A stretch of 39,239 nt of DNA, from contig JADGAN010000047.1 in NCBI GenBank assembly GCA_015231955.1, positions 1 through 39,239 on the forward strand. The letters are read 5' to 3'. A program made the position numbers and the translations under genes. Below are positions 1 to 39,239 of the stretch, piece after piece. Source of the DNA: Oligoflexia bacterium. Lineage in GTDB: Bacteria > Bdellovibrionota > Bacteriovoracia > Bacteriovoracales > Bacteriovoracaceae. The number at the start of each line of letters is the position of its first letter. Positions within the stretch are counted from its first letter, which is position 1. Below the pieces are notes generated by a model that had not been told where the DNA came from, searched no databases, and saw only the letters and a list, made by a program, of their open reading frames with translations.

Positions 1-123
1 AAATCCATGAATGGAGCAAAATATTTTTGTAGAATCAGAAGTTATTTGATGACTATGAAAAAACGAGGATACTCTCCATTTGATAAACTGAATGTTCTTT
101 TTTATCCAGAACACGCTGAATAG
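1..123 (+). mobile_element. IS66-like transposase, C-terminal remnant cut by the window edge
   Basis: The frame is open from base 1 to a TAG at 121-123. It encodes GAKYFCRIRSYLMTMKKRG followed by SPFDKLNVLFYPEHAE. From memory this matches the extreme C terminus of IS66-family transposases, where a GA..FCRIRSY.ST.RK.G block precedes a short tail. Only about 40 residues are inside the window, so I cannot tell whether the upstream part is intact. The same frame stays open after the TAG to a TAA at 250-252, but that segment resembles nothing I recognise. I see no terminal inverted repeat, and the neighbouring ATPase gene is also broken, so the area looks like decaying mobile DNA. Confidence 0.5.
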
Positions 124-283
124 ATACGATTGTTCTTACCATGTGCTGATGGCAAAGAAACAGCAATTCCTATGTATATTTTAAAAGAAGACGTTGAATT
201 CGGATTAAAAGGGAGACTGTCGTCTCTGAATAAATTGCTTGTTAGTATGTAACACTTCGGGCGAGGGGCAAGAATAAATCTTC

Positions 284-609
284 TTATCTCAAAAAGAAAT
301 CCTCTATAGTAATGGAATGATGAAAATAATCGCTTTCTTTCAAGGCCTCATCTGGTCCTTCGATGCTGATTAAAACTTTTTCTATTGTGAGCGAAGATGG
401 GGCCTGTAATCGCTTTATTTTTTGCTCCATTTCTTTGATAATAAGTATGGAGTATAGGAGTGGATAAACCCAGATTGCTCTAAGACTGTTAAATAATTTT
501 TTAGTCCTCCTCCAGAACTAATTTTAGTTTCAATAGAGATTTTATTTAAACTTTTAGGACCGTTGGCAAGAATTTCAATTATTTTTTTATAACTTCGGTG
601 TTCTTTGAA
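284..609 (-). pseudogene. Orphaned 3' part of the DUF234-type ATPase gene
   Basis: This is the continuation of the ATPase frame beyond its TAA at 610-612. In the same frame it reads FKEHRSYKKIIEILANGP and then GGGLKNYLTVLEQSGFI, which is the winged-helix segment that normally follows the AAA module in ATPase_2/DUF234 proteins. That frame stops at 415-417. One base out of frame, just past a run of six A, reading resumes with KIKRLQAPSSLTIEKVLIS and ends with DEALKESDYFHHSITI and a TAA at 284-286, which looks like the usual C-terminal end of the family. About 130 residues of the PD-(D/E)XK-like domain appear to be missing between the two pieces. I infer three lesions: a nonsense codon, a one-base loss in the A run, and an internal deletion. 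Confidence 0.6.
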
Positions 610-1329
610 TTAAGAGTAAAAAACTTTATCGATCTCATTTAAAAACAGTCCATCTTTGGTTAGTGCTAAACGATTGATGTTTTTCTCAAAAGAAAATGCT
701 GGATTAATGCCCTCTAGATATTTAGGAATGCCTCCTAAAACTAGATTATATTTTAAAATTTCTTTGTACTCTCTTTTTTTCCTTAAGAATAAATAGATTT
801 CATTGGGAGTGAGTGAAGATAATTGCATTTCAAGGTTGCTCCGACCGTAGAGGGCCTTGGATTTAATGACTTGATTAATAATAAAACTAGCAATAGAACC
901 ACAAAGGATCAGCATGCAATTACGCTGCTTCCATTGATTGTCCCAAAAATATTTAATAAGAGAGATAAGTTTGCTTTTTCCATTACTCATCCACTGAATT
1001 TCATCGAAAAAGATGACTGTTTTTTGTTTCTGTTTATCGAGATGAATATTAATAAGTTCAAAGGCCTCTTCCCATTTGCTAACTTTTATTTTTTTCATAA
1101 GGGGATCAGGCGATTGATCGGCAAGTTGAGATACAAAATGTGCCACCTGATCTTTTTCTCCGGCCTGTTCTAGTCCCTCAAAGAGAAGTCGGTTCTTTTT
1201 CTCCGTAAAATGATAAATCAAAGCGCTTTTCCCGATTCTTCTGCGGCCATAAAGTACGACCAAGCTGCTGTCTTTGTGGTGGTATTGCTCTTCTAAATTT
1301 TCTAATTCTTTTTTCCTTTCGACAAACAT
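610..1329 (-). CDS. AAA+ ATPase of the ATPase_2/DUF234 family, N-terminal part of a broken gene
   Basis: 239 residues. The Walker A motif is YGRRRIGKSALI (near residues 27-38) and Walker B with the following catalytic region is TVIFFDEIQWMS. A sensor-type LILCGSIASFI lies near residue 140, and the end, LFLNEIDKVFYS, is where intact members continue into a winged helix and a nuclease-like DUF234 domain. Intact proteins are usually 400-470 aa. The stop at 610-612 is a TAA in a place where the family normally has a residue, and the next codons continue the homology in frame. A GAGG site sits seven bases before the ATG. These ATPases are poorly understood and often scattered in genomes near mobile DNA. 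The ATPase half might still be translated, but it probably has lost function. Confidence 0.7.
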   Translation of the reverse strand: MFVERKKELENLEEQYHHKDSSLVVLYGRRRIGKSALIYHFTEKKNRLLFEGLEQAGEKDQVAHFVSQLADQSPDPLMKKIKVSKWEEAFELINIHLDKQKQKTVIFFDEIQWMSNGKSKLISLIKYFWDNQWKQRNCMLILCGSIASFIINQVIKSKALYGRSNLEMQLSSLTPNEIYLFLRKKREYKEILKYNLVLGGIPKYLEGINPAFSFEKNINRLALTKDGLFLNEIDKVFYS

Positions 1330-1444
1330 TAGGGTCCTCGTGTTTTAAAGTCATGTATCCGCAAGATCACTATGCTGATGTGATCTGTCTCATTGGCAAT
1401 ATATTTTCCTGGAGGCAGGAAAACGATAGAGGGAGTACGAATGG

Positions 1445-2236
1445 CTAAGAATGGTTAGCTGAAGAAAAGAGTAAATAGGCCGCATCCCAATCCAAAAACC
1501 AAAATGTTTGCCCATCTTTTAAAAGCACATGTTTGGGAAGCAAGTTTTTATTTTTTGAATTGCTTCCCAAAACTTTTCTTATAATCTCTGCTTTAGAGGC
1601 CCCGGTCACAATCCACATCAAGTTTTTAGCATTGTTGATCACCGGAAGAGTGAGCGTTACTCGAGGAAGATTGGGTTCTCCACCAAGCGTTGCCATAACC
1701 AGTTGAGAGCTCATCTTTTCTGCGGCCGTAGTGATTTGCGGGAAAAGGGATGCTAGGTGACCATCTATGCCAAGGCCAAGTAAAATAAGATCAAAGCGGG
1801 GGAGTTCTCCTCTAGAAAGTTTAAAGTAGGAGATCAAATCTTGCTCATAAAAAGCAGCGGAAATGCTTGGATCCTCTGCATCGGTTGAAATTGCATGGAT
1901 ATTACTTTTTGGAATGTCCACTTTGGCCAATAAGGAATCGTAAACCATGCGATAATTACTTTTTTCATCGGAAAACGGGACATAGCGCTCATCACCCCAG
2001 AATAAATGAATGAATTTCCATTGAAATTTATGGCGATAAGATTCACTGGCCATTAAAGAATAAATTCCTTTTGGAGTTGTACCACCTGAAAGTGAAATGG
2101 CAAAGCGCTTGCTTTCTTTAATGCTTCTTTCAGAGAGCTTCCAAATTCTTTCCACGACTTCGCCACAGAGATTCTTGTCGTTTTGGGCCACAATAATTTG
2201 CGCCTTATTGTTATTTATATTTATGATAATTTCCAC
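1445..2236 (-). CDS. pgl: 6-phosphogluconolactonase
   Basis: Hydrolyses 6-phosphogluconolactone to 6-phosphogluconate, step two of the oxidative pentose phosphate pathway, in the cytosol. The family blocks are all present: SLSGGTTPKGIYSLMA, WGDERYVPFSDEKSNYRM, LLGLGIDGHLASLFP and RVTLTLPVINNAKNLMWIVTG, with the closing W.LD.DAA. I chose the GTG at 2234-2236 (263 aa). The frame is open up to an ATG at 2284, but that start would overlap zwf by 64 bases and add a non-conserved leader. With the GTG the overlap is 16 bases. The GGAAGGG ribosome site lies very close to the GTG, so an ATT or slightly later start is possible. It is the last gene of gnd-zwf-pgl, so the reaction order in the operon is reversed. 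Confidence 0.92.
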   Translation of the reverse strand: MEIIININNNKAQIIVAQNDKNLCGEVVERIWKLSERSIKESKRFAISLSGGTTPKGIYSLMASESYRHKFQWKFIHLFWGDERYVPFSDEKSNYRMVYDSLLAKVDIPKSNIHAISTDAEDPSISAAFYEQDLISYFKLSRGELPRFDLILLGLGIDGHLASLFPQITTAAEKMSSQLVMATLGGEPNLPRVTLTLPVINNAKNLMWIVTGASKAEIIRKVLGSNSKNKNLLPKHVLLKDGQTFWFLDWDAAYLLFSSANHS

Positions 2237-3780
2237 TCCCTTCCATCTTGTTGGATAAGTTCTTTGGCCAGTTCTGGCCCCCAACTTCCTGCCTCATAGA
2301 TGGGTAAAGGAAGGAGTGACTCATTTTCATCTTTCCACGCTTTTAAGATGGGGGTGATGAACCCCCAGGAAAACTCGATCATATCCTGTCTGGAAAAAAG
2401 AATCGGCTCATTTAGCATGCAATCAAGTAACAAGCGTTCATAGGCATCGGGCAGCGATTTTGTTCCAAAAATATCTTGATAAGAAAAATTTAGATTTACA
2501 CTGGCCATACAGGTTTTTGGTCCGGGATGTTTTGCCTCAAAGGCCAAGGAAATTCCCTCATCCGGTTGTATACGGAAGGATAAAAAATTAGCGGCAATCT
2601 GCTCTTTACTCATGGGATAAAACATGGAGTGAGGAACATTCTTAAACTGAATTACGATTTCAGTTGCAAAGTTTTGCAATCTTTTTCCTGAACGCAGATA
2701 GAAGGGAACTCCTTCCCAGCGCCAGTTATCAATAAATAATTTAATCGCCGCAAAGGTCTCTGTTTGTGAATGTGGATCTACTCCTGATTCATCTTGAAAG
2801 GACAGAACTTTTTTTCCATCGATCATGCCTTCACCATACTGTCCTCGGACTGCAAATTCGCTCAGTCTATCGAGAGGAGTGGGTCTGATTGCTCGCAGTA
2901 GCTTTACCTTTTCATCTCGGTATTGATCAGATTCAAAACGGCAAGGAGGTTCCATTGCTACCAGTGCTAACAGTTGAAGCATATGGTTTTGAAACATGTC
3001 TCGTAAAACCCCTGCCTTATCATAATATCCAGCGCGGTGTTCGACACCCAAGGTTTCTGCTGCTGTGATTTGAATGTGATCAATATACTGTCGGTTCCAC
3101 AGTGGTTCAAAAATGGTGTTAGAAAAACGGAACATCAGAATATTTTGTACTGTCTCCTTTCCGAGATAATGATCAATTTTGTAAATTTGTTTTTCACTTA
3201 AGTGCTGATGGATTGCTTTATTAAGTTTGCTTGCCGACTCCAGATCATGGCCAAAAGGCTTTTCAATAACGACATGGGACCATGGTGTATGATCTGAGCT
3301 TTGGATTAATTGGGCCATGGCAAGGTTTTGAATGATTTCACAAACAAGATCGGAAGGAGTTGCTAGATAGAAAATAATATTAGCACTTTGATTGGAGTTA
3401 TTTTTTATTTGTTGCAGGCGATTTTTTATTGTCTGATAAACTAGCGGATCAGCATAATCACCACTTTGGTAATAATGGCACTGAGAAAATTCTTTTTGTA
3501 ATTTGACGTCGATGTCGATGTTAGGTTTATGTTTATCTGCTAATACTTTAAGTATTTCACTTCGAAAACTTTCATCACTTTTAGGAGTTCGAGCAATGCC
3601 TAAAACAAAAAAATCAGCAGCTAAAAGTTTGTTTTGATAGAGGTGATAAAGAGCAGGAATGATTTTCCGATGAGTTAGATCCCCTGAAGCACCGAAGATG
3701 ACCACTCCGCAGGGATCAGGAGTTTGAGTAAGGCAAAATTCACCATGGGTGATTATTTTCAAAGGTATTTTTTTTGTCAT
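2221..3780 (-). CDS. zwf: Glucose-6-phosphate 1-dehydrogenase
   Basis: Oxidises glucose 6-phosphate to 6-phosphogluconolactone with reduction of NADP+ (or NAD+), giving the cell NADPH. The 519-residue length is close to the family norm. Visible motifs are the dinucleotide fold VVIFGASGDLTHRK near the N terminus, the substrate and catalytic block IYKIDHYLGKETVQNILMFR, then ITAAETLGVEHRAGYYDKAG, and VPFYLRSGKRL. I place the start at the ATG 3778-3780 (MTKKIPLK), which overlaps the gnd stop as ATGA and so implies translational coupling. The longer frame to 3795 would lie inside gnd. It is followed by pgl with a small overlap. Nothing is missing from the enzyme. Confidence 0.96.
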   Translation of the reverse strand: MTKKIPLKIITHGEFCLTQTPDPCGVVIFGASGDLTHRKIIPALYHLYQNKLLAADFFVLGIARTPKSDESFRSEILKVLADKHKPNIDIDVKLQKEFSQCHYYQSGDYADPLVYQTIKNRLQQIKNNSNQSANIIFYLATPSDLVCEIIQNLAMAQLIQSSDHTPWSHVVIEKPFGHDLESASKLNKAIHQHLSEKQIYKIDHYLGKETVQNILMFRFSNTIFEPLWNRQYIDHIQITAAETLGVEHRAGYYDKAGVLRDMFQNHMLQLLALVAMEPPCRFESDQYRDEKVKLLRAIRPTPLDRLSEFAVRGQYGEGMIDGKKVLSFQDESGVDPHSQTETFAAIKLFIDNWRWEGVPFYLRSGKRLQNFATEIVIQFKNVPHSMFYPMSKEQIAANFLSFRIQPDEGISLAFEAKHPGPKTCMASVNLNFSYQDIFGTKSLPDAYERLLLDCMLNEPILFSRQDMIEFSWGFITPILKAWKDENESLLPLPIYEAGSWGPELAKELIQQDGREWKLS

Positions 3781-5207
3781 TGAGAATGCTCCCACTGCGT
3801 ATGGAATTTTTTTTGGGGTTCATCGATGCGTTCATAAGTGTGGGCCCCAAAATAATCACGTTGTGCCTGAATGAGGTTGGCCGTCGGTTGTAGACTACGA
3901 TAAGCATCGAAATAGAGTAGTGAATTAGCGATGGCGGGGATGGGAATAGCACTGGAGATGCTTGCCGCGACCACCTCTCGTGTTGGCATCTCCAGCTGGA
4001 ATATTTTTTGAGAGATGTTGCTATCCAAAAGTAAATTGCAAAGCTTAGGATTTTGTTCAAAGGCAGCACTGATATCTTTTAAGAGGGCCGATCGAATAAT
4101 ACATCCCCCCTGCCAGATTGTGGAAACGGTTTTAAGAGGCAAATCATAGTGAAAAGTAAGCGATGCTTTTTTCAGCAATGCCATTCCTTGGGCGTAGGTG
4201 ATTATGGTACAGAAATAAAGCGTATCTCTTATTTTGGAAACAAATTGCGGGCGACTCCACTCTTTAAGCATTGGCGCTGGCGCTGACGCTGACGAGGGTG
4301 CAGGATATTTTCTTGCAAAATTTACTCTCTCTTCTCTTTGAGAGGATAAATCGCGCATGGCGACTGCGATATTTATGGTAGGAGTTGGAAGTTGTAATTC
4401 CAATGCTGACTCCGATGTCCATTTGCCGGTGCCTTTTTGTTTGCTTTCATCTAAAATTTTATCGATTAAGCGGCCATCGCTTTTATGGTCAGCTTGCTTG
4501 AAGATATTGGCCGTAATTTCTAGCAGAAAGGATTCCCATTTTCCCTGATTCCAATCGTTATAGATATCGTGCAATTCATCGTTGCTTAAACCTAGTCCAT
4601 ACTTCATTAAACCATAACTTTCAGACAACAATTGCATCAGTCCGTACTCAATTCCATTATGAACCATCTTTACATAGTGGCCTGCCGATCCAGCACCAAG
4701 ATAAGCAACACAGGGATTACGATCAACTTTTGCTGCTATATCATTAAAGATGTTGGCGACATGTTCATAGGCCAATCGGTCTCCACCAGGCATGATGCTT
4801 GAACCAAATCTTGCTCCCGCTTCTCCTCCGGAAATTCCCACACCCAAAAGATGCACTCCTTTGGCGGCCAATTCTATTAGTCTACGGTCAGTGTCTTTGT
4901 AGTGTGAGTTACCTGCATCAATGATGATATCGTTTTCCATTAAGAAGGGGTGAAGTTCGCTTATAACATCATCCACTGGCTTACCAGCAGGAACCATCAA
5001 CATCACTATACGGGGAATTTTTAGCTGGTGGATAAAGTCATGCAGTGATTTAGCGATATGAACATTTGGGTTGTTAATTGCTCGAGCTTTCCGTGGATCT
5101 TGATCAAGGCCCACCACCAAGCGATTTTTTTCAGCGATATTCAAGAGCAGATTTTGTCCCATCACCCCTAAGCCGATGATTCCTATTTCACACTGCTGCT
5201 GATTCAT
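3777..5207 (-). CDS. gnd: 6-phosphogluconate dehydrogenase (decarboxylating)
   Basis: Converts 6-phosphogluconate to ribulose 5-phosphate, CO2 and NADPH. 476 aa, the usual size. The Rossmann fold IGIIGLGVMGQNLLLNIAEK is at the N terminus. DAGNSHYKDTDRR, LLGVGISGGEAGARFGSSIM and VKMVHNGIEYGLMQLLSESY carry the substrate and catalytic residues, and QAQRDYFGAHTYERID marks the C terminus. The start is the ATG at 5205-5207, preceded by GGAAGG five bases away; the open frame to 5264 lacks conserved residues. A six-base repeat at 4273-4296 encodes a small Ala/Ser/Pro stretch in a normally variable loop. First gene of the gnd-zwf-pgl operon; the promoter must lie between 5208 and about 5400, but I see no convincing -35/-10 pair. 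Confidence 0.96.
   Translation of the reverse strand: MNQQQCEIGIIGLGVMGQNLLLNIAEKNRLVVGLDQDPRKARAINNPNVHIAKSLHDFIHQLKIPRIVMLMVPAGKPVDDVISELHPFLMENDIIIDAGNSHYKDTDRRLIELAAKGVHLLGVGISGGEAGARFGSSIMPGGDRLAYEHVANIFNDIAAKVDRNPCVAYLGAGSAGHYVKMVHNGIEYGLMQLLSESYGLMKYGLGLSNDELHDIYNDWNQGKWESFLLEITANIFKQADHKSDGRLIDKILDESKQKGTGKWTSESALELQLPTPTINIAVAMRDLSSQREERVNFARKYPAPSSASAPAPMLKEWSRPQFVSKIRDTLYFCTIITYAQGMALLKKASLTFHYDLPLKTVSTIWQGGCIIRSALLKDISAAFEQNPKLCNLLLDSNISQKIFQLEMPTREVVAASISSAIPIPAIANSLLYFDAYRSLQPTANLIQAQRDYFGAHTYERIDEPQKKFHTQWEHSQ
4273..4296. repeat. Six-base tandem repeat inside gnd
   Basis: Four copies of a six-base unit: GGCGCT, GGCGCT, GACGCT, GACGAG. On the minus strand it encodes an Ala/Ser-rich stretch between the catalytic core and the C-terminal helices of Gnd. 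The unit is a multiple of three, so slippage would keep the frame. Confidence 0.75.
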
Positions 5208-5402
5208 TACTACCTTCCAAGGTTGAGTAGGGCCCTTGTAGTAAAAAGAACAAGCGATGCTCAAGGAGGGTGCAATAGCTATACCAACTTAATAAAGCAT
5301 TTTTTTCTTTGTTCTGGTTATTTTCGCCAATTTTGTCATTAATCCAGCTCAAGCTTAAGGGATTAAAGAATCTCATATAATCAAATATCGGGATCAAGTG
5401 AA

Positions 5403-5549
5403 ATGACAAAGATGTTTAATAGTTGTCTTTCGTGCTCTGGTAACGTGCGAATACGCATGCTTGCTTATGATTATTGTAAGAGCGAAGTGCGCGGTGATTT
5501 TGAGCTGGGTGAATTTTATTTTGTCTTTTGCTCAAAAGAGAGTGCATAG
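5403..5549 (+). CDS. Possible small cysteine-rich protein (48 aa)
   Basis: The ATG at 5403-5405 opens 48 codons ending at TAG 5547-5549. The peptide begins MTKMFNSCLSCSGNVRI and ends GEFYFVFCSKESA, with a CxxC near residue 8, another Cys near 25, and one in FCSKES. The spacing recalls minimal zinc ribbons of the YHS or heavy-metal type, but the last expected Cys is missing. The upstream GATCAAGTGA is a poor ribosome site. Its last 34 bases overlap the end of the convergent gene 5516-6067. It could be a real small gene, a decayed one, or chance. Apart from it, 5208-5515 holds only the presumed gnd promoter region. Confidence 0.25.
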   Translation: MTKMFNSCLSCSGNVRIRMLAYDYCKSEVRGDFELGEFYFVFCSKESA

Positions 5550-6067
5550 TTTTTCATGACATGCTCGATGCGATAGAAGATGGTTTCTTCGGTTACACCA
5601 TCGCTGCTTTTAGTTATCCAGAGATCACTCTCTCCTTTGTTGAGATTGCGCTTTCGGATAAGTTGTTGTTGTTTGAAAATAGTTATTTTGGTCATAGGAC
5701 GAGCATCGCTACTGTCGCTATTGTCGCTATTGTCGCTGACAGAGTTTACTTGCAAGAGGAGGTTGAATTTTGATGCTAAAACAGTATTACTGGCACTATT
5801 TATTTCATAAAAATTTTCATCTTCTGTGTTATCAATCCAGCGAGTTTTGATTTGCCCCATTTGTTTGTTAGCGAGCTGTAGCTCATAGCGCTTCATCTCT
5901 TGGATGAGGATGGGCCAGATCTCATCAATTGGCGCAGAGAAAACACGACTAGGAATTGTGTAGGTTGAGGTGATAGAGTTGCTGCTCGTACTGGTTGTGA
6001 GAAGATCAGTGGCACTACTGTTGAAGGCCATTGCAAGCATGAAAACAAGAGTTAGTTTTTTCCACAT
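5516..6067 (-). CDS. Secreted protein, BamC/NlpB-like fold suspected
   Basis: 183 aa with a clear signal peptide, MWKKLTLVFMLAMAFNSSA, and probable cleavage before TDLL. There is no lipobox Cys. A Thr/Ser-rich stretch (residues 20-38) leads into VFSAPIDEIWPILIQEMKRY and QMGQIKTRWIDN. This pattern (prepare domain, then GxIxTxW) recalls BamC/NlpB and related envelope proteins. The middle carries an Asp/Asn/Ser tract (SDNSDNSDSSDARP) encoded by a nine-base tandem repeat. The last third is beta-rich and ends with FYRIEHVMKNYALSF. It stands alone, divergent from the deoxynucleoside kinase gene, with about 190 bases between the two starts. I cannot name a precise function. Confidence 0.75.
   Translation of the reverse strand: MWKKLTLVFMLAMAFNSSATDLLTTSTSSNSITSTYTIPSRVFSAPIDEIWPILIQEMKRYELQLANKQMGQIKTRWIDNTEDENFYEINSASNTVLASKFNLLLQVNSVSDNSDNSDSSDARPMTKITIFKQQQLIRKRNLNKGESDLWITKSSDGVTEETIFYRIEHVMKNYALSFEQKTK
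5712..5738. repeat. Nine-base tandem repeat, three copies
   Basis: Three units of a nine-base motif (CTGTCGCTA, TTGTCGCTA, TTGTCGCTG). They encode the Ser-Asp-Asn repeat of the minus-strand secreted protein. The unit length keeps the frame if copies are gained or lost. Confidence 0.8.
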
Positions 6068-6255
6068 ATAAAATAAAACTAAAGAGGCATGGGTAGCAGT
6101 TAGTATTTACTGTTTAGTATTATAAAGTATAAAGTGGAATGGTGAAAAATGAAAGCTGTATCTAAAGGTGTATTGACAATATTCTTTAAAGATGTCACGC
6201 TCTCCCTAATTTAAAATTCAAACAGTAACCAACAGAAGGGGGAGGTTCTTCGAGA

Positions 6256-6942
6256 ATGCAGCTTATAATCATAGAAGGGTTGATTGGTGCAGGCAAAACC
6301 ACATTTGCTGAGAAGTTGGGAGCGCTTATCGATGCAAAGGTTTACTATGAACCGGTTCGTGATAATCCATACCTTAGTGACTACTATAAAAATCCCAAGC
6401 GTTACGCTTTAGAAATGCAATTCTGGCTCATGTCTGTGCGCTTTCAGCTGCATCAAGAGGCGATTCAATATATTTGGGAGAGTGGCAAGAGCGCCATTAT
6501 CGACCGCAGTATTTATGGTGATTGGATTTTTGCTAAACAAAATTGGCTGGATGGCAATATTGATGATCGTGGGTATGAGAGCTATATTAAGCACCGAGAT
6601 GTGATGTTTCGTTACTTAATGGTACCGCACCTAACGCTCTTTCTTGATGCCGATCCTACTGTTTGTTTAGAGCGTATTTATGGTCGAGGGCGTGATTGTG
6701 AAAAGGGAATTCCCCAAAAATATTTGGAAGGGTTGCATGTGCTTCACCGCGAACTGATGATAGAGTTAAAACAGCGAGGAACCAAGCTGGTACACATTGA
6801 TTGGAACAAGTTTAGAAGTGTGGAGAGTGTGATTTTAGAGTATGACATTCCTTTAAACAAAACCAATCCACTTCATTTCCATAATACCAAGAAGACAGCG
6901 GAAGCAATTGCTAGCAGTAGCAATGCGGCGGTTGTGCAATAA
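6256..6942 (+). CDS. Deoxynucleoside kinase (dNK family)
   Basis: 228 aa. Phosphorylates deoxynucleosides in salvage; the exact substrate cannot be read from sequence. The P-loop is EGLIGAGKTTFAEKLG at residues 7-22. YYEPVRDNPYLSDYY is the substrate-side glutamate block, IIDRSIYGDWIFA is the DRS motif, and ERIYGRGRDCEKGI is the Arg-rich lid. This order is that of dAK/dGK/dCK-type kinases. The start is the ATG at 6256, with GGGGGAGG 11 bases upstream. The spacer 6068-6255 contains TTGACA at 6173-6178 but no good -10 at the right distance. metH follows after 48 bases, so the two are probably transcribed together. Confidence 0.9.
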   Translation: MQLIIIEGLIGAGKTTFAEKLGALIDAKVYYEPVRDNPYLSDYYKNPKRYALEMQFWLMSVRFQLHQEAIQYIWESGKSAIIDRSIYGDWIFAKQNWLDGNIDDRGYESYIKHRDVMFRYLMVPHLTLFLDADPTVCLERIYGRGRDCEKGIPQKYLEGLHVLHRELMIELKQRGTKLVHIDWNKFRSVESVILEYDIPLNKTNPLHFHNTKKTAEAIASSSNAAVVQ

Positions 6943-6961
6943 CTGCAATAACTGCAATAAA
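6935..6961. repeat. Nine-base tandem repeat at the kinase stop codon
   Basis: TGCAATAAC, TGCAATAAC, TGCAATAAA, three near-perfect copies spanning the TAA of the kinase gene (6940-6942). Each copy carries a TAA in the same frame, so the ORF has three stops in a row. Confidence 0.7.
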
Positions 6962-6990
6962 CCTACAATAACTACAGCAAAAAAAAAAGC

Positions 6991-9612
6991 ATGAACAATT
7001 TTCTAGAATTTTCCAAGAAGCATATTGTAATTTTTGATGGTGGCATGGGCACCTCCATTCAAAGTATAGCGGCCGAAAGAGTGTTGCAATTTGGAGGAGA
7101 GCACTTTAAGGGATTAAATGAGATGTTAAATCTTTTTGACCCCGAGGTGATTGCGAATGTTCATCAAAATTTTTTACTAGCGGGAGCAAATGTACTAGAG
7201 TGCAACAGCTTTGGTGCCAATGCTATTATTTTGCGCGAGTATGGAGAAGCGGCCTTACACTACCATGATGATCTCAATCGTAGTGCTGTTCGTATTGCTA
7301 TGGATGCGCGTACAAAATTTCAAAGGGAGCAAAAAAATGGCCAGCAGCAACCTATCTGGATTGCTGCATCGATTGGGCCTGCAACCAAGATGCCCTCTTT
7401 AGGACAAATCTCCTTTGATGAGATGTATGCTACCTACTATAATCAAGTGAAAATTTTACTTGAGGAGGGAGTCGATCTCTTGGCGATTGAGACCTCTCAA
7501 GATTTAATGCAAGCAAAGATTGCTTTAATTGCAATTAATGATCTTTTGAATCAGCGTCGTAAACCAGTAGTGATGGTCTCCTTCACGCTTGGAAATAGTG
7601 GCACAACTCTTTCTGGATCTAACTTGGAAACGATTGTTCGCACTATTGCTCCCTTCTCTCCTGACATTATTGGAATTAACTGTGCTCTGGGGCCACGTGG
7701 GATGTTTCCCTTCGTGGCGAATTTGCGGCAAAGCTTTTCCGCGCCAGCTTTAATTTCGATTATGCCCAATGCTGGATTGCCGGAATTAAAAGAGGGAAAA
7801 ACTATCTATAATGAAGATCCAGATACTTTTGCTGCCGGCATGGTAGAGATGGTAAGGCGCTTTGCTGTGGATATTGTGGGTGGGTGTTGTGGCACCAGTG
7901 ACTTGCATATTCGTGCACTTCGAGATGCCCTGAGTGAGCAAGGATTGTTACAAAAAAAAGTGGATGAGGCGGCGGCCAAGAGCAAGAGCAAGGGCAAGAG
8001 CAAGGGCGAGATCAGCAAGGCCTTTGTTACCTCCCTTTACCAGCATAGCTCCCTTTTGCAATCGCCACCCCCTTTTATTATTGGAGAGCGCGCCAATGCT
8101 AGCGGAAGCAAAGTTTTCAAAGAGATGTTGTGGGCCAATCAGTTTCAAGAGATGGTGAGCTTTGCTAATGCACAAGAGCGAGAAGGTGCACATGCCATCG
8201 ATATCTCTTTGGCGCAGACAGGGCGCGATGAGTGTAGTGATACCAAAGATTTTTATACGCGTGCTTCTTCGCTTTTACGTTTACCAGTGATGATCGATTC
8301 TACGAGAGCGATGGTCATGGAGACGGCGCTAAAGTTGCTTCCAGGTCGAGCGATTATCAACTCGGTTAATTTAGAGGATGGTGGGGAAAAGTTAAAGCTG
8401 ATTGCAGATTATGCACGAAGGTTTCGCTCGCTGTTGGTGGCACTGACGATTGATGAAGAGGGGATGGCGATCACCCCTTCCCATAAGCTTAAAGTCTTTA
8501 AACGCTTGAGTGCACTTTTGCAGCAAGAACATGAGCTGGAAACAGAAGAGGTGCTTTACGATTTTCTAACCTTCACTGTTGCCAGTGGTGATAAAGGAGA
8601 TCGCAACTCTGCTCGCTATACCTTGGAAGCAATCAGCGCTGCTAGGGAGCTCGATCCTAAGCTCTTAACTGTTTTAGGTGTCAGTAACGTCTCTTACGGT
8701 TTATCCAATGAGATTAGGCCTTACTTGAATACGATCTTTTTACAAATGGCACTGGAGAGTGGCCTTAGTGCAGCGATTGTTCATAGTGGAAAAATTTTAC
8801 CTTATCATAAAATTCCTGAAGAGGTTCGTCACTTAGGGAAAAATTTACTCCTAAATCACTGGCAGCAGGGTAGTGATCCGCTCTACGCTTTTATGAATTA
8901 CTTTGAGCGCTCAAAGCACTCGGAAGCTTCCTCTAAGCAGAAAGAGAGAGTTCAAAATGAGGAGATCTCACTTGAAGAGGCCATCATTGGAGGGGAAAAA
9001 AGTTTAATCGAAAAAAATTTAAACCGCCTTCTCTCCCTTGGCGAGAGTGCTGAGGAGGTTATCAATAATCGCTTGATTCCCACTATGCAAAAAATAGGGG
9101 TCTATTTTCAAAGTGGAGAGATGCAGCTGCCGTTTGTGTTGCAATCAGCAGAGCTAGTCAAGCAAAGTGTGGATTTGCTTGCACCTCACTTGAAATCAAA
9201 AGGGCAAAATCGTTCTTTAGGAAAAGTGTTAATTGGGACTGTCGAAGGTGATGTTCACGATATTGGTAAGAATTTGGTTAAAATCATTATTAGCAATAAT
9301 GGTTATGAGGTGATCGATTTAGGTACAAAAGTTTCTGTGGCCAAATTTATGAGTGCGATTTTAGAACATCAACCTATTGCTGTGGGTATGAGTGGTCTGA
9401 TTATTCAATCGGCACAGCGGATGCTTGATAACTTAAAGTTATTCTCTGCTAGTGAGATTAAGACTCCAGTGTTATTAGGAGGGGCCGCTTTGAGTGAGCG
9501 CTTTGTGCACGAGGAGTGTCGTACACTTTATAAAAGCGGGGAAGTCCACTACTGTTTTGATGCCTTTTCTGCACTCTCCATTTTATCCACTATTGTAGCT
9601 AATAAACAATAG
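6991..9612 (+). CDS. metH: Cobalamin-dependent methionine synthase lacking the activation domain
   Basis: 873 aa. Moves a methyl group from methyltetrahydrofolate to homocysteine through cobalamin. The homocysteine domain is residues 1-315, with zinc ligands C231 (INCALGP) and C299/C300 (GGCCGTS). A Lys/Ser/Gly linker (residues 328-342) follows. The pterin domain is about 350-630 (IGERANASGSKVFKEML, VMIDSTRAMVMETALKL). The helical cap (about 660-735) and the B12 domain carry GDVHDIGKNLVKIIISNNGY, with H756 as the lower cobalamin ligand. The protein ends right after the B12 fold, whereas E. coli MetH has 1227 residues including a C-terminal AdoMet reactivation domain. Thermotoga splits this domain into a separate protein; none is in this window. 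No clear ribosome site precedes the ATG, so it may rely on coupling to the kinase upstream. Confidence 0.95.
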   Translation: MNNFLEFSKKHIVIFDGGMGTSIQSIAAERVLQFGGEHFKGLNEMLNLFDPEVIANVHQNFLLAGANVLECNSFGANAIILREYGEAALHYHDDLNRSAVRIAMDARTKFQREQKNGQQQPIWIAASIGPATKMPSLGQISFDEMYATYYNQVKILLEEGVDLLAIETSQDLMQAKIALIAINDLLNQRRKPVVMVSFTLGNSGTTLSGSNLETIVRTIAPFSPDIIGINCALGPRGMFPFVANLRQSFSAPALISIMPNAGLPELKEGKTIYNEDPDTFAAGMVEMVRRFAVDIVGGCCGTSDLHIRALRDALSEQGLLQKKVDEAAAKSKSKGKSKGEISKAFVTSLYQHSSLLQSPPPFIIGERANASGSKVFKEMLWANQFQEMVSFANAQEREGAHAIDISLAQTGRDECSDTKDFYTRASSLLRLPVMIDSTRAMVMETALKLLPGRAIINSVNLEDGGEKLKLIADYARRFRSLLVALTIDEEGMAITPSHKLKVFKRLSALLQQEHELETEEVLYDFLTFTVASGDKGDRNSARYTLEAISAARELDPKLLTVLGVSNVSYGLSNEIRPYLNTIFLQMALESGLSAAIVHSGKILPYHKIPEEVRHLGKNLLLNHWQQGSDPLYAFMNYFERSKHSEASSKQKERVQNEEISLEEAIIGGEKSLIEKNLNRLLSLGESAEEVINNRLIPTMQKIGVYFQSGEMQLPFVLQSAELVKQSVDLLAPHLKSKGQNRSLGKVLIGTVEGDVHDIGKNLVKIIISNNGYEVIDLGTKVSVAKFMSAILEHQPIAVGMSGLIIQSAQRMLDNLKLFSASEIKTPVLLGGAALSERFVHEECRTLYKSGEVHYCFDAFSALSILSTIVANKQ
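7981..8007. repeat. Lys-Ser/Gly codon repeat in the metH linker
   Basis: AGCAAG units alternate with AGCAAGGGCAAG, giving a tandem tract that encodes KSKSKGKSKG between the homocysteine and pterin domains. It is in frame and lies in a linker that is free to vary. Confidence 0.75.
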
Positions 9613-9737
9613 CTGAGTAATTTTCTATAGCGTATTAACATTCTCTTACATTTATTACGAATAATAAATTTAGTTGTAGCATCGTAGTATGCCTAGAAAT
9701 CTTTAAATTTGCCAACGTATGATTCCAAGGAGGGATT

Positions 9738-10529
9738 ATGCTACGAAAGTTTTTCCTGTTAGCGGCCTTTGTGTCTCCACTGTTATCTTTAGGATGCTTC
9801 TCCTCGACCACCACCCTTGCTGCAGATGAGATCGCTTATCGTCAGTTTATGCCTGACAACGATCTGTGGAAAGAGGATGAGATTTACAAGAAGCGTACTC
9901 CCAATGTCACCAAGGAGATGTTCTTTAAAATTGTTGATGCAGGAACACAAGCTTATGTTTCTGAAGCACCAACCATCAATGGCAACTGGGATGATTCTAC
10001 AGTTAATGCTAATTGCATGCGTGCGTTTGGTTATGTAACGGTTAATATGTACGGTGGACTTGCAAGACGACCAGAGATTACACCAGAAGGGTTTACACTG
10101 GTGCTTTGCCATGAATTAGGACATGCTTATGGAGGAGCTCCTTACATTCGGTCTGCTCCGCTCTTCTATATGTCAGCGGAAGGACAAAGTGATTATTATA
10201 GTACCCTTACCTGTTATGAGAAGATTGCAGCGCTAGTACCAGAGTTATCAAAAATTGAGAATAGCGATGACTACATTTTAAGAGTATGTGAGCGTTTTAG
10301 TAGTGATTCTGTAGCACACGCTAATTGTATCGGCAAATTAGAGGGCGGGTTATCCTTAGCAGATCTTCTCTCTGCACTTGGAAGACAAACTACTCCTCGC
10401 TATGAAACTCCAGATCCTACTGTTGTTAGAGAGACTATTTTAAGTTATCCCGCAACTGCTCAGTGCCGTCTTGACACCTATCATGCAGGTGCACTCTCTT
10501 GGCCACGTCCCAAGTGTTGGTTTAAGTAG
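9738..10529 (+). CDS. Secreted gluzincin-like metalloprotein (HELGH...ExxxD)
   Basis: 263 aa. The signal region is MLRKFFLLAAFVSPLLSLGC. The Cys at 20 could be a weak lipobox, or cleavage may fall after TTTLA. The core is LVLCHELGHAYGGAPY with H125, E126 and H129, followed 18 residues later by EGQSDYYST. E148 and D152 fit the ExxxD pattern of gluzincins, where the Glu is the third zinc ligand, as in thermolysin (NEAxSD). Eight or so Cys (93, 124, 159 and more) suggest disulfides and export. An excellent ribosome site, AAGGAGG, lies six bases before the ATG. It stands alone ahead of the exporter operon (50-base gap). Substrate unknown; I recall similar unnamed proteins in Bdellovibrio-like genomes, which I could not verify. 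Confidence 0.85.
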   Translation: MLRKFFLLAAFVSPLLSLGCFSSTTTLAADEIAYRQFMPDNDLWKEDEIYKKRTPNVTKEMFFKIVDAGTQAYVSEAPTINGNWDDSTVNANCMRAFGYVTVNMYGGLARRPEITPEGFTLVLCHELGHAYGGAPYIRSAPLFYMSAEGQSDYYSTLTCYEKIAALVPELSKIENSDDYILRVCERFSSDSVAHANCIGKLEGGLSLADLLSALGRQTTPRYETPDPTVVRETILSYPATAQCRLDTYHAGALSWPRPKCWFK

Positions 10530-10579
10530 TAAAGTTACCTCCACTAGTCTTTATCTTCCCCATCGATTAGAATCAAAAT

Positions 10580-11860
10580 ATGAAAAAGATCAAAATCATT
10601 CTACCACTTTGGATTCTATTATTTTTTTTTAAGGGATATGCTTCTGACACTGCAACAACTATAGAGACGCTGCCACTAACCATTTCCTTAAGTGAGGCGA
10701 TCAAGTTTGCGCTAGCAGGGAGTGAATCGCAAAAAATTTTGCAAGAGAAGAGTGTGCAAGCAAAGCTACAAGAGCATTTAGCGATCACTAACTTTTTGCC
10801 AAAGTTAACTCTTAGTGGATATCGGCAGTGGCAAGATGTTCCTCCAGGAAGCAAGCTTAAGAGCGAAAATAACAATCTTAAAATGAGTGCTAGCGAGTCG
10901 CTTTTTCGAGGAGGCAGTGATTACTATCAAAAGCGCAAAAGTGAACTTTTAGTAGATGCTGCTCACTTACAGCAAGAGGAGGGGAGAGCTACCCTTACTT
11001 TGCAAGTTGCAAAGCTCTACATCAGCGTACTGATGAGTAAGGCGGATTTAAATAATTTGCAAGAGGAGTTGCGGCTTTTGCAACTACGAGAAAAAGAGTT
11101 GCAAACAAGAGTGCGAGTTGGGCGCTCGCGCCTTTCGGACCTCTTAACCACCAAGGCGCAAGCAGAGCTGATTTTATCTGAGATTGAAGGCGCAAAAATC
11201 ACTTTGCAAAGTAATTTAGATGCACTAGCACTGCTTGTTGATAGAAGAGTAAAAGAGATAAAGGATGTAGAAGCTCCAGTGGAGAAGCTCTCCTCTTTAC
11301 CACCACTAGAGGTGTACTTAAGCAAGGCACGTGAGCAAAGGAGCGCACTAAAATCAGGGAGAGTACAAATTGCTATTGCAGATCGTTCTATCGATAGTGT
11401 GCGCTCTGCTTTTTTCCCCTCCATCGACCTGCAAGCAAACTACTACTTGGTCAAAAGTGCTACCACCTCTCCTCAGTGGGACCTAGGACTATACCTATCC
11501 ATGCCACTTTTTGATGGAGGAGTGGCGATTACTAAAATGCAAGAGGCGACCTCGATGCTTAGAGAAGAGAAATTACAGTGGGATGTGAAGTCCAAGAGTG
11601 TAGAGCAAGAGGTAAGAAGTGCTTATGAAAAATTACAAGGGAGCTTAAAGCAGCAACAGTATATTGAGGAGGGGCTTTTGGTAGCGAAAAAGGCGTACTC
11701 ATTACAAGAGCAAGATTATGAACGTGGACTAACCACACTATTAGAGGTGTTACAGATTCAAAATACGCTACTCGATTATAAAAAAAGTCATGAGCGTATT
11801 CGTTATCAAATTTTATTAAGTCGGCTTGAGTTGCAAGTGGCAGCAGGGGAGATTTTATGA
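10580..11860 (+). CDS. TolC-family outer-membrane efflux protein
   Basis: 426 aa. Forms the outer-membrane channel of a trimeric exporter. The signal peptide is MKKIKIILPLWILLFFFKGYA. Two repeats follow, each with long coiled-coil helices (residues 130-230 and 330-420) and periodic Leu/Gln heptads, typical of OEP (PF02321) proteins. LSEAIKFALAGSESQKIL near residue 37 and SMPLFDGGVAITKMQEA near 310 are the family's start and strand-turn blocks. It is the first gene of the exporter operon and overlaps the RND gene by the four-base ATGA. The ribosome site before the ATG is weak. It may serve both the RND pump and other systems. Confidence 0.92.
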   Translation: MKKIKIILPLWILLFFFKGYASDTATTIETLPLTISLSEAIKFALAGSESQKILQEKSVQAKLQEHLAITNFLPKLTLSGYRQWQDVPPGSKLKSENNNLKMSASESLFRGGSDYYQKRKSELLVDAAHLQQEEGRATLTLQVAKLYISVLMSKADLNNLQEELRLLQLREKELQTRVRVGRSRLSDLLTTKAQAELILSEIEGAKITLQSNLDALALLVDRRVKEIKDVEAPVEKLSSLPPLEVYLSKAREQRSALKSGRVQIAIADRSIDSVRSAFFPSIDLQANYYLVKSATTSPQWDLGLYLSMPLFDGGVAITKMQEATSMLREEKLQWDVKSKSVEQEVRSAYEKLQGSLKQQQYIEEGLLVAKKAYSLQEQDYERGLTTLLEVLQIQNTLLDYKKSHERIRYQILLSRLELQVAAGEIL

Positions 11861-14800
11861 GTATTAGCGAAGTTGCCATTCATCGCCCAGTCTTTGCTTG
11901 GATGTTGATGATCTCACTGATGCTTTTTGGTTGGCTTTCTTATAAGCGGATGGGAGTCAGTCAGCTACCCGATGTCGATTTTCCGGTGGTGACGATTAAT
12001 GTTTCTCTCGATGGGGCCTCTCCTGAAGTGATGGAGATGGAGGTGATTGAACCGCTAGAGAGTGCAGTGATGGGAGTGCAGGGGATCTTAGGGGTCAATG
12101 CTACTGCAAAATCGGGTAGTGCTTCGATTAGTGTAGAGTTTGATATCGATAAGGATATCGATCTCGCAGTTCAAGATATTCAAAATGTGGTGGCCAAAGC
12201 GGTACGAAGATTGCCCAAAGACATTGAGTACCCTTCGGTTTCAAAATCAAATCCCGAAGATCGCCCCATCTTGTGGCTGACAGTGACTTCAAAGAGTATG
12301 CCTCGCAAAGAGATTATGGATTTTGTTCGTAATCGTGTTCAAGATCGTTTTACCACGATTGAGGGGGTGGGCGAGGTGATGGTAGGTGGTTATGTGGAGC
12401 CTACACTCCGGGTGTGGGTTTCTAGTCAAAAGTTACAACAAAACTATTTAAGTGTGACCGATATTATCAGTGCCATTAATTCTGAACATGTGGAAAAACC
12501 GGCCGGACGTATCGAAGGGGAGCGGCAAGAGTACAATATTCGCATGCTAGGAGAGGCCATCGACATGAAAGAGTTTTCTAAGCTTGCGATCAATAAGCGT
12601 GCCAGTGGTGTGAACTATAATCCACTGACGCTTGCAGAGGTGGCAACAGTGGAGGATGGGCTGGCGGATGTGAGGCAAATGAGTCGGGTGGTGGGTGTGC
12701 CGGCCATTGGTCTTGGGATTAAAAAACAGCGAGGGTATAACTCTGTAGAGGTGGCAAATAGTGTAAAGGAGCGCATGGAAGAGATAAGAAAATCACTGCC
12801 AAGTGGGGTGGAGATAGCAGTGCGCTTTGATTCCACCAAATTTATCAAAGAGGCCATCCACGAATTAAATTTCACGCTGGTGTTTTCGGCACTCTTAACG
12901 GCACTGGTGTGTTGGCTCTTCTTAGGATCATTTACGGCAACGATCAATGTGATTTTAGCAATTCCTACCTCGGTCTTAGGTACTTTTATTGTCTTAAATG
13001 CCTTGGGATTTACGCTCAATACTTTTACGCTTTTGGGGTTGTCTTTGGCCATTGGCGTGGTGGTGGATGATGCGATTATGGTGCTGGAAAATATTGTCCG
13101 TCACCGGGAGAAGGGAGAAGGGCGAAAAGCAGCAGCGATCTTGGGATCGCGTGAGATCACTTTAGCGGCGATGGCGACGACGGCGGCGATCATTGCCATC
13201 TTTTTGCCGGTTGCTTATATGAAGGGGATTATTGGAAAATATTTTTTTCAATTTGGCGTAACTATCTCGGTGGCGGTGGCCATCTCCCTACTGGAGGCGC
13301 TTACCTTGACCCCGATGAGGTGTTCACAATTTTTAGAGGTGGCACCCAGAAGCAGCATCATTGGCAAGTTGGTCGAGGGTGGCTTTCATCGTTCACAACT
13401 GCTCTACCAAAAAATAATTCCGACAATTTTGCGTTTTCGCTTTACGACCATAGCAATTACGCTTGTGATCTTTGCCGCCAGTTTGCTGATTGTAACAAAA
13501 ATGAAAAAAGAGTTTGTGCCTGCTCAAGATCAGGGGATGTTGATGGTGCGTTTAAACACTCCCGTGGGTACCAGCCTAGAGGTGACCGATAAGCGGGTAG
13601 CAGAAGTGGAAGAGGTGCTGGCGAAAAGCAAAGAGGTGTCTCAATATTTTACTTCGATTGGCGGTAGTGATGTGAGTTCTGCTATGATCTATGTAACGCT
13701 GATCGATCCGCCGCGGATCACCCAGCAAGCAGTGGCCGGCAAATTAAAAGAGGAGATCAAGAAGATCAAAGGCATTAAGGCGAGCATTCAAGATCCTTCA
13801 CAAGCAGGATTCTCTACCAGGAGAGGTTACCCGGTGGAGTTTTCTATCAAGGGCCCAAATTGGGAAAAGATTGTTGCTTATGTGGAGACGATGATGGCAA
13901 AGATGGAGGAGAGTGGCCACTTTAGCGATCTTGATAGCAATTACCGCTCGGGAATGCCGGAGGTGCAGGTGATTCCTGATCGTGAGCGAGCAAGAGAGTA
14001 TGCGGTGAATATTGGTGAGATTGTAAGTACAGTGAATGCGGCAATGGGAGGAGTGGTGGCGGGGCAATTTTCTCGTGATGGTCATCGCTACGATGTGCGT
14101 GTGCGCTTAGTTGCAGGAGAGCGCAAAACGCCTGAGGATATTAAAAAGATCTTTGTAAAAAATAATCGAGGAGAATTGATTCCACTTCATAAAGTGGTCA
14201 AAATTCAAAATGGAGAGGGTTTGCAATCGATTCATCGTGAGGATCGTGAGCGTGCAATTAGTGTTCATGCCAATATTGCTCCTGGCTTTTCTCAAGAGGA
14301 GGCCGCAGACGAGGTGAGGGCCATGGGAAAGGCGCTCTTGTCTGAGGAGTATCACATCAGTATGAGTGGGAACACCAAGGCCTTTAGTGACTCTTTAAAG
14401 AATCTATCTTTTGCACTTTTACTCGGTATTGCCATTGCCTATATGTTTTTGGCCTCACAGTTTAATAGTTTTATTCACCCGCTTACAGTATTGACCACGC
14501 TACCCTTTGCGCTCACTGGGGCATTGATTGCACTTTACATTACAGGGCAATCGCTTAACATCTACAGCATGATTGGGGTAATTCTCTTGATGGGGCTGGT
14601 GAAAAAAAATTCGATCATGCTGGTGGATTTTACCAATCAAAAACGTGCCGAAGGTCTTGCGGTCAAAGATGCTTTGATCGCTGCTTGCCCTATTAGACTG
14701 CGTCCGATTTTGATGACCTCGATTGCCACCCTTGTGGGTGCGATTCCACCAGCGCTCTCACTAGGGCCTGGAGCAGAAAGTAGAGTTCCTATGGCCATCA

Positions 14801-14904
14801 CAGTTATTGGTGGTATTATTGTCTCTACGCTCTTGACCCTTTTTGTGGTTCCTTGTGTCTACAGTTTGCTTGCAAAATTTGAGCGAAATGAAAAAGTACC
14901 ATGA
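11857..14904 (+). CDS. RND efflux pump inner-membrane subunit (AcrB/HAE-1 type)
   Basis: 1015 aa. Proton-driven exporter of the inner membrane and periplasm. The N-terminal helix is followed by QLPDVDFPVVTINVSLDGAS, the classic opening of the family. The TM4 proton-relay pair is D404/D405 in GVVVDDAIMVLENIVRHRE, and the TM10 lysine lies in LLMGLVKKNSIMLVDFTNQK (K916/K917). Twelve membrane segments and two large periplasmic loops are visible. It starts at an ATGA overlap with the TolC gene and ends at an ATGA overlap with the MFS gene. What is odd is that no membrane-fusion (HlyD/MFP) gene is in the operon, although AcrB-type pumps need one. The substrate cannot be inferred. Confidence 0.95.
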   Translation: MSISEVAIHRPVFAWMLMISLMLFGWLSYKRMGVSQLPDVDFPVVTINVSLDGASPEVMEMEVIEPLESAVMGVQGILGVNATAKSGSASISVEFDIDKDIDLAVQDIQNVVAKAVRRLPKDIEYPSVSKSNPEDRPILWLTVTSKSMPRKEIMDFVRNRVQDRFTTIEGVGEVMVGGYVEPTLRVWVSSQKLQQNYLSVTDIISAINSEHVEKPAGRIEGERQEYNIRMLGEAIDMKEFSKLAINKRASGVNYNPLTLAEVATVEDGLADVRQMSRVVGVPAIGLGIKKQRGYNSVEVANSVKERMEEIRKSLPSGVEIAVRFDSTKFIKEAIHELNFTLVFSALLTALVCWLFLGSFTATINVILAIPTSVLGTFIVLNALGFTLNTFTLLGLSLAIGVVVDDAIMVLENIVRHREKGEGRKAAAILGSREITLAAMATTAAIIAIFLPVAYMKGIIGKYFFQFGVTISVAVAISLLEALTLTPMRCSQFLEVAPRSSIIGKLVEGGFHRSQLLYQKIIPTILRFRFTTIAITLVIFAASLLIVTKMKKEFVPAQDQGMLMVRLNTPVGTSLEVTDKRVAEVEEVLAKSKEVSQYFTSIGGSDVSSAMIYVTLIDPPRITQQAVAGKLKEEIKKIKGIKASIQDPSQAGFSTRRGYPVEFSIKGPNWEKIVAYVETMMAKMEESGHFSDLDSNYRSGMPEVQVIPDRERAREYAVNIGEIVSTVNAAMGGVVAGQFSRDGHRYDVRVRLVAGERKTPEDIKKIFVKNNRGELIPLHKVVKIQNGEGLQSIHREDRERAISVHANIAPGFSQEEAADEVRAMGKALLSEEYHISMSGNTKAFSDSLKNLSFALLLGIAIAYMFLASQFNSFIHPLTVLTTLPFALTGALIALYITGQSLNIYSMIGVILLMGLVKKNSIMLVDFTNQKRAEGLAVKDALIAACPIRLRPILMTSIATLVGAIPPALSLGPGAESRVPMAITVIGGIIVSTLLTLFVVPCVYSLLAKFERNEKVP

Positions 14905-16127
14905 TCAAAAAATATTTTCCCGCGCTCGCCCATGACAATTATCGCCGCTACTGGATTGGTCAACTCATCTCTTTGATCGGCACTTGGATGCAACGGATGG
15001 GACAAGCGTGGCTTGTTTACGAAATCACCAACTCGCCGATGAAGTTAGGGATTGTGGGTTCTTTGCAATTTTTACCCATTCTGCTCTTTTCGCTCATTGC
15101 GGGGGTGTGGATCGATCGCCTTCCTAAAAAACGCATTCTTTACTACACCCAGTTTTTCTCCATGGTGCTTGCCTTTGCTCTTGCCTTTTTGGTGCTAGTT
15201 GAGCGCATCGAGTATTATCAAGTGTTGATCATGGCCTTCCTTTTAGGATGTGCCAATGCCATTGATATGCCGACTCGGCAATCGTATATGATTGAGCTTG
15301 TAGGCAAAGAGGACCTGTCTAGCGCCGTGGCCTTAAACTCGACCATCTTTAATTTAGCACGAGTGATCGGTCCCTCCATTGCAGGAGTGGTGATGGCATC
15401 TTTTCATCTTGGATGGTGCTTTTTCGTAAATGGCCTCTCTTTTTTAGCGGTGATGTATTCGCTTGCAAGAATTGATGCGAAAAGTGTGATCAAAGAGGGT
15501 AGTACGACCTCCATGTGGAAGGAGATGCGTGAAGGACTATCCTACATTAAAAACCATCCTATACTCTTGCAAACAGTGCTCACGCTTTTTTACACTGGCA
15601 TTTTGGCCTTTAACTTTAGTGTGCTTATTCCTATCATCGCCCGAGATATTTTGCATTTACGGGAGCAAGGTTATGGGGCGCTGATGTCTTCGCTGGGACT
15701 AGGCTCCCTCTTAGGAGCAGTCATCTTGTCGGTAAAATTAAAGCAAAAGATCCATCAGGCCCCAACAATTATTACCATTACCAATTTTGTGATGGGCGTG
15801 ATGTTGATTTGTATTGGTCTCTCTACAAATTTTCCACTCACGCTTTTTTTACTCTTTGTGTGCGGATTTTTTAACCTTTGTTTCTCCATCACTGCCAACT
15901 CACTCTTGCAACTAACCACCGAGGATCGTTATCGTGGCCGGGTGATGAGTGTGCACGCCATGGTATTTGCGGGAACTACTCCCATCGGTAATTTTTTTAC
16001 AGGCATGATTAGTGAGCACTTTGGGGCCGGCAACGCCTTTATCGTCAGTGGGATCTTAATTATGATCCTTTGTCTCTCCATCAAGTACAAGTATACTAAA
16101 AGCAATAGTGTGACCAGAGGTCGTTAG
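14901..16127 (+). CDS. MFS exporter, EntS/MFS_3-like
   Basis: 408 aa, 12 membrane segments. The start FPALAHDNYRRYWIGQLISL, then GTWMQRMGQAWLVYEITNSP and AGVWIDRLPKKRILYYTQFF, matches the MFS_3 (PF05977) group that includes the enterobactin exporter EntS. DMPTRQSYMIELVGKEDLSS and DRYRGRVMSVHAMVFAGTTP are the other conserved blocks. It begins at an ATGA overlap with the RND gene, so it is translationally coupled to it. A siderophore or drug could be the cargo, but nothing nearby makes a siderophore. The pairing of an RND and an MFS exporter in one transcript is unusual. Confidence 0.92.
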   Translation: MIKKYFPALAHDNYRRYWIGQLISLIGTWMQRMGQAWLVYEITNSPMKLGIVGSLQFLPILLFSLIAGVWIDRLPKKRILYYTQFFSMVLAFALAFLVLVERIEYYQVLIMAFLLGCANAIDMPTRQSYMIELVGKEDLSSAVALNSTIFNLARVIGPSIAGVVMASFHLGWCFFVNGLSFLAVMYSLARIDAKSVIKEGSTTSMWKEMREGLSYIKNHPILLQTVLTLFYTGILAFNFSVLIPIIARDILHLREQGYGALMSSLGLGSLLGAVILSVKLKQKIHQAPTIITITNFVMGVMLICIGLSTNFPLTLFLLFVCGFFNLCFSITANSLLQLTTEDRYRGRVMSVHAMVFAGTTPIGNFFTGMISEHFGAGNAFIVSGILIMILCLSIKYKYTKSNSVTRGR

Positions 16128-16129
16128 TT

Positions 16130-16339
16130 ATGAAGAAGTGTCCAGTGTGTGCACAGGGAATGATCCATAAGATTATGATGAAAAAAGATGGCAAAGTTTA
16201 CTATATTTGTCATGTATGCGATTCGATGTGGGAGTCGTTAGAGGCAATGAAGAAAATTTGGCCTTACATTAGCCTTGCGGTTTTGCTCGACAGTGAATAC
16301 GCAGATAATAAGGAATTTGTTAGCGAAGGTGCGATCTAG
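16130..16339 (+). CDS. Small zinc-ribbon protein, end of the exporter operon
   Basis: 69 aa beginning MKKCPVCAQGMIHKIMMKKD, with a second knuckle YYICHVCDSMWESLEAM. The two CxxC pairs about 25 residues apart form a rubredoxin-like zinc ribbon. The C-terminal half is hydrophobic to amphipathic (WPYISLAVLLDS). It starts two bases after the MFS stop, so it belongs to the operon. It could be a small regulator or an assembly factor for the pump; no family assignment is possible by eye. Confidence 0.75.
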   Translation: MKKCPVCAQGMIHKIMMKKDGKVYYICHVCDSMWESLEAMKKIWPYISLAVLLDSEYADNKEFVSEGAI

Positions 16340-16347
16340 CAGTACGA

Positions 16348-16962
16348 CTACTTTGCAGTTAAGCTTAGGGCGATTTCAAGTTTAACTTCATCGTGAATGA
16401 GTTTATCTCCCAGGTTGGAGAAAAATTTTCCAGAGCCGTAGCGGATATCGTATTTGGTGCGATCAAAGGTTAGCGTAGTGGTTCCAGTCAGCTTATTCCC
16501 TTCCTCTTTTAAGATCATGGTAAAGTGTGATTGGTTGGTTTTTCCTTTAATCGTAAGCTTACCAAATACATCGTATTCACCTGCATTCTTTCCCTTCTTT
16601 GCGCTAAAGATAGTAAGGGTGGCCGTGGGAAATTTTTCAACATGAAAGAAATCTTTGGATTTTAAATGAGTCAGCAATTTTTCTGCCATAGCACCTGTTA
16701 AATCACTGCAGGTGATTTTGTTCATATCCACAATAAAGGTTCCACTGGTAACAACATCCTGATTCATAGTAACTACGGCCGATTGAAAAGCTACGCTACC
16801 ACTATGTCCCCCTCCAACTTTTGTGGCACTCCACTTAACTTCTGCGCTTTCACCACTAGCAATCGTATACTCCTTAGCAACAAGTGAGGAGGTCATTACA
16901 AAGAATAGAGGAAGGAAGAGTAGAAATTGAAATGTCGTCTTTAGCTGTGCTTGTGTTTTCAT
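16348..16962 (-). CDS. YceI-family periplasmic lipid-binding protein
   Basis: 204 aa. The signal segment FLLFLPLFFVMTSSLVAKEY has likely cleavage after SLVA. The family signature is present: a beta-barrel lipocalin-like fold with VKWSATKVGGGHSGSVAFQS, then KDFFHVEKFPTATLTI, GKLTIKGKT, and DRTKYDIRYGSG near the C terminus. YceI proteins bind isoprenoid or other amphiphilic ligands in the periplasm. A strong ribosome site, AGAAGGAG, lies six bases before the ATG. It is convergent with the exporter operon and only eight bases separate the two stops, so no terminator stem was seen. Confidence 0.9.
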   Translation of the reverse strand: MKTQAQLKTTFQFLLFLPLFFVMTSSLVAKEYTIASGESAEVKWSATKVGGGHSGSVAFQSAVVTMNQDVVTSGTFIVDMNKITCSDLTGAMAEKLLTHLKSKDFFHVEKFPTATLTIFSAKKGKNAGEYDVFGKLTIKGKTNQSHFTMILKEEGNKLTGTTTLTFDRTKYDIRYGSGKFFSNLGDKLIHDEVKLEIALSLTAK

Positions 16963-17129
16963 GGGAACTCCTTCTAAGGTTAGCGATGAGAGTATTAAAT
17001 CATCTCTTATAATACTTTTGCAATTAAATAGGAAATATTGAGTAATAAGACCAACTAAAGTAGTCAGAAAAATATCCGAGAAGTGTAGTATGGGAAGATG
17101 AGTCTATTAATTTTTAGGAGGTTCTATTT

Positions 17130-17405
17130 ATGATGGATCCGCAAAAAGTGAGTCTTAAATTTAAAAAAAATGCTAAAGGTAGTCACACCATTGCTTATTG
17201 TGATGAGTATCCAAGTGTGCAAGGGATTGGCCCCTCAGAGGGACAGGCAGTTGCTAATTTTTGGAAGGCCTTTAACGTGGTTGAAGATAAAGCAGAGCAT
17301 GCACATACTCTAGAAAAGAAAGCGGCCCTGGTGAAAGAGAAGGAGAATGGAAATGAGCATGAGCAAAAAAACAATCATTACTCTACCAAGAAGAGGGCCG
17401 CATAA
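17130..17405 (+). CDS. HicB-like small protein
   Basis: 91 aa. Residues 7-50, SLKFKKNAKGSHTIAYCDEY then GIGPSEGQAVANFWKAFNVV, follow the HicB fold (beta strands, then an xGxTxxEA-like helix). The Lys/Glu-rich C-terminal tail is probably disordered or DNA/RNA-binding. No HicA toxin gene is next to it, so it may not be part of a toxin-antitoxin pair. TAGGAGG is eight bases before the ATG; a second ATG follows directly. Three bases after its stop the AlbA_2 gene begins, so they form one unit with the downstream kinase. It could be an RNA-binding or regulatory partner. Confidence 0.65.
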   Translation: MMDPQKVSLKFKKNAKGSHTIAYCDEYPSVQGIGPSEGQAVANFWKAFNVVEDKAEHAHTLEKKAALVKEKENGNEHEQKNNHYSTKKRAA

Positions 17406-17408
17406 ATT

Positions 17409-18389
17409 ATGTCTAAAATAAAGGAGCTTTTTTTTAAAGAGGCCTTTTTAGAAAATCGGATGATTTTAAAGAGTGATGTCTTACGTTTTTTAGAGTATCT
17501 CAATAGTGGAGGAGATGAAGGAACACAATTTGATGCTAAAGATATTGGAAAGATTTTAAATCATAATCAATTGGTTGCACTCGATAAGGTTAAAACCGAA
17601 CTCGGAAAACACCTCTCTGCTTTTGCTAATACTACAGGTGGTCTGATTGCACTCGGGATCCGTGAAGAGAGAGATGAGGAGCTTTTAGCACAAAACAAGA
17701 ATCTTTTGAAATTTTCAATCAACAGTTATGAGATTGAGAAGCTCAACTTGCAACATATCTTGCGTGCTATCAGTACCGCAGTGGAGCCCAAGATCGATTT
17801 TAGTATTGATTTGGTAAAAATGGAGGAGGATAGTGGCCAGCAGGGTAAGGGACGGGGAGTGCTTTTAATTTTTGTAGAACAAGGATTAACCCCACCCTAT
17901 CAAGTGGTGTATAATCGCTCTTACTACTTTCGCCATGGAGAATCCTCTTTTCCCGCTCCTCACTCCCTGGTGAGTGCGCTTTTTAGCTATCGCAGATCGC
18001 CCACCTTACATCTTAATCTGATTAAGTATGGTAATCCCTCTCACTATAGGTTGCTTATCAGCAATAAGGGACGTGCTCCTGCCTTACACGCACATATTAT
18101 TATTAATATCTATCCTAGATTAATGAAGGGTGAAAAGCTCCTACTTAATTATCAACAAATCAAAAATAGTACCGATGGACTTTGGAGTGTGAAGTGTTTG
18201 CTAGGAAGTCATAAAAATAACTCTATGAAATTTCGTTTTCGAGCACTGCCTGGCGAGATCATCTTGCCAGAGGTGAATGAGGTGCTTTTTGATTTTCCTG
18301 CAGTACACTTGGGGCAAGAGATAAAATTAACTGCTGATCTCTATTGTGAAGGATTTGCCGATCATCAGGAATTCACATTATCATTATAA
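17409..18389 (+). CDS. AlbA_2/Schlafen-type ATP-binding domain protein
   Basis: 326 aa. The N-terminal half (about 33-200) is an AlbA_2 (PF04326) domain: DEGTQFDAKDI (the usual E-x-EFK block with Asp in place of Phe-Glu), LGKHLSAFANTTGGLIALGI, and YYFRHGESSFPAPH as the closing R.G.S motif. The C-terminal 120 residues (about 205-326) look like a beta-sandwich: LHLNLIKYGNPSHYRLLISN and VHLGQEIKLTADLY. AlbA_2 proteins act as nucleic-acid-binding regulators or in phage defence. Its start follows the HicB-like gene by three bases, and the kinase follows after nine. The second domain is unassigned. Confidence 0.8.
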   Translation: MSKIKELFFKEAFLENRMILKSDVLRFLEYLNSGGDEGTQFDAKDIGKILNHNQLVALDKVKTELGKHLSAFANTTGGLIALGIREERDEELLAQNKNLLKFSINSYEIEKLNLQHILRAISTAVEPKIDFSIDLVKMEEDSGQQGKGRGVLLIFVEQGLTPPYQVVYNRSYYFRHGESSFPAPHSLVSALFSYRRSPTLHLNLIKYGNPSHYRLLISNKGRAPALHAHIIINIYPRLMKGEKLLLNYQQIKNSTDGLWSVKCLLGSHKNNSMKFRFRALPGEIILPEVNEVLFDFPAVHLGQEIKLTADLYCEGFADHQEFTLSL

Positions 18390-18398
18390 AATGAATTT

Positions 18399-20882
18399 AT
18401 GATGACTTTTAAAAAATTATCCCTAGCTTTGATTATTAGTGTATTTCTCAGCTTTACCGCTGCCACTCCCAATGTCAGTGCAGATGTTTTAAAAGTGGGA
18501 ATTTACGATTTTAAACCCTTGGTTTACCTTGATGAAAAAGCAAGCCCCTCCGGTCTTTTTATCGATATTTTTAATCGCATTGCCTTAGATGAGGGGTGGA
18601 AATTCCAATATGTGTTTGCTTCATGGAATGAGTGTCTGAAACGTTTGGAGCGTGGCGAGCTCGATTTATTGGTCTCTATTGGAATTTCTGAAGAGAGGGC
18701 AAAAAAGTTGCAAATGACCAATGAATTTGTTCTTTTGGATTGGGGGGTGGTGTTTACTCGGGATGACCACCTTCCCTCATCGATTTTTGAGTTGCATGGA
18801 AAGCGAGTGGGGGTTTTAAGTGGCAGTATTTATACTACTGAATTTAAAAACTTCATGCAGAAGTTTAATATTGAACCTCAATATATAGAAATGGATGAGT
18901 ATACAAAAGTTTTTAGTGCTGTTGAAAAAAAAGAGGTCGATTTTGGAATCAATACTAACTTAAATGGGCAAGAACTCATCAAACAGTATAAATTACGCAA
19001 GACAGGCATTGTTTTTTCTCCGATTAAACTGACCTACGCTGCATCTAAAACACTCTCCCCCAAATTTATTCGAAAAATAGATTATTGGCTTAAAGAGTTT
19101 AAGGCAAACCCCAGGTCCATTTACTATCGTGCTTATGATCAGTATGTAACTGTTAAAGATAGCTCTTCAGCTGCTGCTCCCTTTTGGATCTTTTGGGCAT
19201 TGGCCGGAGGGGGCGTAGGATTACTTCTCTTAAGTTTATTCATTATTGCCCTTCGCTATCAAGTTTTAGAGCGTACCAAGGCGTTAACAGAGGCCAACCA
19301 GCATTTGCATGAGCAGAATAGAGAGCTCAATAAATTAAAACTCTCCGTAGAGCAAAGTGAACGAAAATTTAGGCGCTTGATTGAAGGGATTCAAAGTGAT
19401 TACTTTATTTACCAACACGATACTAGCGGAGTATTTACCTATGTATCTCCTTCGATGGAAAACATTTTGGGTTATACCCCCGAAGAGTTTATGACTCATT
19501 TTACACAATACCTCACCGATAATCCCATCAATGAAAAGTGTATGGAGTATACAGAAAACAGTATCAAAGGCAGCAATCAAGCTAGTTATAAAGTAGAGAT
19601 CTATCATAAAGACCGCTCTGTCCACACCCTTGAAGTCTTAGAATGCCCTATTTTTAGTGGAGATCCACCTACAGTGATTGCGGTGGAAGGGATTGCTCAT
19701 GATATTAGCGAGCAAATGCGCATGGAGGAGGAGAGAGAGAAGATGTCCACCATGTTGATTCACGCAGAAAAGATGGCATCCGTAGGAATATTGGCCGCGG
19801 GAGTTGCTCATGAAATCAATAACCCCCTATTTGTGGCCAAAGGATTTTTGGAGGAGATGCGTGCTAAAATTCCTAGCGATGTATTAAATCACGAGATGGT
19901 GATTTTACTAGACTCACAAAATAGTGCTTTAGAGCGCATTAGCAGAATCGTGCAAGGGCTGAAAACCTTCTCCCATGTAAGCGCCAGTGAGATTGTGGAT
20001 TTAAATCTAAAAGCGGTACTTGATGATACTTTGATATTTTGTGAATCGCTCTTTAGAAATGATGGAATAAAAATTGTGGTGCAATGGGAGAGTGGAGACG
20101 TTCGCATTCGAGGCAATTTAGGAAAGCTGCAACAAGTTTTTATCAATCTTTTAACCAATGCCAAAGATGCTATCATTGAAAAGCGCCAAGGGAAAGGGGG
20201 ATTGATCACCATTAGAAGCAGGAAAAGCACTTATGGAGTGGAGATGCGTTTTACCGATAATGGAGTTGGCATTCCTCAAAATAAGCTACATCAGATTTTC
20301 GATCCCTTTTATACCAGTAAGGCCCCTGGCAAAGGAACAGGACTTGGACTTTCGATTACCTCAACTATTTTACAATCGATGCATGGAAAAATTAATGTAG
20401 CTTCTCAAAGGAATATGGGGACAACCTTTTTGCTAGAGCTGCCGCTGATTTCCAATGAGGAAGAGAGAAGCAATCATCAGCAAGAGAGTGTTAGTGAACT
20501 CTTGCTGCAGCAAAAAATAGCGATACCTAATCGTGTTTTAATTGTAGAGGATGAAGATGATATTCGAAAATTGATTAGCATCTTTTTTAAATCGATGGGT
20601 TTTGAGCACGATTTGGCGGCCGATGGACTCATCGCTCTTGAGATGTGTGACCATCGCAGCTATGATGTGATTATTACTGATCTGAAAATGCCAGGGATGA
20701 GAGGTGATGAGTTGGTATTTGCGCTAGAGCAGAGAAAAAGCGAGGCAAAAATTATTATAATGAGTGGCGGCCTTTTTGAAGATTTTTCTGTAGAGAGCAA
20801 GAAAAGGCTGGATGCTTTAGTTGCCGGCTATCTTGTTAAGCCATTTACCAAAGATGATTTGGAAAAAATTTTTGCAGCGTAA
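18399..20882 (+). CDS. Hybrid sensor histidine kinase with periplasmic SBP_bac_3 sensor
   Basis: 827 aa. The signal region is MMTFKKLSLALIISVFLSFT. Residues about 30-260 form an SBP_bac_3 (periplasmic amino-acid-binding) module: LKVGIYDFKPLVYLDE, SGLFIDIFNRIALDEGW. One membrane helix is near 263-290 (AAPFWIFWALAGGGVGLLLL), then a coiled coil, a PAS domain (about 325-440) and the kinase core with H471 in GVAHEINNP. The HATPase boxes are FTDNGVGIPQNKLHQIFDPF and GKGTGLGLSI. The C-terminal receiver has D761 in IITDLKMPG. This is the BvgS/EvgS-like layout, minus an Hpt domain. It ends the three-gene unit begun by the HicB-like gene. No response regulator follows, so its partner is elsewhere. Confidence 0.93.
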   Translation: MMTFKKLSLALIISVFLSFTAATPNVSADVLKVGIYDFKPLVYLDEKASPSGLFIDIFNRIALDEGWKFQYVFASWNECLKRLERGELDLLVSIGISEERAKKLQMTNEFVLLDWGVVFTRDDHLPSSIFELHGKRVGVLSGSIYTTEFKNFMQKFNIEPQYIEMDEYTKVFSAVEKKEVDFGINTNLNGQELIKQYKLRKTGIVFSPIKLTYAASKTLSPKFIRKIDYWLKEFKANPRSIYYRAYDQYVTVKDSSSAAAPFWIFWALAGGGVGLLLLSLFIIALRYQVLERTKALTEANQHLHEQNRELNKLKLSVEQSERKFRRLIEGIQSDYFIYQHDTSGVFTYVSPSMENILGYTPEEFMTHFTQYLTDNPINEKCMEYTENSIKGSNQASYKVEIYHKDRSVHTLEVLECPIFSGDPPTVIAVEGIAHDISEQMRMEEEREKMSTMLIHAEKMASVGILAAGVAHEINNPLFVAKGFLEEMRAKIPSDVLNHEMVILLDSQNSALERISRIVQGLKTFSHVSASEIVDLNLKAVLDDTLIFCESLFRNDGIKIVVQWESGDVRIRGNLGKLQQVFINLLTNAKDAIIEKRQGKGGLITIRSRKSTYGVEMRFTDNGVGIPQNKLHQIFDPFYTSKAPGKGTGLGLSITSTILQSMHGKINVASQRNMGTTFLLELPLISNEEERSNHQQESVSELLLQQKIAIPNRVLIVEDEDDIRKLISIFFKSMGFEHDLAADGLIALEMCDHRSYDVIITDLKMPGMRGDELVFALEQRKSEAKIIIMSGGLFEDFSVESKKRLDALVAGYLVKPFTKDDLEKIFAA

Positions 20883-20883
20883 T

Positions 20884-21360
20884 TTAATTAAAATAGTAGC
20901 GTGCTCCAATGGCCGCATTAAAAGAGATATCGCTACTTGGGATAAGATCTAAGATAGGGGCCAGCTCCAAGAAGATGTCGATAGGTTGCTGTTTAAAGAA
21001 GTAGCTTACTCCCACAGGAATACGAACGCCTAGCAGCGATTGCTTCTCATCTTTAAAGCGCACCCCTCCACCAAAGTAGACATCGAGTTTAACTTTGTCG
21101 ATGTTTAGCAAATCTTTTTTAGAAAAGAGGTAATCAGCATGAAGATGAAATTTATTATCATCAACAAAAGACCATGCAATGGCCCCATCAATAGCATTGG
21201 CCGCACTTAAACGGTAATTAAGACTTATACCCGTAGGTTCGCCAATAATAAGACCAATGCCTTTATTCTTACTCTCCTCCGAAAATGCTGAAGACAGCGT
21301 CAGGCCCATAACAGAGAATGCACCTACAAGGGACACCATGAGCAATGTTTTCATATTCAT
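20884..21360 (-). CDS. Small outer-membrane beta-barrel protein (BAPKO_0422-like)
   Basis: 158 aa. The signal region is MNMKTLLMVSLVGAFSVMGL followed by TLSSAFSEE. The mature part is made of alternating strands: GIGLIIGEPTGISLNYRLSA, DGAIAWSFVDDNKFHLHADY, VYFGGGVRFKD and a final aromatic strand AAIGARYYFN, typical of small porin-like barrels. From memory, proteins with GEPTGISL and HADY blocks belong to the BAPKO_0422/DUF3996-type group. It converges with the kinase gene (one base between stops). It lies alone in a short interval before the PBP4 gene. Confidence 0.75.
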   Translation of the reverse strand: MNMKTLLMVSLVGAFSVMGLTLSSAFSEESKNKGIGLIIGEPTGISLNYRLSAANAIDGAIAWSFVDDNKFHLHADYLFSKKDLLNIDKVKLDVYFGGGVRFKDEKQSLLGVRIPVGVSYFFKQQPIDIFLELAPILDLIPSSDISFNAAIGARYYFN

Positions 21361-21457
21361 TTTAACATTTTTCCTTTTTACCCATTTTAGGTAAGTGATA
21401 GAAATAATAATTAAGGTGAGTATAAAACTACTTTTTTAAAAAACACAAGAGTCTCTG

Positions 21458-23032
21458 TTAATTTTCCCATTTTGCTAGCATGATCAAAATTTTTTCCTCT
21501 AAAAGTCGTGCAAGCGCATAGCTCTTGTAGGCCTCCTTGCTGGCAGAGGGAATATTGGTGATCATGGCAAAGGCCAAGAGGTGGCCATTTTTGGCAGCAA
21601 CAATACCTGCAATAGAGTGTACAAGCAGGCGGTGAGATAGTGAGCCTGTTTTTGCACGAACCACTTCCATTTCACTGTCGTTATTAAACCATTTATTGAG
21701 TGTGCCTGCAATATGGGGACGTGCCAAGCTATAGAGAAACTCAGGATAGATAGTATAATCGTTATGAATAGCGTTTAAAAGTTCAACGGCATGGCGAGCA
21801 CTGAGCTGATTGCCATAGGTAAGACCACTGCCATTTTTGAAAATATAATCTCTTTTTTTGAAATTAATACTTTTTAAATATTCACCGAGCACCATAAGAC
21901 CTTTATCTGGGGTGCCTGGAGCGCCAAAACGATGAGCACCCATGGTGAGTAAGATTTGTTCACACATAAAGTTGTTGCTGAAACGATTGGTCAAGGTCAC
22001 AAGCTCTGCTAGAGAATCAGAGGCATGGGTGAAGAGTGAGGTAAGATTTTTTTCTGGGGGGCACTCTTTGACCTCACCGGAGATAGTGATGTTGTTTTTT
22101 TGCAAGAGTGCTTTTAGCATATGGCCTGCGTAGAGAGCAGGGTTGTTAACGCTTTTGTAAAGGAAGCTGGGAGAAGAGCTCTCTCCTTGGAGTGAAAATT
22201 CTTCAGCAGTATTGTTGTTTTTATTTAGGCGGAGTAGGGTGGCGCTAGTTCCTGCTCCCAAACGTAGGTTGTTATGAATTTTAATATAAGAATTCTCAAT
22301 AGGATCAATATAGATGGGGATCTCATTTTCCCCGACAATGCTAGAGTGAGCGTTGGTTACTTTTGTGAGCGGAGAGATGTAGATACCAAGAGAGTTAAAG
22401 TTAAAGGAGAGGGCACTATTTTGAGCATTATAGGGGTTGTCCTCTTTTGCAATCTCTGTTTCAAAGTTGTCTCGTAGCTTTGCTACATCTTGAAAGAAAG
22501 AGTTATCGACACAAAGATCACCTTCTACTTTTCTTAATCCTTGATAGTAAATATTAGCGCTTAAACGTTCCAGCTTTTCACTGACTAAAAAAGGATCGCC
22601 ACCACCGATAATATAGAGATCCCCATCCAGTTTTCCATTACTCTGTAATTCTCCTTTGTATTTTATCTCTGTTTTAAAGCTGTAGCTAACGCCAAGATTT
22701 TTTAAAGCGGCAGCGCTGGTGAACATTTTAGAGATGGAGGCGGGAATAAAAAGTTTATCGGGATTTAGAGTGTAAATTTCTTGATTGCTGCTTAAATCGT
22801 AGAGGACAATGCCTACGGCAGAGGTGATTTTAGCGCTAGAGAGCGCGGGAAGAACAATGGACTGTGCCCTGTTGTTTAAGGGATGAAGGGCCAATGCAGG
22901 ACAATTTTGAGGAGTTGCTGGGCAAGCTTTGCAAGGAATACATTTGTTTTTTATTTGATTTTTACTTTTGGCAAAAGTAACTACAGGAAGTAAAGATAAG
23001 AGGAAGAGTAGTGCTAGCGTAAACTTTTTCAC
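21458..23032 (-). CDS. dacB: D-alanyl-D-alanine carboxypeptidase, PBP4 type (peptidase S13)
   Basis: 524 aa from the GTG at 23030-23032. Trims D-Ala from peptidoglycan peptides or hydrolyses cross-links in the periplasm. The signal peptide is VKKFTLALLFLLSLLPVVTFA. Catalytic boxes are S99-x-x-K102 in PASISKMFTSA, SNN in RFSNNFMCEQILLTMG, and KTG in VVRAKTGSLSHRL. The Gly-rich block DGDLYIIGGGDPFL is also typical of S13. The GTG overlaps the methyltransferase TGA as GTGA, with GGAG eight bases upstream. The open frame to 23080 would overlap more and hide the signal peptide. Odd: right after the signal peptide lies CIPCKACPATPQNC, four Cys in 14 residues, not usual in PBP4. Confidence 0.92.
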   Translation of the reverse strand: MKKFTLALLFLLSLLPVVTFAKSKNQIKNKCIPCKACPATPQNCPALALHPLNNRAQSIVLPALSSAKITSAVGIVLYDLSSNQEIYTLNPDKLFIPASISKMFTSAAALKNLGVSYSFKTEIKYKGELQSNGKLDGDLYIIGGGDPFLVSEKLERLSANIYYQGLRKVEGDLCVDNSFFQDVAKLRDNFETEIAKEDNPYNAQNSALSFNFNSLGIYISPLTKVTNAHSSIVGENEIPIYIDPIENSYIKIHNNLRLGAGTSATLLRLNKNNNTAEEFSLQGESSSPSFLYKSVNNPALYAGHMLKALLQKNNITISGEVKECPPEKNLTSLFTHASDSLAELVTLTNRFSNNFMCEQILLTMGAHRFGAPGTPDKGLMVLGEYLKSINFKKRDYIFKNGSGLTYGNQLSARHAVELLNAIHNDYTIYPEFLYSLARPHIAGTLNKWFNNDSEMEVVRAKTGSLSHRLLVHSIAGIVAAKNGHLLAFAMITNIPSASKEAYKSYALARLLEEKILIMLAKWEN

Positions 23033-24165
23033 AGCAGATCTCCGGTCACAATTTGGTGGAATTTTACTAAAAAGTGGCAATCTAAATAGAGTTTTAACTG
23101 AGGAGAGCTAGAATCGTAATCGCGGATATCGCGTATACGATGAAAGCTGGAGAGAAATTTTTTATCAAGCGCAGGGTTTTTAATCCCAAATTTCCCAGGA
23201 AGTAAAAGATGATCTTTGATCCAAGGTGAACGTAGCATGGGGTTAGAGGTAACGAAAAAATTTCTTTTAGAAGTAAATGCTGCAACGGCATCGCTATTCC
23301 CCATGCCATTTTTCTTGGACGCAAACAGTGTGAAGTTGAAGTTGAGTTTTTTTTGTTTCTCCAGGAGGCGAACACGTTTTATTTCTTGTAAAAGGCAAGC
23401 TTCTCTTCCCGGATGTAAAAATTCCAGTGGTGTAAGCTCAGCTTGGTAGAGCATTTCTAGTAGTTCATCAAAAGTAAAAGTCTTACTATACGGGTGTAAA
23501 AACATGTCAGCAATGCCGGAATCGAAGGTAGCTTCAAAATTGTTTTCTACCAGTTCTGCAAGAGTGCTGCTGCGTCTTAGCATGTGTTTAATGGTATTAA
23601 GATTGTTGATTTTTAACGCCTTAAAGGCCCTTCTTGCTGATTCAATACGTGCGCGGGCAGCTTTAGAATAGATCATAAGACGAATAAGCCCTTGAGGGGC
23701 GAGCAACTGGGATAGCCCGGAAAGCACCTGCATGTTTTGAGGTGAAGGGATGTGGTGTAAAACTCCATAGCAGTCAATAAAGTGAAAAAAATTGGCAGGA
23801 AAGTGCTTGCAGATATTGGTTAAGCTTTCTTCAAAAAAACGAATATTAAAACAACCGTGTAAGCTTGAATGCAATTTCGCACGAAAGAGATTTTTCTTAG
23901 AGAGATCGATGGCATAGATACGACTTTGGGAGTTGGCAATAGCGGTAGGGTAAGGTGAAAAACTACCAGATCCTGCTAGCAAAATATTGGTGCGCTTTAA
24001 ATGTTGATTGCTAATCCAAGTTTGGCGGTAGCGGGCCCAAAGGGATTGCAGGTTTAAAGCGTAAGTATGCTCTTTGGGGACGGAGGCAAAGAGAGGGTAC
24101 TTAGGATAAGGAAACTGTTCGTAATGGTTCTTAACATTTTTTATATCAGATAAAAAGGTGTGCAT
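23029..24165 (-). CDS. Class I SAM-dependent methyltransferase
   Basis: 378 aa. N-terminal HYEQFPYPKYPLFASVPKEH is a lead seen in a group of methyltransferases. Motif I is ILLAGSGSFSPYPTAIANSQ, the acidic SAM-ribose end is IYAIDLSKKNLFRAK, and the YGVLHHIPSPQNMQVLSGLS block is motif IV-like. The C-terminal half (about 180-378) is not assignable. The stop TGA is inside the GTGA shared with dacB, so the two genes are coupled. The substrate is unknown; a cell-envelope or protein target is possible given the neighbour, but this is guesswork. Start is the ATG at 24163-24165. Confidence 0.88.
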   Translation of the reverse strand: MHTFLSDIKNVKNHYEQFPYPKYPLFASVPKEHTYALNLQSLWARYRQTWISNQHLKRTNILLAGSGSFSPYPTAIANSQSRIYAIDLSKKNLFRAKLHSSLHGCFNIRFFEESLTNICKHFPANFFHFIDCYGVLHHIPSPQNMQVLSGLSQLLAPQGLIRLMIYSKAARARIESARRAFKALKINNLNTIKHMLRRSSTLAELVENNFEATFDSGIADMFLHPYSKTFTFDELLEMLYQAELTPLEFLHPGREACLLQEIKRVRLLEKQKKLNFNFTLFASKKNGMGNSDAVAAFTSKRNFFVTSNPMLRSPWIKDHLLLPGKFGIKNPALDKKFLSSFHRIRDIRDYDSSSPQLKLYLDCHFLVKFHQIVTGDLL

Positions 24166-24261
24166 AAATGATATATTATTTCATTTTCTACTGCTTGACC
24201 ATCGTATCTAAACAAGTTGAAAATAATTGTAAGCGTTCAAATTTTTATGATGGAGAGGTGT

Positions 24262-27200
24262 ATGAGGAAAATTTTAATTTGGTTTTGTGTTACAGTTTCC
24301 ATGCTAATCACTGCCACCGCCTTTGCAGAGTGGGTGAGTGTGGGGCCACAGTATAAAGGGGCAGGAGGCAATGAACCCAACTATTTTAGTAAACATATAA
24401 ATTCCAAATACTCCTCTTCTTTAGACATCTTTATTCAATCACTAGATATTAAAAAGAGTCAATTAAGTAAGTCCGCTAGTTTTAATAAGAGTAAGTATAG
24501 GAAATCAAAATTTATTGAGCTAGCGATGACTACTAAAGGAGATGAGTATCTTGCAAAAGTTGGATATCCTAGACTACCGGTGATTCGAAAATGGATCGCC
24601 TACTCTGGAAAAAAATCGGAGCTTACAGTTACAGTTAAAAAAGGTGTTTCCAATTTAATCCCACTAAAAGAGTATGATGCTGATGCACTATTTCCGGTGC
24701 AAGCATCAGTGGTGAAAATCCCTGGTGCGTATGCAAAAGCGGCATTTTCGATTGATGAAAAATTTTATGCTTCAGATGAGTTTTATCCAAAAAAAGATTA
24801 TGAAATTTTAGATACTATTTCTATTCGAGGGAAAAAATTAGTATTAGTAGAATATTATCCTTTGAAATACAACCCTTACAGGAAAGAACTTTTAGTGGAA
24901 AATGAAGTCTCCATAAGTCTTGATGTTAAAAAATTCACGAGCAAGGTCGAAAAATCTCCAAGTTTTAATCATTTGATTAATAGCATGAGTTTTAATGAGA
25001 GCACTTATAGTCAAGCAACTTCCTCTACATTTGCTCCTGAGAAATTATTGATGATCGTTGGTAGCAAATATGTAAACCTTCCTTTGCTCAAACAGTATAT
25101 CGCAGTAAAAAATGCCATTGGTTATGAGGTGTCAGTTGTAGATGTTCTCGAGATAGGCAACAGCGATATTGCGATTAGAAATTATATCAAATCTCAAGAA
25201 CAACTTCCTACTTATCTTTTAATTATTGGAGACGTTGCTGATGTGGCCACTCACCAAGGTGTGGCAGGTAGTAATAATCAGGCAACTGATCACTTCTATG
25301 CTTGCGTAGATCAAGTAAGCTATGAGAGCGATATTGGCGGAACCGATCTTTTTGTTAGTAGAATTCCTGTGAATAATGAAGGGGAGTTAAATACTATTTT
25401 ACAGAAGATGATTCGTTATCAAGAGATGAATTTTAGTGATAGCAGCTGGATTAAACGCGTCTCTTGGGTGGCCACAGATGATCGTTATCAAGTGGCAGAG
25501 GCCTCTCATAACTATGTGATCGATAATTATACAGCAGGACTTGCTTATCTTGGTAACTTCCCAAGTGCTGCTAGCGCTGGTGGAGATAAACTGTATGCGA
25601 TTACACATCATGCAGCTACCGCCGATTTATCGCGTATGTTTAATGAAGGCAGAGCGATCATTAATTATAGTGGACATGGTGCTCACACCTATTGGGCCGG
25701 TCCAAGCTTTATGCCCGAAAATGTGAGAGCAGTAAATCATCCCGATGCCCGGCCCTTTGTGATCTCCAATGCATGTATTACCAACTCTTTTGCCATGGAG
25801 GGTGATTGCTTTGGTGAGACTTGGCTAAAGCATGCTGCTGGTGCCTTGAGCTTTTGGGGTGCCTCCAATAATAGCTTATGGGATGAGGATGATATTCTAG
25901 AGAGAGCGATGTACGATTCACTCTATCGTGACCATCGTTACTCCATTGGAGAGATTACCACTACTGCTTTAAATAAGGTGTGGCTCTCCTATGCGGGCGC
26001 AGAGAATGCTCCTTATTATATGGAAATTTATAATGTCACCGGTGACTCCTCGATTAAGCTTTTAACCGAGACCCCTAAAAAGCTTGAAGTAAAAGCTCCA
26101 GAAGTCATTATGCTAGGCCTTGACGATTACACTTTAAGTACACATGCTAGTGCGCTGGTGGTGGCCTCTGTGTTTACGAAAAAAGGGGTAAAAAAGTTTT
26201 ATAGTGATCAGCAAGGATTAATACGTTTACGACTTTCAAGCGAGGAATTAGTTGTTGGGGAAAAGTTACAAATTGCCCTTTATGCTCATAGCTATCTACC
26301 TAAAAGCTTACAAATCCCTGTCGTCGTTAATGATATTGCTTACGTGGGATATGCTGGGCATGAAGTATTGGATGGGGAAAATGGCAAGCTTAATCCTGGA
26401 GAAAAAATTGAGCTGAATTTACAATTAAAAAATGTTGGGAGCAAACCCACCGAAGCTTTTAATGCAGTACTCTTTAGCGAAAATCCTAAAGTGAAAGTGC
26501 TTGCAGGAGAGGTCAGTTTTGAAAATCTTGCACCGGAAGAGGTTGGCGTTTCTTTGCAAAAGGCCACTATAGAGGTAGAGGCCGGCAGTGCTAATGCTAC
26601 AGTTGTTCCTCTCAGTTTGCGTTGGTCATTAGTGGGTGGTAGCTCAGGTACCAGTAGCTTCGAAGAAAAGATCGAAGCTCCTGAAGTTAAACTTTTATCA
26701 GCTGAGTTAGTGGAGACTAGAGGTAATGGTAATGGGCGCTTAGATGCAAACGAAGAGGGTGCCTTGATTTTAAAACTAAAAAATAGTGGAAACTATTCTA
26801 TCAAGAAAGAGTTATCGCAAGTAAGGATCGTAAATAATCCAGGGGGAGCGATTCAGATTCCCACTACTACGCTTGCGCTGGATTCCGATTTGGATGTTGG
26901 AGCATCACAAGAGGTAAAGTTTAATTTATCAGTAGGAGCAGTTGCTGATGGTATCAAGGTAACTTTTTTGACTAATGTTGCAATCCTTGGAGATATTTCT
27001 CAGTCCTATAACTTTGCTTCTGCACTGATGATCGGTGGGCCAGTACAACTCAATTTAACAGCTACTGCTCTTCCTAAAACTATTCCTGACAACGATGAGA
27101 AGGGTATTGTCTCTAGCATAGAGGTTCCTCGCTCGATGATATTAACTAAGGTCTCCGTGCATGTAAAAGTAGAGCATACCTATATTGGTGATTTGGCGAT

Positions 27201-27435
27201 TATGCTTAAATCGCCACAGGGAAAAGAAATCACTCTTCATAATCGCAGTGGAAGCTCCGATAATAATATTGATTGCTGGTATGGCGAAGGTTGCAGAAGT
27301 GCTGCTCCACTGGAAGCGCTGATTGGAGAAAATGCCAAAGGGCGTTTTGAACTTTTTGTAAAAGATGCTGCTGCAACCGATGTAGGAACTTTACAACAAT
27401 TTGAACTTAAACTTGAGGGATATTTAAGAGAGTAA
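24262..27435 (+). CDS. Secreted gingipain-type cysteine peptidase (C25) with a P domain
   Basis: 1057 aa. Signal peptide MRKILIWFCVTVSMLITATA cleaves near FA/EW. I chose the ATG at 24262, preceded by GGAGAGG, over the ATG at 24217. An N-terminal prodomain (about 60-250) leads to the catalytic domain (about 260-600): H472 in NYSGHGAHTYW and C505 in SNACITNSFAMEG, 33 residues apart as in RgpB (H211/C244). Ig-like repeats (about 690-910) include RGNGNGRLDANEEGALILKL. The C-terminal 140 residues are a proprotein-convertase P domain (IPDNDEKGIVSSIEVPRSMI, HTYIGDLAIMLKSPQGKEIT). There is no type IX secretion C-terminal sorting domain, so export is probably Sec plus some other route. The P1 preference cannot be read. 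Confidence 0.92.
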   Translation: MRKILIWFCVTVSMLITATAFAEWVSVGPQYKGAGGNEPNYFSKHINSKYSSSLDIFIQSLDIKKSQLSKSASFNKSKYRKSKFIELAMTTKGDEYLAKVGYPRLPVIRKWIAYSGKKSELTVTVKKGVSNLIPLKEYDADALFPVQASVVKIPGAYAKAAFSIDEKFYASDEFYPKKDYEILDTISIRGKKLVLVEYYPLKYNPYRKELLVENEVSISLDVKKFTSKVEKSPSFNHLINSMSFNESTYSQATSSTFAPEKLLMIVGSKYVNLPLLKQYIAVKNAIGYEVSVVDVLEIGNSDIAIRNYIKSQEQLPTYLLIIGDVADVATHQGVAGSNNQATDHFYACVDQVSYESDIGGTDLFVSRIPVNNEGELNTILQKMIRYQEMNFSDSSWIKRVSWVATDDRYQVAEASHNYVIDNYTAGLAYLGNFPSAASAGGDKLYAITHHAATADLSRMFNEGRAIINYSGHGAHTYWAGPSFMPENVRAVNHPDARPFVISNACITNSFAMEGDCFGETWLKHAAGALSFWGASNNSLWDEDDILERAMYDSLYRDHRYSIGEITTTALNKVWLSYAGAENAPYYMEIYNVTGDSSIKLLTETPKKLEVKAPEVIMLGLDDYTLSTHASALVVASVFTKKGVKKFYSDQQGLIRLRLSSEELVVGEKLQIALYAHSYLPKSLQIPVVVNDIAYVGYAGHEVLDGENGKLNPGEKIELNLQLKNVGSKPTEAFNAVLFSENPKVKVLAGEVSFENLAPEEVGVSLQKATIEVEAGSANATVVPLSLRWSLVGGSSGTSSFEEKIEAPEVKLLSAELVETRGNGNGRLDANEEGALILKLKNSGNYSIKKELSQVRIVNNPGGAIQIPTTTLALDSDLDVGASQEVKFNLSVGAVADGIKVTFLTNVAILGDISQSYNFASALMIGGPVQLNLTATALPKTIPDNDEKGIVSSIEVPRSMILTKVSVHVKVEHTYIGDLAIMLKSPQGKEITLHNRSGSSDNNIDCWYGEGCRSAAPLEALIGENAKGRFELFVKDAAATDVGTLQQFELKLEGYLRE

Positions 27436-27457
27436 ATATTGCAAGGAGAGTGGTTCT

Positions 27458-28171
27458 ATGATGAGTTTTCGTCGAGCACACGAACGAGGATCTTTTGATT
27501 ATGGGTGGCTTAAAATTTTTAGCACCTTTAGCTTTGGGGAGTATCAAGATCCACGTTTTACAGGAGTGGGTGCACTTAAGGCGATTAATGAGTGTACTCT
27601 TAAGGGCGGCAGCTCTTTTTCCAATCATACTCATCGTGATGTTGAACTACTCACCTATGTTGTTGATGGCAGTATTGAGATTAAAGAGAGTTCTGGCCGT
27701 GGGCATGTCATTCGCTCTGGTGAGATTCATTATCTTGGTGCAGGTAGTGGTGTTTCTCATGCTGAAGCAAATTTTTCTAAAAAAGAGGATGCTACGATTT
27801 TACAAATGTGGATTACTCCAGAAAAGAGTGGACTTGCTCCGGCCAATAATTTTGTCTCGTTGTTAGATGCCAGAGGTGGTAATCCGGCCAACGATCAATG
27901 GAAGCTGGTTGCCTCCTATGATGGCCACGAGAGCTCTATGGTGATTCGCCAACACCTCTCCGTCTATATCTCACGACTGCACCAAGGCGAAGCGATAGAG
28001 TATGTTGCCGGTGCAGACCGTCGCCTCTATATGCATGTTGTGCGTGGGCAAGTTAATGTTAATGGAAATAATTTGGCAGAGGGAGATGGTGTTTCCATCA
28101 CCAAAGATCGCCAGTTTTCTATCATGGCCTTGCAAAATCGAACAGAATTTTTCTTTTTAGACATGCGATAG
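27458..28171 (+). CDS. Pirin-family cupin protein (YhaK-like)
   Basis: 237 aa. Two cupin folds. The metal-binding set of pirins is visible as SNHTHRDVELLTYVVDGSIE and later AGSGVSHAEANFS, with ILQMWITPEKSGLAP as the next conserved block and RRLYMHVVRGQVNVNGN in the second fold. Pirins bind iron and some are quercetinases or redox-sensing regulators. It starts 22 bases after the peptidase stop with AAGGAGAG ahead of the ATG, so it may ride on the same transcript. The intact ligand pattern suggests an active metal site. Confidence 0.88.
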   Translation: MMSFRRAHERGSFDYGWLKIFSTFSFGEYQDPRFTGVGALKAINECTLKGGSSFSNHTHRDVELLTYVVDGSIEIKESSGRGHVIRSGEIHYLGAGSGVSHAEANFSKKEDATILQMWITPEKSGLAPANNFVSLLDARGGNPANDQWKLVASYDGHESSMVIRQHLSVYISRLHQGEAIEYVAGADRRLYMHVVRGQVNVNGNNLAEGDGVSITKDRQFSIMALQNRTEFFFLDMR

Positions 28172-28196
28172 CTGATAAGGCGGGTAAGCGCCTATT

Positions 28197-28646
28197 CTAC
28201 TTTTCTGCTTTAAGAATAAAGAGCGTCAGCCTGGCAATGGCAAAAAGTTCCTGTTTTTGGTTAGTAAGTTTAATTTCAAAAATATGGGTACTCTTTCCAA
28301 TATGGCAGGCACTGGCCGTGGCATAGGCATGGTCGCCGACGATCAGTGGTCTAATGTGGTTGATATTTAACTCTAATCCCACAGGGGATTCTTTGGCCAG
28401 ATCTTCTATCACTAAAGCAGAGGCCACAGAGGCCACACTTTCTGCTAAGAGCGCACTGACACCGCCATGAAGAGCGCCACCTGGTCGAGTATGCTCTTTG
28501 CCTACCTCCATTGTAGCAGTGAGCTCAGTATCACTAATGGCGATGAAACGAAGCTTAAGATATTGTAAGGCACCTTTGCTGGCATAGTTTTGGTTTAAGT
28601 AAGTAAGCGCTTGTTCTTGTCGTTGGTTATATTTTTTCAAGGGCAT
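28197..28646 (-). CDS. Hotdog-fold thioesterase (PaaI/YbgC-like)
   Basis: 149 aa. The key block is GGALHGGVSALLAESVASVA, with the HGG-x-x-x-x-x-x-E/D catalytic pattern of the PaaI hotdog thioesterases, followed by NINHIRPLIVGDHAYATAS and the last strand ARLTLFIL. It hydrolyses acyl-CoA, probably aromatic or other small acyl groups; the substrate is not evident. Its start is five bases after the stop of the large hybrid kinase, so it is the final gene of the phosphorelay operon, although the function looks unrelated. It converges with pirin. Confidence 0.9.
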   Translation of the reverse strand: MPLKKYNQRQEQALTYLNQNYASKGALQYLKLRFIAISDTELTATMEVGKEHTRPGGALHGGVSALLAESVASVASALVIEDLAKESPVGLELNINHIRPLIVGDHAYATASACHIGKSTHIFEIKLTNQKQELFAIARLTLFILKAEK

Positions 28647-28651
28647 AAGTA

Positions 28652-31600
28652 TTAACAGGCCTTTTCTAGAGGAACAGTTAGTTTTAAAATCTCTTGCAAA
28701 AGATCATTCTTCTTAATCGGTTTTGCAAGGTACGATGTGCAACCAGCGGCAACACATTTTTCATACTCTCCCTTCATGGCATGAGCAGTGAGTGCAATAA
28801 TAGGAGTTGCTTTTTTGTTCATCGCCTTTTCATGGAGGCGGATCTCCTGGGTTGCGGTGAGTCCATCCATGATGGGCATTTGTACATCCATTAAGATGAG
28901 GTCGTAGGGTTTGGATTTTGCCATCTCAAGTGCGTTAGCGCCATTTTCTGCCACATCGATGGTGTAAGGAAGCTTTTTAAAAAAGATTTTAATGAGGTTG
29001 CGATTGTCTTCACTATCATCGACTAGTAATATTGTCAGGGGGATGCTGCTTGCCATATTCTCTACATTTTGGGGAGCAGTGCTCGCTTTATTTATAGGGA
29101 GCAGAGAGGAGCTCTCTTTAAAAGGAATGGTAAAGGAGAAGGTCGAGCCTTTTCCCTCTTCGCCGCTGGAGAAAAGAGTAATCGTACCACCCATCAGTTC
29201 TGTTAATTTTTTGGAAATGTAAAGCCCTAGTCCAAACCCTTCATATTTACGTGTGACAGTTGCATCAATTTGACCAAAACGGGAGAAAAGCTCCGCTTGC
29301 TTTTCTAAGGGAATACCCATTCCACTATCGATGACAGAAATGGTAATAAAATTGCTGTCACTCTTCGCAGAGATCTTGATAAAACCTTGATGAGTAAATT
29401 TAATAGCGTTGTTGATAAGGTTGATAAGAATCTGTTTGATGCGAAATTGATCACCGATGAGGGGATGACTTAGTATGGGATCGATTTCTACCTCTAGTTT
29501 TAAGTGTTTGGCCTTGATCTTGGTAAAGAGCATCGTGGTAACTTCGTCCAAGAGAGCAGCAAGATTAAAGGGGGCAACTTCAATATCAAGTACACCTATC
29601 TCCATCTTGGAAACTTCTAGCGTGTTGTTGAGAAGAGTGAGCAGTGTATCTCCCGATTTTAAAATGGTGTGTAAATGTAACTGCTGTTCGCTATTTAAAT
29701 TGCTTGTCAGCAACACCTCGGTAAGTCCTAAGATGGAGTTGAGTGGGGTGCGGATCTCATGACTAATATTGGAGAAAAATTCTGTCTTGGTGATGTTGGC
29801 ACGAATCGCCTCTTCGCGACTTTTTTCAAGAGATTGGATAAACTTTTGCCGTTCAACAATTTTCCAAACCGCATCCATGAGCAGGGTGAGTTGTCTAGCA
29901 TCGGAAAAGTTATAAGCTTCTATTTTATTGCCGACACCAATAACTGCTGTCACTTTATTATCAATAATCACAGGAAGTGAAAGCATACGCTTAATTTGTA
30001 AATGATCGCTAGGATACTTTCTTGGTAAGCGTTTAGAGTCTTCTAAGAAATTGTTATAGATGATGGTATCACGTTTAGCTACCACATCTTTCCAATGGCC
30101 AACAGAGGCCATGGCATTGAGATCATTACGTTCAAGAACTGCACACTCGTTTAAAACATTTTTGGACCAGGAGCAGATTTGAAAACTGTTTTTATTCTCA
30201 TCATAGAGGTAGATAAAACCCACTTCACTGCTAGTTAGTCGAATGGCCTCTTCTAAGGTGAAGTCAAAAAGCTCTTGAGAAGATTTAGATTTTTGCTGGC
30301 CGATGTGTAAAATACTCTCTAACCTTGCTTCGTTGAGACCATTTTCCTCCTCCATGCGTTTATTAAGAGTGATGTTTTCTATCGCTCCAATATAGCAATC
30401 GACTTTTTGTAAAACATTCCTAACACTATTGATAGTGATTTTAAGCCAGAGTGGATCGCCATTTTTCCTCAGGAATTTTTTTTCAGTGATAAAAGTATCC
30501 CCATGAATTTCGCGAATTAAAGGAACCAGAGAGCTTGCAGTTAGGCACTGTAGAGTATGGAAAAAACCACAATTTCCTAGTGTACAAGTGTTGCACTCAA
30601 GGATTGCTTGGAAGGCGGGATTGGTCATTTTAATGGTGCCATCGGCGGATGCCAAGAGCATGCCCATTGTAGCGTTATTGAAGATAAGTCCCAATTTCCT
30701 TTCCTGTTCTTGGAGGTCATTTTCAATCTGTTTATAGGAGGAGATATCTTCTAACATTGTTGCTAGTAATAGTTCATCAATCTCACTGATCCACTCCCCA
30801 CGATGCTTAATCCAAGTATAGCGACCATCGTGTTTTTTGATTAGATACTGAAGCTCAATATTTTTTTTATGGAGAAAAGAGTTAAAGAAGGCATCATCAA
30901 CCACCTCTTTAAACATGGGATGGACAAGATGGAGGAACTCCTTATGGTTTTTTGCAAACTCTTGAGTCGTGTACCCTAATATCAGGGGAAGTGGCCCTTT
31001 TATTTCAACCAACGTACCCTTTTTATCATAGTAGAGAGCAACTTGTTTAGAAGCACTGATAATCGATTCAATCTTGCTGGTGGTGAGGATAATATGCTTT
31101 TGGAGATCGTGATTTCTCAGTTTAAAGACAAAATAGGCAAGTAAGAGTGCAAAGAGCAAACAGAGTGAAAGCAAAGGAGTTACTGTTTTTGAAAGGATGA
31201 TGTTTTTAATTTTAGGATAATCGTATTCGGCAATAAAGTAAGCGACACCCACCCCATGAAAAGTGATAGGAGTCGATAAAAAAGGAGTGAAATGCTGATT
31301 GATGAACTTGGTAATCGGCAGGAAGTTGCCTGATTTTAACGTTGTAGTAAATTTTTGTGATAAGGGATAGATATCAGTAGAGGCAATCTCGTTAAAGTGA
31401 AGATCGGTAATATAAAAATGGTTATAGTGTTCATTAGCGACTTTAAGAAGCATCAGCTCTTGCTCTAGGGAGTTTAGTGCCTGCTGCTCTCCTTTTTGTG
31501 CTAACTCTAGTGCTGGTTTGGGAATTAGATCGGCAAAATCAATCGTGCGGTTTTGTAAAGATTTGATGAATTCCATATAATAGGAGGAGAGATGCCAATG

Positions 31601-32260
31601 GGTAATGGCGATACCACTAAAGTAGAGTAGGGCGAATCCTATGACAAAGTAGCGCTCAGGATGGATGCTAAAGTATTGCTTCCATAGTATGTGAACAATA
31701 GAGAGTATAACAAGAGATTGTAATATGTCTAGTGAGCTTGAGAGCAGGTCTCCACTTATGCTATAAGCAGGGATAGAGAGGGGTTCTAGTAAAATGGTAA
31801 GTGAGAGTAGTAAGGCAAGAGGTGTGGAAGAGCGCTTCAGCGCTAAAAAAGCGAGTCCAGCAACCACGAAAGTTGCAGGGACAAGTGCATAATGGGGAGA
31901 GCGAAAAAAAAGTAGCAGTGAAAATATAATAATGATGGGGTAGATAATAAAACTAAGCAGCGATTGTTTAAAGAGTTTTTTTCGTGCATATTCGGTGATG
32001 ATGAAAAAAGAGGTGGTTTGAAAGAGGAAATGAAGTGTGACTATAGGGGAAGTATGGCCATCACTGGCAAAGATAAACTCTAAAAAAAGGTGTGCAGCGT
32101 GCATGAGAGAAAAAAAGGAGATACCGCCCCAGGGGAGATAAATTTTTTGTTTACTATCTTCGCTAGAGAGTAAAAAGGTAATGGCCGAAAGTATCAGCAG
32201 TGCGATCCCGTGAAGGAAAGAGATATAGATGTTGATTGAGGATAAGAAGACTTCATTCAT
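28652..32260 (-). CDS. Large hybrid histidine kinase (membrane sensor, 2 PAS, GAF, HisKA, HATPase, REC)
   Basis: 1202 aa. Several N-terminal helices lie in residues 10-230, then an extracytoplasmic segment (about 230-360) and another helix near 361-382 (LLSLCLLFALLLAYFVFKL). PAS1 is about 395-510 and PAS2 about 520-650. GAF (about 665-810) contains RMLSLPVIIDNKVTAVIGVG. HisKA has H834 in NISHEIRTPLNSILGL, and the HATPase has VIDSGMGIPLEKQAELFSRF and FGLGLYISKKL. The receiver has D1125 in LILMDVQMPIMDG. PAS2 carries a Cys cluster, C556-x2-C559-x4-C564-x7-C572. There is no Hpt domain; a separate Hpt protein heads the operon. AAGGG precedes the ATG by eight bases. Confidence 0.94.
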   Translation of the reverse strand: MNEVFLSSINIYISFLHGIALLILSAITFLLSSEDSKQKIYLPWGGISFFSLMHAAHLFLEFIFASDGHTSPIVTLHFLFQTTSFFIITEYARKKLFKQSLLSFIIYPIIIIFSLLLFFRSPHYALVPATFVVAGLAFLALKRSSTPLALLLSLTILLEPLSIPAYSISGDLLSSSLDILQSLVILSIVHILWKQYFSIHPERYFVIGFALLYFSGIAITHWHLSSYYMEFIKSLQNRTIDFADLIPKPALELAQKGEQQALNSLEQELMLLKVANEHYNHFYITDLHFNEIASTDIYPLSQKFTTTLKSGNFLPITKFINQHFTPFLSTPITFHGVGVAYFIAEYDYPKIKNIILSKTVTPLLSLCLLFALLLAYFVFKLRNHDLQKHIILTTSKIESIISASKQVALYYDKKGTLVEIKGPLPLILGYTTQEFAKNHKEFLHLVHPMFKEVVDDAFFNSFLHKKNIELQYLIKKHDGRYTWIKHRGEWISEIDELLLATMLEDISSYKQIENDLQEQERKLGLIFNNATMGMLLASADGTIKMTNPAFQAILECNTCTLGNCGFFHTLQCLTASSLVPLIREIHGDTFITEKKFLRKNGDPLWLKITINSVRNVLQKVDCYIGAIENITLNKRMEEENGLNEARLESILHIGQQKSKSSQELFDFTLEEAIRLTSSEVGFIYLYDENKNSFQICSWSKNVLNECAVLERNDLNAMASVGHWKDVVAKRDTIIYNNFLEDSKRLPRKYPSDHLQIKRMLSLPVIIDNKVTAVIGVGNKIEAYNFSDARQLTLLMDAVWKIVERQKFIQSLEKSREEAIRANITKTEFFSNISHEIRTPLNSILGLTEVLLTSNLNSEQQLHLHTILKSGDTLLTLLNNTLEVSKMEIGVLDIEVAPFNLAALLDEVTTMLFTKIKAKHLKLEVEIDPILSHPLIGDQFRIKQILINLINNAIKFTHQGFIKISAKSDSNFITISVIDSGMGIPLEKQAELFSRFGQIDATVTRKYEGFGLGLYISKKLTELMGGTITLFSSGEEGKGSTFSFTIPFKESSSLLPINKASTAPQNVENMASSIPLTILLVDDSEDNRNLIKIFFKKLPYTIDVAENGANALEMAKSKPYDLILMDVQMPIMDGLTATQEIRLHEKAMNKKATPIIALTAHAMKGEYEKCVAAGCTSYLAKPIKKNDLLQEILKLTVPLEKAC

Positions 32261-32294
32261 GAAGTTTACCCTTGGTTACGGTTACGCTCAGTGG

Positions 32295-33011
32295 TTATGG
32301 TGTGTTTTTATTGGCAATCCAGGAGCGAATGTAGTTTTGGATTTTAGGATCATCGTTGTCAAATTCTAAGAATAGCTCATATTGATCAGGAGCAGAGATA
32401 GAGACATCGGAAACGTGTAAATTTAATTGGGAGGTTTTTCCGGTGATCTCTTTTAAAATGGCCCCATCGATATTGACGTAGCTGCCTTTGGCAATATAGA
32501 AGGGTGCTTTAAGGGTGATACCATCCTCTGAAACTTTAGAAACTGTTAGAGGAAGTGAGATGGAGCTTTGAGAGAGGTCACTGGGAACTCGGACAAAATC
32601 TTGATCGACATCTTCATTTTTGATATGCAGAAAGTGGCAGATTTTATTTTGAAAGATAAAATCATCTAAGGGTTTAGAGAGATAATCGCTAGCACCAATA
32701 TCTAAGGCCCCGATGATATATTTTAGATCTCTAAATTTGGAAAAAATGATCAGTGGAATGGTGCTTTCATGTTTTAGGCGAAGCAATTTAATGAGCTTAT
32801 GGCCACCAATGTTATATTTTCCTATTTGCAAGTCAATAAGGCAAAGATCGGGATTTTCACTTTCAAAGAGGTTTAGAAAAAGTTTGGGATCAGTGGTGAT
32901 GGAGAAGGTGAGGGGCAACTTTTGAAGTGCTCTTTGCAAAATGTAGTTGAATTCACTATCATCATCCAAGGTTAAAACATGAGGAATGAATTTTCCATTA
33001 ACTCTTTTCAT
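32295..33011 (-). CDS. Response regulator with PilZ-like C-terminal domain (second copy)
   Basis: 238 aa from the ATG at 33009-33011 (MKRVNGKF); the frame is open to 33164 but those 51 codons overlap the preceding gene. The receiver is VLTLDDDSEFNYILQRALQ, with phosphorylatable D60 in LCLIDLQIGKYN and the Lys switch in ASDYLSKPLDD. Residues about 145-238 are beta strands (GITLKAPFYIAKGSYVNIDG, LFLEFDNDDPKIQNYIRSWI) resembling PilZ, but the c-di-GMP signatures RxxxR and DxSxxG are absent. It overlaps the upstream regulator by 14 bases, with GGAG near the start. It is probably an output or sink of the relay. Confidence 0.85.
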   Translation of the reverse strand: MKRVNGKFIPHVLTLDDDSEFNYILQRALQKLPLTFSITTDPKLFLNLFESENPDLCLIDLQIGKYNIGGHKLIKLLRLKHESTIPLIIFSKFRDLKYIIGALDIGASDYLSKPLDDFIFQNKICHFLHIKNEDVDQDFVRVPSDLSQSSISLPLTVSKVSEDGITLKAPFYIAKGSYVNIDGAILKEITGKTSQLNLHVSDVSISAPDQYELFLEFDNDDPKIQNYIRSWIANKNTP

Positions 33012-33699
33012 TGGCACTCCATTGGTTTCGAAGGGTGCGAATCGTTTGGGCAGAGGCCTCGGAAAGGCCAAGGATGGTGCAAATAGTATCGTATTCACCA
33101 ATACTAACATAGCGTCCAATCTCAGCGGTTTGCACACTATCACAAGGAATATCATACTTTCCAAAGAGGTTGCTTGAAATCGCTATCTTCTGTGCCATAT
33201 TGAATTTGATCGCTGCTCGGAGCACACAAGAGGTTTCATTAATTTTAATGAGGTTGACCTCTGTTGAAAGAACAGCAGAAGGAAGCTTGTCTGGAGGAAA
33301 GTTGTAGCTAATCATCACATCGTTTAAGAGTGTCTTCCGAATTTTTTGAATTAAAATAGTTTGTTTGATGGGTTTAGCAACAAAGGCCGCGGCCCCTAAT
33401 TCGCTGACTTCGGTAATGGTTTCCTTATAGCTAAAAGCAGAGCAAACAATAATGGGAATGTTGGCAAATTGACTTCTATTTTGCTGCTGGAGTTCAATAA
33501 ACAAGCGGCCGTTTTCATTTCGCAAATTTAAATCTAAAATAATCAAGTGGGGAGTATGCTTCTTAAGCAACTCTAGCGATTCGGAAATGGAGGCAACTTC
33601 ATAGGAGATAATTCCTATCCCAGCAAGAATTTTTTTTAAAATCGATCGAAAGTCGGGATCATCATCGATAATTAAACAAGTTTTACCTTTGAGTGACAT
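32998..33699 (-). CDS. Response regulator with PilZ-like C-terminal domain (first copy)
   Basis: 233 aa. The receiver is CLIIDDDPDFRSILKKILAG, with acceptor D56 in LIILDLNLRNENG, the switch Ser in VCSAFSYKE and the Lys in AAFVAKPIKQ. The C-terminal part (about 130-225) has strands LIKINETSCVLRAAIKFNMA and a closing ICTILGLSEASAQTIRTLRN. It parallels the second copy, so the pair looks like an ancient tandem duplication that has diverged. No DNA-binding helix-turn-helix is seen. AAGGAG is 11 bases before the ATG. The gene follows the Hpt gene by 35 bases. Confidence 0.85.
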   Translation of the reverse strand: MSLKGKTCLIIDDDPDFRSILKKILAGIGIISYEVASISESLELLKKHTPHLIILDLNLRNENGRLFIELQQQNRSQFANIPIIVCSAFSYKETITEVSELGAAAFVAKPIKQTILIQKIRKTLLNDVMISYNFPPDKLPSAVLSTEVNLIKINETSCVLRAAIKFNMAQKIAISSNLFGKYDIPCDSVQTAEIGRYVSIGEYDTICTILGLSEASAQTIRTLRNQWSANEKS

Positions 33700-33734
33700 G
33701 AGTACATATTCTCCTTACCGGTGGTATCGCATGT

Positions 33735-34043
33735 TTATTTAAAAGCGATAACAATGGTGGAAAGATAGGTGGAAATTTGCTCTTTTAATTTTATTATATT
33801 GCTACTATCGCTCATTTTTGCAAATGATTCAATTTTTGTACCGATCTCCCCAAGTTCCGGGTGACCGTAACTTTCTGCATTTCCTGCAAGCTTATGTCCA
33901 ATCACTGCAATTTCTGCAAAATTTTTTTCCTGCAAATATTTTTCAAGCAGTAAGAGATCTTTATGACGATTCTCTAAGAAAACTGGAGTTATTTCCTCTA
34001 GATCTTTGTCGATATAAATGGTTTTTTTTGTTGTTATACTCAT
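33735..34043 (-). CDS. Hpt (histidine phosphotransfer) protein
   Basis: 102 aa made of one four-helix Hpt domain. The phosphoryl-carrier is H50 in IGHKLAGNAESYGHPELGEI, the usual xHxLKGxxxxxG core with LAG in place of LKG. It heads the operon Hpt, REC-PilZ, REC-PilZ, hybrid kinase, thioesterase. It is the piece the hybrid kinase lacks, so the likely path is H834, D1125, H50, then the receivers D56 and D60. GGAGGG is five bases before the ATG. The upstream spacer, shared with a divergent barrel gene, contains a run of 14 A at 34093-34106. Confidence 0.9.
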   Translation of the reverse strand: MSITTKKTIYIDKDLEEITPVFLENRHKDLLLLEKYLQEKNFAEIAVIGHKLAGNAESYGHPELGEIGTKIESFAKMSDSSNIIKLKEQISTYLSTIVIAFK

Positions 34044-34092
34044 CTTTTCCCTCCAATATTAAAAAATCTCATACCTTGCAGAAAAATGTCAC

Positions 34093-34106
34093 AAAAAAAA
34101 AAAAAA
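34093..34106. repeat. Homopolymer run of 14 A in a divergent promoter region
   Basis: Fourteen A in a row between the Hpt gene and the barrel gene. On the minus strand it is T14. A run this long may vary in length and would sit in the promoter or leader of either gene. TACAAT at 34111-34116 is a plausible -10 for the barrel gene. Confidence 0.6.
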
Positions 34107-34147
34107 TTATTACAATAAGAGTAAAGAGATCATCCAAGGAGGGATAA

Positions 34148-34777
34148 ATGGTTTTACGAGTTTTATTGGCCAGTATGCTTATGGGCCTTACTACTTCCAT
34201 TGCTTTTGCAGGAATTTTACTAGAACCTTACTTAGGGAAATCGCTGAATGGGAAGGGCGATACCGAGTATGAACTTTTGGGTCTAAAATTCCCCTACAAG
34301 CACAGCTACGATTCCATCACTTACGGTGGAAGAGTGGGTGCAGATATTCAAAAAGTACAGTTTGGGGTTGACTATTCCATGCAAAATTTCTCACTAGAAA
34401 GTGAGTATAGTGGGGCCAAAGGGAAGGATAAGGTAGCAAAGACACAAACGGGTGTTTTTCTGGGCTATGGACCGCAACCATGGCTTAGAATTTGGGGACT
34501 TTATATTTTTGAGTCCGAGGTAGAGGGAAAAGATCCTCTTAATGCCGCAGCATCCGTACAATTTGTTTACGACCAAATTAAGTTTAGTAAAGGTGGTGGC
34601 TATGGTATTGGCGTGGGACTGATGCCCAATCAATACATCTCTATCAATATTGAGTATCGTGCGATTGAGTATGATGAAGAGACAATTAGGGGACTAACAG
34701 TCACTAATATGACCAATAAATTTGACCTCTCAGAACTGCTAGTCTCTGTATCCCTACCTTTTATTGTTCTTAAATAA
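34148..34777 (+). CDS. Outer-membrane beta-barrel protein
   Basis: 209 aa. Signal peptide MVLRVLLASMLMGLTTSIAF has cleavage near FA/GI. The mature part has alternating strands and Gly/aromatic pairs: LLEPYLGKSLNG, SITYGGRVGADIQKVQFGVD, TGVFLGYGPQPWLRIWGLYI, GGGYGIGVGLMPNQYISINI and a last strand ending SLPFIVLK. The shape fits an 8-10-stranded outer-membrane barrel (OMP_b-brl). A very strong AAGGAGGG lies six bases before the ATG. It is convergent with the transglutaminase gene and has no obvious functional partner. Confidence 0.82.
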   Translation: MVLRVLLASMLMGLTTSIAFAGILLEPYLGKSLNGKGDTEYELLGLKFPYKHSYDSITYGGRVGADIQKVQFGVDYSMQNFSLESEYSGAKGKDKVAKTQTGVFLGYGPQPWLRIWGLYIFESEVEGKDPLNAAASVQFVYDQIKFSKGGGYGIGVGLMPNQYISINIEYRAIEYDEETIRGLTVTNMTNKFDLSELLVSVSLPFIVLK

Positions 34778-34794
34778 AAGCAAGAGCAAGCAAA

Positions 34795-35994
34795 TTAATT
34801 TTTGTCACTTAAGGATTTTTTGTAAAGTTTTTTCAGCTCCTTAAAGAGAGGAGACTTGCTCATATCTCCAGCTTCTCGCGTCCATATAAAATCGGGATAG
34901 TTGGCACTAATCCACCTGCCACCAATAATCTCATCATCTTTATTCAACTCTAAAATGTATTGATACTTGGTGATGTGTCTCATCTTATTTTCAAAGACCC
35001 CATTAACCGGAATGGTGTAAGCTCCAATTTCTCCCGTCCACTCTACATCACTTTCGATGGTCACTTCTTTAACCGTAGCTGCTGCTCGCTTAGCGGGAGC
35101 ACTGGCCGCAGTAATTTTCTCCTGCTTAAGCACTTTGGAGCTGTAACCTTGGACTGGTTGGTTCCAAACCGGCTGATCGGTGGTACGATCGAAGATAAAT
35201 CCGGTACTGCGCTTTCCAATCAAGTTGGCCAAAATAATATGAAAAGTTCCAGCGTTGACATCATTATTTTCACTTTCAGGACGGCCACTAGTGGTAAATG
35301 ATTTATTGTCAAAGGTGTCCTCACAGCGTGTTCCTACAAAACAACGTTTTGCATCGGGATCGCAGGCCTCACCTTGATAGTAGGTTAGCAGTGCTTTAAT
35401 ATCGGAAGAGAAAAATTTAATAACAAGACCATCCTTATTCTCCACACTGGTACAACCTGGTTCTTCAAAATTTAAAGCTGCCGGGGCCCAACCATGACAA
35501 AGACCAAACCACTCACTGCCCTCTGGGTTATCTACAACATCGCGTGTACGTTCAATTTCAGATTTGGTGAGAGTATAATTATAATCGCCACGATAAAGAT
35601 CCCACTTCTCCGCGGGAGATAAACTTTCGATCTCTTGTCGTGACATCTTTTTCAAATCTGCAAGCGAAGTTTTTAGATCACTTGCTTTAACAATTTTTTC
35701 TTTATCACTTAAGCTATTATCACTCCAGCGATTAGCAATTCCGCCTTCATAGGTGGGCCAATAAGTGTCTGTCCAAGGCATCTTATCTTTATCAAGCTTT
35801 CCCGCAAGAGGTAGGTCTGTAAAGTTGCTTTTCAGGTTTTTACCCGTAAACAGTGAGGTAAACCAATGTGCCCCGACTTCAGACATTTTTTGTGGATCGT
35901 TGCGAGCATTCCACTCTTCTGCAAAAAGACTAGAGGATAAGAGTAAAAGCGTGACGGTTAGCAATGACTTTTTTTGCCGGTGAAATTGAAACAT
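34795..35994 (-). CDS. Secreted transglutaminase-elicitor-family protein
   Basis: 399 aa. Signal region KKSLLTVTLLLLSSSLFAEE. The block EWFGLCHGWAPAALNFEEPG holds the catalytic Cys (C166), NDVNAGTFHIILANLIGKRS holds the His (H252) and GFIFDRTTDQPVWNQPV holds the Asp (D269 or D273). From memory this order and the GLCHGWAPAA core are those of TGase_elicitor (PF16683), the family of the oomycete GP42 transglutaminase, with bacterial homologues in marine species. It would cross-link Gln and Lys side chains outside the cell. Extra Cys (C181, C211, C218, C224) fit an exported protein. GGAGG precedes the ATG. It might modify host or prey surface, or the cell's own envelope; not tested. Confidence 0.8.
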   Translation of the reverse strand: MFQFHRQKKSLLTVTLLLLSSSLFAEEWNARNDPQKMSEVGAHWFTSLFTGKNLKSNFTDLPLAGKLDKDKMPWTDTYWPTYEGGIANRWSDNSLSDKEKIVKASDLKTSLADLKKMSRQEIESLSPAEKWDLYRGDYNYTLTKSEIERTRDVVDNPEGSEWFGLCHGWAPAALNFEEPGCTSVENKDGLVIKFFSSDIKALLTYYQGEACDPDAKRCFVGTRCEDTFDNKSFTTSGRPESENNDVNAGTFHIILANLIGKRSTGFIFDRTTDQPVWNQPVQGYSSKVLKQEKITAASAPAKRAAATVKEVTIESDVEWTGEIGAYTIPVNGVFENKMRHITKYQYILELNKDDEIIGGRWISANYPDFIWTREAGDMSKSPLFKELKKLYKKSLSDKN

Positions 35995-36171
35995 AAAGAT
36001 TCCTCCAATGAAAAAGTTACTTTTATTAATTGAACATTGATTATGGAGCGTTGATTGTGCAGTAGAGTGCTGGTAAAAACCAAGAGAAATTTTATAAAGA
36101 CAAAATTTTAAGTAGTTGTAAAAAAGAGGAGATTAAGAGTTGCCAACCATGGTTTTCAGTATACTGATCGC

Positions 36172-37017
36172 TTATTGCTCTTCGTATCCGCATCCCTCAC
36201 AATCAGCACATGCTACGACCTCATCATCAGACTCTGCATCTTCATCATAATCGACACCAAGGCCGTTGCAGCTAGTACATACTTTAAGTAGCTTGCTTTC
36301 CATTTTATTATGCTCATCAAACTCATAGAGTTTGATATGCTTTCCGTGGGCCCCAGCAGTGGAGATGATTAACTGGTTTCCATAGATTTCACTGGTGATG
36401 TGGTGAGTGTGCCCACAGAGTGCCAGGGCCACCCTATGTTTTTCTAGGAGCTCTAAAACGCTAGCGGCATTTTCTAGTGGACCGAAATTGCCAACAAAAG
36501 GAAGGTCGAGCGGATTTTTTTGCATCTCTTCGGTGATGTCTCCATCAACATCAAGAAGGTGGTGGTGCATAACAACGATGATAAAGACCTCGGGTGGAAC
36601 CTTGAGTTCTTGCTCCAAAAAGAACATCATCTCTTGATTCAACTCCCCACTATGATTAAAGATCTCTCCCGAAGAGGGTTTTGTACTATCAAGGTAGATA
36701 AGTTTGATCCGCCCTTCCCGCAGTATGCGCGTTCCAAAAGTTTTGCCAAAATAGTTTTGATAGTGGTGGCGCCCAGGAAGATCGTGATTGCCTATCACAA
36801 CACTTAATTCGCTAGAAATTTTATGGCCGCTGGTTAAGGCCCCTTCCTTAATGTAAAGAAAGACCTCCTCTTCTCCACGGTGTGAAATATCGCCTGCAAC
36901 CACAATATGGTTTGCCTTTAATTTTTGCATACAAGTAAAAAGTCCAATGGCCAATGAGTAGTCCTCTGGCTTTTTACTCTCCAAATGCAGGTCTCCAATA
37001 TGTGCTATTCGATACAC
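36172..37017 (-). CDS. Calcineurin-like metallophosphoesterase with C-terminal DnaJ-like zinc ribbon
   Basis: 281 aa. The metal sites of the family are all visible: D9-x-H11 in AHIGDLHLE, D43 in VVAGDISH, N77-H78 in VVIGNHDLPG, a His cluster in VVMHHHLLD, and LCGHTHHITSE. The last 35 residues hold CTSCNGLG (C247, C250) and CADCEGCG (C270, C273), which are two CxxCxGxG repeats as in the DnaJ zinc-finger, so a single zinc knuckle is likely. An acidic stretch (DYDEDAESDDEVV) lies between them. I know no common family with this fusion. No signal peptide, so it acts in the cytosol. The substrate could be a nucleotide or a phosphoprotein. Confidence 0.88.
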   Translation of the reverse strand: MYRIAHIGDLHLESKKPEDYSLAIGLFTCMQKLKANHIVVAGDISHRGEEEVFLYIKEGALTSGHKISSELSVVIGNHDLPGRHHYQNYFGKTFGTRILREGRIKLIYLDSTKPSSGEIFNHSGELNQEMMFFLEQELKVPPEVFIIVVMHHHLLDVDGDITEEMQKNPLDLPFVGNFGPLENAASVLELLEKHRVALALCGHTHHITSEIYGNQLIISTAGAHGKHIKLYEFDEHNKMESKLLKVCTSCNGLGVDYDEDAESDDEVVACADCEGCGYEEQ

Positions 37018-37369
37018 GGTTCTTCCTACTTTATTGTGGGTATAAGAAATAAAATTAAAGCCTTCGATGAGTGCCTTGGTTATTATTTTTTTCCATAAAT
37101 AATTTAAACTAGGAAATGTCGAAATATCAAACTAATTCTCTAGAGAGTGCGCCGTATTAGGTGCCATTCTCCCAAAAGGCGGCCGGCACTTTTCTTCCCA
37201 AAAAGATGTGGCATAAATACTATCTATAGATATTGCCATCTTAGGAGTAATCATTTGTTTTTTTTAAGAATATGTATAGTTTTAGCAGAAACAAATATCA
37301 TCATACTTTACAATGATATACTACCTACAAGACCAGTTCCTCTGTTACAAAACAAAAAATGGAGAATGT
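37018..37369. other. Long intergenic region with a nested palindrome
   Basis: 352 bases between two divergent genes. It holds a perfect 12-base palindrome, TATCTATAGATA at 37221-37232, flanked by partly matching arms GATGTGGCA (37205-37213) and TGCCATC (37234-37240). A second imperfect stem lies at 37146-37154 with 37180-37190, followed by four T. A plus-strand terminator there would have no gene to end. Promoters for the gene at 37370 and for the metallophosphoesterase must be here, but no clear -35/-10 pair could be placed. Confidence 0.5.
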
Positions 37370-38494
37370 ATGAATAAAAAATATTGTCAAAAAAAATCAA
37401 TGAAAAAAGTCGCAAAAACGATCCATCCCTTGCTCTTCTTCTTCATCATTATTATTGCAATGGGTACACTCTCACCCGCTTATAGCTTTGTAGGCAATAT
37501 CTATGTTGTCCCAATGAAGGATAAATTCCTGATCCTACTTGGTGACTATCATAACTTGTTCAGCAAAGCTACTAATGACAAACAGATGCACTTATTTATG
37601 AATGAAGTTTTTAGACCATTGCTTAGCAAAGCAAGAGGTCTGCAAATTCTTAATGAAGATATTACCATTAAATGTCATCTTGAGAGTGAGTTTAATAATA
37701 AATCCTTGGCGATTGAGAAAACTAGTGACTTCTCCTATGATTGCACCTCTACCCCATTCACTATGGCCATAACAAAAGATCCGGACCACACTGGATTTAT
37801 TGTTCGCACTCTTTCTAAGAGTACAGCAGAACAACCTTTAGATATGACAACATGGATGGGGATTCAACTGACTAGTCAATTGCTAAAAATGGAGAAGGAT
37901 CAATTTACTTACCATAGTGTGGATCCTCGGGGGGTTTTTACTCAGCTTGAAATTTTTGACCGTATTGCTAGTTGTACAGAGGAGACAGTTGCTCCATTTA
38001 CAACTCAGTACTTTGCTCTAGAAACTTTATCAAAAGCATTAGAACAAAAGATAACACGGCCTCAAGATGATAGAGACTTGCTTAAAGAAGTTGATGCGAC
38101 CAGGAGAATTTCATTGAGTAAAAGTCGTGTTTTTAATTTTATTATGCAAAGGAGACAATCGGATCAAGAAAAAAGAAAGTACGTCAAAGATAACTTAATA
38201 GAAAGTGATTACCTGAACAATCTCCTAGAAGTTGAAGTATTGCTAAGAAGTGCGAGTGCAAGTTCTCCAGAGGTAACGATGGCCGTTATTGGAGAAGCGC
38301 ATGCAGAGAAGGTTCTCTCTGCCTTAAAACATCTTGGTTTCTTCCCAAGTCTAAGCATCTCATGTGATGAGATTTTAAAAATCAAGAAAACAGGAACCAC
38401 TAAAAGCTATGTACCCATTTCCCCAGAGGCACAATTTAAATGCGAGCAATTAATGGAAGAGACATTTAAGACCCTTGTCTCTCAATTGAAATAA
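37370..38494 (+). CDS. Secreted or membrane-anchored protein of unknown function
   Basis: 374 aa from the ATG at 37370 (GGAG six bases upstream); a shorter start, MKKVAKT at 37400, is possible and the frame is open to 37313. The hydrophobic segment PLLFFFIIIIAMGTLS then PAYS is a signal peptide or anchor. Near the N terminus is FLILLGDYHNLFSKA and near the C terminus MAVIGEAHAEKVLSALKHLG. The spacing of two G-x-x-H blocks, the second followed by an L..L..LGF helix, recalls TraB/GumN/Tiki-type proteins, but the middle (a helical stretch of about 200 residues) does not match anything I know. Three or more Cys may pair outside. I do not assign a function. Confidence 0.75.
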   Translation: MNKKYCQKKSMKKVAKTIHPLLFFFIIIIAMGTLSPAYSFVGNIYVVPMKDKFLILLGDYHNLFSKATNDKQMHLFMNEVFRPLLSKARGLQILNEDITIKCHLESEFNNKSLAIEKTSDFSYDCTSTPFTMAITKDPDHTGFIVRTLSKSTAEQPLDMTTWMGIQLTSQLLKMEKDQFTYHSVDPRGVFTQLEIFDRIASCTEETVAPFTTQYFALETLSKALEQKITRPQDDRDLLKEVDATRRISLSKSRVFNFIMQRRQSDQEKRKYVKDNLIESDYLNNLLEVEVLLRSASASSPEVTMAVIGEAHAEKVLSALKHLGFFPSLSISCDEILKIKKTGTTKSYVPISPEAQFKCEQLMEETFKTLVSQLK

Positions 38495-38530
38495 ATCTTA
38501 AATGCGCTCTTCCTCTGAGAGGAGTCCACC

Positions 38531-38725
38531 TTGTGGGCATTGGCCAACCATTATCTTAAAGACCAAATTTCCGAATCAGCGGCCATTGCCCTCTCAATCT
38601 CTCTGGAAAACATCTTAGGCCTATCCCTCAAGAGGATTCGAAATATTAAAGAAATTCAGGATATCCCTGCATACTTAAAAAAATTGGTTCTTCTAAATAA
38701 TTTGTGGGTGATTTACCTTGGTTAA
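38531..38725 (+). CDS. Possible small helical protein, TTG start
   Basis: 64 aa. The only start is TTG at 38531-38533, but GAGGAG lies six bases ahead, a good spacing. The peptide is helical with Leu/Ile-rich stretches (ISESAAIALSISLENILG, IPAYLKKLVLLNNLWVIYLG). It resembles no family known to me. The same upstream bases form a small hairpin (TCCTCTGAGAGGA, 38511-38523), and this could be the end signal of the preceding gene instead. It may be real, or a chance ORF. The rest of the interval 38726-38804 holds nothing I recognise. Confidence 0.3.
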   Translation: MWALANHYLKDQISESAAIALSISLENILGLSLKRIRNIKEIQDIPAYLKKLVLLNNLWVIYLG

Positions 38726-38804
38726 ACATTGAGGCAGAGATGCAGTAAAAAAAATTGTAAAAATCGCACTAAAATGGCCATCATCCCTGCAAACAACCAC
38801 TCAG

Positions 38805-39239
38805 CTATTTTCCACCGAGATAACTGTTCATCTTCTCACTTCCGTAGGTATGAATGGCGTGAAGTAGGTTATGGCCTCTACATAGATACCTGAGGTTTTG
38901 GACAGAGTGTGCTCCCCCACTCGCGTAGGCGTGCCGATGATCGAATTCCATATGGTGAACCTCAGTGCACCTCTCATTAGTGATGGGAGAAATGTATTCG
39001 CAACGTCCCTGCGCCCTTGCCATCACCTCCGCTCGAACTGATTTTGGAATATACCGTGAGTGTGGACTCTCCACGCTCTTAGGAGCGCTTGTCTCTGGCG
39101 CTGGAGTTGTCGGTTTGGTGAGCTCTTGTGCTTTTTCTTGCAGCAAAAGTTCCAGCAGTTCTCCGTCCTGATAGTTCCCCATTTTTCCTTTTAACTCTTG
39201 TAGTAACTTCCATGCTTTCTCACTCACTTCAATTTTATA
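38805..39239 (-). CDS. HNH endonuclease, C-terminal part (5' end outside the window)
   Basis: 144 visible residues, with the frame open to the window edge, so the true start is beyond 39239; the GTG at 39225-39227 is probably internal. The first part, VSEKAWKLLQELKGKMGNYQ, is the helical segment that precedes the nuclease in this protein type. A Pro/Thr-rich linker (residues about 42-60) follows, then RYIPKSVRAEVMARAQGRCE, then CTEVHHMEFDHRHAYASGG and LRYLCRGHNLLHAIHTYG, the full HNH motif with its Cys pair. Such proteins are often repeated in Bdellovibrio-like genomes and may be mobile. Nicking or cutting of DNA is the likely activity. Confidence 0.85.
   Translation of the reverse strand, partial: YKIEVSEKAWKLLQELKGKMGNYQDGELLELLLQEKAQELTKPTTPAPETSAPKSVESPHSRYIPKSVRAEVMARAQGRCEYISPITNERCTEVHHMEFDHRHAYASGGAHSVQNLRYLCRGHNLLHAIHTYGSEKMNSYLGGK

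Follow-up and report, generated by a model that had tools for sequence, protein, structure and literature searches.

Hpt-REC1-REC2, an apparently undescribed signalling module with paired PilZ-like response regulators in an Oligoflexia bacterium

Described PilZ regulators and phosphorelays

PilZ is the textbook receptor of c-di-GMP, and phosphorelays of the ArcB, RcsD and LuxU type have DNA-binding or sigma-54 regulators as their outputs. The locus analyzed here follows the same logic of hybrid kinase, Hpt and response regulator as these relays but differs from them in its outputs, which are two paired PilZ-like proteins (REC1 and REC2). The response regulator PixA of M. xanthus consists of a PilZ and a receiver domain, and c-di-GMP binding is not needed for its role in motility (PMC8316039). 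PilZ is the only other domain of this response regulator, as the PilZ-like tail is in REC1 and REC2, and PixA acts on motility without binding DNA (PMC8316039). However, in PixA the PilZ domain precedes the receiver, the c-di-GMP residues are kept and c-di-GMP is bound, whereas in REC1 and REC2 the receiver comes first and the motifs are lost. In addition, PixA is a single orphan gene with no kinase or Hpt nearby, in contrast to the two paralogues and the Hpt found here. The type IV pilus protein PilZ (the PilZ-PilB-FimX system of Pseudomonas and Xanthomonas) binds PilB and not c-di-GMP (PMC11656802). Unlike what we predict for REC1 and REC2, it has no receiver domain and is not controlled by phosphorylation. 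A literature search, with subscription papers mostly outside its coverage, found no paper on an architecture that joins an Hpt to paired REC-PilZ-like proteins, and Hpt-REC1-REC2, whose genes keep together in many related bacteria, is a real signalling module that apparently had not been described.

The relay genes and their conservation

The window, i.e. the whole stretch of DNA analyzed, comprises 39,239 nt of an Oligoflexia bacterium (assembly GCA_015231955.1, contig JADGAN010000047.1), and the cluster lies at positions 28197-34043. It forms a head-to-tail run of five genes on the minus strand, in the order Hpt, REC1, REC2, hybrid kinase and hotdog thioesterase (Table 1). The preliminary description had named the first 4 genes, and their open reading frames and phosphorylation residues are all as it claimed; the thioesterase gene escaped it, although the span that it gave takes this gene in. 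Hpt and REC1 are separated by 35 bp, REC1 and REC2 overlap by 14 bp, and the gaps between REC2 and the kinase and between the kinase and the thioesterase are 34 bp and 5 bp, respectively. Judged from this spacing, the 5 genes are likely a single transcript. Promoter and terminator scans of the cluster gave signals no higher than those in shuffles. The thioesterase, a PaaI/MenI-like protein, closes the co-oriented run right behind the kinase, and no connection between thioesterase and relay was seen in relatives. Elsewhere in the window (34795-35994), a 399-aa protein matches the Pfam transglutaminase elicitor family (9e-49).

Table 1. Genes of the relay cluster and their positions in the window
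Feature	Position	Strand	Details
Hpt protein, stand-alone	33735..34043	-	102 aa, phospho-acceptor H50
REC1: receiver (~1-125, D56) and PilZ-like tail (~130-233)	32998..33699	-	233 aa
REC2: receiver (~9-130, D60) and PilZ-like tail (~145-238)	32295..33011	-	238 aa, ATG at 33011
Hybrid histidine kinase	28652..32260	-	1202 aa, H834, D1125, without Hpt
Hotdog-fold acyl-CoA thioesterase	28197..28646	-	149 aa; PF03061 1.6e-14; TIGR00369 1.5e-24

The window Hpt matches the Pfam Hpt family (PF01627) at 6.2e-5, with a score (23.6 bits) that is 1 bit under the cut-off of 24.6. The 32 orthologues of this protein all match the same family at E<=0.01, and H50 and G54 are invariant in the 32 of them. Structure matches of the Hpt profile include the Hpt domains of ArcB and RcsD (yojN) and LuxU. 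By its helical-bundle profile and its phospho-accepting histidine, the protein belongs to the Hpt family. REC1 and REC2 match Response_reg (4.3e-20 and 2.9e-16, respectively), and this was the only Pfam domain above cut-off in either regulator, which bears out the earlier claim that both lack an HTH. Both contain the acidic triad, the phospho-Asp, the Ser/Thr and the Lys that characterize receivers (PF00072). In REC1, D12-D13-D14, D56, S/T87 and K109 are kept in 35/35 sequences; in REC2, D60 is kept in 38/39 and K113 in 39/39. The conservation of these residues suggests that both receivers should accept phosphate. The kinase contains two PAS domains, a GAF domain, HisKA, HATPase_c and a terminal REC according to Pfam, and thus has in one chain the domains of a hybrid histidine kinase; as previously proposed, it has no Hpt of its own. 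H834 is located in an NISHEIRTP motif and D1125 in an LILMDVQMP motif. The N-terminus is hydrophobic, with 5 hydrophobic segments in residues 1-193 and another one at 353-383.

To follow this set in relatives, 129 genomes of the class were searched with each tail alone, and 40 regions were fetched and annotated. REC1 and REC2 were found in tandem at almost every locus with a match, and most genomes searched with the single tails yielded one tail of each kind. A separate Hpt accompanied the REC1-REC2 pair in 32 of the 39 loci of relatives, to which L134 and L150, with the Hpt within the adjacent kinase, are additional. Because the set recurs in relatives, the arrangement of Hpt, REC1 and REC2 is not due to chance. 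The kinase is downstream of the set in the window, as in L161; it is upstream and co-oriented in L150-L152, and divergent and of another type in approximately 10 loci; none was visible nearby in at least 10. The expectation that all 4 genes keep together was thus correct for Hpt, REC1 and REC2 and failed for the kinase: what is conserved is the trio Hpt-REC1-REC2, to which the kinase does not constantly belong. A scan of the genome contigs with REC1 returned receiver-only relatives, with a tail relative at E<=0.01 in 0/79 loci.

Several neighbours of the set were also recorded. Next to it in 17 loci (e.g., L148:8861-10210 and L129:4072-5412) is a family of REC-like plus HD-GYP-like proteins of approximately 450 aa, often encoded by a back-to-back pair of genes. 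These proteins retain the H/HD/HH residues and have the GYP replaced (GxGF), and many of them show weak or no Pfam matches. The best solved match of the family is Bd1817 (1.2e-12), described as a catalytically inactive HD-GYP protein that lacks the GYP tyrosine (PMC4159591). The window genome encodes approximately 8 close full-length relatives and further partial ones, all away from the cluster. In part of family f1, this protein and a divergent third regulator adjoin the set; the latter was considered as another PilZ-like protein and rejected, being an OmpR-type DNA-binding regulator. Right behind REC2 in another locus (L184:6263-7735), a 490-aa protein contains a further REC and tail and is apparently a third copy. 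A chemotaxis (Che) output was also considered and discarded, since CheW was not matched in genus g14, which does have the Hpt-REC1-REC2 set; flagellin, being almost universal in the class, is uninformative. One genome (G000 C50:18709-20175) encodes a 516-aa protein with three tandem CheW domains.

Ancestry of the tails and c-di-GMP motifs

The tails of REC1 and REC2 (tail1 and tail2) are homologous at the profile level (hhalign 96.9%, E 1.7e-10), while aligning the two sequences directly gives little signal (21% identity, z = 2.5) and would have been no safe basis for the diverged duplication that the preliminary description proposed and that the profiles and the tree bear out. In a tree of 98 proteins whose root was not fixed, REC1 (42 rows, SH-aLRT 94), REC2 (46 rows, 98) and a single-copy set (10 rows, 98) each make up one side of a branch. 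REC1/REC2 pairs were found in families f1, f10, f23, f25 and f26, and the split therefore predates these families; on this phylogeny the duplication is judged to be ancient. REC1 and REC2 distances correlate with r = 0.89 over 31 loci and at 0.71-0.72 with those of Hpt, values that in part reflect shared ancestry.

The single-copy proteins came from a search of the phylum with the tail2 profile, which gave matches in 148 of 369 genomes. Many of the matches outside the family of the window are single genes of approximately 230 aa with the same layout, and form a sister set. A kinase and/or an Hpt is a near neighbour in 29/29 of these loci, 15 of which are ordered REC-tail, CheY, kinase, Hpt; the loci of family f3 mostly consist of a hybrid kinase gene with a single REC-tail gene behind it. 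The cluster of REC-PilZ-like protein, CheY, membrane kinase of approximately 450 aa and Hpt occurs in many families of the phylum (L195:4611-7570, L239, L242, L246, L255 and others), usually with an FAD-oxidase-like gene behind it. This conserved gene of the single-copy clusters, of approximately 460 aa, does not look signalling-like from its sequence and is read as an FAD-dependent oxidase in plain synteny.

These sister proteins link the tails to PilZ. Pfam did not match PilZ (PF07238) in the REC1 and REC2 of the window at E<=1 or in 74 family rows of REC1/REC2 at 0.1, searching the tails against Pfam and NCBIfam revealed only REC, and a PDB sequence search with the tail profiles gave no significant match. 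Compared alone with PilZ, tail1 reached a non-significant 2% probability. However, a 13-row profile of the sister tails, which took in three REC2 tails from other families, recovered tail1 with 98.8% and tail2 with 99.3% probability, and for the sister-clade tails the match to PilZ domains reached 70-77% (E 2e-5 to 4e-5). Across the sister-clade, combined-tail and tail2 profiles, the probabilities against PilZ were 38-85%, compared with 0.2-0.3% for the reversed-PilZ control. One sister-clade member (L195) passes the Pfam PilZ cut-off at its tail (25.1 vs 22.5 bits), and four more of the 20 members tested match PilZ weakly at the same position. We conclude from these bridging homologues that the tails are related to PilZ by descent, transitively through tail1, tail2, the sister clade and PilZ, in support of the PilZ-like assignment made earlier. 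AlphaFold2 models of REC1 (mean pLDDT 91.8, pTM 0.63) and REC2 (mean pLDDT 91.6, pTM 0.74) were of high pLDDT in the tails as well. Each tail is built of beta strands interrupted by a short helix and closes with a C-terminal helix, an arrangement expected for PilZ. In a PDB structure search with the whole REC2 model, the matches listed were filled by the receiver domain and not by the tail.

In a different interpretation, the similarity to PilZ is superficial and the tails are some other small beta-barrel or beta-sandwich domain. The failure of every member of the REC1/REC2 set to match Pfam PilZ and the result with tail1 alone would agree with this, but the 5/20 sister-clade members that match PilZ at the tail, one of them above the curated cut-off, and the separation of three profiles from the reversed control make it very unlikely. 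If the tails do derive from PilZ, they could still sense c-di-GMP or another nucleotide through a different set of residues, and integrate phosphate and nucleotide signals. Such a role would fit their ancestry, the REC plus HD-GYP-like gene beside the set in several relatives and the precedent of PixA, which combines PilZ with a receiver and binds c-di-GMP (PMC8316039). However, RxxxR followed by (D/N)xSxxG, the motifs whose absence from the 2 window proteins had been pointed out before, occur together in 0/78 tails; among PilZ domains taken from these and related genomes, 30/34 have both. The loss thus extends to the whole family, and Bd1817, the best solved match of the neighbouring protein, is itself reported to be inactive (PMC4159591). 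We therefore regard nucleotide sensing as improbable. The loss of both motifs speaks against c-di-GMP binding by the tails, and REC1 and REC2 should be considered PilZ-like proteins and not be filed as c-di-GMP receptors.

The same weighing applies to the input of the set. The adjacent kinase might not be its natural partner, in which case the Hpt would be a hub that receives phosphate from several hybrid kinases encoded far away, and the kinase beside it would be a chance or secondary neighbour. That the type and position of the kinase vary, that many relatives have none nearby, and that the window genome has 61 HisKA matches (next to 23 Hpt matches) all favour a hub. On the other hand, L161 shares the gene order of the window (Hpt-REC1-REC2-hybrid kinase), co-oriented kinases lie upstream of the set in L150-L152, and the kinase of the window, having no Hpt of its own, needs one. 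On balance, this reading of the Hpt as a hub seems to us less likely than not.

Proposed phosphoflow and its meaning

Altogether, the phosphorelay proposed in the preliminary description is supported, and we consider it probable that the locus encodes a multistep relay with two phospho-switched PilZ-like outputs that act through protein contacts and not through DNA or c-di-GMP; the preliminary description had put these contacts as a necessity, which is too strong. In this model, the membrane hybrid kinase of the window, as the presumed partner of the set, would autophosphorylate on H834 and pass the phosphate to D1125 of its own receiver. The stand-alone Hpt would take it up on H50 and in turn phosphorylate D56 of REC1 and D60 of REC2. 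The first of these steps are proposed because they follow established phosphorelay logic and the residues that they require are present. Phosphorylation would then switch both PilZ-like tails, which would bind partner proteins; the likeliest targets, by analogy only, would be components of the cell-surface or motility machinery, for example type IV pili or polarity proteins. Hpt, REC1 and REC2 would constitute the core of the system and the kinases its interchangeable inputs.

A more tentative extension, which we put forward as a possibility on the doubtful side, concerns the phylum as a whole: it may have a class of response regulators in which PilZ stopped being a c-di-GMP receptor and became a protein adaptor driven by phosphorylation. 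In one lineage a duplication may then have produced REC1 and REC2 as an obligate pair that depends on a single Hpt and on interchangeable kinases, joined in some relatives by degenerate HD-GYP proteins. If this is true, two proteins of c-di-GMP ancestry would work without the nucleotide. Because the searches with single tails mostly gave one tail of either kind per genome, the effects of deletions and Asp substitutions should be easy to interpret. An old and conserved PilZ-like output that has lost its binding motifs and is coupled to a phosphorelay would offer a clean way to study how PilZ domains act by contact alone, and Hpt-REC1-REC2 is a candidate for a shared input hub in what are probably Bdellovibrio-like bacteria.

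Follow-up and report, generated by a model that had tools for sequence, protein, structure and literature searches.

The window is the whole contig, 39,239 nucleotides in length, and its sequence ends just past an HNH-like gene. Close to this end is a reading frame of 281 aa in which a metallophosphoesterase (MPE) core is followed by a short tail with two CxxCxGxG motifs. The features of the locus are as follows.

34795-35994, same strand as the MPE gene and downstream of it, 177 nt away: transglutaminase-elicitor protein (PF16683, E 9e-49)
36172-37017, minus strand: whole MPE reading frame, 281 aa, with a GTG start at 37017 and a TAA stop at 36172-36174
36187-36210, minus strand: second CxxCxGxG motif of the translation, CADCEGCG, residues 270-277
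36211-36255, minus strand: acidic stretch VDYDEDAESDDEVVA, residues 255-269, with 8 D/E and 0 K/R in 15 residues
36256-36279, minus strand: first CxxCxGxG motif of the translation, CTSCNGLG, residues 247-254
36280-37017, minus strand: MPE core, residues 1-246, matched by PF00149 and PF12850, both above their cut-offs
36403-36414, minus strand: GHTH motif, residues 202-205, with G202, H203 and H205 invariant in both MPE alignments
36562-36567, minus strand: H151-H152, invariant in both MPE alignments
36781-36792, minus strand: GNHD motif, residues 76-79, invariant in both MPE alignments
36889-36894, minus strand: G42-D43 motif, invariant in both MPE alignments
36985-36993, minus strand: D9-x-H11 metal ligands, invariant in both MPE alignments
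37024-37027: AGGA, separated from the GTG start by a 6-nt gap
37313-38494, upstream of the MPE gene and divergent from it: 393-aa protein with no family assigned by Pfam or NCBIfam
38805-39227, at the contig end: HNH-like protein whose residues 59-120 weakly resemble IscB, below cut-off

The rest of the contig carries metabolic, transport, peptidase and two-component genes, and no link of the MPE to a pathway was found among the contig genes. No metal-handling gene was recognised among the transglutaminase-elicitor, 393-aa and HNH-like neighbours. The G+C content at the MPE locus is unremarkable, and promoter and terminator scans around it gave results at chance level. The transglutaminase-elicitor protein has an N-terminus that by eye resembles a signal peptide, and positions 24217-27435 encode a 1072-aa gingipain-type C25 peptidase with a propeptide and a proprotein-convertase P-domain.

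The phosphoesterase core

The original prediction of an intact calcineurin-like core is borne out. The Pfam Metallophos family PF00149 matches residues 3-206 with E 4.1e-14 and a score of 53.9 bits (cut-off 21.5), and PF12850 also matches above its cut-off (E 1.1e-7). The MPE catalytic set is complete, i.e. DxH, GD, GNH(D/E), H and GHxH are all present. Two alignments with distant MPEs show no variation at D9, H11, D43, N77, H78, H151, H203 and H205. The first is with eight proteins (seven plasmid-borne and one from the same family as the reading frame) and the second with six from the phylum of the reading frame; identity to the aligned proteins is 20-31%. With its full set of catalytic residues, the protein is predicted to be a catalytically competent di-metal phosphodiesterase or phosphatase, and from family knowledge the core presumably carries out two-metal hydrolysis of phosphomono- or diesters. 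It is probably cytosolic, as no signal peptide is seen by eye, and its substrates may be phosphodiesters.

Placement within the MPEs is less precise. The best NCBIfam matches are all to other MPEs and all below cut-off: the DS9_1 anti-phage phosphoesterase (NF053862) scores 37.4 against 420 bits, with its best stretch at residues 103-219, SpdA (NF050112) 35.3 against an equivalog cut-off of 400, and the 3',5'-cAMP phosphodiesterase CpdA (NF008359) 27.6 against an equivalog cut-off of 225. The best sequence match in the PDB is Rv0805, at E 0.003. Since all the subfamily scores fall far short of their cut-offs and Rv0805 is the nearest solved relative at that E-value, a substrate cannot be named from sequence. 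The CpdA/Rv0805/GpdQ-like MPEs, which we take to be class III cyclic-nucleotide phosphodiesterases, share with the window protein the fold family as detected by HMM and the full catalytic residue set. They differ in that the aligned examples, at the identities given above, have no CxxCxGxG tail, and the window protein is below the cut-offs of all the NCBIfam subfamilies.

The C-terminal tail

The tail comprises residues 247-281. The two CxxCxGxG repeats of the original prediction, with C247/C250 and C270/C273, are present, and there is a fifth cysteine at position 276. However, the acidic linker that was placed ahead of the repeats is not there: the first knuckle joins the end of the core directly (...SKLLKV-C247), so no linker precedes the motif pair, and the acidic run (255-269) is between the motifs. 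The tail as a whole has 12 acidic residues in 35 and no basic ones.

No further CxxCxGxG sequence occurs anywhere in the window when all six frames (78,474 residues) are read. Among 200,000 shuffles of the protein at least one motif appeared in 209, and two motifs in none; the presence of both in the tail is not given by chance. The four cysteines are arranged as a zinc ribbon. Most likely they hold one structural zinc, and the tail would best be called a generic C4 zinc ribbon, a common and widespread type.

Structure prediction adds little to this description. AlphaFold2, run on single sequences, gave a mean pLDDT of 37.7 for the full-length protein and 53.7 for the tail alone, and a fold search with the tail model returned 0 PDB matches. 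In PHROGs, the tail weakly matches phrog_12902 (E 0.0016) and phrog_12574 (E 0.0026), small families of phage proteins whose function is unknown, and these matches are slightly better than those to DnaJ and UvrA profiles.

Relatives and distribution of the architecture

A tblastn search with the whole protein found only the own genome among the genomes of 58 relatives (E <= 0.001). At the family level, 8 of 129 genomes match (E <= 0.01), and at the phylum level 9 of 368 (E <= 1e-4), the own genome being counted in both cases. None of the eight other phylum matches has a CxxCxGxG motif. Metallophos matches in the own genome number 12, the window protein included; the other 11 have no CxxCxGxG and no detectable phmmer relationship to it. 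One family-level match (G090) has neither GNHD nor CxxCxGxG. Three further family-level matches, G135, G115:C60 and G118 (query 178-277), are weak and seemed at first to extend over the tail; their reading frames are without CxxCxGxG and read as other proteins, and the matches were rejected as due to chance.

Mobile elements and viruses were also searched. By tblastn there was no whole-protein match in phages at E <= 0.01, and at E <= 10 none of six phage records covered 80% of the query. In plasmids 56 records matched at E <= 0.01, every one with less than 60% identity. The tail alone, with the low-complexity filter on, had no match in phages and plasmids at E <= 10. In single-sequence scans, peptide matches picked out 22 stretches in contigs of the species genomes and two stretches in viral contigs, with no relative in either. 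An alignment-based scan of viral contigs returned 277 stretches and one relative (L129), which aligns over residues 1-79 only; it is SbcD-like by eye and without a tail. In this 3'-open reading frame (L129, 1501-3249) an SbcD/Mre11-like phosphoesterase is followed in frame by the apparent start of a Rad50/SbcC-type ATPase (NRAGKSS); with these names, given by eye, it is a nuclease-ATPase fusion.

The relatives examined are distant (20-31% where aligned) and not orthologs, and no ortholog was found in the genome, viral, phage and plasmid collections searched. Thus, there is no conservation that supports any role for the tail. Absence of the tail from all relatives had been proposed at the outset as a refutation of the prediction. 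The tail is indeed absent from all those examined, but these are the distant proteins just described and not orthologs.

The architecture itself was sought by pattern. A GHxH followed by 35-45 residues and both CxxCxGxG motifs is found in one of 368 phylum genomes, its own. In larger collections a codon-restricted pattern was used. It prescribes the codon of the His that precedes Thr (CAC in species genomes, CAC and CAT in viral contigs) as well as the spacings, so that fusions with other codons or spacing are missed. The CAC version recovers the window, and from the species genomes (a collection described as holding 84,980 species) it gave 35 stretches with no MPE among them; in three of the 35 (L043, L052, L060) HxH and both motifs share one open frame, and none of these is an MPE. 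In viral contigs the CAC and CAT patterns together gave 13 stretches (9 + 4), again with no MPE, and the in-frame form is seen in four of these 13 (L017, L018, L019, L065). A GNHDxPG scan of viral contigs found 54 stretches with 33 MPE-like reading frames, many of them longer than the window protein; the best has a phmmer E of 1.1e-5 as computed within that small set. In the parts inspected, any CxxC after GNHD is seen in 1 of the 33 and a CxxCxGxG pair in none.

A literature search found no metallophosphoesterase fused to a CXXCXGXG or zinc ribbon, and the available part of one article (PMC7824862) describes no fusion of this kind. The original prediction treated the architecture as unfamiliar and asked how far it spreads phylogenetically. 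Within the collections searched it is unshared, and the tail seems to have been added to an ordinary enzyme as a one-off.

Resemblance to UvrA, DnaJ and anti-TRAP

The DnaJ central domain (PF00684) matches residues 247-278 below threshold, scoring 14.4 bits where the cut-off is 32.7 (16.6 bits in a genome-wide scan). UvrA zinc fingers score higher on the same profile, 26.6 bits for a UvrA piece and 23.9 for the UvrA of the own genome, these being the two pieces scanned that define a range of 24-27 bits. A sub-threshold hit on this profile should therefore not be taken for a DnaJ-like domain. The tail and the UvrA fingers both have a spacing of 19 from the second cysteine to the third, and DnaJ repeats 2-3 have one of 18. 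Against profiles built from 7 UvrA and 30 DnaJ stretches the tail scores 10.8 and 10.1 bits, respectively. Both scores are weak, and the UvrA alignment is a single continuous domain with a high composition bias (9.2).

The UvrA zinc finger (C-x2-C-x-G-x-G ... C-x2-C-x-G) thus has the same cysteine spacing as the tail and aligns with it continuously. However, it has a hydrophobic core, IEMxFLxD, where the tail is acidic, and it is found inside an ABC ATPase, whereas the tail is terminal and not in a UvrA ABC ATPase. The DnaJ domain shares the CxxCxGxG motif, but it has four repeats and two zinc sites, which are absent from the two-repeat tail. Ancestry of the tail from DnaJ or from UvrA is not shown for either by these comparisons.

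A third comparison is with anti-TRAP, a bacterial protein with a single DnaJ-like zinc module. In the part of the published account available (PMC2896485), it has two CXXCXGXG motifs, depends on zinc both to form oligomers and to function, and makes trimer-trimer contacts in which the zinc domains are involved. From this description, and not from sequence, anti-TRAP may be likened to the tail as a single CXXCXGXG pair outside DnaJ. Anti-TRAP is small, stands alone and has no enzyme domain, whereas in the window the pair is on an enzyme.

Possible roles of the tail

The reading we prefer, in which we have about even confidence, is that the protein is a cytosolic phosphodiesterase with a di-metal centre, broadly of the CpdA/Rv0805 kind, and that it carries a C4 zinc ribbon that probably serves assembly or partner docking. 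An MPE core would have gained the 35-residue ribbon at its very end, and the acidic loop between the knuckles would most likely form a surface for self-association or partner docking that places or assembles the enzyme. The Pfam and PDB matches of the core, the invariant catalytic residues, the non-chance motifs and the alignment to UvrA fingers at equal spacing are all in its favour. Self-association or protein docking is favoured over nucleic-acid binding because of the anti-TRAP analogy, as far as the available part of that account goes (PMC2896485), and the strongly acidic tail, whose charge makes direct nucleic-acid binding unlikely. The RNA partner suggested originally thus loses ground. 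The missing ortholog, the weak HMM scores of the tail, the NCBIfam scores far below cut-off and the low pLDDT values speak against the preferred reading.

It is possible, if unlikely, that the tail is a nearly neutral, lineage-specific addition without strong function, acquired for example by capture from a small zinc-ribbon protein, and that the enzyme acts like any tailless MPE. Its absence from the relatives examined and the restriction of the architecture pattern to a single genome would fit, and the acidic stretch resembles low-complexity filler. Yet both motifs are intact, with all four cysteines and four glycines, and drift alone would, given time, erode them.

The tail might instead be a metal or redox sensor, in which the C4 set, the fifth cysteine and the acidic loop bind zinc or iron or become oxidised, and so tune or feed the di-metal active site. 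That a metal-dependent enzyme has five cysteines and 12 acidic residues in a 35-residue tail speaks for such a sensor, and that no metal-handling neighbour was recognised speaks against it; it is improbable. Also decidedly improbable is a distinct MPE branch with the acidic C4 ribbon as a regulatory module, i.e. a docking or nucleic-acid-mimicking knob, by analogy with what anti-TRAP is for TRAP, or a metal sensor in control of a signalling phosphodiesterase. The window protein would then be the first of this branch to be seen.

Should the tail serve to dock or regulate the enzyme, the protein would illustrate on a small scale how a common phosphoesterase core is retargeted by generic zinc ribbons. 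It should be pointed out that a single unshared protein combining two common modules offers a modest general lesson; it is unusual, and not yet important.

That the tail is a zinc module of the DnaJ type and directs the phosphatase to RNA or unfolded proteins is highly improbable, for besides the motifs and the sub-threshold PF00684 match there is a single knuckle pair instead of four repeats, no Pfam J-domain match in the reading frame, a score under that of UvrA fingers, a cysteine spacing off by one and an acidic tail that speaks against RNA binding. Accordingly, of the DnaJ-like zinc ribbon first proposed, the fusion to a CxxCxGxG C4 tail stands and the DnaJ specificity does not.

A tandem CxxCxGxG scan of the 129 family genomes gave matches in 125, mostly DnaJ by eye, and 11 different-looking ones were extracted. 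Seven of these (L160-L166) are not DnaJ; two were checked and have UvrA as best match, and the remaining five are alike by eye. Weak DnaJ central-domain hits can thus be UvrA-type fingers (UvrA L160-L166 and L184; 24-27 bits in the two pieces scanned). The other four (L167-L170) do not resemble UvrA. Three of these, from G068:C136 (L167), G089:C11 (L168) and G087:C16 (L170), are extra DnaJ-like proteins that some genomes of the family have in addition to their main DnaJ; they have YEVLG J-domain starts, some with unusual zinc spacing, and L169 aligns to them by eye.
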